Position numbers and translations under genes: made by a program
Shown here: positions 1 to 64,000 of the stretch, piece after piece
Layout: the number at the start of each line of letters is the position of its first letter
Position numbering within the stretch: position 1 is the first letter of the stretch
Notes under the pieces: generated by a model
Databases searched by the model: none
Told to the model about the DNA's origin: nothing
Seen by the model: the letters and a program-made list of their open reading frames with translations, nothing else
Assembly: GCF_005484945.1 (NCBI RefSeq)
Contig: NZ_CP034035.1
Span: forward strand, 2,170,001-2,234,000
Direction: 5' to 3'
DNA: 64,000 bases
From: Brenneria rubrifaciens
GTDB lineage: Bacteria > Pseudomonadota > Gammaproteobacteria > Enterobacterales > Enterobacteriaceae

Positions 1-1
1 C

Positions 2-1168
2 GATGCTTTCAGCGTGCCCGGCACCTGTATTATGGGTTACAACAATATCCGGTTCGATGATGAAGTCAGCCGTAATATTTTTTACCGCAACTTTTATGAT
101 CCCTATGCTTACAGTTGGCAGAACGGCAATTCCCGCTGGGATTTACTCGATGCGTTGCGTGCGTGTTACGCCTTGCGTCCTGAAGGCATTATCTGGCCTG
201 AAAACGAGGAGGGGTTACCCAGCTTCAGGCTGGAGCATCTGACTAAAGCCAACAGCGTTGCGCACGAACACGCTCATGACGCGATGTCCGATGTCTATGC
301 CACAATTGCCATGGCAAAATTGCTGAAACAGGCTCAGCCCAAGCTTTTCGATTATCTGTTCCAGCTACGTAATAAGAACAAAGTCAGCCAGTTGATTGAT
401 ATTCCGCGAATGAAGCCGCTTGTGCATGTTTCCGGTATGTTCGGCGCGGCAAGAGGCAACACCAGTTGGGTAGTGCCGCTCGCCTGGCACCCGGATAACC
501 GGAATGCCGTCATCATGTGCGATCTGACTGGTGATATGTCCCCCTTGATGACCCTGACCGTCGACGCGTTACGTGAACGCCTGTATACGCGGCGGGAACA
601 ACTGGCCGACGATCAGAGCCCGGTGCCGATCAAGCTGGTTCATATCAACAAATGTCCGGTTCTTGCGCCTGCCAGCACGCTGCGGCCGGAAGACGCCGCT
701 CGGCTGGGGATTGAACGTCAGCGCTGTCTGGATAATCTGGCTCTGCTGCGACAGAACACGCAGGTCAGGGAAAAAGTCGTTGAACTGTTTGCCGAATCTG
801 CGGCGTTCCCGCCCGCCAGCGATGTCGATCTCCGGCTGTACGATGGCTTTTTCGGTGATGCGGATCGTATGTCCATGAAAATTATCCAAGAAACGGCGCC
901 ACAGAATCTCCCGGCGCTGGATCTCAAATTTGTTGATAACCGTTTGGAGCCGCTGCTGTTCCGCTATCGTGCCCGTAACTTCCCCAGCACGCTCGATCAT
1001 GGTGAACAACAGCGTTGGTTACGTCACCGGCAGGCGATATTTTCCGCTGAGCGGCTACAAGAATACATTGCGGAATTGGATACGCTTTATCAGCGCTACG
1101 AGGGGGATAAACAAAAAACCGAATTAATTAAAGCGCTCTTTGCCCATGCCCAGGCATTGACCCGTTGA
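2..1168 (+). CDS. sbcB: Exodeoxyribonuclease I, 5'-truncated by window edge
   Basis: Exonuclease I degrades single-stranded DNA 3' to 5' and acts in mismatch repair and recombination. The open frame runs in from the window edge with no start; 388 residues of an expected ~475 are visible, so roughly 85-90 N-terminal residues, with the first DEDD acidic residues, lie outside. What remains covers the rest of the nuclease domain (YNNIRFDDE near the start, then HDAMSD, which carries the late catalytic His/Asp pair), the SH3-like domain and the C-terminal helical domain. It aligns along its whole length with remembered E. coli SbcB. The stop is TGA at 1166-1168. It converges on the next gene across 95 bases that contain a GC-rich inverted repeat (1210-1230) without a T tract. 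Confidence 0.96.
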   Translation, partial: DAFSVPGTCIMGYNNIRFDDEVSRNIFYRNFYDPYAYSWQNGNSRWDLLDALRACYALRPEGIIWPENEEGLPSFRLEHLTKANSVAHEHAHDAMSDVYATIAMAKLLKQAQPKLFDYLFQLRNKNKVSQLIDIPRMKPLVHVSGMFGAARGNTSWVVPLAWHPDNRNAVIMCDLTGDMSPLMTLTVDALRERLYTRREQLADDQSPVPIKLVHINKCPVLAPASTLRPEDAARLGIERQRCLDNLALLRQNTQVREKVVELFAESAAFPPASDVDLRLYDGFFGDADRMSMKIIQETAPQNLPALDLKFVDNRLEPLLFRYRARNFPSTLDHGEQQRWLRHRQAIFSAERLQEYIAELDTLYQRYEGDKQKTELIKALFAHAQALTR

Positions 1169-1263
1169 CGGCTAGTCTTCCAATCATGGCGAACGGCGGT
1201 TTGATAAGGTGGCGGGCTGGATACCCGCCATAGTAAAGCGGAAGAAAAGGTGGTAGCAAAAAA

Positions 1264-2019
1264 TTACATATCCTGAAATTTCTTCTTTTTCTCAATCTGT
1301 AATCTTTCGAGATCAAAAATAATCTGCTGTAAATCGCGCTCCTGCGCGGCGGATAAAGCCAGAAATTTAAAGCTCAGGCGCTGGGTGAGTTTAATTTCAC
1401 CTTTGTTATCGACAGCTTTCACCGCAGACTGGCCGATAAACTGTAAGTCGACACAAAAGAATCCATATTCATCAAGGTCCATCTCAACCTTTTCAATAAT
1501 ATCGCCTTGTTTCAACAAATCTGACGTATCACGATCAGTGCACAAACTCAGTCCCCCCAGAGAGAGATCTTTGATCGTGAATTGAAAATGACTTTCATCG
1601 GGTAATTCCCCACGGCAGATTAGCGGCGGCCATAATGGGGTATTGATGCGAAAATAGTTTCTGCGTTGAATAAAATAAAGCTGCTCGGGAATGGCTGCGG
1701 TAAACGCCGGAAATCCTTGAAAATCGACAGTACGAACTATTTCCGCCTTGAACTCGACTTTAGCGCCCGCCGGTTCAGCGACAAAAGACAGCGAACCGGC
1801 ATACAACGCCCGACTGTTCTCGTGCTCCACACTACCTAGGTCAAAAACAAAGATATCATTATTGGGCATCACCTCGAGAATTTTACTGATAAACTGACCA
1901 TGAGAGTGATTAATCATTACGGCCGTGTCATTTTTCTTTAATTCGCGTAGCGTCGCGCAGATAGCCAGTTTATTTCGTTTAACAAACTGTTCATTTATAT
2001 TTTCATCCACTGCTTTCAT
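1264..2019 (-). CDS. ycgR: Flagellar brake protein YcgR (PilZ, c-di-GMP receptor)
   Basis: YcgR binds cyclic di-GMP and then slows the flagellar motor. The 251-residue protein has the usual two parts: an N-terminal YcgR domain (about residues 15-110) and a C-terminal PilZ domain (about 115-235). Both c-di-GMP-binding PilZ motifs are intact: RxxxR at Arg120-Arg124 (in RRNYFR) and DxSxxG at Asp151, Ser153 and Gly156. The C terminus is lysine-rich. The length fits the family (about 244 in E. coli). It is monocistronic, between sbcB and yeeZ and away from any flagellar gene in this window. The start ATG is preceded by GGGCGGGG rather than a classical AGGAG, so the start is good but not certain. 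Confidence 0.93.
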   Translation of the reverse strand: MKAVDENINEQFVKRNKLAICATLRELKKNDTAVMINHSHGQFISKILEVMPNNDIFVFDLGSVEHENSRALYAGSLSFVAEPAGAKVEFKAEIVRTVDFQGFPAFTAAIPEQLYFIQRRNYFRINTPLWPPLICRGELPDESHFQFTIKDLSLGGLSLCTDRDTSDLLKQGDIIEKVEMDLDEYGFFCVDLQFIGQSAVKAVDNKGEIKLTQRLSFKFLALSAAQERDLQQIIFDLERLQIEKKKKFQDM

Positions 2020-2159
2020 CCCCGCCCTATAACCAATGGTATATATTGATGCATATCCTTAATGAACCACAAGATACAAATCGGTACAAACGGTATCGGC
2101 ACAACGGGCATCCAACTTTAGGAAAATCAACCAGCCAAGCGTCCGAACAGCCGAACTGA

Positions 2160-2987
2160 TTAATTTAGCGGCATCGTCATCGGGTCGGGGTATTGATATT
2201 CAAACCCGAGCTCATGACAAATCCGCTGGCCGTCAACCAGACGTTCTGGAACCGTGTTGTCACCCGCAGCAAATTGCGGCGGCGGCAAATTCAGTTTGCG
2301 AGCCTGAGCGGGATAATAATCCTGTCTGGCGGGATGCGCTGGCGCGCAAAGATTATAAAGATGCCCGCCATGCGGCCGTTTCAGCAACAGTTGCATCGCC
2401 GATATCACATCTTCCTGATGAACCAGATTCACACCGTGAGCCCCGTCAGGTAATCCCGTTTTCCCCGCCAGAAAACGGCCAGGATGACGTTCACCGCCAA
2501 CCAGTCCCGCCAGACGCAGAATATCGACGTCGGTGTCTGGCAGATGTTGTAACCATTGCTCAAGCAATACCAGCACGTTGCCCGCGCGAGTGACCGGGTT
2601 TAACGGCGAGTTTTCTTTTACCGTTCCCACGGTGCCGCCATAGACGGACGTCGAACTGGTGAACATAATGCGCGGCACATGAAAAACGCGGGCCGTATTA
2701 ACCAATTGCCGCACCGCCTGGGCATAACCTTCCCCGCCTTTCGCGGTTCGGCTGGCGGGAAGCGTGATAATCAGCACATCCACCTGCAATAACGCGTTCA
2801 GTTCATCGGCATCACATGCCAATTCGGGAGTAAGTTGAAGCAGATAGCACTCGATACCGCTCATCCGGGCGGCTTCAACGCCATCAATCGTCGTTTTACT
2901 GCCGACAACCTGGTAGCCCTGCCCGTTCAACGCTAATGCCAGCGGCATACCCAGCCAGCCCAATCCGACAATCGCCACTTTTTTCAT
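2160..2987 (-). CDS. yeeZ: NAD(P)-binding SDR/epimerase-like protein YeeZ
   Basis: This is an atypical short-chain dehydrogenase/epimerase of unknown substrate. The N terminus has the dinucleotide-binding GxGxxG pattern (VGLGWLG near residues 7-13), followed by FTSSTSVYGG with the Ser/Tyr of the SDR active site, and then DILRLAGLVGG. Length (275 residues) and sequence match E. coli YeeZ, which lies beside the his operon in that genome too. Two ATGs lie in tandem (2990 and 2987). The GGGGAG ribosome site is only about 4 bases from the first and 7 from the second, so the second is chosen. It is divergent from the his operon, whose promoter region it shares. Confidence 0.9.
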   Translation of the reverse strand: MKKVAIVGLGWLGMPLALALNGQGYQVVGSKTTIDGVEAARMSGIECYLLQLTPELACDADELNALLQVDVLIITLPASRTAKGGEGYAQAVRQLVNTARVFHVPRIMFTSSTSVYGGTVGTVKENSPLNPVTRAGNVLVLLEQWLQHLPDTDVDILRLAGLVGGERHPGRFLAGKTGLPDGAHGVNLVHQEDVISAMQLLLKRPHGGHLYNLCAPAHPARQDYYPAQARKLNLPPPQFAAGDNTVPERLVDGQRICHELGFEYQYPDPMTMPLN

Positions 2988-3096
2988 CATTTACTCCCCC
3001 CAAATCCAACGCGGCATCCATCTCGCTACGATTCGTCTCGCTACTATAGCCTGTAACAACATTGCCTTGCCAATCGTCCTCTTAAGTAAAAAAGTG

Positions 3097-3125
3097 TTGC
3101 GCAAAGACCACTACATGGTTTAGGT
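3097..3125 (+). promoter_or_regulatory. his operon promoter (sigma-70)
   Basis: A -35 box TTGCGC (3097-3102) and a -10 box TTAGGT (3120-3125) are separated by exactly 17 bases. The E. coli his promoter as remembered also has TTAGGT as its -10. A GC-rich stretch (CCGGCAGG) follows the -10, as expected for a promoter controlled by the stringent response; that control is inferred. It lies 45 bases upstream of the leader peptide start. Confidence 0.7.
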
Positions 3126-3169
3126 TATCCGGCAGGCAGTAGTAGACTGGTATCACCAAGAGACAATTT

Positions 3170-3217
3170 ATGACATGCGTTCTATTTAACCACCATCATC
3201 ACCATCATCCTGACTAG
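3170..3217 (+). CDS. hisL: his operon leader peptide
   Basis: This is a 15-codon leader peptide, MTCVLFN followed by six His, then PD and TAG. Six consecutive histidine codons (CAC CAT CAT CAC CAT CAT at 3191-3208) sense charged tRNA-His. When it is scarce the ribosome stalls there and the downstream RNA folds into the antiterminator. E. coli has seven His codons, so this leader is one shorter. An AGAGAC sequence just upstream can serve as the ribosome site. It is followed by the attenuator hairpin and then hisG. Confidence 0.95.
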   Translation: MTCVLFNHHHHHHPD

Positions 3218-3278
3218 TCTTTCAGGCGATTGGTGCTGGAAGACGTTCAGATCTTCCAGTGGTGTAGAGCGAAAAGAG

Positions 3279-3312
3279 AGCCCCCGGAAGATTGCTTCCG
3301 AGGGCTTTTTTA
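3279..3312 (+). terminator. his operon attenuator
   Basis: The stem AGCCC-C-CGGAAG (from 3279) pairs with CTTCCG-A-GGGCT (to 3305), followed by a run of T (TTTTTTAT). This is a strong Rho-independent terminator between hisL and hisG. The pairing of hisL with this hairpin is the classical histidine attenuator. Upstream segments around 3225-3265 (ATCTTCCAGTGG and neighbours) can compete for the CGGAAG arm as the antiterminator. Confidence 0.93.
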
Positions 3313-3366
3313 TTGGCCCATGTTTTTTAAAAAAAGTATTTAATTTGACAGGTTAATGAGGTTTCC

Positions 3367-4266
3367 ATGCTGGATAAAACACGTTTACGGATAGCAATGC
3401 AAAAGTCTGGTCGTCTGAGCGACGACTCACGCGAACTGTTGGCTCGTTGTGGCATTAAAATCAATTTACAGCAACAACGTCTCATCGCTTTAGCTGAGAA
3501 CATGCCGATCGATATTCTGCGCGTCCGCGATGATGATATCCCGGGTTTGGTTATGGATGGTGTTGTCGATTTGGGGATTATTGGGGAAAACGTTCTGGAG
3601 GAAGAGTTGCTCAACCGCCGCGCTCAGGGCGAAGATCCGCGCTACTTTACCCTGCGCCGTCTGGATTTCGGGGGTTGCCGCCTGTCTCTGGCCGTGGCGC
3701 TTGACGATGAGTATACCGGGCCGCAGTGTCTGCAAAACAAACGCATCGCCACGTCCTATCCTCACCTGCTCAAGCAATATCTCGATCGTCAATCCATCAG
3801 CTTCAAATCCTGCCTGTTGAATGGCTCCGTTGAAGTCGCGCCGCGCGCCGGGCTGGCAGACGCGATTTGCGATCTGGTGTCAACCGGTGCAACACTGGAA
3901 GCGAACGGCCTGCGCGAAGTAGAAGTCATCTATCGTTCCAAAGCCTGCCTGATTCAGCGTGATGGTGAAATGCCCGCCGATAAACAAACGCTGATTGACA
4001 AATTACTGACGCGTATCCAGGGCGTTATTCAGGCCCGTGAATCAAAATATATTATGTTGCACGCGCCAAGCGAGCGCCTGGAAGAAGTCATTTCATTATT
4101 GCCGGGTGCCGAACGTCCAACGGTTCTGCCGTTGGCTGGCGATCAAAGCCGCGTCGCTATGCACATGGTCAGCAGCGAAACCCTGTTCTGGGAAACCATG
4201 GAAAAACTCAAATCGCTCGGCGCCAGCTCAATTCTGGTCTTGCCAATTGAAAAAATGATGGAGTGA
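3367..4266 (+). CDS. hisG: ATP phosphoribosyltransferase
   Basis: HisG catalyses the first committed step of histidine synthesis, ATP + PRPP to phosphoribosyl-ATP, and is feedback-inhibited by histidine. The 299-residue protein is the long form. The catalytic periplasmic-binding-protein-like domains occupy about residues 1-220, with the PRPP-binding segment around [14 protein letters not shown]. The C-terminal ACT-like regulatory domain (about 225-299) binds histidine, so no separate HisZ is needed. A GAGG ribosome site precedes the ATG. It is the first structural gene after the attenuator and its stop lies against the start of hisD. Confidence 0.98.
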
Positions 4267-4271
4267 TGTCG

Positions 4272-6691
<2,420 letters not shown>

Positions 6692-6707
6692 TCGTTAAGG
6701 AGCCAAT

Positions 6708-7775
6708 GTGGGCCAGAAATACCTTTTTATTGACCGTGACGGAACCTTGATTGCCGAACCGCCTGAGGATTTCCAGGTCGACCGGTTGGACAAGCTGGCG
6801 TTTGAGCCAGATGTCATTCCGTCACTGCTGGCGCTGCAAAAAGCAGGCTATGCGCTGGTGATGATCACCAATCAGGACGGTCTGGGCACCGCCAGTTTCC
6901 CGCGGGAAACGTTCGATCCCCCGCACAATCTCATGATGCAGATTCTGACGTCTCAGGGTATTCAGTTTAAGGAAATTCTGATTTGCCCTCACCTGCCGGC
7001 GGACAACTGCGAGTGCCGTAAACCCAAAACCGCGTTGGTGACCGAGTATCTGCACGATGGCGTGATCAATCTTGCTCACAGCTATGTCATCGGCGACCGG
7101 GAAACCGATCTGCAACTGGCGCAGAACATGGGCATCAGCGGATTGCGTTATCAACGTGAAACGCTGAACTGGCAGGATATTACCCGCCAGTTGACGAAAC
7201 GCGACCGGCACGCGGAGGTTAACCGCGTGACGCGAGAAACGGCGATTGACGTTAACGTCTGGCTGGATCGGGAAGGCGGCAGCAAAATCAACACCGGCGT
7301 CGGTTTCTTCGACCACATGCTGGATCAAATCGCCACCCACGGCGGTTTCCGCATGCACATTGAAGTCAAGGGCGATCTGTACATTGACGACCACCACACC
7401 GTGGAAGATACCGGTCTGGCGCTGGGGGAAGCGTTGAACAAAGCACTGGGAGACAAGCGCGGCATCGGCCGCTTTGGTTTCGTTCTGCCGATGGACGAAT
7501 GTCTGGCGCGCTGCGCGCTGGATATTTCCGGGCGTCCGCATCTGGAATATAAAGCGGAGTTCAGCTACCAGCGCGTGGGGGATCTGAGCACGGAAATGGT
7601 GGAACACTTCTTCCGTTCGCTTTCTTACGCCATGGGTTGCACCCTGCATCTGAAAACCAAAGGGCGCAACGATCACCACCGGGTGGAAAGCCTATTCAAA
7701 GTGTTTGGCCGTGCGCTGCGCCAGGCTATCCGGGTAGAGGGCGACACGTTGCCGAGTTCGAAAGGGGTGCTGTAA
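6708..7775 (+). CDS. hisB: Bifunctional histidinol-phosphatase / imidazoleglycerol-phosphate dehydratase
   Basis: HisB is a fused enzyme that performs steps 6 and 8 of histidine synthesis. The N-terminal half is a HAD phosphatase with the nucleophile motif DRDGTL (Asp9 and Asp11) and a zinc-binding CxH...CxC loop ([11 protein letters not shown]). From about residue 167 comes the IGP dehydratase domain, with the metal-binding histidine motifs [29 protein letters not shown] and [11 protein letters not shown]. Length (355) equals that of E. coli HisB. It starts with GTG after a TAAGGAG ribosome site, and its TAA stop overlaps the hisH ATG. Confidence 0.98.
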
Positions 7776-8365
7776 TGAATGTCGTCATTCTGGACACTGG
7801 CTGCGCCAACCTCTCTTCGGTCAACTACGCCGTACAACGCCTGGGCTACGACCCGGTTGTCAGCCTTGAAGCCGAGATTGTGCTGCATGCCGATAAGCTG
7901 TTTCTACCCGGCGTGGGCACCGCGCAGGCGGCGATGGGTCAACTGGCTGAACGCAATCTGATCGACCTCATCAAAGCTTGTACCCAACCGGTGCTCGGCA
8001 TTTGTCTGGGTATGCAGTTGCTCGGAACATCCAGCGATGAAAACGGCGGCATCCAAACGCTGGGCATCGTTGATGAACCCGTGAAACGCATGTGCGATCG
8101 CGGACTGCCGTTACCCCATATGGGCTGGAATCAGGTGTTCCCGCAGGCGGGACATCGCCTATTCCGCGATATCGATGACAATGCTTATTTCTATTTCGTG
8201 CACAGCTACGCCATGCCGGTCTGCGCCAATACCATCGCCCAGACCCGTTATGGCGACGCGTTTACCGCGGCCGTGGAAAAAGATAACTTCTTTGGCGTCC
8301 AATTCCACCCTGAGCGCTCCGGCGCCGCCGGCGCTCAGTTGCTGAGAAACTTTCTGGAGATGTAA
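7775..8365 (+). CDS. hisH: Imidazole glycerol phosphate synthase, glutaminase subunit
   Basis: HisH is the class I glutamine amidotransferase that feeds ammonia to HisF. The catalytic triad is visible: Cys77 in GICLGMQ, and His178 and Glu180 in FHPERS. The product is 196 residues. The start chosen is the ATG at 7775, overlapping the hisB stop (TAATGA), although the frame stays open upstream inside hisB; the N terminus [15 protein letters not shown] is the conserved one. It is separated from its partner hisF by hisA, as in other enterobacteria. Confidence 0.97.
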
Positions 8366-9860
<1,495 letters not shown>

Positions 9861-9867
<7 letters not shown>

Positions 9868-10478
9868 GCAACGAGCAAAAAGACCAACTCGATTGGGGAA
9901 AAACAGGCGGAATGCTGCCGGTAGTGGTGCAACATGCGGTCTCCGGCGAAGTATTGATGCTGGGGTATATGAATCAGGACGCGCTGAACGCGACCGAAGC
10001 AAGCGGCAGAGTGACGTTCTTTTCACGTACTAAACAGCGGTTATGGACAAAAGGCGAATCTTCCGGTCATTTTCTGAACGTGGTTTCAATCACGCCGGAT
10101 TGTGATAACGATACCTTGCTGATTCTGGCCAATCCTATTGGGCCGACCTGCCATCTGGGCAACAGCAGTTGTTTTTCCCCCGCCGCCAGCGACTGGACAT
10201 TCCTCTATCAATTGGAGCAGTTGCTAGCCGAACGCAAACATGCGGACCCAACCAGCTCTTACACCGCGCGTTTGTATGCCAGCGGCACCAAGCGTATTGC
10301 GCAGAAAGTTGGCGAGGAAGGTCTGGAAACCGCACTGGCGGCAACGGTTCACGATCGGGAAGAGTTAACCAATGAAGCGGCCGACCTCATGTATCACCTG
10401 CTGGTTCTGTTGCAGGATCAGGATTTGGATCTGTCGACCATCATCAATCGCCTGAAAGCCCGCCACACCAGCAAGTAA
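9861..10478 (+). CDS. hisI: Bifunctional phosphoribosyl-AMP cyclohydrolase / phosphoribosyl-ATP pyrophosphatase
   Basis: This fused enzyme (also called hisIE) carries out steps 2 and 3 of the pathway. The N-terminal cyclohydrolase (residues 1 to about 115) has the metal/substrate motifs DCDNDTL and [12 protein letters not shown]. The C-terminal pyrophosphohydrolase (about 115-205) has the acidic helix [10 protein letters not shown] and [14 protein letters not shown]. The start is GTG within the end of hisF. It is the last gene of the operon and a strong terminator follows 6 bases later. Confidence 0.97.
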
Positions 10479-10484
10479 CGTCCC

Positions 10485-10514
10485 CCGCGCACATGGGATG
10501 ATGTGCGCGGTTTT
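10485..10514 (+). terminator. his operon terminator
   Basis: A perfect 10-base stem, CCGCGCACAT (10485-10494) with ATGTGCGCGG (10501-10510), loop GGGATG, is followed by TTTT. It closes the his operon 6 bases after hisI and separates it from the accessory operon. Confidence 0.9.
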
Positions 10515-10804
10515 CCCCTCCCCTTTTCATGCGCCCTGCCGTCAGCAAGTAACGATTAGCACGAAGCACCAAAATAATGCACTGAATGAGTCATATTGAA
10601 GCTGAGCGTTTGTTTTTGGTGCAGTTACGCTTTTCCCTCAACCCCAGCCGCCGCAAAAGCTCGTCTTCCCTTTAATTTTTAACAAATTGATTTATCCATA
10701 CTATTTCCATTGCGCAATACCATTTTGTGACGGCCTTCTCGTGTTGGCATACTTTCTGCTAAGTCTCATATATAAGAACCATGTTCCATTTTTTGAGACA
10801 TGCA
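10515..10804 (+). other. Intergenic region upstream of the IclR-type gene
   Basis: No gene is seen in these 290 bases. The second half is AT-rich (ACAAATTGATTTATCCATACTATT around 10682-10706 as two overlapping stretches) and should hold the promoter and operator of the accessory operon. No operator could be named from the sequence alone. Confidence 0.4.
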
Positions 10805-11548
10805 ATGAGCATTTTAAATACCACCGCCGATATCCTGAAATTGATGAGCCAACTTAAGCGCGGCATTACCGCAGGCGATCTCATCACTCATTTGCAAATG
10901 CCCAAAAGCACCGCCTCACGGGTGCTGAAACAGTTGTGTGAAACCGGATTCCTGCAACGCGATCCTGCAACGGGCAGTTATCAGCCGGGATTGCTGCTGA
11001 TAGAAACAGCCTATCTGGTGCATCGTGTTTCTTCCCTGACCGACGATATTGAACAAGCCTTGCGCGCCCTGTGCCAGAGTACCGGACATACGGGCTATCT
11101 CTCCGTACTGGATGGCGATGAGGTGCTGGTATTACGCGTGATCCCCGGCCGCCACGCTTTGCGCGTTATTACCCATCCCGGTACACGTTCTCCCGCCTGG
11201 GAAACCTCGACCGGCCGCGCGTTGCTTTCCCGTTTTTCCGACGAACAACTCGCCGAACACTGTTCGACGCCGCAGGCCGCGACCACCCTCGACTTCACTG
11301 CGCAACGGAAACGTATTCATACCATTCGCCAGCAGCGCTGGTCGTATGCGGTCAATGAGGCCGTACCTGGCACGGCTTCCGTAAGTTGTTCCGTTCACAA
11401 CCCACAGACAAAAGAGAGCATCGCGTTCTGCCTCACCTTTCCGTCCTCCATGGCGGATCAGCAGGAAATCTTGCTGTTGGCCGAACAGCTCTATCAGGCG
11501 GCGATGCCGATTGGCAAGAAGTACGGCGACCCTTACTGGTTGAGCTGA
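10805..11548 (+). CDS. IclR-family transcriptional regulator
   Basis: This is a DNA-binding regulator with an N-terminal winged helix-turn-helix (about residues 5-65, including MPKSTASRVLKQLCETGFLQ) and a C-terminal IclR effector domain (about 75-245). The chosen ATG at 10805 gives 247 residues, the typical family length; an in-frame ATG at 10781 would add 8 unconserved residues. It is on the same strand as, and 61 bases before, the OPT transporter gene, so it is probably the local regulator of the six-gene operon. IclR members often control catabolic operons in response to a small carboxylate. The effector here is not known. Confidence 0.88.
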   Translation: MSILNTTADILKLMSQLKRGITAGDLITHLQMPKSTASRVLKQLCETGFLQRDPATGSYQPGLLLIETAYLVHRVSSLTDDIEQALRALCQSTGHTGYLSVLDGDEVLVLRVIPGRHALRVITHPGTRSPAWETSTGRALLSRFSDEQLAEHCSTPQAATTLDFTAQRKRIHTIRQQRWSYAVNEAVPGTASVSCSVHNPQTKESIAFCLTFPSSMADQQEILLLAEQLYQAAMPIGKKYGDPYWLS

Positions 11549-11609
11549 TGCGGATAATCATAACAACACCGCGCTCTCACATTTATTACGTTTACAGGAG
11601 TGGTATCAC

Positions 11610-13232
11610 ATGTCACAACCTTCACCTTTTCACCAGGATAAAACATTATCCAGGGCGCATCACCGGACATTCAATCCGTTAACCTTGCTGTTTCTGGTCA
11701 TCCTCAGCCTGTTCGGGGCCGTGATTGGCATCCAACTGCTGACCACGCTCGGCGTTACCCCCAATACGTCGATCATCGGCGCGTTAATTGCCATGTTGAT
11801 CGCACGCGTGCCGCTACAGCTTATGCAGCGCTTTCGCTCCATTCATGTGCAGAATTTGGCGCAAACCGCCATTTCATCGGCGACTTTCGGCGCGGCAAAC
11901 AGCCTGCTGCTGCCGATTGGCATACCCTGGCTGTTCGATCGGCCAGACCTGATTCTGCCGATGTTTATTGGTGTCGCGCTGGCGATGCTGCTGGACGGCT
12001 ATCTGCTTTACCGCATGTTCAACACTTCCATTTTTCCGGCGACCGGCACCTGGCCTCCCGGCGTCGCCGCGGCTGAATCCATTAAAGCCGGGGATACAGG
12101 GGGGAAACAGGCAGTGTTGCTGAGTGCGGGATTGGCGCTGGGCGTCATCGGTTCCAGTTTCAAATTACCGATGTCCGCCCTGGGCACCGCGTTTATCGGC
12201 AACATCTGGGCGCTGTCGATGTTCGGCATCGGCCTTTTACTGCGCGGTTACAGCCAGCCGTTACTGGGCATTGATATCAATCAGCACTATATTCCTCACG
12301 GAATGATGATTGGCGCGGGGATCGTAGCGCTGTTTCAGGTGATTGCGCTGATCCGGGGAAAACGCGGGTCGCAGGCGGTATTGACCGCCAAGGCTCTGCA
12401 AGCGGCCAACGATGACCGCCGCCATATCCTTTCCGCGCTGCGCATGGGCGCAATCGGTTATATCGGACTCGCCGCCCTGATTGCCTTCGGTACCGGGCTA
12501 TACAATGAAATGTCGCTTACCATGTTGCTGATCTTCGTGCTCTATGCCGCGTTCGCCGCGTTTATTCATGAATTGATCGTAGGACTTGCGGCGATGCATT
12601 CCGGTTGGTTTCCGGCATTCGCCGTAGCGCTGATCACGCTGATCATCGGCATGATGATCGGCTTCCCGATGCAAGCGCTGGCGGTACTGTGCGCGTTTTC
12701 CGTCGCCACCGGTCCGGCCTTCGCCGACATGGGATACGACCTCAAAGCCGGATTTATTCTGCGGGACAACGGACGTGACGCCGCTTTTGAACTGGATGGC
12801 CGCCGCCAGCAACTGTTTGCCGCCATGGTCGCGTTTGTGGTTGCTATCCCCGTGGTCTATTTTTCCTACCAGAGTTACTTTCAGCAGGGATTGATTCCCC
12901 CTGTCGCTAAAGTGTATGTCGCCACCATCAAAGCCGGCGTATCAGGCGATATCGCCACATCGTTGCTGCTGTGGGCGGTTCCAGGCGCCATTATTCAATG
13001 GCTGGGCGGCTCACGCCGTCAGTTAGGCGTCCTGCTAGCAACCGGCCTGCTGATTGCAAACCCGCTGGCAGGCTGGGCCGTGATACTGGGGATTACACTG
13101 CGACTGGCCATCCTCAAATGGGGAAGCGCGGCAATGCGCAGCCAGATGGAGGTCTTTGCTGCCGGTCTGATTGCCGGTGACGCTATCTATAACTTCTTCC
13201 ACTCTATTTTCGCCAGCAGGACAGGCAAATAA
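11610..13232 (+). CDS. OPT-family oligopeptide transporter
   Basis: This is a polytopic inner-membrane protein of 540 residues with about 12-14 hydrophobic segments. Recognisable OPT/YSL features are the long hydrophobic first segment after a ~25-residue polar N terminus, NSLLLPIGIPWLF, and the segment FPATGTWPPGVAAAESIKAG followed by GLALGVIGSSFKLP. OPT transporters import small peptides or their derivatives, probably with protons. An AGGAG ribosome site lies 10 bases before the ATG. It precedes four probable intracellular enzyme genes, so it most likely imports the compound they process. The substrate cannot be read from the sequence. Confidence 0.85.
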   Translation: MSQPSPFHQDKTLSRAHHRTFNPLTLLFLVILSLFGAVIGIQLLTTLGVTPNTSIIGALIAMLIARVPLQLMQRFRSIHVQNLAQTAISSATFGAANSLLLPIGIPWLFDRPDLILPMFIGVALAMLLDGYLLYRMFNTSIFPATGTWPPGVAAAESIKAGDTGGKQAVLLSAGLALGVIGSSFKLPMSALGTAFIGNIWALSMFGIGLLLRGYSQPLLGIDINQHYIPHGMMIGAGIVALFQVIALIRGKRGSQAVLTAKALQAANDDRRHILSALRMGAIGYIGLAALIAFGTGLYNEMSLTMLLIFVLYAAFAAFIHELIVGLAAMHSGWFPAFAVALITLIIGMMIGFPMQALAVLCAFSVATGPAFADMGYDLKAGFILRDNGRDAAFELDGRRQQLFAAMVAFVVAIPVVYFSYQSYFQQGLIPPVAKVYVATIKAGVSGDIATSLLLWAVPGAIIQWLGGSRRQLGVLLATGLLIANPLAGWAVILGITLRLAILKWGSAAMRSQMEVFAAGLIAGDAIYNFFHSIFASRTGK

Positions 13233-13301
13233 AATAAAGGGGTAAGCCATCATGATGTTGCAACGCATCTGATACATCACTTTTCAACAAGAGAATAGGT
13301 T

Positions 13302-14231
13302 ATGAGTCTTTTACATACATTAAATGCGATTGAAGTTCTTGATTCCGCGAACGCCAGCGGTCAGACCGTGGTTGAACTGTTGTCCCACTACCCACAGGCC
13401 GAGGTTACCGTAAGCGAAATTATCGGACCGAAAGGGAAGACCGACTTCGTCAAAGTGGTCATCCCCGGTACGGTCGGCAAACGCCACGGCGGACAGGCAC
13501 CGACATTAGGCATTATCGGCCGTTTAGGGGGCATCGGCGCCCGCCCTGGGCGTATCGGACTGGTTTCCGACGGCGATGGCGCCGTGGCCGCCGTCGCCGC
13601 GGCGATGAAACTGGCAAAAATGCAAACGCTGGGCGACAGTCTGCCCGGCGACGTGATTGTCTGCACCCATATCTGTCCGGATGCGCCAACCCGCCCTCAT
13701 GAACCGGTGGATTTCATGGATTCTCCGGTTGAAACCGAAGACATGAATGAACAGGAAGTGTCGCCGGAAATGGACGCCGTGTTGTCTATCGATACCACCA
13801 AAGGCAACCGCGTTATTAATCACAAAGGATTTGCGCTGTCCCCGACGGTAAAAGAAGGCTATATCTTGCGCGTTGCCGAAGATCTGCTGCGCATCATGGA
13901 GATGACGACGGGCCGTCTGCCGATGACTTTCCCAATTACCACGCAGGATATTACCCCTTATGGTAATGACGTGTTCCACATAAACAGCATCCTCCAGCCA
14001 TCTATCGCCACGTCTGCACCTGTCGTTGGCGTCGCCATCACCACTGAGAGCACCGTCCCCGGTTGCGGCACCGGCGCAAGTCACGAAGTCGATATCGCCG
14101 ACGCCGTCCGTTTCGTCGTCGAGGTTGCCAAAGAATTTACGCGTGGCGCCTGCCATTTCTACAACGTAGACGAATATCAGCGCCTGCTGTCGTTGTATGG
14201 ATCTTTGGCCCACCTGCAACAGCGCCAATAA
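13302..14231 (+). CDS. DUF1177 family protein, probable enzyme of unknown activity
   Basis: The 309-residue protein is recognised as DUF1177. Its function is not established. It has no signal peptide or membrane segment. Conserved-looking stretches are the glycine-rich GIIGRLGGIGARPGRIGLVSDGDGA (as two halves, about residues 68-92), a His/Cys/Asp cluster CTHICPDAPTRPHEP (about 121-135), and GCGTGASHEVDIADAVRF near the end. The His, Cys and Asp residues would suit a metal-dependent hydrolase; that is inference. It lies between the OPT transporter and the AroM, PepE and racemase genes, and homologues are usually found with the same partners. Confidence 0.8.
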   Translation: MSLLHTLNAIEVLDSANASGQTVVELLSHYPQAEVTVSEIIGPKGKTDFVKVVIPGTVGKRHGGQAPTLGIIGRLGGIGARPGRIGLVSDGDGAVAAVAAAMKLAKMQTLGDSLPGDVIVCTHICPDAPTRPHEPVDFMDSPVETEDMNEQEVSPEMDAVLSIDTTKGNRVINHKGFALSPTVKEGYILRVAEDLLRIMEMTTGRLPMTFPITTQDITPYGNDVFHINSILQPSIATSAPVVGVAITTESTVPGCGTGASHEVDIADAVRFVVEVAKEFTRGACHFYNVDEYQRLLSLYGSLAHLQQRQ

Positions 14232-14244
14232 CGGAGCGTCGCCC

Positions 14245-14925
14245 ATGTTTAATACCAGGCTGGGGACGCTTACCATCGGTCAGGCTCCCCGTCCCGATAT
14301 CACACCGATACTGGAGAGCCACCTGCCCGCAACAGTGGAGTGCACTCACGTCGGTGTGCTGGACGAACTTTCAAGAGAGAAGATCGCACAGCGCTTTGCA
14401 CCGCAGGCCGACGAAGCCATTCTCACCACGCGATTGCTGGACGGCAACGCCGTCATTCTCGGTAAAAACGCCGTGCGCGACGCGGTGCAACTAAAGCTGA
14501 ATCAGTTGGAACAACAGGGCTGTGGCATCATTCTGCTGTTGTGTACGGGCGAGTTTCACGGTCTGCATTGTCGGCAGGCATGGCTGATTGAACCAGATAC
14601 GATCGTCCCGCCGGTAGCAGCCGCCCTGCTGGGCGATCGTCAGCCCGGCATTCTGGTGCCGCTGGCGGAACAAATGCACAGTGAAGGCCATAAATGGCAA
14701 GCAATGCGAAAACTCCCGGTCTATGCCGCCGTGTCTCCTTACGACGGTAGTGATACGGAGCTGGTCGCGGCGGCCCACGCGCTCAAGAGCCAGCAGGCCG
14801 ACGCGATCATCATGGACTGCATGGGCTATAGCGAAAGTCACCGCGATGTGGTGCGCCAGGCTACCGGTCTGCCGGTGCTGCTTTCCAATGCGCTGATCGC
14901 CCGGCTGATCGCCAGCCTGCTCTGA
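14245..14925 (+). CDS. AroM family protein
   Basis: This 226-residue protein is clearly homologous to E. coli Aro[16 protein letters not shown] at the N terminus, [20 protein letters not shown], then [14 protein letters not shown] and [12 protein letters not shown] at the C terminus. In E. coli, aroM lies beside aroL and was named for its control by TyrR and TrpR; its activity is unknown. The fold is expected to resemble the Asp/Glu racemase group; I infer this from the paired Rossmann-like halves. The ATG at 14245 is chosen for its GGAG ribosome site 8 bases upstream. It lies 13 bases after the DUF1177 gene and 19 before pepE. Confidence 0.86.
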
Positions 14926-14944
14926 CAGAAAACAGGAAATCAAC

Positions 14945-15640
14945 ATGCAATTACTACTGCTCAGCAATGGCACACTGCCGGGGAAAAGCTACCTCGAACA
15001 CGCGTTGCCCCCGATTAGCCAACTGATCCAACATCGTCGCCGGGCGGTGTTTATCCCTTTCGCCGGCGTCACCGTAAGCTGGGACGACTACGCCGCTAAA
15101 GTTCAAGCCGCCCTGACGGACACCGACATTATCCTCACCTCGGCGCATGCGGTGGACGACGCCGTACAAGCCGTGCGCGAGGCGGAGATTATTATCGTCG
15201 GCGGCGGTAATACATTCAGTCTGTTGAAACACTGTAGAGAACGCGATCTGCTGACGACTATCCGCCAGCGCGTTGCGGATGGGACCCCTTATATCGGCTG
15301 GAGCGCAGGCGCAAATCTGGCCTGCCCGACCATCTGTACCACAAATGACATGCCGATTGTCGATCCGCAGGGGTTCGATGCGTTACACCTGATCGATTTT
15401 CAAATCAATCCACACTACACCAATAAGCTCCCTGAAGGACATCAGGGAGAAACCCGCGATCAGCGTATTGAGGAACTGCTGTGTATTCAATCTGATACGG
15501 TCGTGGTCGGCCTACCGGAAGGCGATTGGATCCGTATCGATGAGGTAGCGGCCTATCTTGCCGGTCCTTATGATGCGGTACTGTTCCGGGCCCAGCAGCC
15601 ACCGGTGACGATGGCCGTCAACCATCCATTCGCGCTGTAA
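14945..15640 (+). CDS. pepE: Peptidase E, alpha-aspartyl dipeptidase
   Basis: PepE hydrolyses dipeptides that start with aspartate (Asp-X). The 231-residue sequence belongs to peptidase family S51. The catalytic residues known from Salmonella PepE fall at the same positions: Ser120 in GWSAGAN, Asp135 in TNDMP and His157 in NPHYTN. The GGGNT segment (about 86-90) is also conserved. It is cytoplasmic, with no signal peptide. An AGGAAA ribosome site precedes the ATG. Placed after an OPT peptide transporter, it suggests that the imported substrate contains an N-terminal aspartyl residue. Confidence 0.9.
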
Positions 15641-15695
15641 CATGTCAGGCGGGCAAGCAAATGGCCGCCGTCCTCAATCCGAGAAGGAGTTCTTC

Positions 15696-16343
15696 ATGAC
15701 GCTGGGTATTATTCGTGTCCTCACCACACAGGACACCTTGCTGTTGGAAGAGCATGGCCGCCTGTTGGCCGAAGAATACGGCTTGCAGACAGTCAGCCGC
15801 TGCATCCCCGATCAGCCTCACGGCATCTTCGATGCAAGCAGTGAGGCACAAGCCCTTCCCAAAATCATCGCTCTTGGACAAGCCTACGAACGGGAAGGTT
15901 GTCAGGCTATTTTCCTGAGCTGTGCCGCCGATCCGGGACTGGACGAATTACGTCGGGCGATTTCTCTTCCAGTAATCAGCGCAGGCAGCGCCTGCGCACG
16001 TCTAGCCGCCAACCTAAAGCTGCCTGTCGCCGTTATAGGCATCGGCGACCAGGCACCGGCACCGTTTCGCCGCCTGCTGGGAGAAGATGTACTCTACGCT
16101 CGGCCTGAAGGCGTGACCCAAACCACCCATCTGCTGACACCAGAGGGTCGCGCCAGCGCACTAGCTTGTGCTAAAACGCTGTATGAGCAAGGCGCCGTAG
16201 TCATTGCTTTTTCTTGTACCGGATTGTCCACCATCGGTCTGGCAGAGCAAATTCGCAAAACTATCGGTTGTGTTGCCATAGACGCGGTTAGTACTTCGGG
16301 CATGTTCATAGTGGAGTGGTTGGGAAAACGCACAGTGGCATAG
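15696..16343 (+). CDS. Asp/Glu/hydantoin racemase family protein
   Basis: This 215-residue member of the two-domain racemase family uses a pair of cysteines for cofactor-free proton exchange. Both candidates are present: Cys76 in FLSCAADPG and Cys174 in AFSCTGLS. The N terminus MTLGIIRVLTT is of the hydantoin-racemase type. The frame is open upstream to 15642, but AGAAGGAG lies 8 bases before the ATG at 15696, which sets the start. It is the last gene of the accessory operon and only 55 bases after pepE. It may interconvert D- and L-aspartate (or a cyclic derivative) released by the preceding enzymes. That substrate is inferred. Confidence 0.85.
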   Translation: MTLGIIRVLTTQDTLLLEEHGRLLAEEYGLQTVSRCIPDQPHGIFDASSEAQALPKIIALGQAYEREGCQAIFLSCAADPGLDELRRAISLPVISAGSACARLAANLKLPVAVIGIGDQAPAPFRRLLGEDVLYARPEGVTQTTHLLTPEGRASALACAKTLYEQGAVVIAFSCTGLSTIGLAEQIRKTIGCVAIDAVSTSGMFIVEWLGKRTVA

Positions 16344-16394
16344 CTTCTATCAAAGATAAGCAAAATTATAGCGTTAAAGGAAAGCCATTTAAAC

Positions 16395-16803
16395 TAAGTC
16401 CTCCCGGCGTAGTCGGGGGTTTTCATATGCACCTGTAAGGCTCTCTCACCAGCCGCGCCCTAACAGACGCATCGCAATCTGACATTTGCATTCTTAGGGT
16501 CACCTACCGCCCCTAATCGGGCTTCGTGGATACGGACTCGATAGCTGTTCCCCTAATTTATCCTGCGCCAGTTGGTGCTTTATCTATTCCTGTCTCTTTG
16601 TTGTACTTTTACCCACTGTTTCAACGTAATACCCCCCGACACAAAATTCATGGTTTCTATATTTGACTTCAGCTTTCCAAATGCTTCATAGAGCATCAGG
16701 CTACTTTTCCCCGTCCGATAGCCCATAAAACTCGATACACCCATCTCTGGCGGGATCTCCAGAAGCATGTGTATATGGTCTGCAAACATTCTGCCTCCAG
16801 AAT
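16395..16803 (-). mobile_element. Decayed IS200/IS605-type element
   Basis: The remnant carries the 3' two-thirds of an IS200-type transposase gene followed by an IS200-like right end. The right end contains the sub-terminal hairpin CTCCCG (16401-16406) with CGGGGG (16414-16419), near the expected edge. The left end and the first part of tnpA are missing: recognisable similarity stops at about 16803, right beside the ihfB terminator. No terminal inverted repeats or target duplication are expected in this family and none is seen. The exact borders are estimates. Confidence 0.8.
16500..16803 (-). pseudogene. tnpA: IS200-type transposase TnpA remnant
   Basis: Reading from 16803 downwards gives GGRMFADHIHMLLEIPPEM then SSFMGYRTGKSSLMLYE, the middle of IS200 TnpA with its HUH motif (HIH). 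A single-base loss near 16665-16667 shifts the frame. In the next frame the family's C terminus continues (KYRNHEF, GGYYVETVGK, HQLAQDKLGEQL, RSPIRGR) to a TGA at 16500-16502. In that frame a TAG replaces the codon where the family has the catalytic tyrosine (QEYI reads QE-stop-I). About 60 N-terminal residues are also absent, so the gene is dead three times over. Confidence 0.85.
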
Positions 16804-16811
16804 GTTCACGA

Positions 16812-16843
16812 TAAAAAAAACGGCACCTTAACAGGCGCCGTTT
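16812..16843 (-). terminator. ihfB terminator
   Basis: On the minus strand AAACGGCGCC and GGTGCCGTTT pair around TGTTAA and are followed by a run of eight T. It ends ihfB transcription 69 bases after the stop. The IS200 remnant begins immediately beyond it. Confidence 0.88.
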
Positions 16844-16911
16844 CAAAACTCTTATTTAAAAATTAGTTGCAAGTAATACCATAAGACGTTGCGCTCTATT
16901 ACGGTAGCGAT

Positions 16912-17196
16912 TTATCCGTAGATATTTGCGCGATCACGTAGTTCTTTGCCTGGTTTGAAGTGAGGGACGTATTTACCTTCCAACTCAACTTTTTCCCCCG
17001 TCTTAGGATTGCGGCCAACACGCGGTGCACGGTAGTGAAGTGAAAAACTGCCGAACCCACGGATCTCGATACGATCACCTTCGGCCAGTGTCGTAGCCAT
17101 CTGTTCGAGCATCTCTTTCACTGCATCCTCAACCAATTTGGCCGGGATATGAGATTGCTGTCCAGCAAGTCTTTCAATAAGTTCAGACTTGGTCAT
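16912..17196 (-). CDS. ihfB: Integration host factor subunit beta
   Basis: IHF-beta pairs with IhfA to bind and sharply bend DNA, shaping replication, recombination and transcription. The 94-residue protein has the DNABII fold; the beta-arm segment that inserts into the minor groove contains [11 protein letters not shown] with the conserved proline. The frame is open 11 codons further upstream, but the ATG at 17194-17196 is preceded by TTGGAGGAAC and gives the conserved start [10 protein letters not shown]. It lies downstream of rpsA, as in other enterobacteria. Confidence 0.97.
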
Positions 17197-17250
17197 AGTT
17201 CCTCCAAGTGCGCGGTTATAGATAACCACAATAACTTACTACCGTTTCAA

Positions 17251-17276
17251 GAATGAGCAACCTCAGTCGCTCATTC
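17251..17276 (-). terminator. Weak hairpin between rpsA and ihfB
   Basis: GAATGAGC (17251-17258) and GCTCATTC (17269-17276) form a perfect 8-base stem with a 10-base loop just after the rpsA stop. Only TTG follows on the minus strand, so it is more likely an mRNA-stabilising or partial attenuation structure than a strong terminator. Confidence 0.5.
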
Positions 17277-17284
17277 AACCGTTA

Positions 17285-18961
17285 TTACTCGCCTTTTGCT
17301 GCTTTGAACGCTTCAGCCATAGCGCTGGAGAAATTGCCTTCTTCCTGCTTGCTGTTGTTCACAGTGGCAATGGCATCTTTCTCGTCAGCTTCGTCTTTAG
17401 CACGAACAGACAGACTGACAACGCGGTTTTTACGATCGACGCCGGTGTATTTCGCTTCAACGCTGTCACCAACGTTCAACACCAGTGTAGCGTCTTCAAC
17501 GCGGTCGCGTGAAGCTTCGGAAGCTCGCAGATAGCCTTCGACCCCATCAGCTAATTCAACTGTAGCACCTTTGGCATCAACTGCTGTAACTTTACCAGTA
17601 ACAATAGCACCTTTCTTGTTTACGGACAGGTAGTTATTGAACGGGTCTTCAGCCAGTTGCTTCACGCCCAGGGAGATACGTTCGCGCTCTGCGTCAACCT
17701 GCAATACAACAGCGGCGATTTCGTCACCTTTCTTGTATTCGCGAACGGCTTCTTCGCCAGCCACGTTCCAGGAAATGTCGGACAGGTGAACCAGACCGTC
17801 GATGCCGCCATCCAGACCGATGAAGATACCGAAATCAGTGATGGACTTGATCTTACCTTCAACGCGGTCGCCTTTGTTGTGGGTTTCAGCAAATTGCTGC
17901 CATGGGTTGGCTTTGCATTGTTTCAGACCCAGGGAGATGCGGCGACGCTCTTCGTCGATATCCAGAACCATGACTTCCACTACATCGCCAACGTTAACAA
18001 CTTTGGACGGATGGATGTTTTTGTTGGTCCAATCCATTTCGGATACGTGTACCAGACCCTCAACGCCTTCTTCGATTTCAACGAAGCAGCCGTAATCAGT
18101 CAGGTTGGTCACGCGGCCAGTCAGACGAGTGCTTTCAGGATAACGCTTGGCGATAGCGACCCACGGATCTTCGCCCAACTGTTTCAGGCCCAGGGACACA
18201 CGAGTACGTTCGCGGTCGAATTTCAGCACTTTAACCGTGATTTCATCGCCCACATTGACGATTTCGCTCGGATGTTTAACACGTTTCCAAGCCATATCCG
18301 TGATATGCAGCAGGCCGTCAACGCCACCCAGATCAACGAATGCACCGTAGTCAGTGAGGTTCTTGACGATACCTTTAACTTCCATGCCTTCTTGCAGGTT
18401 TTCCAGCAATTGATCGCGTTCAGCGCTGTTTTCAGATTCAATAACCGCACGGCGGGAAACAACAACGTTGTTGCGTTTCTGATCCAGCTTGATAACTTTG
18501 AACTCAAGCTCTTTGCCTTCAAGATGCAGCGTGTCACGTACCGGACGAACATCTACCAGAGAACCCGGCAGGAACGCGCGAATTCCGTTCAGCTCAACAG
18601 TGAAACCACCCTTAACTTTACCGTTGATAACACCGGTAACCGTTGCAGCTTCTTCGTAAGCTTTTTCCAGCATCAGCCATGCTTCATGACGCTTAGCTTT
18701 CTCACGAGACAACAGCGTTTCACCGAAGCCGTCTTCAACAGCATCCAGCGCGACGTCGACTTCATCGCCAACCTGAATTTCCAGTTCGCCTTGTGCATTT
18801 TTGAATTGCTCTACCGGAATGGCAGATTCAGACTTCAGACCGGCATCAACCAGTACCACATCTTTATCAATGGCAACCACAACACCGCGCACGATGGAAC
18901 CAGGACGGGTTTCGATTTCTTTCAGGGATTCTTCAAAGAGTTGAGCAAAAGATTCAGTCAT
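17285..18961 (-). CDS. rpsA: 30S ribosomal protein S1
   Basis: S1 binds mRNA and unwinds it at the 30S platform, and is essential for initiation on most enterobacterial mRNAs. The 558-residue protein starts [13 protein letters not shown] and carries six S1 (OB-fold) repeats. Repeats three to six are recognisable by recurring segments such as [22 protein letters not shown], each ending near RISLGLKQ. The ATG at 18961 is the conserved start; the frame is open upstream to 19042 but without similarity. It is downstream of cmk, as is usual, and the 117-base gap between them should contain its own promoter. Codon use is strongly biased, as for a highly expressed gene. Confidence 0.98.
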
Positions 18962-19079
18962 GTTGATAATCTTAGGAGTTTTCAATTTAACGTCCATCTG
19001 GCATCCTGCTCGATGGGGTTGTTTAAATGCCCCGCTGTTCATCCTTACAGAGAGGTAAAAATTCAGTTATTTGCAATAG

Positions 19080-19757
19080 TTACGCTAAAACCTCACGGGC
19101 ATAAGCCAGCGCGCGCTTAATCACTTCATCAATCGCCATTCCCGTTGAATCCAACACCAATGCATCAGCGGCGGGCACCAAAGGCGCGACAGATCGATTA
19201 CGGTCACGGTCATCCCGTTCCCTTATCTCGGATAAAAGACGTTCAAAGTTAACACTAAAGCCCTTCTCCTGCAACTGTAGCATGCGTCGCTGAGCACGTT
19301 CTTCCGCGCTGGCATCCAGGAAAATCTTCACTGGCGCATCGGGAAACACAATGGTTCCCATGTCACGTCCATCCGCAATCAGTCCCGGCGCTTCGCGAAA
19401 AGCGCGTTGGCGGCGCAACAATGCTTCACGAACCCGAGGGAACGCAGCAGCTTGAGAGGCTGTGTTGCCTACCGTTTCAGTGCGGATTTCATTGCTGACG
19501 TCCTCACCTTCCAAAATCACTTTCAGCAGCCCGTCTGCTGAAATAAAACGTACATCCAGATGAGAAGCTAATGGAACCAGCGCATCTTCCGAACCAATAT
19601 CCACCTGATGGTGTAAAGCCGCCAATGCCAGAACACGATAAATCGCGCCCGAATCCAGCAAATTCCACTGTAAAGCTTCCGCCATCGCTTTGCACAACGT
19701 GCCTTTGCCTGCGCCACTCGGTCCGTCAACCGTAATCACCGGTGCAGTCACCGCCAT
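19080..19757 (-). CDS. cmk: Cytidylate kinase
   Basis: Cmk phosphorylates CMP and dCMP with ATP. The P-loop GPSGAGKG is at residues 12-19 and the CMP-binding and lid regions follow ([23 protein letters not shown]). The protein has 225 residues, normal for the family. The ATG at 19755-19757 is preceded by TAAGGAGAGGAAG; the upstream extension of the open frame is not conserved. It lies between aroA and rpsA on the minus strand. Confidence 0.97.
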
Positions 19758-19858
19758 CTTCCTCTCCTTAACACTGGGAAATCCCGTTGATGTCGTTTTA
19801 GACATTACGGTGTTCCATTATACGCATCAATGACGAGAAAGGTTATATCGACAGGGGA

Positions 19859-19894
19859 AAATAAGACTGCGCCTGATTATCACACCTGGCGCAG
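19859..19894 (-). terminator. Probable aroA terminator
   Basis: On the minus strand CTGCGCC and GGCGCAG (19888-19894 and 19867-19873) form a stem, followed by TCTTATTTTCC. The loop of 14 bases and imperfect T tract make it only a moderate terminator, between aroA and cmk. Confidence 0.55.
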
Positions 19895-19935
19895 AGAAGA
19901 ATCAGACCCGGTTCACCGGGACTGTTGCGCAATGG

Positions 19936-21225
19936 TTACGCCTGTTTGCTCAAACGCGCCAATTGTTCAAAATAGTCCGGGAACGTCTTGGCCGTGCATT
20001 TGGGATCAAGAATGGTGACCGGCGTATCGGACAACGCGACCAGAGAAAAGCACATGGCCATCCGATGATCGTTATACGTACCAATTTCTGCAAACTTCAG
20101 CACGTCGGGCGGCGTAATACCAATATAATCTTCACCTTCTACAACCTCGGCGCCGACTTTACGCAGTTCAATCGCCATGGCAGCCAGACGATCGGTTTCT
20201 TTTACCCGCCAATTGTAAATATTGCGGAGCATCGTGGTGCCGCCCTGGGCAAATAACGCAGTTGTCGCGATAGTCATGGCGGCATCGGGGATGTGGTTCA
20301 TATCCATGTCGATGGCGCGAAGCTCGCCGCGCTGACATTCGATATAGTCATCGCCCCAGCGGATCTGTGCCCCCATTTTTTCCAGCACATCGGCAAAACG
20401 GATATCACCTTGCACGCTATTGCGGCCTACGCCGGTAACGCGCACCGTGCCTCCTTTGATTGCCGCGGCAGCCAGAAAATAAGATGCGGAAGACGCATCA
20501 CCTTCCACCAGATACTCTCCCGGAGAGCGGTATTGCTGGCGCCCTGTCACATAAAATCGCTGGTAGTTTTCATTGCGAACCTCAATGCCAAACATTTTCA
20601 TCATGTGCAATGTGATATCAATGTATGGCTTGGAAACCAGTTCGCCCAAAATGCCAATCTGCGTGTCTTGCGCCGCCAGTGGCGCCGTCATCAGAAGCGC
20701 GGTGAGAAATTGGCTGGAAACGCTGCCATCGACGCTGATTTCGCCCCCCTGAAAGCCGCCGCGCAAACGCAGAGGCGGAAAATTTTCCTGCTCCAGATAA
20801 TCAATCTTCGCGCCGCCTTGACGTAACGCATCAACCAGATGCCCAATCGGACGTTCTTTCATCCGAGGTTCGCCCGTCAACACAATATCGCCTTCGCTTA
20901 GGCACAACGCCGCCGCCAGCGGACGCATCGCGGTGCCGGCGTTCCCCAGAAACAGTTCGATAGGTTGGGACGCCTTCAATGCCCCGCCCAGTCCCGTAAT
21001 TTCACACTGCGTACGCTCGGCGGAAAGCTGGTAGTTCACGCCCAATACTTTTAAGGCATTCAGCATGTGGCGGACATCGTCACTATCCAGCAGGTTGGTC
21101 AGCCGGGTTGTCCCTTCAGACAAGGCCGCCAGTAAAAGTGCGCGATTCGATACGCTTTTCGAACCCGGAAGATTAAGCGTACCGTCAATCAGTTTAATCG
21201 GCTGTAGCGTCAGGGATTCCTGCAT
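19936..21225 (-). CDS. aroA: 3-phosphoshikimate 1-carboxyvinyltransferase (EPSP synthase)
   Basis: AroA joins PEP to shikimate-3-phosphate, step six of the chorismate pathway. The 429-residue sequence shows the class I pattern: [17 protein letters not shown] with the conserved lysine near the N terminus, the [13 protein letters not shown] motif (about residues 90-102, the PEP-binding region), [19 protein letters not shown] and, late, [14 protein letters not shown]. With this active-site sequence it should be a glyphosate-sensitive type. The ATG at 21225 gives the conserved start [10 protein letters not shown]. It is downstream of serC with a hairpin between. Confidence 0.97.
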
Positions 21226-21253
21226 GCGAAATATATTCTCCAATCGTGAACAC

Positions 21254-21278
21254 AAAAACCCCGGTTACCCGGGGTTTT
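21254..21278 (-). terminator. Intercistronic terminator between serC and aroA
   Basis: AAAACCCCGG and CCGGGGTTTT form a GC-rich stem flanked by A and T tracts, so it could work in either direction. It lies in the 91-base gap between serC and aroA, which are co-transcribed in E. coli. It probably attenuates read-through so that serC mRNA is more abundant than aroA mRNA. Confidence 0.82.
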
Positions 21279-21316
21279 CAATCTCTAAAAAGCAAGCGTA
21301 AAACGCCATTAGACCA

Positions 21317-22405
21317 TTAACCGTGGCGACGCTCAAAGTCAGCCATAAATTCGGTCAACGCCTTGACGCCTTCAATGGGCATCGCGTTGTAGATGGAAGC
21401 ACGCATACCGCCAACCACGCGGTGTCCTTTCAGTGCATGCAGTCCAGCGCTCTGGGCTTCTTCAAGAAACACTTTATCCAGCGCGGCATCGGCCAGCAGG
21501 AACGGCACGTTCATGCGAGAACGGTTAGCGACAGCGACATCATTACGGTAGAAATCGCTGTTGTCGATCGCGCCATAAAGCAGATTCGCCTTATCTTTAT
21601 TGCATTTTTCCATTTCGACTAGGCCGCCCCGCTCTTTCAACCATTTAAAGACCATGCCGGAGAGATACCAGGCAAATGTCGGCGGGGTGTTATACATAGA
21701 ACCATTATCGGCAAGAATCTGATAGTTAAGGATGGAAGGCAGCTCGCGGCGAGCGCTGCCCAATAAATCCTCACGTACGATAACCAGCGTCAGGCCCGCC
21801 GGACCAACGTTTTTCTGTGCGCCCGCATAGATGACTCCATAACGGCTGACATCAATGGGACCTGACAGAATGCTGGATGAATAGTCCGCCACGACAATCT
21901 TGTCGCCGAAATCAGGCTCTTCCTCAATCGCCACGCCATCGATCGTTTCATTCGGGCAATAATGCACGAACGCGGCATCGTCAGACAATTGCCATTCACG
22001 CATTGGCTTGACGGCGCGCAAGTTGTCACCCACGCGGTTTTTTACATCAATGACATTGGGAATACAGTATTTTTCTGCTTCGCTGACCGCACTGTGGGCC
22101 CAGTAACCGCCGTCAACATAGTCTGCGTGAGATTTATCCCCCAGCAGATTGAGCGGAACCGCGGCGAACTGCGCCCGGGCGCCGCCATGACAAAAAAGGA
22201 CTTTATAGTTGGAGGGAATTTTCAACAGATCGCGCAGATCTTGTTCGGACTCAGCCGCCACCTGCATAAACTCGTTACTGCGATGGCTGATTTCCATTAC
22301 CGATGTACCCAGGCCATGCCAGTTACACAATTCCTGTTCAGCCCGACGCAATACTTCAACCGGCAGCATAGCTGGACCGGCGCTAAAATTAAAAACCTGA
22401 GTCAT
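21317..22405 (-). CDS. serC: Phosphoserine aminotransferase
   Basis: SerC makes phosphoserine from 3-phosphohydroxypyruvate and glutamate, and also serves pyridoxal-phosphate synthesis. The 362-residue protein starts with the family signature [12 protein letters not shown]. The PLP-binding lysine is Lys198 in [11 protein letters not shown]. Length equals that of E. coli SerC. It is divergent from ycaO (293 bases between starts) and upstream of aroA. Confidence 0.98.
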
Positions 22406-22698
22406 TTCCCCTCACCACATCTGAAAAATAGCGACCGTTTTATCACAAGTGTTGAATACACGTCGGTTATAAACTCAACGCGCCAAACGCACTGTTTTAC
22501 CTACTATCGGTTTTATCACTCGCCACTCGCGGCTGCAACGCTTATCGTTCTCTATAGTACAAAACACGTTGGCCAACAAAACACCGCATTAGTCGGACCC
22601 ACAGACTCTGTTATCAATCTGTTTAGAATATTAGAGTCTGGGTTAAAAACCCCGTATTATGCACATCCTGTTACTACATACATACCTAAGTGAAAAAC

Positions 22699-24462
22699 AT
22701 GACCCAAACATTTATCCCAGGCAAAGACGCCGCCCTGGAAGTTTCCATCGCCCGTTTTCAACGGCAGCTCCAAGACCTGGGGTTCAACATCGAAGAGGCC
22801 TCATGGCTGAATCCTGTGCCAAATGTCTGGTCAGTCCATATTCGCGATCGCGAATGTCCGCTCTGTTTTACCAATGGTAAAGGCGCCAGCAAGAAAGCCG
22901 CACTAGCCTCGGCACTAGGTGAGTACTTCGAGCGCCTGTCGACCAACTATTTTTTTGCCGATTTCTATCTTGGCAAAACTGTTGCCAACAGCGAGTTCGT
23001 TCATTATCCGAATGAAAAATGGTTTCCTGTTCCTGCGGATGACTCACTGCCTGAAGGCATTCTGGATGCTCGCCTGCGCAAATTCTACGATCCGGAGCAA
23101 GAACTGAGCGCCAGCGATCTGATCGACCTGCAATCCGGTAACCAGAAGCGCGGCATCTGCGCTCTACCGTTCACTCGTCAGTCCGATCAGCAAACCGTTT
23201 ATATTCCGATGAACATTATCGGCAATCTTTATGTTTCCAATGGTATGTCAGCCGGTAACACCGCCAATGAAGCCCGCGTTCAGGGGTTGTCAGAAGTGTT
23301 CGAGCGCAGTATCAAAAACCGCATTATTGCCGAATCCATCAGTCTGCCGGAAATTCCGCAAGACGTGTTGAACCGCTATCCGGGCGTCGTTGAAGCCATT
23401 GCCACGCTGGAAAAAGAAGGCTTCCCCATTTTCGCTTACGATGCGTCACTGGGCGGGAAATACCCAGTTATTTGCGTTGTGTTGTTTAACCCCGCCAACG
23501 GCACCTGTTTCGCCTCGTTCGGTGCGCACCCGGATTTTGGCGTGGCGCTTGAGCGTACCGTAACCGAGTTGTTGCAGGGACGCGGCCTGAAAGATCTGGA
23601 TGTTTTCACTCCGCCGACATTCGATGATGAAGAAGTTGCTGAACACGCGAATTTGGAAACCCACTTTATCGACTCAAGCGGTATGATCTCCTGGGACATG
23701 TTCAAAAAGCAAGCCGACTACGCGTTTGCCGACTGGAGCTTCAGCGGCACCACGGAAGAAGAATTCGCCACATTAATGGCGATATTCCAGCAGGAAGATA
23801 AAGAAGTTTATATTGCTGACTATGAACATCTGTCCGTTTACGCTTGCCGTATACTGGTTCCGGGCATGTCAGACATTTATCCCGCGGAAGACCTGCTGCT
23901 GGCGAATAACAGCATGGGCGCGCATCTGCGTGAAACGCTGCTTGCCCTGCCTGACAGCCATTGGGAAAAAGAAGACTATCTGGCGTTGATCCAACAGTTG
24001 GACGACGAAGGCCTTGATGACTTCACCCGCGTTCGCGAATTACTTGGTATCGCAACCGGTAAGGATAACGGTTGGTTCACGCTGCGTGTCGGTGAGTTGA
24101 AATCCATGTTGGCGCTGGCGGGAGGCGATCTGGAGCTGGCATTGAGCTGGACCGAGTGGACACAGGACTTTAATGATTCCGTGTTTACAGCACAACGCAG
24201 CAACTATTATCGTTGCCTGCAAACCCTCTTGCTGCTGGCGCTGGAGCCGGAGCGCGACCCCTCCGAATACTATGATGCGTTTGTCAAAATGTACGGACGT
24301 GAAACGGTCGATGCCGCCAGCGCCGCGATTTATGGTGAACAGTGCTTCCACGGACTTTTCGCGGTGGATGCTGACTTCAGCGCCCTGCCTGCGCATCAGT
24401 CTCTGCTGGCGGCTTACGAAAAGCTGCAACAGGCTAAACGCCGGCACTGGCAGAAAAACTGA
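22699..24462 (+). CDS. ycaO: YcaO cyclodehydratase-type protein
   Basis: YcaO-domain proteins are ATP-dependent enzymes that phosphorylate amide backbones, in other contexts making azolines or thioamides. E. coli YcaO has been linked to ribosomal protein S12 beta-methylthiolation with RimO. This 587-residue product matches E. coli YcaO along its whole length: GALGEYFERLSTNYFF-like ATP-binding glutamates (SALGEYFERLS near residue 75), NGMSAGNTANEARVQGLSE, and a TPR-like C-terminal third. GTG at 22690 is also in frame; ATG at 22699 is chosen because it gives the conserved MTQTFIPGKDAA. It stands alone, upstream of focA as in E. coli, with its own terminator. Confidence 0.93.
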   Translation: MTQTFIPGKDAALEVSIARFQRQLQDLGFNIEEASWLNPVPNVWSVHIRDRECPLCFTNGKGASKKAALASALGEYFERLSTNYFFADFYLGKTVANSEFVHYPNEKWFPVPADDSLPEGILDARLRKFYDPEQELSASDLIDLQSGNQKRGICALPFTRQSDQQTVYIPMNIIGNLYVSNGMSAGNTANEARVQGLSEVFERSIKNRIIAESISLPEIPQDVLNRYPGVVEAIATLEKEGFPIFAYDASLGGKYPVICVVLFNPANGTCFASFGAHPDFGVALERTVTELLQGRGLKDLDVFTPPTFDDEEVAEHANLETHFIDSSGMISWDMFKKQADYAFADWSFSGTTEEEFATLMAIFQQEDKEVYIADYEHLSVYACRILVPGMSDIYPAEDLLLANNSMGAHLRETLLALPDSHWEKEDYLALIQQLDDEGLDDFTRVRELLGIATGKDNGWFTLRVGELKSMLALAGGDLELALSWTEWTQDFNDSVFTAQRSNYYRCLQTLLLLALEPERDPSEYYDAFVKMYGRETVDAASAAIYGEQCFHGLFAVDADFSALPAHQSLLAAYEKLQQAKRRHWQKN

Positions 24463-24558
24463 TACCGCTTTTGACGGCAGAAAATAACGAGGACGGTGTA
24501 CATAAGCATTCCGTAGACCTCTTTTTAACCCGCCGATTTTTCTCAATAAAATTTTTGT

Positions 24559-24589
24559 AATAGCCCTTATTTATGTAAGGGCTATTTTA
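24559..24589 (+). terminator. ycaO terminator
   Basis: AATAGCCCTTA and TAAGGGCTATT pair around TTTATG and are followed by TTATC. It separates ycaO from the focA promoter region. Confidence 0.85.
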
Positions 24590-24929
24590 TCGCAGAGAAA
24601 TATTTCTCTGCGGATGGAGCATTATTAAATACGTGTTGTTACTGAATGGTGAATATTCAATTAAATTACTTCATGCAAGCGGTACTTAAATTACACAAAG
24701 CATGATATTAATTAACGCCAGATTTATGTGTCATCGACCTTAAATTCAAATCTTATTGCAAAGATTAAACTATTTTTTCTCATTAAAAATCATGATATTA
24801 CACGCAAAAAACCTTCATTTTGCTTTGCTTTAACACTGGCTAGTTTCGCGCAATATGATCCACGTCAAATTCTGCCGTATATTGCTTTGTTAATATCACT
24901 ATGCTAATAATTTTCAAGAGAGAGTTAGT
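24590..24929 (+). promoter_or_regulatory. focA-pfl upstream regulatory region
   Basis: This 340-base AT-rich region has no gene. In E. coli the corresponding region carries several promoters and binding sites for FNR, ArcA and IHF. Here one FNR-like site (24855-24868) can be read directly. A GAGAGAG ribosome site lies just before the focA GTG start. Individual promoters were not resolved. Confidence 0.55.
24855..24868 (+). promoter_or_regulatory. Candidate FNR box upstream of focA
   Basis: ATGAT-CCAC-GTCAA fits the FNR consensus TTGAT-N4-ATCAA at 8 of 10 positions. Its centre lies about 68 bases before the focA start, which would place a transcript start near 24903 if FNR acts at -41.5. FNR activation of focA-pflB under anaerobiosis is well established in E. 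coli; this site is inferred by position and sequence. Confidence 0.6.
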
Positions 24930-25787
24930 GTGAAAGCTGACAACCCCTTTACGCTATTACTACCGGCCGCGATGGCAAAAGTTGCCGAAGATGCCGGCGT
25001 TTATAAAGCAACAAAACAACCGTGGACAACCTTTTATTTGGCAATTACCGCTGGCGTTTTCATTTCAATTGCCTTTGTTTTTTATATTACCTCTACCACC
25101 GGCACTTCGACGATACCATTTGGTATAGCCAAATTGATCGGTGGTATATGTTTCTCGTTGGGGTTAATGCTGGTTGTCGTTTGTGGCGCGGATTTATTCA
25201 CCTCTACCGTATTGATTGTCATTGCCAAAGCAAGTGGACGTATTACCTGGAAGCAACTGGCCTACAATTGGGCCAATGTTTACATCGGAAACTTGGTGGG
25301 CGCCTTGTTTTTTGTCGCCCTTATTTGGTTCTCTGGCGAGCACATGGTCGCTAACGGCGCATGGGGGCTCAACGTCCTGCAAACTGCTGAACACAAGCTT
25401 GAGCACTCGTTCGTCGAAGCGCTGAGCCTGGGGATTTTGGCAAACCTAATGGTCTGTCTGGCCGTGTGGATGAGCTATTCGGGCCGTACTCTCACTGACA
25501 AAATGTTTGCGATGATTTTACCCGTCGCTATGTTCGTCGCCAGCGGTTTTGAGCACAGCATCGCGAATATGTTCATGATTCCCATGGGGATCGTCATCAA
25601 AAATTTCGCGGCGCCGGAATTCTGGAACGCCATCGGTATGGTGCCGTCTCAGTTTGAGCATTTAACCGTCAGCCACTTCATTACCGATAACCTGATCCCT
25701 GTTACGATCGGGAACATCATCGGTGGTGGTTTATTGGTAGGCTTAACATACTGGGTAATTTATTTGCGCGGTGGAGTCAAGCACTAA
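24930..25787 (+). CDS. focA: Formate channel FocA
   Basis: FocA is a pentameric inner-membrane formate/nitrite-family channel that exports, and at low pH imports, formate made by PflB. The 285-residue protein has the six-helix FNT fold: the first helix region LAITAGVFISIAFVFYIT, the GADLFTSTVL loop and GNLVGA segment that line the pore, and the conserved gating histidine in SGFEHSIANMF (near residue 209). The start is GTG, as in E. coli, preceded by GAGAGAGTTAGT. pflB follows after 57 bases. Confidence 0.97.
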   Translation: MKADNPFTLLLPAAMAKVAEDAGVYKATKQPWTTFYLAITAGVFISIAFVFYITSTTGTSTIPFGIAKLIGGICFSLGLMLVVVCGADLFTSTVLIVIAKASGRITWKQLAYNWANVYIGNLVGALFFVALIWFSGEHMVANGAWGLNVLQTAEHKLEHSFVEALSLGILANLMVCLAVWMSYSGRTLTDKMFAMILPVAMFVASGFEHSIANMFMIPMGIVIKNFAAPEFWNAIGMVPSQFEHLTVSHFITDNLIPVTIGNIIGGGLLVGLTYWVIYLRGGVKH

Positions 25788-25844
25788 GGTGCTATCAGCC
25801 GCAACGTCGGGTTCTAAAAAATCCATACAAAAGGTAGGTGTAAA

Positions 25845-28127
25845 ATGACCGATCTGAATGAAAAACTGGCTAATGCGTGGGAAGGTTTCAGCAAAGGTGA
25901 ATGGCAGGATGAAGTCAACGTTCGTGACTTCATTCAGAAAAACTACACACCGTATGAAGGTGACGAATCCTTTCTGGCCGGCGCAACCAAAGCAACCACA
26001 GCGCTGTGGGACAGCGTGATGGAAGGCATCAAACAGGAAAACCGCACACATGCGCCTGTTGATTTTGACACCCACGTCGCTTCCACCATCGTTTCTCACG
26101 ATGCAGGCTACATCAACAAAGGCCTGGAAAAAATCGTTGGTTTACAAACTGAAGCTCCTCTGAAACGCGCACTGATTCCATTCGGTGGCATCAAAATGGT
26201 TGAAGGCTCCTGTAAGGTTTATGGCCGTGAGCTGGACCCTCAGTTGAAAAAAGTCTTCACTGAATACCGTAAAACACACAACCAGGGCGTGTTTGATGTT
26301 TACACCCCTGACATCCTGCGTTGCCGTAAATCAGGAATTCTGACTGGTCTGCCAGATGCATATGGCCGCGGTCGCATCATCGGTGACTACCGTCGTGTAG
26401 CACTGTACGGTATCGACTATCTGATGAAAGACAAGTTCGCCCAGTTCACCTCTCTGCAATCCAAACTGGAAAACGGTGAAGATCTTGAAGCCACTATCCG
26501 TCTGCGTGAAGAAATCGCCGATCAGCATCATGCGCTAAGCCAGATCAAAGAAATGGCAGCCAAATACGGTTGTGACATTTCCGGCCCGGCCACCACTGCG
26601 CAAGAAGCGGTACAGTGGACTTACTTCGGCTACCTGGCCGCGGTTAAATCGCAGAACGGCGCCGCTATGTCCTTCGGTCGTGTCTCCACTTTCCTGGACA
26701 TCTATTTCGAACGCGATCTCAAAGCCGGTAAAATCACTGAAGAAGACGCTCAGGAACTGATTGACCATCTGGTTATGAAACTGCGTATGGTTCGTTTCCT
26801 GCGCACACCTGAATATGATGAACTGTTCTCCGGCGACCCGATATGGGCAACCGAATCTCTTGCCGGTATGGGTCTGGACGGTCGTACGCTGGTAACTAAA
26901 AACAGCTTCCGTTTCCTGAACACCCTGTACACCATGGGGCCGTCTCCAGAGCCGAACATGACCATTCTGTGGTCAGAAAAACTGCCGCTGAGCTTTAAAA
27001 AATACGCGGCGAAAGTGTCCATCGATACCTCTTCTCTGCAATATGAGAATGATGATTTGATGCGTCCTGATTTCAGCAACGATGACTATGCCATTGCCTG
27101 TTGCGTCAGCCCAATGATTGTCGGTAAGCAGATGCAGTTCTTCGGCGCCCGTGCAAACCTGGCGAAAACCATGCTGTATGCCATCAATGGCGGCGTGGAC
27201 GAAAAACTGAAAATGCAGGTTGGCCCGAAATCCAATCCGATCAAAAGCGATGTTCTGGAATTTAATGAAGTGATGGAACGTATGGATCACTTTATGGATT
27301 GGCTGGCAAAACAGTACGTCACCGCGCTGAACATCATTCACTACATGCATGATAAGTACAGCTACGAAGCATCATTGATGGCGCTGCATGACCGTGACGT
27401 CTACCGTACCATGGCGTGTGGTATCGCCGGTCTGTCTGTTGCCGCCGACTCTCTGTCCGCGATTAAATACGCCAAAGTCAAACCCATTCGTGACGAAGAC
27501 GGCCTGGCTGTAGACTTTGATATCGAAGGCGAATACCCGCAGTTCGGTAACAACGACGCACGCGTCGACGAACTGGCTTGCGATCTGGTTGAACGTTTCA
27601 TGAAGAAAATTCAGAAACTGACGACTTACCGTGGAGCGACGCCGACTCAGTCTGTTCTGACCATCACCTCTAACGTGGTATATGGTAAGAAAACAGGTAA
27701 CACACCAGACGGACGTCGCGCTGGTGCGCCATTCGGTCCCGGTGCCAACCCGATGCACGGTCGTGACCAGAAAGGCGCCGTAGCTTCTCTGACCTCCGTT
27801 GCCAAACTGCCGTTCGCCTATGCGAAAGATGGTATTTCCTACACCTTCTCTATCGTGCCGAACGCACTGGGTAAAGATGACGACGTTCGTAAAGCTAACC
27901 TGGCTGGCCTGATGGATGGTTACTTCCACCACGAAACCAGCATTGAAGGCGGTCAGCACCTGAACGTTAACGTGATGAATCGTGAAATGCTGCTTGATGC
28001 CATGGAAAACCCGGAGAAATATCCGCAGTTGACCATCCGCGTATCGGGTTATGCAGTGCGTTTCAACTCACTGACCAAAGAACAACAGCAAGACGTAATT
28101 ACTCGTACCTTTACTCAGTCAATGTAA
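25845..28127 (+). CDS. pflB: Pyruvate formate-lyase
   Basis: PflB cleaves pyruvate with CoA to acetyl-CoA and formate without oxygen. The 760-residue glycyl-radical enzyme has the adjacent catalytic cysteines of IACCVSPM (about 419-420 counting Met) and the radical glycine Gly735 in RVSGYAVRF, 25 residues from the end. Length and sequence match E. coli PflB. An AAAAGGTAGGTG ribosome site precedes the start. It is co-transcribed with focA, whose product exports the formate, and is activated by PflA encoded downstream. Confidence 0.99.
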
Positions 28128-28156
28128 TTTCCATGGCTGTCTGAAAGGGCGTAAAA

Positions 28157-28187
28157 TAAAGGCTCCACGACTGTGGGGCCTTTTTCT
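28157..28187 (+). terminator. pflB terminator
   Basis: AAAGGCTCCAC and GTGGGGCCTTT form a stem with one mismatch, followed by a T tract (TTTTTCTC). It lies 30 bases after pflB, so pflA is at least partly transcribed separately. Confidence 0.8.
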
Positions 28188-28479
28188 CACCTCATGGGTT
28201 ATGCCTTTACGTATTAAACCGGTAGCAACCCTGTTTATTGTAGCGATAACCGCAGTATGCAGACAGCCTCGTTAACCTTACAATATTAACCTGTTTTGCC
28301 AGCCCGCTATGCGCCCTATCGCAGCGGCCGCGTGGATGGCTTGCAAAACTGATTCGACGCAGCATCTGGTCAACGGGCGTGCCGCGGTCAGGCATTTCTG
28401 ACAGGTCGTTCGTCCGGCTTATTATGACTGTGCTCATAAAGACCGCTCTTGATCGGTCAAACTTGGAGAAAACCTTGCA
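28188..28479 (+). promoter_or_regulatory. pflA upstream region with two palindromes
   Basis: No gene is seen between the pflB terminator and pflA. Close to the start are two inverted repeats: TTATGA-N6-TCATAA (28422-28439) and GACCG-N8-CGGTC (28441-28458). An ACTTGGAGAAAACC ribosome site follows. The palindromes may be an operator pair for a separate pflA promoter; no regulator can be named. Confidence 0.45.
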
Positions 28480-29220
28480 ATGTCAATAATCGGTCGCATC
28501 CACTCCTTTGAATCCTGCGGTACTGTTGATGGTCCGGGTATTCGCTTCATCGTCTTCTTTCAAGGCTGCCTGATGCGTTGTCTGTATTGTCATAATCGGG
28601 ATACCTGGGATACGCACAGCGGCAAAGAGATTACCGTTGAAGAATTGATGAAAGAAGTCGTGACCTATCGGCATTTTATGAATGCGTCAGGCGGTGGCGT
28701 GACGGCTTCGGGTGGAGAAGCGATCCTACAAGCGGAATTCGTACGCGACTGGTTCCGCGCCTGCCGGAAAGAAGGGATTAATACCTGTCTGGATACGAAT
28801 GGCTTTGTACGTCGTTATGATCCGGTCATTGATGAATTGCTGGACGTCAGCGATATTGTCATGCTTGATCTGAAACAGATGAACGACGACATTCACCAAA
28901 ATCTGGTGGGCGTATCAAACCATCGGACACTGGATTTCGCCCGTTATCTGGCAAAGCGTAATCAAAGAACCTGGATTCGCTATGTCGTTGTACCTGGCTG
29001 GTCAGATGATGACAAATCCGCGCATATGCTGGGTGAGTTTACACAAGATATGCCGAATATCGAGAAAATCGAGTTACTGCCCTATCACGAACTCGGCAAA
29101 CACAAATGGATAGCGATGGGCGAGGAATACATGCTGGATGGTGTTAAACCACCCAAGTCCGAAACCATGGATCGCATCAAGTCAATTCTGGAAGGGTATG
29201 GGCATAAGGTCATGTATTGA
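28480..29220 (+). CDS. pflA: Pyruvate formate-lyase 1-activating enzyme
   Basis: PflA is a radical SAM enzyme that abstracts hydrogen from the PflB glycine to create the catalytic radical. The 4Fe-4S-binding CxxxCxxC motif is present as CLMRCLYC near residue 30, followed by the SAM-binding GGE-type segment (ASGGEAIL, near 79). It is 246 residues, as in E. coli. The gene follows pflB by 352 bases. It converges on the hyuA-like gene, with only 13 bases between the two stops. Confidence 0.98.
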
Positions 29221-29233
29221 TGCACCAACGGGG

Positions 29234-30841
29234 TCACCGCCCATCGTCCCCGCCGGGCTGATGGGCAATGCGTTGTGCCAACTGCCCGGCTGCTTTTATC
29301 TTCACCTGCACCGCGTTCCCCGGCAAATAAGCCAGAGGAATCTCCTGATAATCGATAATCGCCACGCTACCTGGCACCGCACCGCTTTCTTCTGCCAGCG
29401 CAATGGCCTGTTGATATAACGCATCCCTGATGCCATCCCGCTCACCATCGGGCATTCTGATCACTTTATCGATCTGAGTGCCAACCTGTCCGAGCGCCAC
29501 CCCGATCGCATTCGCCACATCAAAATGCTGTGGCCGAACCACCTGGCTGGTGCCGCATAGCGTATCCGGCAACAGAATACTGCCACCCCCGACTAAGATC
29601 GCAGGCACCGGAGCACCCGATGATTTCATACGATCGATCGCATTCTCAACCTGCTCAATCATTTTCGCATACGCTTTCCGGCAGAGTTCCTTATCTAGTT
29701 CGGGAAGCGCCTCGGTCAGTTCGGGTATCCACCGGCTGGCATCCAATTGCAATATGACGTCGCTCAGCGTCAATGTCTCGCCACCGAAACTGATACTTTC
29801 CTGTAGCAATCGATAACCCACGCTGTCCGGGCCTAGTTCGATATCACCCTCGTTACTTTGACGTACACAGGTTCCTCCGCCAATACCGATGGACACAATA
29901 TCCGGCATACGGAAATGAGTGCGCACATCACCCACGTCGACCGCAATGGCCGACTCACGCGGAAAACCATTGACCAACACGCCGATATCCGTTGTCGTAC
30001 CGCCGACATCAATGACTAGTGCATTATCCAGCCCGGACAAATGGCAGGCGCCTCGAACTGAGTTGGTCGGCCCACAGGTCAAGGTCAGAATGGGATATTG
30101 TTTCACCGTCTCTTCGGACATCAAGGTGCCATCATTTTGTCCAAAAAATGGCGTGGCTTGAATTCCATGATATGAGAGCGCCTGTGTAAAACCTTGCACA
30201 AAGCGGCGGGCCGTACTCTGTAACGAGGCGTTGAGGATCGTCGCATTCTCTCTTTCCAGCAGGCCGATACTTCCAATGCGGTGAGACAACGACAGCGAAA
30301 CATCAGGTAAAGCCGCCTTGACCCAGCTTGCAACCTGCTGTTCTTGAGCATTGTTCACGGGAGAAAATACGCCACATATGGCGATACACGCCACCTGCCC
30401 GCGCATTTTGTCACAGGCGGCCATCACTTCTTCATACTGGACGCCATGAATCTCTCTGCCATCAAATTCGTAACCGCCGTGAAGCTGATAGAAGTGCGAA
30501 CCAAACGTCTGGCGCCATTCATCACTCCAGCCAAACAGCGGTGGAATGCTGTCACTGCTTGGTAGACTCAATCTCAACAGCCCGACGCGATCCAACCCTT
30601 TTCGCTCGACGATCGCATTGGTACATTGGGTTGTCCCCAACATCGCATAGTGAATTTGTTCTGGATGGATGCCTGACTGCATCAGGACATGTTCGATAAC
30701 CTGCTCAATACCACTATAGATATCATCGCTGGTAGGAAACTTTGCCGTCGCTACACACTGAAGATTCGAGTCCAGAATCGCCGCATCGGTGTTAGTGCCC
30801 CCCACATCAATACCGAGGCGATAATCGATTTTTCTTAACAT
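29234..30841 (-). CDS. HyuA-type hydantoinase/oxoprolinase family protein
   Basis: This 535-residue protein belongs to the ATP-dependent hydantoinase A/oxoprolinase family, which opens cyclic amides such as N-methylhydantoin or 5-oxoproline. It has the actin-like ATP-binding signatures GIDVGGTNTDAAI near residue 10 and ALVIDVGGTTTDIGVL in the middle, then a C-terminal glycine-rich phosphate loop ILVGGGSILLPD. The frame is open to 30901, but AGGAAAGAAAG precedes the ATG at 30841 and the conserved start follows it. No HyuB-type partner subunit is encoded nearby. It is third in an operon after the NCS1 permease and DUF917 genes, so it probably acts on the compound imported. The substrate is unknown. 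Confidence 0.86.
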   Translation of the reverse strand: MLRKIDYRLGIDVGGTNTDAAILDSNLQCVATAKFPTSDDIYSGIEQVIEHVLMQSGIHPEQIHYAMLGTTQCTNAIVERKGLDRVGLLRLSLPSSDSIPPLFGWSDEWRQTFGSHFYQLHGGYEFDGREIHGVQYEEVMAACDKMRGQVACIAICGVFSPVNNAQEQQVASWVKAALPDVSLSLSHRIGSIGLLERENATILNASLQSTARRFVQGFTQALSYHGIQATPFFGQNDGTLMSEETVKQYPILTLTCGPTNSVRGACHLSGLDNALVIDVGGTTTDIGVLVNGFPRESAIAVDVGDVRTHFRMPDIVSIGIGGGTCVRQSNEGDIELGPDSVGYRLLQESISFGGETLTLSDVILQLDASRWIPELTEALPELDKELCRKAYAKMIEQVENAIDRMKSSGAPVPAILVGGGSILLPDTLCGTSQVVRPQHFDVANAIGVALGQVGTQIDKVIRMPDGERDGIRDALYQQAIALAEESGAVPGSVAIIDYQEIPLAYLPGNAVQVKIKAAGQLAQRIAHQPGGDDGR

Positions 30842-30869
30842 TCTTTCTTTCCTCGGAAGGGGGATAACC

Positions 30870-31979
30870 TCAGCGACTCGCAAGCTGTTCAATCGGCACA
30901 AAATCTACCGGATAGCCGAAATAGCCAGGCCCGGCAACGTCCAGCCCTTTAGGGGTACGCCACTTCTCATTGCACGGATAGGCAATGACGTTGACCCGCT
31001 GACCGTAGCGTAGCTGTTCGGTGATAATCGGTCGCCCCGATTCACTATCCAGTATAGAGATCAAATCGGGTACCACTGCCAGCAGATTATCCTGCGTCGG
31101 CGCGTGGTTTTCAGAAGATCGATAAGCCAGCAACAGTTCGTTCTGGAAAAGAACAGTAAACAACTCGCCTTTGAAACTTCCCATTCCCTCCAGCAAGACT
31201 TTTCCTCGCGCAAAGCCGCCGGTCGTGCGACGTTCCATATCCACAACTTTACCGGCAGCAATAACATGTGCATTGAGGACGGACTGTAAGGCTTGAATAG
31301 GATTGCTGCCTGACTGACATGCCAGGCGAAGGATTCGGCCAATATTCTGGGCCAGCGAAAGCGTTCCCTTAATTGCACTTTGCTTCAGTTGATGGCCACG
31401 TAAAGGGTAGTCGCACATGGCGCAGGCGGCGCCCATCTGTTCCGTAATGGCTCTGGACAAGCGTTCCGACCAGATGCCGTCAATAGGATTCAGGATAACC
31501 GAATTGCCTTTTTCATCGGCCAGCGTATTAGGCGCCGACGTGAGGCCATCCAGAAAAAAAGTCACCATCTGCGCCTCAGGAAACGCTCTGCCCATGGCAT
31601 CGCAATCCACTACGGGCAACCCTTTTTGCGCCGCGACGATAAAAGGAATCAATGAATTGATACCGCCGACTTCAATGGGGAATGTTGCGAAAATAGACTG
31701 CCCAAGCACGCTCTCCATTGCGTCAAATGCTGATACAAACTGCCCTGCCGACATGATCTTCTCGACAACAACGGTTGTCGCCCCAATCATACTGCATGGG
31801 ATCAACAAGTTATCATCTTCAATATCATCCAGATTGAGGATAGGAATGGGGCTTGTCTGTTGTAAAACCTGTTTTACCATCAAAGAACCGATATAGGGAT
31901 CTCCCCCACCGCCAGTACCTAATACCGCAGCGCCTAGGGCAATATCATCAATCGTACTGGCATCAATATAACGGACCAT
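30870..31979 (-). CDS. DUF917 family protein (S-methylthiohydantoin desulfurase-like)
   Basis: The 369-residue protein is recognised as DUF917, a family named after an S-methylthiohydantoin desulfurase and often encoded beside HyuA-type proteins. It begins with a short helix and the glycine-rich GTGGGGDPYIG (residues 21-31). It then has EVGGINSLIPF, VDCDAMGRAFPEAQM and, near the C terminus, LDVAGPGYFGYPVDF. These are the usual DUF917 landmarks. No signal peptide or membrane segment is visible. It lies 28 bases upstream of the HyuA-type gene and 46 downstream of the permease. Whether it acts on a thiohydantoin or another cyclic nitrogen compound cannot be told from the sequence. Confidence 0.85.
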   Translation of the reverse strand: MVRYIDASTIDDIALGAAVLGTGGGGDPYIGSLMVKQVLQQTSPIPILNLDDIEDDNLLIPCSMIGATTVVVEKIMSAGQFVSAFDAMESVLGQSIFATFPIEVGGINSLIPFIVAAQKGLPVVDCDAMGRAFPEAQMVTFFLDGLTSAPNTLADEKGNSVILNPIDGIWSERLSRAITEQMGAACAMCDYPLRGHQLKQSAIKGTLSLAQNIGRILRLACQSGSNPIQALQSVLNAHVIAAGKVVDMERRTTGGFARGKVLLEGMGSFKGELFTVLFQNELLLAYRSSENHAPTQDNLLAVVPDLISILDSESGRPIITEQLRYGQRVNVIAYPCNEKWRTPKGLDVAGPGYFGYPVDFVPIEQLASR

Positions 31980-32025
31980 AATTTATCCAGGGCCACGTCC
32001 GCCCACTAATGGGCAAGAGACGCGA

Positions 32026-33330
32026 TCAATCTGCCAATTGCGGGAAAGTTTTATGCACGGCGATATAAACCACCATACTGCTCATTGCCCCGTCCAGGGC
32101 AGAAATTGAACTTATCCTAAACAGGTTAAAAAAATCGGGTGACGTTAATAAACTCACAACACTACCGCAAAACCATGCCGCCGCCGCCGCCAAATTCAAA
32201 GCCGGAGATGGGGATATATCCTGTTTTAAGCGCGCTGAATCAAAAATGTAATATTCAACGAGGTAAACACCTGCTATTGGAGAAATAAGTACGCCTAACA
32301 GTGATAGAAACCGGGTGAAATTATTAATCATGCCGTTGTAAGCTAATAACAAACCAACCAATGCGATTAATACAACCAGCACTGGCCGCGATAAAATGCT
32401 TATCACGACAGATAACCCCAAAGATGCAGATACGAGATTGAAACTATTGGTGGTCCATTGAGCAAATATCAGTACCAATATAGCTGACAGCCCCAAGCCT
32501 ATACTGAAAAATACCTCAACCAGATCTTCACTCCCTACCAGATGAGTCAAAATCAAAGCAACCAATATGGTGGAGCTATTACCCAGGAAAAAACCCAAGC
32601 CAGCACCCAATAAAGCATCATTACGGGTTTTCGCATAACGGGAAATATCAGGTGACAACACAGCAGAAACAATCCAGATGGATACCACATAGGAAATAGC
32701 CGTTCCCATGTCGATAGGCTCTTTGATAAGGATGACAGGCGATATAGGAGTACTTGTCGCAGCAAGCACAATGCCCGAGATTATCAGAATCAGCATCAAC
32801 GGCACGCTGAATATACTTAACTTGCCCAATGCTCTGACGCCCCAGACAGCCGTAAGCGCCATTAATACCATACCAAATAACAATATGTGTAAACGCCCAA
32901 AATCCAGTTGATAATGCACCAGTGCTCTTTGCAGCATTACGCTAAAAAAATCGAGCTGAAAAGCAAACCATCCGAGTAAAGAAACCGCAGATAAAATACC
33001 AACTAATTTCCCACCCAAACGGCCAAATACAGAAATACTCAATAACGTCGTGGACAACCCACAGCCATAACCGACATTAGCGCACAATGCTGCCAATATA
33101 CCTAACAACGCCGACCCTATCAGCGTCGCGCTTACCGCCTGAACAAACGGCAATCCCCCGCTCAAAAACGAACCAAGAAACAAACCGGAGATATCGATGC
33201 CGATGGCCAGCCAGATCAAGGCAATAACGTACCAGCGTTTACGCGCTTCGGCGGGCACTGTTTCATACTCATAATCATATAATTGCCGATTTACCTGAGA
33301 TTTTCCTGACGCAGCGCCGCGGTGAGACAT
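32026..33330 (-). CDS. NCS1-family permease (cytosine/purine/hydantoin type)
   Basis: This 434-residue inner-membrane protein has about 12 hydrophobic segments and the CodB-like organisation of the NCS1 family. The N-terminal YEYETVPAEARKRWY leads into the first helix; the segment SAVLSPDISRYAKTRNDAL matches the conserved loop after helix 6. NCS1 permeases carry cytosine, allantoin, hydantoins or similar nitrogenous rings, usually with protons or sodium. It is the first gene of the operon that continues with DUF917 and the HyuA-type gene, so it likely brings in their substrate. It is divergent from the LysR gene, 270 bases away. Confidence 0.86.
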   Translation of the reverse strand: MSHRGAASGKSQVNRQLYDYEYETVPAEARKRWYVIALIWLAIGIDISGLFLGSFLSGGLPFVQAVSATLIGSALLGILAALCANVGYGCGLSTTLLSISVFGRLGGKLVGILSAVSLLGWFAFQLDFFSVMLQRALVHYQLDFGRLHILLFGMVLMALTAVWGVRALGKLSIFSVPLMLILIISGIVLAATSTPISPVILIKEPIDMGTAISYVVSIWIVSAVLSPDISRYAKTRNDALLGAGLGFFLGNSSTILVALILTHLVGSEDLVEVFFSIGLGLSAILVLIFAQWTTNSFNLVSASLGLSVVISILSRPVLVVLIALVGLLLAYNGMINNFTRFLSLLGVLISPIAGVYLVEYYIFDSARLKQDISPSPALNLAAAAAWFCGSVVSLLTSPDFFNLFRISSISALDGAMSSMVVYIAVHKTFPQLAD

Positions 33331-33406
33331 ACCACCCCCATATAATTAAGAAAAATGCTTATTTTACATTGATGATATTTTATAGTGGTCGTGGTATGCC
33401 TCATAG

Positions 33407-33443
33407 AATAATGGCGCTGCTGAATATTAGCAGCGCCATTATT
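33407..33443. repeat. Perfect 15-base inverted repeat in the permease-lysR intergenic region
   Basis: AATAATGGCGCTGCT (33407-33421) is exactly complementary to AGCAGCGCCATTATT (33429-33443) around a 7-base loop. It resembles a bidirectional terminator core but no gene ends near it; it lies between the two divergent starts, 76 bases from the permease start. It would fold in the 5' leader of the permease mRNA if transcription starts upstream of it. Confidence 0.8.
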
Positions 33444-33600
33444 TATGAGAGAGAAGCCCTGATGTGACGCACAAACCACGCTTTTTGTGGTAGCCACATA
33501 CCATGTAGCATGGCAGCAATATAAACAGGAATCATATTTGGTTAATACAGATATATTTTGATGTTAACATTCAAAGATATATTGTAAGTAAGGGAATATT

Positions 33601-34521
33601 ATGCGTTTGGATAAGTTGGAGATCCGCTGGTTAAAGCTCTTTTGCAAAATAGTTGAAAAACAAGGAATTACAAATGCACAAGCCGCAACCGGGTTAAGCC
33701 AGCCGGTACTGAGCCACTATTTGTCCCGACTTGAGGACACGCTCGGGTTAGTGCTCTGTGAACGTGGACGCGGTGGTTTCTCTTTAACGACTGAAGGGGA
33801 ACTTGTCTATCAAGAAGCCCTATCGGTAATCGCTACATTGGATGACTTTGCTAACCGACTGGCAGGAATTAAGAATCAATTAATCGGTGAAGCACGATTA
33901 GGCTGTCTGGATAATACCGTCACGCACCCGGCTAAAGTTGTCTCAAATGCCATTGGAAAACTCTATAATCAAAGCCCGGATGTCGCCGTTGAACTTGAGA
34001 TAGGTGATTATACACCGCTGTCGGAGCGTTTAAAAAACGGCCATATCGACATCATGCTTAGCGTATTACCCGATGATGTTCCACCCGATATAATCTTTCA
34101 GCCCGCTTTTGTTGAACAAAGTTATTTTTACTCTATTGCAGAAAACGCATCTCGTATCGAAAAAGAATGGCGAGACGGTACATTAAATCCGAAAAGATTA
34201 TTGATCGGTGCTCATGCACTTCATGAAATTAGCAAACAACTGGGTCCGGTAGCGAAAAAAGGATTACAGTGCACAGCATGGAATCTTGAAAGCAGTCTAT
34301 TACTCCTGCTGGCAGGGACACACATTGGCTTCCTGCCCGATCACTACGCATCACCGTGGGTTGAAAAAGGGAAACTCATTGCTATCGCTCCCGATCATCT
34401 TAAACTGACCAGTATTTTCTATTTGATAAAAAATACCAAACAGCGCCTAAGTCCGGTAGCAGAAGCGTTATGGAATAATATCATTGAAGCTGGCCAGAGT
34501 TGGCTGGCCAGCTTGAAATAA
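33601..34521 (+). CDS. LysR-family transcriptional regulator
   Basis: The 306-residue protein has the N-terminal LysR helix-turn-helix (about residues 5-65, ITNAQAATGLSQPVLSHYLSRLEDTLG) and a periplasmic-binding-like effector domain from about 90. The spacing is typical. It is divergent from the permease-DUF917-HyuA operon, the classical arrangement for a LysR activator that senses the pathway's substrate. Base composition is more AT-rich than the flanking core genes, in line with an acquired module. Its last codons are inside a strong hairpin and it meets ycaD tail to tail with only 6 bases between. Confidence 0.9.
   Translation: MRLDKLEIRWLKLFCKIVEKQGITNAQAATGLSQPVLSHYLSRLEDTLGLVLCERGRGGFSLTTEGELVYQEALSVIATLDDFANRLAGIKNQLIGEARLGCLDNTVTHPAKVVSNAIGKLYNQSPDVAVELEIGDYTPLSERLKNGHIDIMLSVLPDDVPPDIIFQPAFVEQSYFYSIAENASRIEKEWRDGTLNPKRLLIGAHALHEISKQLGPVAKKGLQCTAWNLESSLLLLLAGTHIGFLPDHYASPWVEKGKLIAIAPDHLKLTSIFYLIKNTKQRLSPVAEALWNNIIEAGQSWLASLK
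34487..34514 (+). terminator. Hairpin overlapping the lysR 3' end
   Basis: AAGCTGGCCA (34487-34496) and TGGCCAGCTT (34505-34514) make a perfect 10-base stem inside the last lysR codons. The stop lies a few bases after it (TGAAATAAAAAG region). It may act as a terminator or 3' barrier between the convergent lysR and ycaD transcripts; the T tract expected of a classical terminator is missing. Confidence 0.5.
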
Positions 34522-34527
34522 AAAGAC

Positions 34528-35679
34528 TCAGGCTGCGGCCAGGGGCGTCGGATGGTGGTCGGCTTTTTTAAGCAGCATGATCAGATAACCCAGCGAAACC
34601 ACGGCAATCAGCACAAACAGCAACCGATCGGAATAAGTTTGCATTAGTACGGCTGCGAGGCTTGGGCCACACAGACTGCCAAGGGTATAACTCAGCAATA
34701 ATGCCTGATTCATTGCCACGAGCTCTTCCGAGCGTACCTTTTCACACGCCCATGACATCGCCACAGGATAAAGAGTAAAACCAGCACATCCAAGCATGAA
34801 CAGTGCAGGCGCCATAGCATAGTGGCTGATACTCAACATCGCGAGGCAGCCAATAATCACCACAAAAACCAATACCCGCAATACCAGCAAGCGGCCATAT
34901 CGATCGGCCATTCGCCCGACGGGCCATTGCCCTGCAATACCTGCGCTAATTAATAGTGCCATCCAATAGCCAACCTGCGCATCACTCATGCCTTGATGTG
35001 AAAGATAAAGTGGCATTAAACCGTACAGCGAACCTAAAATCACCCCGGAAATCACACAGCCGCGCACGCCCAGCCTGGCACTTCGATATTTGAGCATCTG
35101 CCATACATTCACTTGACTCGTCTGAACAGCGGGCCTGGGAATCCGAGTAAACATCAATGGCAATATCGCCAGAATAATTAACGCAGTAACCCAGGTCAAA
35201 ACGCTTAATAACTGCGTTGGCAAAGCGCCGAGCAGCAATTGGCCAATCACGCTGCCAAGATAGTAGGCCATCATATAGGCGGCTAACAACTGTCCGCGCT
35301 GGGAGGGCGCACCGCTGCAAAGCACTGCGCTCTCTACTACGACCCATATCAGCGCACATCCAACCCCGGCCATAAAACGCCAAATTAGCCAACTCCAGAA
35401 ATCAACCGAGATACCCAACCCGATAGTGGCGATACCAAACAACAAGACGGCAAAATAATAACTGTGATTAAATCCGTAACGCCTGATTAACTTACCCGCC
35501 AATAACGTCCCTAGCAGATTGCCACTGAAATAAGATGAGCCAACCATACCCACCTGCCAGATAGGAAGTTGCTGATCATTGAGCCAAAGCGGTACCAGTG
35601 TATTCAATACAGCAATACAGACCGTCAGCAACAGCAGACCGCAGAGCAAACAGCGCACTGGGGAAAAATAAGCAGACAT
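34528..35679 (-). CDS. ycaD: MFS transporter YcaD
   Basis: This 383-residue major facilitator protein has twelve hydrophobic segments and the motif-A-like loop between helices 2 and 3 ([11 protein letters not shown]). It matches E. coli YcaD over its full length, including [17 protein letters not shown] and [17 protein letters not shown]. The substrate is unknown. In E. coli, ycaD also lies between serS and the pfl block. It converges on the lysR gene. Confidence 0.93.
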
Positions 35680-35992
35680 AATGAAATGGATAACCAGACG
35701 ACCAGGAGATGAGTGAGCGCATCATGCCACTGCGTATTTGAAAGTCAATCAGGGCGGAATGAGAGAAACAGGTTGCACAAACACATTGATTTGAATAATT
35801 AATCAATGAAACGTCGACACCTATCGCCCGCAAATGAAAGCCATTTATATGATGATGATTTTAAATATATTTGGCAGATAAAACAGAGTTCAAAACAGCC
35901 GGATGAAGCTGAAAAATAAATTTCTCGATTAAAAAATATTGCCGAGCCATACGTAAAAAAAGCGCCAACAGGCGCTTTTAATGAGAAAATAT
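35680..35992 (-). promoter_or_regulatory. ycaD upstream region with palindrome
   Basis: These 313 bases between ycaD and serS hold no gene. CATTGATT (35784-35791) and AATCAATG (35801-35808) form a perfect palindrome with a 9-base centre, about 105 bases upstream of the ycaD start, possibly an operator. The serS terminator lies at the distal end. Confidence 0.45.
35956..35980 (-). terminator. serS terminator
   Basis: On the minus strand AAAAGCGCC and GGCGCTTTT pair around a TGTT loop and the T run continues as TTTTTT. It lies 13 bases beyond the serS stop. Confidence 0.88.
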
Positions 35993-37339
<1,347 letters not shown>

Positions 37340-37394
37340 TCACACTTCACCGGGTTGCTGAAAATGTCGCGTTAACCTTACCGCAACGCTTAGT

Positions 37395-38738
37395 TCAGCG
37401 GTAGCGTTTTGTCGGGCTATTTTGATCCTGGGCCGAGAGCCAGGCGAGCTTTTCACCAATTTTACCTTCAAGCCCACGCGATGACGGGGTGTAGTAACGA
37501 GTTTGCGCCATTTCCGGCGGAAAATAGTTCTCTCCGGCAGCATAAGCGTTGGGTTCATCATGCGCATAGCGGTACTCTGCCCCAAGCCCCATTTCCTTCA
37601 TCAGGCGAGTGGGCGCATTGCGCAAATGTTCGGGAACATCGTGATCCGGTTTTTCGCGTGCATCATGCATCGCAGCCTTAAAAGCGGTATAGACCGCGTT
37701 ACTTTTTGGTGCACACGCCAGATAAACAATAGCCTGCGCAATGGCTCTTTCCCCTTCTGCCGGCCCTACGCGGGTAAAACAATCCCACGCGGCGATAGCA
37801 ACCTGCATTCCCCTGGGATCGGCATTTCCGACATCCTCGGAGGCAATCGCCAATAGGCGACGGGCCACATAAAGCGGATCGCCACCTGCCGTGATAATGC
37901 GCGCATACCAATAGAGGGCGGCATCCGGCGCCGATCCCCTGACCGATTTATGCAAAGCTGAAATCAGGTCGTAATAACGATCGCCTTTATTATCGAAGCG
38001 AGCGCTCCGTTCACCAGACACTTCTTTAAGCAGCGATGGCGTCAATGTACGGTTACCTTGCTCATCTACCTCCGCCATATCCGCCATCATTTCCAAGCTG
38101 TTCAGCGCCCTTCTGGCATCGCCATTGACCAGTTCGGCCAGCAAACGGCGGGTTTCATCCGGTAGAACAATATTCTGTCCGCCATAGCCTCGCTCACGGT
38201 CTTCCATCGCTTGCCGCAGTACCTGTTCAATATCTTCTGCCGTAAGCGCTTTCAGTAAATACACTCGGGCGCGGGATAACAGTGCGGAATTGAGCTCAAA
38301 AGACGGATTTTCCGTTGTCGCGCCAATGAACGTGATCGTGCCATCTTCAATATGCGGTAAAAAAGCATCCTGTTGACTTTTATTGAATCGATGAACTTCG
38401 TCAACAAACAAAATCGTCCGACGACCTGCATTACAGTTCTGCCGCGCTCGTTCGATCGCTTCACGAATTTCTTTGATACCGGATGTCACCGCCGAGATCC
38501 GCTCAACATCAGCCTGTCCATAACGACCGATTAATTCTGCCAGCGTCGTTTTCCCCGTACCTGGCGGCCCCCATAGAATCATCGAATGGAGTTGGCCGGC
38601 TTGAATCGCACGTGGCAGAGGTTTACCCGTTCCAAGCAAATGCTGTTGGCCTATATACTGGTCCAGTGTCGCTGGCCGCATACGTGCGGCCAGGGGCTGG
38701 AATGCACTGTGGGAAAAATCCAGTGACAGATTGCTCAC
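37395..38738 (-). CDS. rarA: Replication-associated recombination protein A (AAA+ ATPase)
   Basis: RarA (MgsA) acts at stalled replication forks and belongs to the clamp-loader-like AAA+ family. Walker A GPPGTGKT is at residues 57-64, Walker [11 protein letters not shown] follows near 115-124, and the sensor segment is [11 protein letters not shown]. The C-terminal tetramerisation domain covers about 260-447. The length of 447 equals that of E. coli RarA. It starts 8 bases after the lolA stop and belongs to the lolA-rarA-serS string. Confidence 0.97.
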
Positions 38739-38745
38739 TCAGACC

Positions 38746-39360
38746 TCACTGACGCTGATCATCCAGCGTCACCCCTTTCGGTGGAGTAAAGGTAAATTTC
38801 GCTGAATCAACCGCGCTATTTTGCTGATTTTTCAGCACGTAGGTACTGCGCTGCCCGTCTTGCTCCGTTGCGGTGAATGTCTTGATCGTTCCGCTCGACG
38901 TCACGCTAATCGCAAACTGTTTCAGATTCCCGTTGGCAGACCTCGGCGTCAACTCAAAATCGTCACCACTCTGCCGCACCGCGTATTTGTCCCAATCGCC
39001 GGCATCATTACGGGTAATTAGCATAAACGGCGTATTGCCTGTCGCATCTTTTAACCAGGTCGCCGTTACTTGCTCAACAAACGGATTGTAAAACCACAGC
39101 GTTTTACCATCAGAAACCAATACGCTTTCATCTGGAGAAGTCGTTTTCCAGTTAAACAGATTAGGACGTTTCAACCACAGTTCACCTTCACCCTCCTGCA
39201 CGGTGGCGCCATCCGCACTGGTCACCGTCTGGCTAAAACTAGCATGAAAACTGTTTACCTTATTGAGACGGTTTTGCAAATCCCCGGCTGCATCGGCATA
39301 GACTGCGGTTGATGCCACTCCCGACATCAGACAACAAGCGACTAACCATTTCTTCATCAT
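38746..39360 (-). CDS. lolA: Outer-membrane lipoprotein carrier LolA
   Basis: LolA is the periplasmic chaperone that takes lipoproteins from LolCDE to LolB. The mature protein follows a Sec signal peptide with a basic start (MMKK), a hydrophobic core and an Ala-x-Ala-type cleavage site before [10 protein letters not shown] (about residue 22-23). Conserved segments are FHASFSQTV and [14 protein letters not shown], the latter carrying the hydrophobic-cavity region. AAGGA lies 6 bases before the first of two tandem ATGs (39360 and 39357); either gives the same mature protein. The longer open frame to 39444 has no similarity. Confidence 0.96.
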
Positions 39361-39536
39361 ACAAAATCCTTCGAATTTTCTGATATCACGCACCATCATG
39401 GTGAAGCCATCAGACCGTTTGCGTGGTCGATACGTTATAGCCAAAGCGACTCGGACAGTGATAGGGAAAATCGTCTGTTAATGGCGGTTTTTACGCTTCT
39501 TTGCATAAGAACGGCAAACGCAGTCCTTATCTATTT

Positions 39537-42500
39537 TTACTCTATTGGCGGCGGAGCCAACACTTCCCGGTTACCGTTGTGGCCCGGTGAACTGACAATC
39601 CCTTGCGCTTCCATCTGTTCAACGATTCGCGCGGCGCGATTATAGCCAATACGGAACTGTCGCTGCACCCCGGAGATAGACGCCCGGCGTTTATCGACAA
39701 CAAATGCAACCGCTTGATCAAACAAGGGATCGAGTTCCTCATCACCATCCAGGCCCAAGCTGCCGCCTTCCCCTTCATCACTGCCGCTGACGATATTATC
39801 GATATATTGGGGTCTTCCGCGGGCTTTCCAATCCTGAACCACCGCATGCACTTCCTGATCGCGGACAAAAGCGCCATGAACGCGTACAGGTATGGATGAG
39901 TTGGGCGCCATGTAGAGCATATCCCCCATCCCCAGCAAGGATTCCGCGCCGCCCTGATCGAGAATGGTACGCGAGTCTATCTTGCTCGATACGGTAAACG
40001 CGATACGAGTCGGGATGTTCGCTTTGATAAGACCGGTAATAACATCCACCGAAGGGCGCTGTGTCGCCAACACCAGATGGATACCGGCAGCGCGGGCTTT
40101 CTGCGCCAGTCTGGCGATCAGCTCTTCAACCTTCTTGCCGACCGCCATCATTAGATCGGCAAATTCGTCGACCATCACCACGATATACGGTAGTTTTTCC
40201 AATACCGGTGGCGTCATATCCATGCTATCGCCTGGCTTCCAGAAAGGATCGGGGATCGGACGTCCCATCGCCTCCGCTTCCCTGACCCGATCGTTATACC
40301 CGGACAGATTACGAACCCCCAGCGCCGACATCAGTTTATAGCGACGTTCCATTTCACCCACACACCAACGCAATGCATTAGCGGCGTCTTTCATATCCGT
40401 CACCACTTCCGTCAGCAGATGAGGGATACCCTCATAAACGGAAAGCTCCAGCATTTTCGGGTCGATCATGATGAAACGCACATCTTCCGGCGTCGCTTTA
40501 TACAGCATGCTGAGAATCATCGCGTTGACGCCGACCGACTTACCGGAACCTGTCGTACCGGCAACCAGCAAATGCGGCATTTTCGCAAGATCAGCAACCA
40601 CCGGTTCCCCGGCAATGTCTTTACCCAACACGATAGTCAGCGGCGATGCGCTTTCACGGAAACGCGCGCAATCCAACACCTCCCGCAGATAAACCGTTTG
40701 CCGATGCTGGTTCGGCAATTCCAAACCTACAAAGGTTTTTCCCGGGATCACTTCGACAATACGCACTGCAACCACGGACAAGGAGCGCGCCAAATCACGT
40801 GACAAATTGGAGATACGCGCCGCTTTCACGCCAGGCGCAAGATCCAGTTCATAGCGGGTAATCACCGGGCCGGGATAGTGATCGACAACATCGGCTTTTA
40901 CCCGGAAATCCGCTAGCCGGGCTTCAATCAAACGGGCGGTTTGCTCAAGCGCAAAATTGTCTATCGGCGCTTCGCTGGCTGGCGGGGCCGTTAATAAATC
41001 CAATGTCGGCAGCGGCGTCGTCGGTTTTTGCAAAGGCTGATCGTTGCGCATCAGGAAAGGATGAATCAGGCTATCCATAATGGGCGCGCGTGCGGGGGAT
41101 TGTTCTTCCTGCGGCGCGGGCATTGACGGCTCTGCGCTGGATTCGGCCGCATCCTCATCTTCTTCCTGTGCCGGTTCCGCATGGTCTTCCTGCTGCGGTT
41201 GATCTTCGCCATAGCGCTGGCGTTGCTGTGCGATGTATTGCTGCTGCAATGCCGCCTCCTGCAACGCGATATCATCCTGATCGTCCGAGTCATTGTTCTC
41301 ACCCGGCTCATTTGGGGATTGGGACAGCTTTGCCTGCTGTTCCGCCAACCGCTGTGAGGGCAATTTGATTCCGTAGGAGGCCAGTTCACGACGCGTCGGA
41401 ATACGCACCGGATTCGGACGAGGCAGTTCCGGGCCGGCACCTTGTTTCATCTTCGGATTCTCATCCTCCGTCGCGCCGACGGCAGGCATGAAGGTATTGT
41501 TTACCTTGTATGAAGCCGCGCTTACCGCCGCCGCATCCGTCAGACCTGACCTAAGTTCATCAGGCGGCGATGCGACTGGCTGGATGACTGGCGGCATATC
41601 GTCGCTACCGTACGGCGTATACGCATCGGCACGGTCGTGATGATTATCCGAAGTGGAAGGCAGTTCAAACGAATATAACGGCGGATTCATTGAGGAGCCC
41701 CGATCGATCTTCTGCTGTGCCGCGAGCAGTTGCTCTGCTGAGGGAGACGTGGGTTGCCCCAGCGTCATTGGCGCAATTTCAGCAGATATCTGAGACGTCG
41801 AATCTCCCGCGGTTATATTTTCAGGCTTGGTATTAGCCGCCGTCAGGATTTGCGCCACTGATGGGGCAGAAAAAAGCGCGTCATCATCGGCATTTGCCGC
41901 TAGCGCCGGAGAACCCGGCGGTTCAGGCATTTCCACTTCAGTCGAAGATTCAAGGACATCACGATCGTCTTCATCACGACGCGAGCGATTAGACATAAAG
42001 GTCAAACAACCTAAAACGCCAGCGCCTATTTTTTCCGCAATCGTCAACCACGACCAACCGGTGAACAGCGTCAATCCCGCCGCCCAGACACACAAAAGAA
42101 TCAAGGTGGCGCCCATGCTGTTAAAACGGGGAATCATGGAACTGCTCAGTAAGCTTCCCAATACACCGCCGGAAGCAAAATAGTAGAGATCGTCAACATT
42201 CAACGCGGCCAGACCGCAAGAGGTGAGAATCAGCGCCAGTGCACCAATCAGGCGCAATGAAAGGGTGAAATAGTCAATGACATTCTGATTATCGCGCTGA
42301 CAGAACGCCGCCCAGCACAGGGATAACATGATGGGGGGAATGGCATAAGCCAGCACGCCAAAAATGAACAACAGGGTATCGGCAAGCCAAGCGCCAGCCA
42401 CACCGCCAAAATTATGAATAGGCTCATGCCAGGCAGTTTGTGACCAACTGGGATCGGAAGGGCTGAAGCTGAGCAACGCGACACCGAGATAGAGGGCAAA

Positions 42501-42596
42501 AAGCGCCACGACGATCAATATCGCTTCAAGCAAACGACGAGTACCGCTGAGTTTTTTCAGGGTAATATCTTTATCTTCTGTATATTCCTGGCTCAA
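39537..42596 (-). CDS. ftsK: DNA translocase FtsK
   Basis: FtsK anchors at the septum and pumps chromosome ends toward dif, activating XerCD. The 1019-residue protein has four N-terminal membrane helices (about residues 20-190) and a Pro/Gln/Glu-rich linker (about 200-540). The RecA-like motor carries Walker A GTTGSGKS near residue 685 and [15 protein letters not shown] as Walker B. The last ~65 residues are the winged-helix gamma domain that reads KOPS ([22 protein letters not shown]). The start is TTG at 42596 with GGAGAG 4-6 bases upstream, giving the conserved [15 protein letters not shown]. An ATG at 42707 would add 37 unconserved residues and pass through an intergenic hairpin. The linker is much shorter than in E. 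coli (1329 residues in all). Confidence 0.96.
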
Positions 42597-42630
42597 GTGT
42601 CTCTCCAGGGCCTGTAAAGGTTTATGACAA

Positions 42631-42653
42631 AGCGCCGAGAAAAACCCGGCGCT
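42631..42653 (-). terminator. Hairpin between lrp and ftsK
   Basis: On the minus strand AGCGCCG and CGGCGCT pair around GGTTTTTCT, followed by TTGTC. It could act as a weak lrp terminator or RNA processing site 59 bases after the lrp stop. Its position supports the downstream TTG as the true ftsK start. Confidence 0.6.
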
Positions 42654-42711
42654 GGAACTGTATAAATTCACAGGAGTGTAGCTGAATTTATCGGGTTTTG
42701 CATCCATGCTT

Positions 42712-43206
42712 TTATCGTGTCTTAATGACCAGCCGATTGCTTTGCTTAACTTCTTCCATCACCACATAGGTACGCGTATCGTTAACGCCTGGGAGACGCA
42801 GCAACGTCTCGCCCAACAGCTTACGGTAAGCGGACATATCCGGCACACGCGTTTTCAGCAGATAGTCAAAGTCACCGGAAACCAGATGACACTCCTGAAT
42901 TTCCTCCAGCTTTTGCACCGCCGCATTGAATTGCTCAAAGACATCCGGCGCACCGCGGTTTAGCGTGATTTCAACGAACACCAGCAGCGAGGCATCCAGA
43001 TAATGTGGATTGAGCAGCGCAGTATAGCCGTTGATGAAACCTTGTCTCTCCAGACGGCGCACGCGCTCCAGACAAGGCGTCGGCGACAGTCCTACCCGTT
43101 TGGAAAGCTCGACGTTGGAAATCCGTCCATCTTTTTGCAATTCGTTCAGAATATTACGATCGATACGATCAAGATCTTTTCCTGGTCGTTTTTTAGTGTC
43201 TACCAT
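42712..43206 (-). CDS. lrp: Leucine-responsive regulatory protein
   Basis: Lrp is a global regulator of amino-acid metabolism, transport and pili that responds to leucine. The 164-residue protein has an N-terminal helix-turn-helix (about residues 15-60, [20 protein letters not shown]) and the RAM effector-binding domain (about 70-155). It is nearly identical to remembered E. coli Lrp. It is divergent from trxB across an unusually long 528-base gap and upstream of ftsK. Confidence 0.98.
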
Positions 43207-44697
<1,491 letters not shown>

Positions 44698-44708
44698 CCC
44701 CCACTTCC

Positions 44709-44751
44709 TGCATCCGGGCGGCGTTTCTCTTTCCCGGATGCATTTTCCTTT
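44709..44751 (+). terminator. trxB terminator
   Basis: TGCATCCGGG (44709-44718) pairs perfectly with CCCGGATGCA (44733-44742) across a 14-base loop and is followed by TTTTCCTTTTT. Confidence 0.85.
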
Positions 44752-44937
44752 TTACGATTGCCAACACGCAAAAATTGATCGCGCTCCCTATTTCACGCTT
44801 CCTTTTGATTTGCAGCCCGTTGCTGTCGAGGTAACATGGCGGCATTCTGAGTGTCAGCGGACCAGCTTGTTAAGTAACAGTTATATAAGCGTCATTTCCA
44901 TTAACACTCTTCATGCAATACGACGACCTGGTGCCTG

Positions 44938-46704
44938 ATGAATAAAACCAGACAGCAAGAATTGACCCATTGGCTTCGGCAACAAGGCAAGCTGGCGCAG
45001 CGTTGGTTACGCTTTTCACTTTTACTTGGTTTTGTGAGTGGCGCACTAATCGTGGTGCAAGCATGGTTGCTGGCAGCGCTGCTCAATGGATTGATTATTG
45101 AGCACGCGTCCCGCGAATCATTAATTACGTCTTTTTTACTGCTCGTTGCAACTTTTGTACTACGCGCGCTCAATAGCCTGTTGCGTGAACGCGTCGGTTT
45201 TATGTGCGGACAAACCGTGCGGCAGCAAATCCGCAAGCTGGTCTTGGATAGATTGCAACAACTGGGGCCGGCCTGGGTGCAGGGAAAACCCGCCGGAAGC
45301 TGGGCCACCATGATCCTGGAACAGGTCGAAGATATGCAGGATTACTATTCCCGCTATCTTCCGCAAATGTATCTGGCCGCCTTGATTCCGGTGCTGATTC
45401 TGGTAGCGATTTTCCCCATCAACTGGGCTGCCGGCCTGATCCTGCTGGTCACCGCCCCGCTGATCCCGCTGTTCATGGCGCTGGTGGGCATGGGGGCAGC
45501 CGATGCCAACCGACGCAACTTTCAAGCGCTGGCCCGATTGAGCGGTCATTTCCTTGATCGTCTGCGCGGGTTGGAAACACTGCGTTTATTTAATCGCGGC
45601 CGCGCGGAAACAGCGCACATCAGCGACGCCTCTGAAGAGTTCCGCAGCCGGACAATGGAAGTCCTGCGTATGGCCTTTCTCTCCTCAGCCGTACTGGAGT
45701 TTTTTGCCTCGATTTCTATTGCGGTGGTAGCCGTTTATTTTGGCTTTTCCTACCTGGGCGAACTGAATTTCGGTCACTACGGGGCGGGCGTAACGCTCTT
45801 CGCTGGTTTTCTGGTTCTGATTCTGGCGCCGGAGTTTTTCCAGCCATTACGCGATCTGGGTACGTTCTATCACGCAAAAGCACAAGCGGTGGGCGCGGCA
45901 GAATCTCTGGTCACTTTTCTGGCGGCGGAAGGCGAAACAGTCGGATTTGGGGTACAGGAATTCGAACATCATGGTCCGATTGAAATTTGCGCAACCGATC
46001 TGGTGGTGCTGGCGCCGACCGGCACGCCATTGACCCAGCCGCTGACCTTCAGGGTAGATGCCGGAAAACGTATCGCGCTGGTCGGTATCAGCGGCGCGGG
46101 TAAAAGCTCTCTTTTGAATGTGTTGCTGGGCTTTCTACCCTATCGCGGCTCGCTTACCGTTAACGGTGTCGAGATGAATACGCTGTCGCCGGATTCATGG
46201 CGTAAACAGTTAAGCTGGGTCGGCCAAAACCCTCATCTGCCGGAACAGACGCTACGGGCGAATATTCTACTGGGCCAGCCGCAGGCAACCGATGAGGAGC
46301 TACGGTTGGCCATTGAACGCGCCTATGTGCATGAGTTCCTCCCACAACTGCCGCAAGGCTTGGAAACCGCTATTGGCGATGGCGCGGCCCGGCTTTCGGT
46401 GGGTCAGGCTCAACGGGTCGCGGTTGCTCGCGCGTTGATCAAACCCTGCGCCCTGCTGCTGCTTGATGAACCCAGCGCCAGTCTCGATGCCCACAGCGAG
46501 CAGCGAGTGATGGGTGCCTTAAGCGAGGCTTCACACCATCAGACAACGCTGTTAGTAACGCATCAGTTGAATGATATTATCGACTATGATGCTATCTGGG
46601 TCATGGACAATGGCCGTCTGATTCAGCAAGGAAATTATCCGTCTCTCAGTAGGCAATCAGGCGTCTTTGCCGACCTGCTGGCACAACGACAGGGAGAGCT
46701 ATAA
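44938..46704 (+). CDS. cydD: Heterodimeric ABC exporter subunit CydD
   Basis: CydDC is an inner-membrane ABC transporter linked to cysteine and glutathione export to the periplasm, and needed for assembly of cytochrome bd. This 588-residue half-transporter has six membrane helices (about residues 20-320) and a nucleotide-binding domain: Walker A GISGAGKSS, signature LSVGQAQRVAVARAL, Walker B LLLLDEPSASLD. It is the first gene of the pair and its TAA is one base away from the cydC start. Confidence 0.96.
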   Translation: MNKTRQQELTHWLRQQGKLAQRWLRFSLLLGFVSGALIVVQAWLLAALLNGLIIEHASRESLITSFLLLVATFVLRALNSLLRERVGFMCGQTVRQQIRKLVLDRLQQLGPAWVQGKPAGSWATMILEQVEDMQDYYSRYLPQMYLAALIPVLILVAIFPINWAAGLILLVTAPLIPLFMALVGMGAADANRRNFQALARLSGHFLDRLRGLETLRLFNRGRAETAHISDASEEFRSRTMEVLRMAFLSSAVLEFFASISIAVVAVYFGFSYLGELNFGHYGAGVTLFAGFLVLILAPEFFQPLRDLGTFYHAKAQAVGAAESLVTFLAAEGETVGFGVQEFEHHGPIEICATDLVVLAPTGTPLTQPLTFRVDAGKRIALVGISGAGKSSLLNVLLGFLPYRGSLTVNGVEMNTLSPDSWRKQLSWVGQNPHLPEQTLRANILLGQPQATDEELRLAIERAYVHEFLPQLPQGLETAIGDGAARLSVGQAQRVAVARALIKPCALLLLDEPSASLDAHSEQRVMGALSEASHHQTTLLVTHQLNDIIDYDAIWVMDNGRLIQQGNYPSLSRQSGVFADLLAQRQGEL

Positions 46705-46705
46705 T

Positions 46706-48466
46706 ATGTCCCGTCTCACCCTATCCCGAACAACAATGCAGATTTTAAAACCCTTTCTGGCACTCTATCGCCGACACCTCTGGCGCTTAAGCCTCGGCGT
46801 TGTTTTGGCCATTGCCACCCTGCTGGCGAGTATCGGGCTGCTCGCCCTCTCCGGTTGGTTTCTGGCAGGCGCGGCACTGGCGGGCATCGCCGGACTTTAT
46901 ACCTTCAATTATATGCTGCCCGCGGCGGGCGTCAGGGGAGCGGCGATTGCCCGTACCGCAGGACGCTACGCCGAAAGGCTGGTGAGCCACGATGCGACGT
47001 TTCGCGTATTGCAGCACCTGCGCGTCTTCACCTTTTCCCGCATCCTGCCGCTGTCTCCGGGAGGCATCGCCCGATTCCGTCAGGCTGAGTTATTGAATCG
47101 ACTGGTTGCCGATGTCGATACGCTTGATCACTTATATCTACGCGTCATTTCTCCGCTGATCAGCGCGCTGCTGGTTATCCTCATCGTTTCCTATGGCCTC
47201 AGTTGGCTGGACGTCTCGCTGGCGCTGACGCTATGCGCCATCACGCTGGCGCTGTTGCTGATTTTGCCTGTGGTGTTTTACCGGGCAGGCAAATCCATCG
47301 GACAAGATTTAACGGCACTGCGCGCCCAATACCGTATTCAATTAACGACCTGGCTACAAGGGCAGGCAGAACTGACGGTATTTGGCGCCTTGTCCGCGTT
47401 CCGCCAGCAACTAGCGCTGCTGGAAAGCCGATGGCTGCGCCGTCAGCAGCAGCAAACCACGTTAACGGGGTTGTCGCAGGCGCTGATGATCTTGTGCAGC
47501 GGATTGACAGTTACACTTATTCTCTGGCTTGCCGCCGGAGGCGTGGGCGGTGATACACGGCCCGGTGCCCTGATCGCACTGTTTGTTTTTGCTGCGCTGG
47601 CGGTCTTTGAAACACTGGCCCCGGTTGCAGCCGCGTTACAGCATATGGGACAGGTGATCGCCTCCGCCACCCGCATCGATCAGATCATCCGCCAGGTACC
47701 AATGGTGACCTTCCCGCAGCAGGGGCCGCCCGCAGTCGCCGACGCGCCCCTTGTATTAGAGGAGGTTGGTTTTACCTATCCTGAGCAGCCCCTGCCGGCT
47801 TTACAGGGAATCTCCCTGAATATTCGCGCAGGCGAACACATTGCCCTGCTTGGCCGCACCGGGTGCGGTAAATCAACCCTGTTGCAACTGCTTACCCGCG
47901 CGTGGGATTGTGAACGAGGCGAGATAATATTAAGCGGCCAGCCTCTTTCCACCTGGACGGAAGATGAACTGCGCGCCATGATGAGCGTCGTCCCTCAGCG
48001 CGTACATATTTTCAGCGCCACGCTGCGTGATAATCTCTTGCTTGCCGCGCCAGTCGCCAATGACGAGCGGCTTGCCACCACGCTACGACAGGTCGGTCTG
48101 GATAAACTGTTGGAAAACGAAGGACTGAATAGCTGGTATGGCGAAGGCGGGCGTCAGCTTTCAGGGGGGGAACAGCGCCGTATCGGGCTGGCGCGGGCGT
48201 TGTTGCATGACGCGCCGCTGGTGCTGCTGGATGAGCCGACAGAAGGTCTGGACGCCGAAACTGAACAGCGTATTTTACGGTTACTGCGTCAGCATTGTGC
48301 AGGGAAAACGCTCATTGTGATTACCCATCGTCTCTATGAGCTTGAATTCATGGATCGCATCTGCGTGATGGATGGCGGGCAGATTATTGAGGAAGGTAAT
48401 CATCAGACGTTAATGGCGCGGCAAGGGCGTTACTGGCAATTTCGTCAACATATCGGCGCCCGCTAA
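46706..48466 (+). CDS. cydC: Heterodimeric ABC exporter subunit CydC
   Basis: CydC is the partner of CydD. The 586-residue sequence has six membrane helices (about residues 25-320; LPAAGVRGAAIARTAGRY is a family landmark) and a full ATPase domain: Walker A GRTGCGKST, signature QLSGGEQRRIGLARAL, Walker B LVLLDEPTEGLD. Start choice: GGGAGAG lies 7 bases before the ATG at 46706. An ATG at 46736 matches the E. coli N terminus but has no ribosome site, so this protein has about ten extra N-terminal residues. Confidence 0.96.
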   Translation: MSRLTLSRTTMQILKPFLALYRRHLWRLSLGVVLAIATLLASIGLLALSGWFLAGAALAGIAGLYTFNYMLPAAGVRGAAIARTAGRYAERLVSHDATFRVLQHLRVFTFSRILPLSPGGIARFRQAELLNRLVADVDTLDHLYLRVISPLISALLVILIVSYGLSWLDVSLALTLCAITLALLLILPVVFYRAGKSIGQDLTALRAQYRIQLTTWLQGQAELTVFGALSAFRQQLALLESRWLRRQQQQTTLTGLSQALMILCSGLTVTLILWLAAGGVGGDTRPGALIALFVFAALAVFETLAPVAAALQHMGQVIASATRIDQIIRQVPMVTFPQQGPPAVADAPLVLEEVGFTYPEQPLPALQGISLNIRAGEHIALLGRTGCGKSTLLQLLTRAWDCERGEIILSGQPLSTWTEDELRAMMSVVPQRVHIFSATLRDNLLLAAPVANDERLATTLRQVGLDKLLENEGLNSWYGEGGRQLSGGEQRRIGLARALLHDAPLVLLDEPTEGLDAETEQRILRLLRQHCAGKTLIVITHRLYELEFMDRICVMDGGQIIEEGNHQTLMARQGRYWQFRQHIGAR

Positions 48467-48506
48467 ATTTCAAAATAGATGACTTTCTTTTTATTACTGG
48501 AACATT

Positions 48507-49217
48507 ATGCGACTGTATCGGCTTTCTTCAGACTCGCTTGACTTTCCTGATCCGGCCAACGCTTTGGATGAGCCCAACGGACTGTTGGCTTTTGGCGGCG
48601 ATCTTTCCCCTGCCCGGCTGAAAATGGCCTATCGGCAAGGCATTTTTCCCTGGTACTCATCGGGTGAACCTATTTTATGGTGGTCGCCAAACCCGCGCGC
48701 CGTATTATTTCCCGATGGATTCCATATCAGCCGCAGTATGAAGAAATTTTTGCGTAAACATGATCTTAAGGTCACCATTAATCATGCGTTCAATGAAGTT
48801 ATTGTCGCCTGCGCCGACGAACATGCGGGAGGAACCTGGATTACGCCGGAAATTATCTCGGCTTATGGTGAACTTCATCAGTCAGGACAAGCACATTCCG
48901 TGGAAGTGTGGCAGAATAGCGCACTTGTTGGCGGGCTATATGGTATCGCGCAAGGCGGCTTGTTTTGCGGCGAGTCGATGTTTAGCCGTACGGATAACGC
49001 CTCTAAGTATGCTTTGCTGAGATTTCAGCAACATTTTATTTATCATGGTGGCGTCCTGATTGATTGTCAGGTACTTAACTCACATACCGCCTCGCTTGGC
49101 GTCTGTGAAATCCCCCGCGAACACTTTTTGCAATTTCTTTTTCACCTACAGGATATCCCTGTTGATGAGCGTTGCTGGTTGCCGCAAACGCTGGCTGAAC
49201 CAGCACAACAGCGTTGA
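48507..49217 (+). CDS. aat: Leucyl/phenylalanyl-tRNA-protein transferase
   Basis: Aat adds Leu or Phe to proteins that begin with Lys or Arg, creating N-degrons that ClpS hands to ClpAP. The 236-residue protein has the family pattern: [21 protein letters not shown] near the N terminus, [26 protein letters not shown] as substrate-binding region, and [21 protein letters not shown] in the GNAT-like catalytic core. It is between cydC and infA, and near clpS and clpA, its functional partners. Confidence 0.97.
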
Positions 49218-49309
49218 TGCGTCATTTTTAAATCGGACTCGGTTTATGAACGCTTCTTTACATAATGTGGGTTTTTCGGCATTATCTTGCCGGTTAAAAA
49301 CAAAGGTAG

Positions 49310-49546
<237 letters not shown>

Positions 49547-49604
49547 CCGGTTCGCCCATCGCTGACGAAGTACGGCGATTTCCGAGGATGTTCCATCTCC
49601 GCAG

Positions 49605-49637
49605 CCCTTTCCGTTATCGGCAAGGGTTGTTGTGTTT
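49605..49637 (+). terminator. infA terminator
   Basis: CCCTTTCCG (49605-49613) pairs with CGGCAAGGG (49618-49626, one mismatch) around TTAT, followed by TTGTTGTGTTT. Confidence 0.7.
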
Positions 49638-49659
49638 GTGGGCAAGGCATCACGCCAAT

Positions 49660-49690
49660 AAAAAAGGGCAATGCGTTAGCATCACCCTTC
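49660..49690 (-). terminator. clpA terminator
   Basis: On the minus strand AAGGGTGATGC pairs with GCATTGCCCTT (with two G-U pairs) around TAAC and is followed by TTTTTT continuing past the stem. It lies 34 bases after the clpA stop. Confidence 0.82.
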
Positions 49691-49723
49691 CAACATGACC
49701 CCTTCAGTTCACCACATCACGAA

Positions 49724-52003
49724 TTAATGAACAGCCCCTTCATCCGCTTTACGCTTCTGCGCGCTCTGGAAACCATAAGTCAGTTGCTGAGTCGCTTTAT
49801 CCAGTTCCACCTTGACAGATCCACCGTCGACTAATGAACCAAACAGCAGCTCGTTGGCCAGCGGTTTCTTCAGGTTTTCCTGCATGACGCGCGCCATCGG
49901 GCGTGCTCCCATAGCTTTGTCGTAACCTTTCTCCGCCAGCCAATCACGGGCTTCATCGCTGACTTCCAGCGAGACGCCTTTGGCATCCAGTTGTGCCTGT
50001 AATTCGACAATAAATTTATCCACCACCTGCTGAATCACTTCTGGAGATAAGTGGTTAAACCAGATAATGCCATCAAGACGGTTACGGAACTCAGGCGTAA
50101 ACACTTTCTTGATCTCTTCCATCGCATCGCTGCTGTTGTCCTGATGGATAATCCCAATGGATTTACGCTGCGTTTCCCGGACCCCGGCGTTGGTGGTCAT
50201 CACCACGATAACGTTGCGGAAGTCGGCCTTGCGTCCGTTGTTGTCCGTCAATGTGCCGTTATCCATCACTTGCAATAGCAGGTTAAACACATCTGGATGC
50301 GCTTTTTCGATTTCGTCAAGCAACAGTACGGAATGCGGATGTTTGATCACCGCATCCGTCAACAGTCCGCCTTGATCATAGCCAACGTATCCCGGAGGCG
50401 CGCCAATCAGACGGCTGACGGTGTGACGCTCCATGTACTCAGACATATCGAAGCGTAACAGTTCGATATCGAGCGCTTTAGCCAACTGCAACGTCACTTC
50501 CGTTTTACCCACCCCAGTCGGACCGGCAAACAGGAAAGAGCCAACCGGTTTACGCTCATGGCCCAACCCTGCCCGGCTCATCTTGATGGATTCAGACAAA
50601 GCTTCGATCGCTTTATCCTGACCGAATACCAGCATTTTCAAACGGTCACTCAGATTTTTCAGTACGTCGCGATCGCTGGCGGACACCGTTTTCTCAGGAA
50701 TACGAGCAATCCGCGCGACGACAGATTCAATATCCGCCACGTTGACCGTCTTCTTACGCTTGCTGATCGGCACCAGGCGACTGCGAGCCCCGGCTTCATC
50801 GATCACGTCAATCGCCTTGTCGGGCAAATGACGATCATTGATGTATTTCACCGCCAGTTCCACCGCCGCACGCACCGCTTTCGCCGTATAACGAACGTCA
50901 TGGTGAGCTTCATATTTCGGTTTCAGGCCGTTAATAATCTGCACCGTTTCATCCACGCTCGGTTCCGTAATGTCAATTTTCTGGAAACGCCGCGCCAGCG
51001 CCCTGTCCTTTTCGAAGATATTGCTGAACTCCTGATAAGTGGTGGAGCCGATAACACGAATCTTGCCGCTGGAAAGCAGCGGCTTAATCAGGTTTGCCGC
51101 ATCAACCTGACCACCGGACGCCGCCCCCGCGCCAATGATGGTATGAATTTCGTCAATGAACAGAATACTGTTTTGATCCTGCTCCAACTGCTTCAGCAGC
51201 GATTTAAAACGTTTTTCAAAGTCGCCGCGATACTTGGTGCCGGCCAGCAGAGAACCGATGTCGAGCGAGTAAAGCGTGGCATCCGCCATTACTTCAGGCA
51301 CATCACCCTGCACAATCCGCCATGCCAGACCTTCGGCAATCGCTGTTTTGCCCACGCCGGACTCCCCCACCAACAGCGGGTTGTTCTTACGGCGACGACA
51401 CAGCACCTGAATGGTTCTTTCCAGTTCCCGTTCCCGGCCAATAAGGGGATCAATACCGCCAACGCGCGCAAGTTGGTTCAGATTGGTGGTGAAGTTTTCC
51501 ATACGATCTTCCCCTCCGGCCTGTTCTTCATTGACAGGGTTTTCCGGGCTTGGCGCCTGCCCGGATTCTTCTTTGCGGGTTCCGTGTGAAATAAAATTCA
51601 CCACGTCGAGACGGCTGACATCATGTTTGCGCAGCAGGTAAGCTGCCTGTGACTCTTGCTCGCTGAAAATGGCAACCAGCACATTGGCCCCGGACACTTC
51701 ACTCCGCCCCGATGACTGAACGTGGAAGACCGCGCGCTGCAACACCCGTTGAAAGCTGAGCGTCGGTTGCGTTTCACGCTCCTCGTCGCTCTGCGGTAGC
51801 GTTGGCGTGGTTTGTTCGATAAAAGCCTCAAGCTCCTGGCGCAATACGGTCAAATCTACGGTACAGGCTTCCAGTGCTTCACGCGCAGCCGGATTACTGA
51901 GCAGTGCCAATAGCAAATGCTCCACGGTCATAAACTCATGTCGGTGCTCACGCGCTCTGGCGAAAGCCATATTGAGACTGAGTTCCAGTTCTTGATTGAG
52001 CAT
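49724..52003 (-). CDS. clpA: ClpAP protease ATPase subunit ClpA
   Basis: ClpA is the AAA+ unfoldase that feeds N-degron and other substrates to ClpP. The 759-residue protein has the double Clp N-domain (residues 1 to about 140) that binds ClpS, then D1 with Walker [10 protein letters not shown] and Walker [11 protein letters not shown], and D2 with Walker [10 protein letters not shown] and Walker [14 protein letters not shown]. The IGL-type ClpP-binding loop is present as KSIGIIHQ. The ATG at 52003 follows GGGGGAGGTGCCT and gives the conserved [14 protein letters not shown]; the GTG-type extension to 52018 is rejected. clpS lies 29 bases upstream. Confidence 0.98.
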
Positions 52004-52032
52004 AGGCACCTCCCCCAATAAATTGCCTGACT

Positions 52033-52353
52033 TCAGGCTTTTTCCAGCGTACAGAGCAACGGGTGCTCATTTTCTCTGGCATAACGATTTACTTGTACAA
52101 CTTTAGTCTCGGCCACTTCAGCACTAAACACGCCACAAATCGCCTTTCCCTGATAATGAACGGTCAACATCAATTGTGTCGCACGTTCGATATCATAAGA
52201 AAAGAACTTTTGCAGAACGTCAATAACAAATTCCATCGGTGTATAGTCATCATTGTTCAACAACACTTTATACATTGATGGAGGCTGTAGTTTTTCTTTG
52301 TGTTGATCGACCGTCAGATTCTCTGACTGTGAACCCGTGCTGTTTTTTCCCAT
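52033..52353 (-). CDS. clpS: ATP-dependent Clp protease adapter ClpS
   Basis: ClpS recognises N-terminal Leu, Phe, Tyr or Trp and delivers such proteins to ClpA. The 106-residue sequence has a flexible N-terminal tail (residues 1 to about 25) and the folded core with the binding-pocket residues [17 protein letters not shown] and the His of [15 protein letters not shown]. Length equals that of E. coli ClpS. It is upstream of and likely co-transcribed with clpA. Confidence 0.97.
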
Positions 52354-52702
52354 TCTGTGTCCAACATCATCTGAATAGCATCATTTGTCACTGTGTTTAC
52401 AGTAGCACGTCTGGTTTTTATTTTACCATCCGGGCAATGAAATGATGACCGGAAAACAAAAAATCAATCGCTGTCAACTCGCGAATTCACTGCGCCTCTC
52501 TTGAACCGTCATCCTCAATAGCGTTATCTGTATCAAACTTTGAAAAAGTCCCCCTGCACCTGTAATGCGGATTACTTGACGCCGGAAGCAATTTCACTAG
52601 AGTGTACTGTTGAATTGATGATGTTTTAATCGATTCGCATTTACTTTAACCAAATAACCTCTCCTTTAATTAAAAAAACGCGCTTGCGAAGGATGTCGAT
52701 TC
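52354..52702. promoter_or_regulatory. clpS-cspD divergent intergenic region
   Basis: These 349 bases carry no gene. A candidate sigma-70 promoter for cspD is TTGACG (52576-52581), 16 bases, TAGAGT (52598-52603). That would leave an untranslated leader of about 90 bases ending in GAAGGATG, the cspD ribosome site. The promoter call is tentative. Confidence 0.42.
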
Positions 52703-52924
52703 ATGGAGACAGGTACTGTTAAATGGTTCAATAATGCCAAAGGTTTTGGTTTTATCTGTCCTGAAGGCGGCGGCGAAGATATTTTCGCCCACTACTCAAC
52801 TATTCAAATGGACGGATACCGAACCCTAAAAGCCGGGCAGGTTGTCAGGTTTGATGTTCATCAAGGTCCGAAAGGCAATCATGCCAGTCTGATCGTGCCA
52901 TTGGTGAGCGAAGCGGTTACCTGA
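52703..52924 (+). CDS. cspD: Cold-shock-like protein CspD
   Basis: CspD is a stationary-phase cold-shock-domain protein that binds single-stranded DNA and blocks replication. The 73-residue OB fold has both nucleic-acid-binding motifs, KGFGFICP (RNP1) and DIFAHYS (RNP2). It matches E. coli CspD closely and sits divergent from clpS as in that genome. A strong terminator follows. Confidence 0.96.
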   Translation: METGTVKWFNNAKGFGFICPEGGGEDIFAHYSTIQMDGYRTLKAGQVVRFDVHQGPKGNHASLIVPLVSEAVT

Positions 52925-52974
52925 CGCCTACCGCCGGCCCGCAAAAATTTCTGACGTGTGCTCGGATAAGACAA

Positions 52975-53010
52975 AAATGCTGGTCACCTGGTGGTCAGCA
53001 TTTTTTTTGC
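52975..53010 (+). terminator. cspD terminator
   Basis: AAATGCTG and CAGCATTT pair around an inner GGTCACCTGGTGGT that can extend the stem, followed by a T run ending TTTTTTGC. On the other strand it could also limit transcription leaving ybjD. Confidence 0.85.
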
Positions 53011-53038
53011 GGGCTGACGCGTTGCCCGTCATGACGAG

Positions 53039-54706
53039 TTAATCGGCGCGTCCGCGAGCCAGCCATAATACGCGGGAAAACGTGCTGCGAATCAACGGCG
53101 GAACCGCATCACTTCCCATTCTCGCCGCTTCCATTGCCACTTCAATCGCCAAATCGGGTTTTGACGAGCGATGGATCGCTTTAACGATAATCTTATGCAT
53201 CGAGAGCGGGACTTTTTCCGGCAGTTGCGCAATGCGGTGGTAGACATGACTAAAGCCTTCACGGTACATGTAGTGCTCCATATCCGACGCAGGCAGCACC
53301 GTCAGATGATCCCGCTCGCTGTCCCCCTGCGTAACAGACAGCATGCTTTTCGCAAGAGCCGCATACTTTTTCCCGGCGTCGTCACCGTCCACCAGCACAT
53401 GCCATTCTATACCCATCCGCTGGGCAAATTTCACTAACGGACGCAGCCCCGACTGGGCAAACTCGATCACCTTAATGCCTTCCGCTTCAAAATGATGCCC
53501 GCACTGGCGCGCCAGTTCATTAAGCATCCAGACTTCCGTCTCCCCTTCCACCAGCAACCAGCACCGGGCGAACAGTGACGCTGGACGGTTAAAGCGGATA
53601 TGGAAGGCGATTCGTCGACTGTCTTCCGCGCTCATCCCTTGCGGGCCGATGCGAAATGTCGCCACGCGTGAAGATTCACGCACCAGACGGCACACCTGCT
53701 CCATCGGCACCAGCGACAACAGTTCGCCGGAGTTCGTCGTGGTGATTTTCTGTAGCGGCAACTGCATCAGCAATCTCCATGCCACCGACAACATGATTGG
53801 ATGCAGACGCGTTTCAGGATCTTCGATCAGCAGAAGAGGACGGGCGTGCGGGTCCAGTACCACCGATCCTTTCGCCTGTAGCAGCGTGGAAAAGAGCTCC
53901 AGCAAAATAATCCGGCGACTGCGGCTATTAGGGTCGGCAATCAGCCGGTTGATGTTATCCAGCGAACGCCAGGATTTACCGCTATGCACCCGTTCATGCC
54001 GCTGATGACGCTCACAGGAAACCGCACTCAGTTCAGAAAAATAGTGCTCCAGCAATTGCCTTATCGCAACCAACCCCTGCCGCAGTTCTTTATCCGAGAG
54101 TTTCTGCGGATTTTTGGCAAGTTCACGCATCAGTTGTTCAAACTGTTGCGCCAGCTTTTCACTGCCGTTATCTAGGGTGACCGCCAGCGAACCTGCGCGT
54201 AAGCGCCGCATAAAACGGGCGTCCCGCAGACGCAGTACGGGATGGAGACGAATGATTTCCCGCGCCAGAGCATTAATGTCGTTCAGTGAAATCGGATGCC
54301 CCTGTGCATCAAGAAAACTGCGCCAGGTACACACGGCCTGGCTTTCGTCGACTTCACCTTCCAACCGATAGAAAATCCGGTGCAGCGATGCATCGCCGCC
54401 TTTGACCCAGACATGTTTGAGCGAACGATAGCGCGGTGTCAAATGGTGGCCTGCCGCGGTTTCGCAAAAGGTGAAAATGACCTGTAAATGACGTTCGCGG
54501 CTGTTTTCATCCCCCGGCTTAAAATAGAAGTCCTGCAAACCGAAATGATAAAGGGGCATTGCGGGAGCCAGCAGTAACGACAGCGCATCAAGCAGGCTGG
54601 ATTTCCCCCAGGCGTTCTCACCAATCAGCACCGTATTATCAGCCAGCATCAATGAGAGACGATTAATCCCCCGGAATCCCAGTATCTCTATATTTTCCAG
54701 ATACAT
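53039..54706 (-). CDS. ybjD: OLD-family ATP-dependent endonuclease YbjD (DUF2813)
   Basis: This 555-residue protein is an OLD-type nuclease with an ABC/SMC-like ATPase and a C-terminal Toprim domain. Walker A is GENAWGKSS (29-37) in the family's usual form; RPLLLIEDPETRLHP carries the ABC Walker B glutamate region. The Toprim acidic residues are in LLVEGETEVWML and HVLVDGDDAGKKYA. It matches E. coli YbjD throughout. The ATG at 54706 gives the conserved MYLENIEILGFRG; the open frame to 54796 is not conserved. Its role is unknown, with DNA repair or defence as possibilities. It stands between cspD and lysO, as a single gene without a partner. Confidence 0.93.
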   Translation of the reverse strand: MYLENIEILGFRGINRLSLMLADNTVLIGENAWGKSSLLDALSLLLAPAMPLYHFGLQDFYFKPGDENSRERHLQVIFTFCETAAGHHLTPRYRSLKHVWVKGGDASLHRIFYRLEGEVDESQAVCTWRSFLDAQGHPISLNDINALAREIIRLHPVLRLRDARFMRRLRAGSLAVTLDNGSEKLAQQFEQLMRELAKNPQKLSDKELRQGLVAIRQLLEHYFSELSAVSCERHQRHERVHSGKSWRSLDNINRLIADPNSRSRRIILLELFSTLLQAKGSVVLDPHARPLLLIEDPETRLHPIMLSVAWRLLMQLPLQKITTTNSGELLSLVPMEQVCRLVRESSRVATFRIGPQGMSAEDSRRIAFHIRFNRPASLFARCWLLVEGETEVWMLNELARQCGHHFEAEGIKVIEFAQSGLRPLVKFAQRMGIEWHVLVDGDDAGKKYAALAKSMLSVTQGDSERDHLTVLPASDMEHYMYREGFSHVYHRIAQLPEKVPLSMHKIIVKAIHRSSKPDLAIEVAMEAARMGSDAVPPLIRSTFSRVLWLARGRAD

Positions 54707-54881
54707 CCGCGTCTCCCGTTTCCGTTTCGCTGATAGGGGCAAGATAACACAACAACCTCTTACAGGGGTTATGCTGCCATACGATGCTTTACTCAAAATA
54801 ATTAATTGTTTAATTTTAAGAGATTATGCCTTTTTACCCCTTCGGCTGCCCGCGCTTCTTTTTAAGGACGTCAATTCTGTG

Positions 54882-55781
54882 ATGTATTCGGGATTATTAA
54901 TCATTTTGTTGCCGCTTATCGTTGGCTATCTGGTGCCGTTACGCGCGAAAAAAGCATTACGGTCAATTAACCGATTGCAGTGCTGGATGGTGTACGTGAT
55001 TCTGTTTTTAATGGGGATTAGCCTGGCTTTTCTGGAAAATCTCGGCAGCAATCTGTTGCTGATCTTTCGTTACGTCGCGGTTTTCTTTGCGTGCATCATC
55101 GCGGCTAATGCCGTTGCTTTATGGCTCTGGGGAAAACATGATGTCTGGGTGGGGAAATTGAGGCAGGAAGCGCCCCCTTCACGCCTGCATATGCTTCTGG
55201 ATTCCTTAACGCTGTGCCTGGTGGTGTTTGGCGGCTTTGTGCTGGGATTATCCCAGTGGCCGGGACTCGCCTACGCCAGTCAGGGCAGCGAATACGCGCT
55301 GATTCTGTTACTGTTTTTCGTGGGGGTACAGTTGCGCAACAGCGGAATGACCCTACGTCAGATTGTCCTGAACCGTCGGGGGGCGGCGGTTGCGCTGGTT
55401 ATCGGCAGCAGCGCGCTGGTCGGCGGACTGATCGCGGCCTGGGTTCTCGGTCTGCCGCTGACGACCGGGCTGGCGATGGCGTCCGGTTATGGCTGGTATT
55501 CACTATCCGGTATTCTGCTGACCGATGCTTTTGGCCCGGTGATCGGCAGCGCCGCCTTTTTTAACGATCTGGCGCGTGAACTGTTGGCCATTACGCTGAT
55601 CCCCACTCTGGCACAACGTAACCTCGCCTATGCGCTGGGGCTTTGCGGCGCCACGTCAATGGATTTCACGCTGCCGGTGTTGCAACGCAGCGCTGGCGTG
55701 GAGATGGTTCCGGCAGCCATTGTGCACGGTTTTCTGTTAAGCCTTGCAACCCCGATACTGATGGCGGTATTTTTGTCGTAA
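54882..55781 (+). CDS. lysO: L-lysine exporter LysO (YbjE)
   Basis: LysO exports lysine and the toxic analogue thialysine. The 299-residue inner-membrane protein has about eight to ten hydrophobic helices and two conserved acidic residues in helices (FMGISLAF region and FNDLARELLAI). It matches E. coli LysO, including SGYGWYSLSGILLTDAFGPV and GLCGATSMDFTLPVLQR. The ATG at 54882 gives the conserved start SGLLIILLPLIVGY. A GTG at 54879, 10 bases after AAGGA, is a reasonable alternative. It is divergent from ybjD and convergent with amiD. Confidence 0.92.
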   Translation: MYSGLLIILLPLIVGYLVPLRAKKALRSINRLQCWMVYVILFLMGISLAFLENLGSNLLLIFRYVAVFFACIIAANAVALWLWGKHDVWVGKLRQEAPPSRLHMLLDSLTLCLVVFGGFVLGLSQWPGLAYASQGSEYALILLLFFVGVQLRNSGMTLRQIVLNRRGAAVALVIGSSALVGGLIAAWVLGLPLTTGLAMASGYGWYSLSGILLTDAFGPVIGSAAFFNDLARELLAITLIPTLAQRNLAYALGLCGATSMDFTLPVLQRSAGVEMVPAAIVHGFLLSLATPILMAVFLS

Positions 55782-55841
55782 TCTGCCGCTAAAGCACGCT
55801 GCCTGGGTGAAAAGACAACGAGCGGTTTTTTGTCAATCACG

Positions 55842-56672
55842 TTACTGCCCGGCGCCATATCTTTCCAGCAGGGCATCCACAATGGCTTCGGTTTGCGCAT
55901 CCGCGTATCCCTGATGGTTTTCCGGACGGAAATGCAGTTGAAACGCCGCAATCACCTGCCGTTTCTGACGCTCTGTCATGTCAGCGGACAACATGTAGCC
56001 GTAGCGCGCCAGCTTATCCACCAAGCGACCGGAGTCCACCGGCTGGGTGAAAGGTCTGCCATTGAGATAAAACGACACCCTCGCCTCGTCCGGCCAGGCG
56101 CCGATACCCGCCTGCGCCAGCGCTTTCCACGGGAAAAGCGGGCCGGGGTCCTGTTTACGTAGCGGTGCGATATCACTGTGGGCCACCACGTTTTGCGGCG
56201 CAATCTGATATCGTGCGACAATTGAACGGGCGATTGCCGTCAGCAACGCAATCTGCGCTGAAGCGAATGGCGTCCAGTGCGGACCGATCAGCGTTTGCCG
56301 GTAGCCCGGATTTTCCAGTTCAATGCCAATCGACGCGTTGTTCAGGTGGGTAAATCCACGCCAGCCGCCAGCGCCGGCATGCCAGGCCGCCTGTGATTCC
56401 GGCACCAGATGCCAGGCGACGGGTTTGCCCTTCTCCAGGTGCGGACTGGCTGGGATCAGATAATGCGAGCTGACTTGATGATTCGTCAGAATATCAAGCG
56501 ACGTCGGCAAATTCTCCGCCGTATAGTGAATCACCAGAAAACGAATGCGCGGTTCCTGAGCACGACTCGCCTGTGTCGTGACCAACTGATACTCGCTTTG
56601 ATCAAGCGGAGGCGGAACTGACTGGCACCCAGCCAGTACAAGCAGCATCAGCATAGCCATGTATCTGATCAT
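55842..56672 (-). CDS. amiD: N-acetylmuramoyl-L-alanine amidase AmiD (lipoprotein)
   Basis: AmiD is an outer-membrane-anchored zinc amidase that cuts the amide between MurNAc or anhydro-MurNAc and L-Ala. The signal ends in a lipobox LVLAGC with Cys16, the lipidation site. The amidase_2 domain has zinc ligands His49 (LVIHYTA), His165 (VVAHSD) and Asp175 (RKQDPGPLFPW), equivalent to those of E. coli AmiD. A C-terminal peptidoglycan-binding-like domain follows (about 190-276). The length is 276, as in E. coli. ybjQ is 50 bases upstream, on the same strand. Confidence 0.95.
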   Translation of the reverse strand: MIRYMAMLMLLVLAGCQSVPPPLDQSEYQLVTTQASRAQEPRIRFLVIHYTAENLPTSLDILTNHQVSSHYLIPASPHLEKGKPVAWHLVPESQAAWHAGAGGWRGFTHLNNASIGIELENPGYRQTLIGPHWTPFASAQIALLTAIARSIVARYQIAPQNVVAHSDIAPLRKQDPGPLFPWKALAQAGIGAWPDEARVSFYLNGRPFTQPVDSGRLVDKLARYGYMLSADMTERQKRQVIAAFQLHFRPENHQGYADAQTEAIVDALLERYGAGQ

Positions 56673-56722
56673 TGGCGTTTCTGCCGCAACGTATTTTCCT
56701 TTAATAAGCGATTAACCCATGA

Positions 56723-57046
56723 CTAACGACGCACTTTCACCGCCGTCCCGCTCACGGTCACCATGAGCATACTGCCGTCCTTGCCGACGGTTTCGTAATC
56801 AATATCAATGCCCACAACGGCATTTGCCCCCACATCCTCAGCCTGCATCTGCAACTCTTTAAACGCTATCTGCCGTGCTTTGCGCAGCTCTTTTTCATAG
56901 GCACCGGAACGTCCGCCCACCACATCGCGGATACTGGCGAAGAAATCACGAAAAACATTGGCCCCGAGTATGGCTTCTCCCGTCACCACGCCACAGTATT
57001 CCGTAATGGTAAAGCCTTCCAGACTCGGTGTTGTAGATAATTGCAT
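56723..57046 (-). CDS. ybjQ: YbjQ/UPF0145 family protein
   Basis: This 107-residue member of the YbjQ (DUF74) family has the conserved [22 protein letters not shown] start and the [13 protein letters not shown] segment. The family forms pentameric beta-barrel-like assemblies; heavy-metal binding has been proposed and is not settled. It matches E. coli YbjQ along the whole length. It probably shares a transcript with amiD, as in E. coli. Confidence 0.92.
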
Positions 57047-57192
57047 CGTCGACTCCCCTGACCGCCAGCGGCTATGTTGTGCTATTATTTAAGCATTAAA
57101 TCGCTTGCTGGCAAATTTTACCCGGTGGCGATTGCATAACGCTAGTGCCGACGTTAACATTCGCCGCTTCAATGTCTATTCAATTCTTACGC

Positions 57193-57921
57193 ATGAGTAT
57201 TCAACTAAACAGCATTAACTGTTTCTATGGCGCGCATCAAGCGCTGTTTAATATCACACTCGACTGTCCGGCAGGTGAAACGCTGGTTTTGCTTGGTCCA
57301 AGCGGCGCCGGCAAAAGCTCTCTGCTGCGCGTGCTTAACCTGCTGGAAATGCCGCGTTCAGGCCATTTGTCCATCGCCGGTAATCAGTTTGATTTCAATC
57401 ATGCGCCCCCCGATAGCGCTATCCGTGAATTACGGCAGAATGTCGGCATGGTTTTCCAGCAATACAATTTGTGGCCGCATCTGAGCGTCGCGCAAAACCT
57501 GATCGAAGCACCCTGCCGCGTGCTTGGGTTAAGCAAGAGTGAGGCACAGGCGCGCGCGAACAAGTTGCTCACCCGGTTGCGTCTGAATGATTTTGCCGAT
57601 CGTTATCCTCTTCATCTTTCGGGCGGTCAGCAGCAGCGCGTTGCGATTGCCCGCGCCCTGATGATGGAACCGCAAGTTCTGTTATTTGATGAGCCAACCG
57701 CCGCGCTGGACCCTGAAATCACCGCGCAGGTGGTGAACATCATCCATGAGCTGACGCAAACCGGCATCACGCAGGTTATCGTGACGCACGAAGTAGAATT
57801 CGCGCGCAAAACCGCCAGCCGGGTGGTCTATATGGAAAATGGGCACATCGTAGAACAAGGGGACGCCGCTCATTTCACCCAGCCGCAGACCCCCGAATTC
57901 ACCAGCTACTTATCACATTGA
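57193..57921 (+). CDS. artP: Arginine ABC transporter ATP-binding protein
   Basis: ArtP powers the arginine importer ArtQM. The 242-residue protein has Walker [10 protein letters not shown], the Q-loop in [10 protein letters not shown], signature [15 protein letters not shown] and Walker [15 protein letters not shown]. It matches E. coli ArtP throughout. The ATG at 57193 gives the conserved start [13 protein letters not shown]; the frame is open to 57145 without similarity. It leads the operon artP-artI-artQ-artM, with 20 bases to artI. Confidence 0.96.
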
Positions 57922-57941
57922 TTAAAATCAGGAAAATCATA

Positions 57942-58688
57942 ATGAAAAAAGTCTTCGTTGCCGTACTCCTGGCAGGTCTGAGCGCTTCCGTCAGCGCCGC
58001 CGACACTATTCGCTTCGCAACCGAAGCCTCTTATCCTCCATTTGAATTCGTTGATGCCAGCAACAACATTCAGGGCTTTGATATCGACCTTGCCAACGCG
58101 CTGTGCAAAGAGATACAGGCCACCTGTACATTCCATAATCAGGCATTCGATAGCCTGATCCCCGGTCTGAAATTTCGTCGATTTGAAGCGGTTATCGCCG
58201 GGATGGATATCACGGCGGAGCGTCAGCGGCAGGTCGCTTTTACCCAGCCTTACTATGACAACTCCGCACTGTTTATCGCGCAAAAAGGGAAAGCGGCTGA
58301 TGTCGCCGCGCTGAAAGGCAAACGCGTTGGCGTGCAGAATGGCAGCACACATCAGAAATACCTGATGGATAAGCACGGCGAAATCGTCACCGTGCCTTAC
58401 GACAGCTATCAGAATGCGGTACTCGATCTGAAAAATGGCCGCCTTGACGCCGTGTTTGGCGATACCGCCGTGGTAAACGAGTGGCTGAAACAGAACGATA
58501 ATCTGTCCGCCGTCGGCCAGAGCGTCACCGACAAAGATTACTTCGGTATCGGTCTGGGCATCGCGGTGCGTCAGAACAACGATGAGTTGTTGAAAAAGTT
58601 CAACGATGCGCTGAATAAAATCAAGCAGGATGGTACCTATCAGACCCTCTATCAAAAATGGTTTCAGCAGTCATCCGACGCACAATGA
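57942..58688 (+). CDS. artI: Arginine-binding periplasmic protein
   Basis: This 248-residue periplasmic substrate-binding protein starts with a Sec signal peptide ([19 protein letters not shown], cleavage before ADTI) and has the amino-acid-binding domain with [22 protein letters not shown] and [11 protein letters not shown]. It is closest to E. coli ArtI, in the same place between artP and artQ. ArtI's ligand in E. coli is unclear, while ArtJ binds arginine. No artJ is present here, so this may be the only binding protein for the system. The frame is open eight codons upstream, but the ATG at 57942 starts the signal peptide. Confidence 0.94.
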
Positions 58689-59401
58689 TTGAATTTCACC
58701 CTCTTGCAAGCGCCGCCGGGATGACCGTCGGCCTTGCCCTTTGCGCACTGGCGCTCGGTCTTATTCTTGCTATGCTGTTTGCCGTCTGGGAAACCGCCCG
58801 GTGGAAAATCGTAAGCTGGAGTGGAACCGCACTGGTGACGCTATTGCGCGGCTTGCCGGAAATTCTGGTGGTGCTGTTTATCTATTTCGGCTCTTCCCAA
58901 TTACTGCTGATGCTGGCGGACGGTTTTACCCTGAATCTCTATCTGGTGCAGGTTGCGGTAAAACTGAATATTGAGACGTTCGAAGTGAGTCCGTTTTTTT
59001 GCGGTGTGATCGCCCTGGCGCTGCTGTACGGCGCTTACGCGTCGCAAACGCTACGTGGCGCGCTGAAAGCCATTCCGCAGGGACAATGGGAATCCGGTCA
59101 GGCGCTGGGACTGAGAAAATCAGCGATTTTCATTCGCCTGATTATGCCGCAAATGTGGCGGCATGCCCTGCCGGGACTGGGTAACCAGTGGCTGGTGCTA
59201 CTCAAAGACACCGCACTGGTTTCGCTGATCAGCGTCAACGATCTGATGCTGCAAACAAAAAGCATCGCCACGCGAACGCAGGAACCCTTTACCTGGTATG
59301 TGATTGCCTCGGCTATTTACTTAGCGATCACCCTATTAAGCCAGTACGTTCTGAAACGCATTGAGCAACGCACCACGCGTTTTGAACGGAGGCCTTCCTG
59401 A
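58685..59401 (+). CDS. artQ: Arginine ABC transporter permease ArtQ
   Basis: ArtQ is one of the two membrane subunits of the importer. The 238-residue protein has about five hydrophobic helices and the permease EAA-type loop ([19 protein letters not shown]). It matches E. coli ArtQ, with [20 protein letters not shown]. The start at 58685 overlaps the artI stop (ATGA), and the stop overlaps the artM ATG (TGATG). Confidence 0.96.
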
Positions 59402-60069
59402 TGCTTGCTTATTTACCTGAGCTGTTGAGCGGCCTGCAAACCAGCCTAACGTTAACGGCGGCGGCAATCGCGGCGGCGCTGGCGCTGTCACTGCTGCTTA
59501 CCGTCGTTCTGACTTTGAAAACGCCCGTGATTAAACATCTGGCGAAAGGCTATATCACGCTGTTCACCGGGACGCCGCTGCTGGTTCAGATGTTCCTGAT
59601 TTACTACGGTCCCGGTCAGTTCACCTTTATCCAGCAAATTTCCTGGCTATGGAACCTGCTTTCACAGCCGTGGCTCTGTGCGATGGTGGCGCTAGCGCTA
59701 AACAGTGCGGCCTATACCACTCAGTTGTTTTACGGGGCGGTCAAAGCGATCCCTGCCGGGCAATGGCAATCCTGCGCCGCGCTGGGCATGTCGCAACGGC
59801 AAACGCTGCGAATTTTGCTGCCTTTCGCATTTAAACGCGCACTCTCATCATATTCTAATGAAGTCGTACTGGTATTTAAGAGCACTTCGCTGGCTTATAC
59901 CATTACGCTGATGGAGGTGATGGGCTACAGCCAGTTGATGTACGGGCGAACTTATGACGTGATGGTTTTCGGAGCCGCCGGTATTATCTATCTGTCCGTC
60001 AATGGGTTACTTACTCTGTTAATGCGTTTTCTCGAGCGCCGCGCGCTGGTGTTTGAACGACGAAATTGA
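59401..60069 (+). CDS. artM: Arginine ABC transporter permease ArtM
   Basis: ArtM pairs with ArtQ to form the transmembrane channel. The 222-residue protein has five or so helices and the EAA-type loop (GAVKAIPAGQWQSCAALGM), and matches E. coli ArtM. It is the last gene of the operon and is followed by a terminator 24 bases later. Confidence 0.96.
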   Translation: MLAYLPELLSGLQTSLTLTAAAIAAALALSLLLTVVLTLKTPVIKHLAKGYITLFTGTPLLVQMFLIYYGPGQFTFIQQISWLWNLLSQPWLCAMVALALNSAAYTTQLFYGAVKAIPAGQWQSCAALGMSQRQTLRILLPFAFKRALSSYSNEVVLVFKSTSLAYTITLMEVMGYSQLMYGRTYDVMVFGAAGIIYLSVNGLLTLLMRFLERRALVFERRN

Positions 60070-60093
60070 TCGTATATCATCCGCCACCTCTCC

Positions 60094-60120
60094 AGCAGGC
60101 TGACGACAGCCTGCTTTTTT
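60094..60120 (+). terminator. art operon terminator
   Basis: AGCAGGCTG and CAGCCTGCT form a perfect 9-base stem with loop ACGA, followed by TTTTTT. It ends artPIQM. Confidence 0.92.
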
Positions 60121-60191
60121 ATCATTACAGCAGGAATAAAGAATGTAGTCCGGTGCCATCCGGCTAGGTAGGGCCACAGTTCACCGCACGC

Positions 60192-60650
60192 TTATTTCTG
60201 ACGCAGGAAAAACCGTTTGCTGCGACGGGGTAAAAACAGCAAGACGATAACCAAAAAGTCCGGTATTTTCTGGAGCATCAACTGGTGCAGGACAGCGGTG
60301 TTATCATCCCCGGAAATGTGGAATATCGCCGGCAGAAACTCGCTCAATGAAGCCAGCAACAGATATAGGGTTACCAGGCACTGGCAGACCACATACCCCC
60401 AACGCCCCCAACCGATCCCGGACAGCACCGCAAATCCGCAGCGGATTTCGATACAGACAATAACGAGCGACAGCAGCAACACCAGCGTTGAATCCCAGGA
60501 TTCGGCATTGGTGCCGATCCAACCGCCCAGTTCGCTTGGCCCCAGTTCCCATATCAACAGTAAAATCCCCAGAAAACGGGTCGCAATAATTGCGATCCCC
60601 GCCACCATCACCGGAACCGGGGCGTAGATATTTCGCTGAGTCATGTCCAA
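60192..60650 (-). CDS. ybjO: YbjO family inner-membrane protein (DUF2593)
   Basis: This 152-residue protein has about four hydrophobic helices. It is recognised as YbjO by IEIRCGFAVLSG in the middle and HQLMLQKIPDFLVIVLLFLPR near the C terminus, and by its place downstream of potI. Its function is unknown. The N terminus is shorter than in E. coli (162 residues), and the exact start (MDMT) is uncertain. It is probably in the pot operon but separated by 178 bases without a clear terminator. Confidence 0.85.
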   Translation of the reverse strand: MDMTQRNIYAPVPVMVAGIAIIATRFLGILLLIWELGPSELGGWIGTNAESWDSTLVLLLSLVIVCIEIRCGFAVLSGIGWGRWGYVVCQCLVTLYLLLASLSEFLPAIFHISGDDNTAVLHQLMLQKIPDFLVIVLLFLPRRSKRFFLRQK

Positions 60651-60828
60651 CCTGGCGTACGAAATTGCAATGTTCTCCCCTCGCGCAAAACCCTGTTATC
60701 TGACATTCGTCTAGCGGTCATCTTCATAAACCAGCAAATTTGCGCCTTCACAGCCCAGCAACACCCCGGCAAAAGGGCGTTACTGTGCCTGACTCACGGT
60801 TTAGATCCACTTTCATTGGTTCGCCGCA

Positions 60829-61674
60829 TCAGCCGCGTCTCGCTTTTTGCATATCGCGTTGACGCAGTTTTTCGGTTCTCGCCATAAACCACCAGGCAAT
60901 AAAACCAATGATCCCCACCACTAGCAATATCAAAGAGGCCAGCGCGTTAATCTGCGGATTCACCCCCATTCTGACACTGGAGAACACCAGCATCGGCAGC
61001 GTGGTTGAACCGGGACCAGCCACAAAGCTGGCGATGACCAGATCGTCGAGCGACAGGGTAAATGCCAGTAACCAGCCGGAAATCAGGGCGGGCGCAATCA
61101 TCGGCACCGTGATGATAAAGAATACCTTCAGCGGCGTCGCGCCGAGATCCATTGCGGCCTCCTCAATGGAGCGATCCAGCTCGCGCAACCGCGCACTGAC
61201 CACCACCGAAACATAGGCCGTGCAGAAAGTCACATGCGCCAGCCATATGGTCAACATGCCGCGTTCAGCGGGCCATCCTATGGCGTGTCCCAGCGCCACG
61301 AACAGCAGCAGCAGCGACAAACCGGTGATCACGTCCGGCATCACCAGCGGCGCCGTCAGCATAAAGGCAAACCCGTTCGATCCCCGGAAACTGCCTAGAC
61401 GCACCATCACCACCGCCGCCAGCGTCCCCAAAATCACCGCCATCGTCGCTGAGGCGGCGGCGATCGTCAGGCTGAGCCCAACCGCGCTGATCATCGCCGA
61501 ATTGTGGAACAGTTCGGTATACCAGCGCGTCGACCACCCCGCCCAGACGGTAACCAGTTTTGAGCTGTTGAAAGAATAAATCACCAGCATCAGCATGGGA
61601 GCATAGAGGAACGTGAAACAGAAAACCAAAATCACAATACGCCACGGTGAGCGTACGACCGGCAGATTGTTCAT
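60829..61674 (-). CDS. potI: Putrescine ABC transporter permease PotI
   Basis: PotI is the second membrane subunit of the putrescine importer PotFGHI. The 281-residue protein has six hydrophobic segments and the EAA-type loop region IEEAAMDLGATPLKVFFIIT. It matches E. coli PotI. Its ATG overlaps the potH stop (ATGA), so the two are translated together. Confidence 0.97.
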   Translation of the reverse strand: MNNLPVVRSPWRIVILVFCFTFLYAPMLMLVIYSFNSSKLVTVWAGWSTRWYTELFHNSAMISAVGLSLTIAAASATMAVILGTLAAVVMVRLGSFRGSNGFAFMLTAPLVMPDVITGLSLLLLFVALGHAIGWPAERGMLTIWLAHVTFCTAYVSVVVSARLRELDRSIEEAAMDLGATPLKVFFIITVPMIAPALISGWLLAFTLSLDDLVIASFVAGPGSTTLPMLVFSSVRMGVNPQINALASLILLVVGIIGFIAWWFMARTEKLRQRDMQKARRG

Positions 61675-62657
61675 ACCTCATCCCCCGTTGCTTTGCTCTG
61701 ATGTTTATGAAACCAGATAATCGGCATAATCAACAACAACAGCATGATAATCGCAACCGACGAGGCCACCGGCCAATCCCGGTTATTGAAGAATTCCTGC
61801 CAGAGAATACGGCCAATCATTATGCTGTCCGGCCCGCCGAGCAGTTCCGGGATCACGTATTCCCCCACCGCCGGAATAAAGACCAGCATGGAGCCCGCGA
61901 TAATTCCGCCTTTAGTCAGCGGCACAATCACGCTGAAAAAGGTTTTTAGCGGACGCGCGCCTAAATCCAGAGACGCTTCGACCAGCGAGTAATCCAGCCG
62001 GGTTAGCGCGGTGTAAATCGGCAAGACCATAAACGGTAGATAGGAATAGACCACGCCGATATAAACGGCCAGATTAGTATGCAGGATCACCAGCGGCTCA
62101 TCGATAACGCCCAGCCACAGCAAGAAGTTATTCAGAATACCGTTGTTTTTCAGAATCCCCATCCAGGCATAGACGCGAATAAGGAACGATGTCCAGGACG
62201 GCAGGATCACCAGCAGCAGCAGAATATTGCGGGTAGCTGGCTTACTGTGCGCCACTGCCCAGGCCAATGGATAGCCGATAAACAGACAACACAGCGTGGA
62301 GACGGCCGCAACCTGCAACGATTGCAGATAGGCATCGAAATACAGCGGGTCGTCCAACAGATGCAGATAGTTCCCCAGATTCAGGGAGATATCTAATTTA
62401 TCGTCCATCCAGGAAACCAGATCCGTATAAGGCGGGATCGCCCGCGCCATTTCAGCCAGACTGATTTTGAAAACAATCAGGAACGGCAGCATAAACAGCA
62501 ACAGCAGCCACAAGTACGGCAACGCAATCACCAGTTTGCGCCCGTGCGCCTGACGCCAGCGGGCCATCAGCAGGTGTAGACGTCCCCTGGTTTTTCCTGG
62601 CGGTTGTGCGGCGTGATGTTCAGGAAACCCGGTGTTTTGTTCAGGAAACATTGTCAT
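61671..62657 (-). CDS. potH: Putrescine ABC transporter permease PotH
   Basis: PotH is the first membrane subunit of PotFGHI. It has six helices starting at LVIALPYLWLLLLFMLPFLI and the EAA-type loop in VEASLDLGARPLKTFF. The 328-residue product is a little longer at the N terminus than in E. coli (317). A GTG at 62672 overlaps the end of potG, but AGGA lies 8 bases before the ATG at 62657, so that is chosen. The stop overlaps potI. Confidence 0.96.
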   Translation of the reverse strand: MTMFPEQNTGFPEHHAAQPPGKTRGRLHLLMARWRQAHGRKLVIALPYLWLLLLFMLPFLIVFKISLAEMARAIPPYTDLVSWMDDKLDISLNLGNYLHLLDDPLYFDAYLQSLQVAAVSTLCCLFIGYPLAWAVAHSKPATRNILLLLVILPSWTSFLIRVYAWMGILKNNGILNNFLLWLGVIDEPLVILHTNLAVYIGVVYSYLPFMVLPIYTALTRLDYSLVEASLDLGARPLKTFFSVIVPLTKGGIIAGSMLVFIPAVGEYVIPELLGGPDSIMIGRILWQEFFNNRDWPVASSVAIIMLLLLIMPIIWFHKHQSKATGDEV

Positions 62658-62671
62658 GGCGTTATTCCTCA

Positions 62672-63805
62672 CTACACCGTCAGCACCACACAGCTATCGG
62701 CATCCCAGCACAGACGCACTTCGTCGCCCCAGGTGGGCGCGCCTTTGCGGTAACGGTAAGCGTTCTGTAGCTGCGCACTGATGATTTGTCCGCTGGCGAG
62801 CCGGACATGATAGATAGACAGATCGCCCAGGTAGGCGATATGCACCACCTCACCGACGGCGAAGTTACAGCCGTCAGCCGGCGTCGTCTCACTCAGCATG
62901 ATTTTTTCAGGGCGCAGCGCAATGTACACCGGTACGCCGTCCACCACGGAAACATCCGAATCCACTCTCAGCGGATGCACCAGTCCCGGGCTTTGGATAA
63001 TCAGCGCATCATCGCGGCGCTCGGTCAGCATACCCTCAAACATGTTCACCGAACCGATAAACTCAGCGCTGAAACGGGTGTTCGGATGCTCGTAGATTTC
63101 CTCAGGCTCACCAATTTGTACAAACTTACCGCGGTTCATGATGGCGATACGCCCCGCCATGGTCATGGCTTCTTCCTGATCGTGCGTCACCATAACGCAG
63201 GTCACGCCAACGCGCTCCAGAATATCGACCACTTCAAGCTGCATACGGTCACGCAGCTTTTTGTCCAGCGCGCCCATAGGTTCATCGAGCAGCAGCAGTT
63301 TCGGGCGTTTTGCCAGACTGCGCGCCAGCGCAACGCGCTGACGCTGACCGCCGGAAAGCTGATGCGGTTTGCGGCTGGCAAATTCCTGCATATGCACTAA
63401 CGTCAGCATCTCTTCGACACGATCCTTGATCTCAGCGCGAGACAGCCTGTCCTGCTTCAGACCAAAGGCAATATTTTTTTCCACCGACATATGGGGAAAT
63501 AGCGCATATGACTGGAACATCATATTAATAGGCCGCTGATAAGGCGGCACGAGCGACAAATCCTGACCATCAAGCACGATTTGTCCCTGAGTGGGGTGTT
63601 CAAACCCAGCCAACATGCGAAGCAGCGTGGATTTCCCACAGCCGGAAGCCCCCAGCAAGGCAAATATCTCACCTCTGTAAATCGTCAGACTTACGTCATC
63701 AACAGCAAGCTGACCCGCAAAAGATTTGGTCAGGTTACGCACTTCCAGCAACGGGGTAGCCGCTTTTTGAGGCTTGGCCTGGGGACGGGGAATAGCGTCA
63801 TTCAC
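62672..63805 (-). CDS. potG: Putrescine ABC transporter ATP-binding protein PotG
   Basis: PotG drives putrescine uptake. The 377-residue ATPase has Walker A GASGCGKST, signature LSGGQRQRVALARSL and Walker B LLLLDEPMGALD, followed by a C-terminal TOBE regulatory domain (about 290-377). The start MNDAIPRPQAK equals that of E. coli PotG. It lies downstream of potF across 151 bases that contain two large hairpins. Confidence 0.98.
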   Translation of the reverse strand: MNDAIPRPQAKPQKAATPLLEVRNLTKSFAGQLAVDDVSLTIYRGEIFALLGASGCGKSTLLRMLAGFEHPTQGQIVLDGQDLSLVPPYQRPINMMFQSYALFPHMSVEKNIAFGLKQDRLSRAEIKDRVEEMLTLVHMQEFASRKPHQLSGGQRQRVALARSLAKRPKLLLLDEPMGALDKKLRDRMQLEVVDILERVGVTCVMVTHDQEEAMTMAGRIAIMNRGKFVQIGEPEEIYEHPNTRFSAEFIGSVNMFEGMLTERRDDALIIQSPGLVHPLRVDSDVSVVDGVPVYIALRPEKIMLSETTPADGCNFAVGEVVHIAYLGDLSIYHVRLASGQIISAQLQNAYRYRKGAPTWGDEVRLCWDADSCVVLTV

Positions 63806-63837
63806 TTAGCATTGCTCTCCAGCAAAAGCGAAACAAA

Positions 63838-63887
63838 TCACAACGTTTGATGCAAAACCGATTACTTCCTGCATCCGCACGTTGTGA
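63838..63887 (-). repeat. Nested long inverted repeat between potF and potG
   Basis: TCACAACGT (63838-63846) pairs with ACGTTGTGA (63879-63887), and inside it GATGCA (63849-63854) pairs with TGCATC (63870-63875). The result is a two-part stem in the mRNA just upstream of potG. No T tract follows, so it looks like a stability or processing element rather than a terminator. Confidence 0.75.
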
Positions 63888-63902
63888 CACATAGACAGCG
63901 CG

Positions 63903-63927
63903 AACAGGCGGATATCAACCGCCTGTT
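63903..63927 (-). repeat. Hairpin after the potF stop
   Basis: AACAGGCGG (63903-63911) and CCGCCTGTT (63919-63927) form a perfect 9-base stem with a 7-base loop, 29 bases beyond the potF stop. On the minus strand no T run follows. It may protect the potF 3' end and help make the binding protein more abundant than the membrane subunits. Confidence 0.75.
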
Positions 63928-63956
63928 ATTTCATATAGCGTCAGAACGAAAAACGT

Positions 63957-64000
63957 TTATTTACCGCTTTTCACCCTCGTCCAGGCGCGTGTCCGAGTGC
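63957..64000 (-). CDS. potF: Putrescine-binding periplasmic protein, last codons only
   Basis: Only the C-terminal 13 residues and stop are in the window: TRTRAWTRVKSGK then TAA (63957-63959). Their likeness to the end of E. coli PotF, and the position upstream of potG, identify the gene. The rest, including signal peptide and ligand-binding domains, lies beyond the right edge. Confidence 0.88.
   Translation of the reverse strand, partial: TRTRAWTRVKSGK

Follow-up and report, generated by a model that had tools for sequence, protein, structure and literature searches.

A putatively mobile six-gene block of Brenneria pairing DUF1177 with two racemase-fold proteins and possibly serving amide catabolism

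We found that six genes of Brenneria rubrifaciens, encoding an IclR-family regulator, an OPT importer, DUF1177, AroM, PepE and a racemase within the 64,000-nucleotide stretch of DNA analyzed here (the window), are inherited as one unit, in keeping with an earlier sequence-only reading that had taken the importer and enzymes for one system. Our best explanation, held at a little short of an even chance, is a mobile IclR-regulated cassette in which import would be followed, in this presumed order, by epimerization by Cys-Cys proteins, hydrolysis by DUF1177 and cleavage by PepE. The genes of the operon, their co-inheritance, predicted folds, cysteines and interchangeable partners come from computation, and we infer all of the reactions. 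Our literature search found nothing joining three or more of PepE, the OPT family, IclR, glutamate racemase and the AroM family.

Gene content and layout of the putative operon

We confirmed that the six genes are genuine and correctly named (Table 1). The sequence-only reading had described six same-strand genes with short gaps, and indeed all six ORFs lie on the + strand, each with a Pfam match, separated by 61, 69, 13, 19 and 55 bases. The best start positions of IclR, AroM and the racemase (10805, 14245 and 15696) lie downstream of where the mechanical ORFs begin. Scores above the cut-offs were obtained for the OPT importer (98.5 bits against PF03169, cut-off 25.8), for PepE (321.3 bits against NCBIfam PRK05282, cut-off 156) and for the last-gene racemase (71.7 bits against PF01177, cut-off 31).

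Table 1. Features of the block and its flanks (window positions)
Feature	Position	Strand	Evidence or remark
Inverted repeat AGAACCATGTTCC, candidate IclR operator	10775..10787	.	Directly 5′ of the IclR start; inferred
IclR-family regulator	10805..11548	+	PF01614 (IclR_C) 1.3e-19, PF09339 2.3e-9
OPT/YSL-family importer, 540 aa	11610..13232	+	PF03169 5.2e-28
DUF1177, predicted zinc-exopeptidase-fold hydrolase, non-canonical active site	13302..14231	+	Pfam 1.8e-136
AroM, C100/C192 predicted racemase-fold protein, likely epimerase	14245..14925	+	PF07302 1.6e-76
PepE, S51 aspartyl dipeptidase, S120/D135/H157	14945..15640	+	Peptidase_S51 PF03575 2.6e-59; NCBIfam PepE
Asp/Glu/hydantoin racemase family, C76/C174	15696..16343	+	PF01177 9.8e-20; 2eq5 1.3e-49
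Terminator-like hairpin and T run, 3′ of the last gene	16401..16419	+	8-pair stem
IS200-like transposase fragment between block and ihfB	16580..16855	-	PF01797 1.2e-7, profile 50-91 of 121; association only

Known PepE enzymes are specific for Asp. The window protein matched the aspartyl dipeptidase 1fy2 in the PDB at 3.7e-85, and Ser120, Asp135 and His157, already read from the sequence as its catalytic set, align with residues that we take to be the catalytic triad of 1fy2 and are kept in all 26 PepE proteins of the fetched loci, window included. The cysteine pair noted earlier in the racemase was equally robust, as Cys76 and Cys174 are invariant in a 4-sequence alignment and both are kept in 54/54 racemases of the fetched loci (window included). 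The closest PDB relative of this racemase, 2eq5, is named a hydantoin racemase.

Upstream of the operon, GGAACCAGGTTCC was found in 2/4 genomes of the genus within the best-conserved stretch of the aligned upstream regions, and GAACCNNGTTCC occurs once in the window versus 0.15 expected. Our promoter and terminator scan of the region gave counts not above those of shuffled sequence, and the terminator-like hairpin is supported by its position alone, because the region holds 6 hairpins against a shuffle mean of 6.9.

Distribution and inheritance as a unit

In 4/9 Brenneria genomes the interval separating hisIE from ihfB holds the block, and in the other 5/9 it does not, absence referring to this site, with the search elsewhere covering one genome (G875). 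The identical gene order was found on a Klebsiella plasmid and a Sodalis plasmid. Because the order recurs on these plasmids and is all-or-nothing at the site within the genus, the six-gene grouping is beyond chance.

More widely, we found DUF1177 clustered with AroM and an importer in Proteobacteria, Bacillota and a haloarchaeon; the importer and the final hydrolase differ among these clusters. Checking the co-occurrence called for by the sequence-only reading within 9 kb and on the same strand, we found AroM in 68 of the 80 closest DUF1177 loci and in 20 of the 30 Bacillota loci sampled; the corresponding counts were 23/80 and 0/30 for PepE and 33/80 and 17/30 for the racemase, where the 80 loci are biased to close kin since they are the best 80 of at least 586. 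The Bacillota sample comprised 30 of the 33 DUF1177 genomes among 299, some with short contigs; G446 and G516 were left out as fragmentary and G299 as already included (L048). AroM was not nearby in 10/30 Bacillota loci and not detected in 12/80 closest loci, and four of those ten Bacillota loci (L140, L143, L144 and L145) had none of the modelled partners on the strand of DUF1177. PucR regulators were present in 17/30 Bacillota loci.

DUF1177 is rare in wide samples (1/299 Pseudomonadota, and 1/197 genomes of the order over the cut-off), and AroM was found in 6/197 genomes of the order. Within the family, 21 genomes have DUF1177, and in 17 of them AroM is its immediate neighbor, although in two of these 17 the copies are broken. 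NCS1 permease, CN_hydrolase, IclR and DUF1177 occurred together in 3/3 AroM-less enterobacterial loci examined (4 lacked an adjacent AroM); a failure to detect AroM in L296-L298 was rejected, as these loci carry a different operon.

The partners appear interchangeable. Importers beside DUF1177 belong to the OPT, Dpp/SBP_bac_5, Liv-like and NCS1 families (peptide-, amino-acid- or nucleobase/hydantoin-type). PepE was restricted to Proteobacteria among the loci examined, and an M29-like aminopeptidase was present in many Bacillota loci and on an archaeal plasmid, with M20 in others. DUF917, hydantoinase A/B (as in locus L006) and CN_hydrolase were also among DUF1177 neighbors elsewhere. Of the 10 genomes or records tested, 7 of which had been picked for a nearby nitroreductase, 5 carry a CDOB subunit (PF19585) at a distance of 1.3-5.5 kb from DUF1177. 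No CDOB was found in the window's genome, and no hydantoinase, carbamoylase or DUF917 among the six genes.

Predicted folds of AroM and DUF1177

The sequence-only reading had left the steps of DUF1177 and AroM blank, and structure modelling now suggests a predicted fold for both. The AroM model (pLDDT 93.8) had the hydantoin racemase 2eq5 as its top Foldseek match (2.6e-8), and AroM is thus predicted to belong to the Asp/Glu racemase fold. Sequence comparison was less telling: AroM, which has its own family (PF07302), scored 21.8 bits against PF01177, below the cut-off of 31, a sequence search of the PDB returned nothing at E<=1, and hhalign against racemase profiles gave 25% probability at low depth, so the fold model was used in its place. 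The C100/C192 pair is present in 113/113 cluster copies (109 distinct sequences, some Enterobacterales genomes being in two sets, e.g., L008 and L285). AroM is therefore likely a second two-cysteine racemase-fold enzyme beside the last-gene racemase, and likely an epimerase.

DUF1177 belongs to a highly conserved family of at least 7998 relatives, with 54% identity between the window and the haloarchaeon. At E<=0.001 it matched PF06675 alone in Pfam, leaving peptidase families unmatched; searches of PDB sequences with the single sequence and with a profile found no credible relative, and hhalign against three E. coli M42 proteins gave a probability of 0.4%, a hint at most. Modelling predicts for DUF1177 the fold of zinc exopeptidases (M42/M28/M20/M17), with an unusual active site. 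The metal ligands of these aminopeptidases are HxD, a bridging D, EE, D/E and H; judging from a low-confidence alignment and from the order of elements, DUF1177 may have R74-L-G and C125-P-D/N in place of HxD and EE. Because the canonical dinuclear ligands are not evident, DUF1177 may not hydrolyze as M42/M28 enzymes do. Our literature search on DUF1177 gave a single match, a paper on fungal DUF1996. Our analysis provides the family with a fold prediction, a set of partners and chemistry that can be tested.

The aroL-aroM locus

We also observed that, at the locus corresponding to aroL-aroM of E. coli, four genera (Pantoea, Rouxiella, Hafnia and Rahnella) carry IclR-OPT-DUF1177 between aroL and aroM. 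No PepE, second racemase or M29 was found in this aroL version. The E. coli aroL-yaiA-aroM locus shares its context (proC, yaiI, aroL, yaiA, ppnP, rdgC, mak), and E. coli AroM shares 40-46% identity with 18 cluster AroMs from the aroL locus versus 28-29% with four PepE-type AroMs; however, IclR-OPT-DUF1177 is gone, Ser stands at the Cys100 position and the GQAPR motif is lost.

Stand-alone AroMs have lost the cysteine pair in 60/62 cases and kept it in two. In the AroM tree they form one clade (99/97) nested among cluster copies, and join six Pantoea cluster copies at 97/88; the corresponding supports were 95/92 and 98/93 after removal of 25 motif positions, but which of the Pantoea copies is closest to the clade then had a support of only 24/25. 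Their dN/dS was 0.05-0.14 in 9/9 pairs, and that of cluster-type AroMs 0.03-0.21 in 11 pairs (one of an IclR-only kind) with one undefined, several dS values being saturated. An original aroL-yaiA-aroM state with later insertion of IclR-OPT-DUF1177 was rejected, as stand-alone AroMs nest inside cluster AroMs; a dying pseudogene was rejected on the dN/dS values. Given the nested clade, the cysteine loss and the purifying selection in the sampled pairs, E. coli AroM looks like a repurposed pseudo-racemase, the worn leftover of a related catabolic cassette.

aroM has been placed among chorismate biosynthesis genes (PMC5343134), and the available text of PMC11055893 describes the AroM family as experimentally uncharacterized; AROM matches in PMC4945936 proved to be strain names. 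Our results offer an answer to the long-unexplained aroM, tracing its origin to a catabolic cassette and allowing a definite prediction to be made for the gene in E. coli K-12.

Proposed mechanism and alternatives

In our proposal, the block would be a catabolic cassette that moves horizontally and is controlled by an IclR regulator of its own. A peptide-like amide would enter through OPT; a stereocenter would be inverted by AroM and the second racemase, acting as two-cysteine proton-transfer isomerases; the amide would then be opened or cleaved by DUF1177, taken as a hydrolase of metallopeptidase fold whose active site is rewired; and PepE would release aspartate from the Asp-X product. AroM may work after DUF1177 rather than before. 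As substrate we prefer, as a possibility weaker than the cassette itself, a cyclic amide to a plain aspartyl peptide; the ring would be a 2,5-diketopiperazine or resemble hydantoin, and in this operon it would be similar to cyclo(Asp-X). We do so because rings are the substrates of several racemase-fold members (hydantoin, allantoin and diketopiperazine isomerases) and because genes of hydantoin and cyclodipeptide type are found in sister clusters. The ring idea draws on relatives, since the window genome has no CDOB and the six genes include no DUF917, hydantoinase or carbamoylase. Nor does the racemase fold prove a ring substrate, since other members, among them matches of AroM by name, have free Asp/Glu, maleate or arylmalonates as their substrates. 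Our literature search on diketopiperazine hydrolases gave no useful match, only caprolactam. A broader and somewhat doubtful proposal is that DUF1177 would be an M42-type-fold ring-opening enzyme at the core of a cyclic-amide (diketopiperazine/hydantoin) module of Bacteria and Archaea with AroM as its dedicated epimerase, E. coli AroM being this epimerase minus a catalytic cysteine after deletion of the module, a selected pseudoenzyme in an aromatic-acid operon.

The scavenging of linear aspartyl peptides, D- or isoaspartyl ones included, seems unlikely. Here, PepE would cut Asp-X, free D-Asp or D-Glu would be the substrate of the racemases and DUF1177 would be an extra peptidase; yet PepE is near DUF1177 in just 23/80 and 0/30 loci, the aroL version has neither PepE nor M29, NCS1-CN_hydrolase partners fit poorly, and two racemases would be redundant for one free amino acid. 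Of the aspartyl-peptide scavenging proposed by the sequence-only reading, racemization survives as a likely step, but aspartyl specificity does not as a general property, with M29-like, M20 or NCS1-CN_hydrolase partners elsewhere. The latter partners, together with IclR and DUF1177 in the AroM-less loci, speak for a true hydantoin/ureide pathway, in which DUF1177 would act like a hydantoinase and produce N-carbamoyl amino acids, while PepE, M29, M20 and CN_hydrolase would be decarbamoylating or follow-on enzymes. The hydantoinase A/B in L006, the position of 2eq5 as the racemase's nearest PDB relative and AroM's top fold match, and the PucR regulators agree with this, but the window operon holds no known carbamoylase family, PepE, a dipeptidase, is left without a substrate and oligopeptide importers are odd for hydantoins, making it improbable.

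Damage handling, in which aged peptides containing D/L-Asp succinimides, whether imported or from within the cell, would be epimerized and cut, would suit the Asp specificity of PepE, the racemases and the ring chemistry of aminosuccinimide; it is very improbable, as the membrane importer and the IclR/PucR regulators point to nutrition and PepE is not general across DUF1177 loci. Least credible, and already largely refuted, is a loose neighborhood of unrelated co-transferred genes with no common pathway: the patchy distribution, adjoining IS200 fragment and plasmid copies would allow it, but the same core is found in Bacteria and a haloarchaeon, and the AroM cysteine pair is in every cluster copy versus 2/62 stand-alone ones.

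Comparison with known systems

Hydantoin utilization (hyu) systems combine an Mhp1-type NCS1 permease, a hydantoin racemase, a hydantoinase and a carbamoylase. The cassette resembles them in having an importer, a two-cysteine racemase, a ring/amide hydrolase and a second amidohydrolase, and some DUF1177 relatives have NCS1 and CN_hydrolase; it differs in having DUF1177 for the cyclic amidohydrolase, an OPT importer, a dipeptidase as the final enzyme and two racemase-fold proteins. Cyclodipeptide-oxidase clusters of the non-CDPS type contain hydantoin racemases, DUF917, AroM, OPT and peptidases (PMC11055893). A PF01177 racemase, AroM, OPT or Dpp, DUF917 and peptidases are thus common to these and DUF1177 clusters, with CDOB near DUF1177 in half of the ten tested, although the window genome has no CDOB and the available text of PMC11055893 does not mention DUF1177. 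Finally, NozR epimerizes a cyclic dipeptide and loses this activity in Cys mutants, according to the available text of PMC10156859; it is biosynthetic, its substrate is cyclo(Trp-Trp) and we liken it by description rather than sequence, but it too is homologous to Asp/Glu racemases and needs its Cys pair.

RESULTS

Operon content and surroundings

Family profile searches confirmed the six co-directional genes that the sequence-only reading had described as an operon, and every catalytic residue it had named was found in the window proteins. The block follows the end of the his operon, and downstream of it, on the opposite strand, lie a short gene, which we take to be ihfB, and then rpsA, cmk and the EPSP synthase gene. 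The IS200-like fragment had no match at this site in the eight other genomes of the genus (E<=1e-5).

Positions of the operon and other features in the window
Feature	Position	Strand	Remark
IclR, OPT, DUF1177, AroM, PepE, Asp/Glu/hydantoin racemase	10805-16343	+	
hisIE	reaching 10478		5' neighbour
IS200-like transposase fragment	16580-16855	-	PF01797, E 1.2e-7; between the cassette and presumed ihfB
Composition extreme	32001-36000		GC minimum (0.453) and AT skew maximum (+0.215) among the window's 16 blocks

The cassette is mobile

The cassette is a unit that moves as one. We compared the stretch between hisIE and ihfB in nine genomes of the genus: four have the complete six-gene block there and five have none of its genes. 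In three of these five the hisIE and ihfB matches are only 71-112 bases apart; in the remaining two, other ORFs lie between them. Identical gene order was found on one Klebsiella and one Sodalis plasmid.

On the Klebsiella plasmid, a conjugative one from cattle faeces (L002), the complete cassette is flanked by transposase genes. The cassette seems to be decaying in two genomes of the family sample (G791 and G815), where DUF1177 adjoins AroM and the DUF1177 match is fragmented in both, that of AroM in G791.

DUF1177 and its partners

The sequence-only reading had called for a co-occurrence search. Partners of DUF1177 within 9 kb and on the same strand, in the best 80 of at least 586 loci, were AroM (68), OPT (67), racemase (33), an M29-like peptidase (26), PepE (23), DUF917 (19) and a Dpp-type binding protein (9). 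In an evenly drawn Bacillota sample, DUF1177 occurred in 33/299 genomes, against only 1/299 Pseudomonadota genomes, namely the window's own. Thirty of these Bacillota loci had AroM (20), racemase (17), PucR (17), DUF917 (15), M29 (13) and OPT (11) nearby, and none had PepE (0/30).

Other contexts were also found. Three Bacillota loci (L147, L149 and L150) pair DUF1177 with ABC genes, of Liv type by Pfam in L147, the one checked. Four more (L140, L143, L144 and L145) have none of the modelled partners on the strand of DUF1177. In L140 its neighbours are genes for RNase HII and a GTPase, so it may also act independently of the cassette. An archaeal plasmid carries Dpp-type ABC genes, then DUF917-DUF1177-AroM-M29, a nitroreductase and a racemase. 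The cyclodipeptide-oxidase CDOB gene (PF19585) lay 1.3-5.5 kb from DUF1177 in 5/10 genomes or records tested, which is no frequency, as seven were chosen for a nearby nitroreductase. In three enterobacterial loci without AroM (L296-L298), DUF1177 shares an operon with an NCS1 permease, CN_hydrolase and IclR, possibly a hydantoin- or ureide-type variant.

The aroL locus and stand-alone AroM

In E. coli K-12 the order is proC-yaiI-aroL-yaiA-aroM-ppnP-rdgC-mak. Pantoea, Rouxiella, Hafnia, Rahnella and one Serratia (L071) have the same flanks with IclR-OPT-DUF1177 between aroL and aroM, and yaiA was detected with aroL at most of these loci. The sample of the GTDB family comprised 198 genomes: 79 have AroM, 21 have DUF1177, and in 17 the two genes adjoin. 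The aroL gene lay within the fetched 10 kb at all 63 AroM loci from DUF1177-free contigs. Two of these loci, L230 (G930) and L237 (G796), read aroL-IclR-AroM-ppnP; OPT and DUF1177 are missing, and AroM retains its cysteine pair. They are apparent intermediates of cassette loss, although in the tree their AroMs fall next to Rahnella, off the E. coli line.

The 24 stand-alone AroMs sampled form a single clade (99/97) that groups with six Pantoea cluster AroMs (97/88), inside the aroL-locus clade (100/99). Without 25 motif positions (52 rows), these groupings returned at 95/92, 98/93 and 100/100, with branching order among the Pantoea copies unresolved. Both cysteines are present in 2/62 stand-alone copies (61 plus E. 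coli K-12) versus 113/113 cluster copies, and GQ[AS]PR in 0/62 versus 112/113. The stand-alone copies do retain other residues, G135 and D191 among them, and nine pairs of these copies gave pairwise dN/dS values of 0.05-0.14, which indicates selection. E. coli AroM is thus best read, from these sequence comparisons, as a repurposed pseudo-racemase. Retention of the cysteine pair wherever AroM was seen with DUF1177 suggests that its predicted catalysis is tied to the DUF1177 pathway.

DISCUSSION

We propose that the clusters share an importer, a Cys-Cys epimerase, an amide hydrolase and a final peptidase or amidohydrolase. In the window, OPT would import the substrate, AroM and the racemase would epimerise it, DUF1177 would open or cleave it and PepE would cleave Asp-X. 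The aspartyl-peptide scavenging suggested by the sequence-only reading is supported in part. Since only IclR, OPT, DUF1177 and AroM are seen in the aroL-locus version, PepE and the second racemase appear to be optional additions, and any specificity for aspartate would be a local trait at most.

Hydantoin pathways follow a comparable scheme of importer, Cys-Cys epimerase, amide hydrolase and final amidohydrolase, which the putative cassette pathway resembles. The module, whose substrate and reactions are putative, brings together enzymes of known types; we found no description of this combination in the literature searched, the closest being that in PMC11055893. NozR, a homologue of such racemases whose Cys pair is essential, is reported to epimerise a diketopiperazine (PMC10156859). 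The proposed scheme also matches the gene enrichment described for non-CDPS cyclodipeptide-oxidase clusters, in which racemase, AroM and DUF917 are enriched, with OPT and peptidases (PMC11055893).
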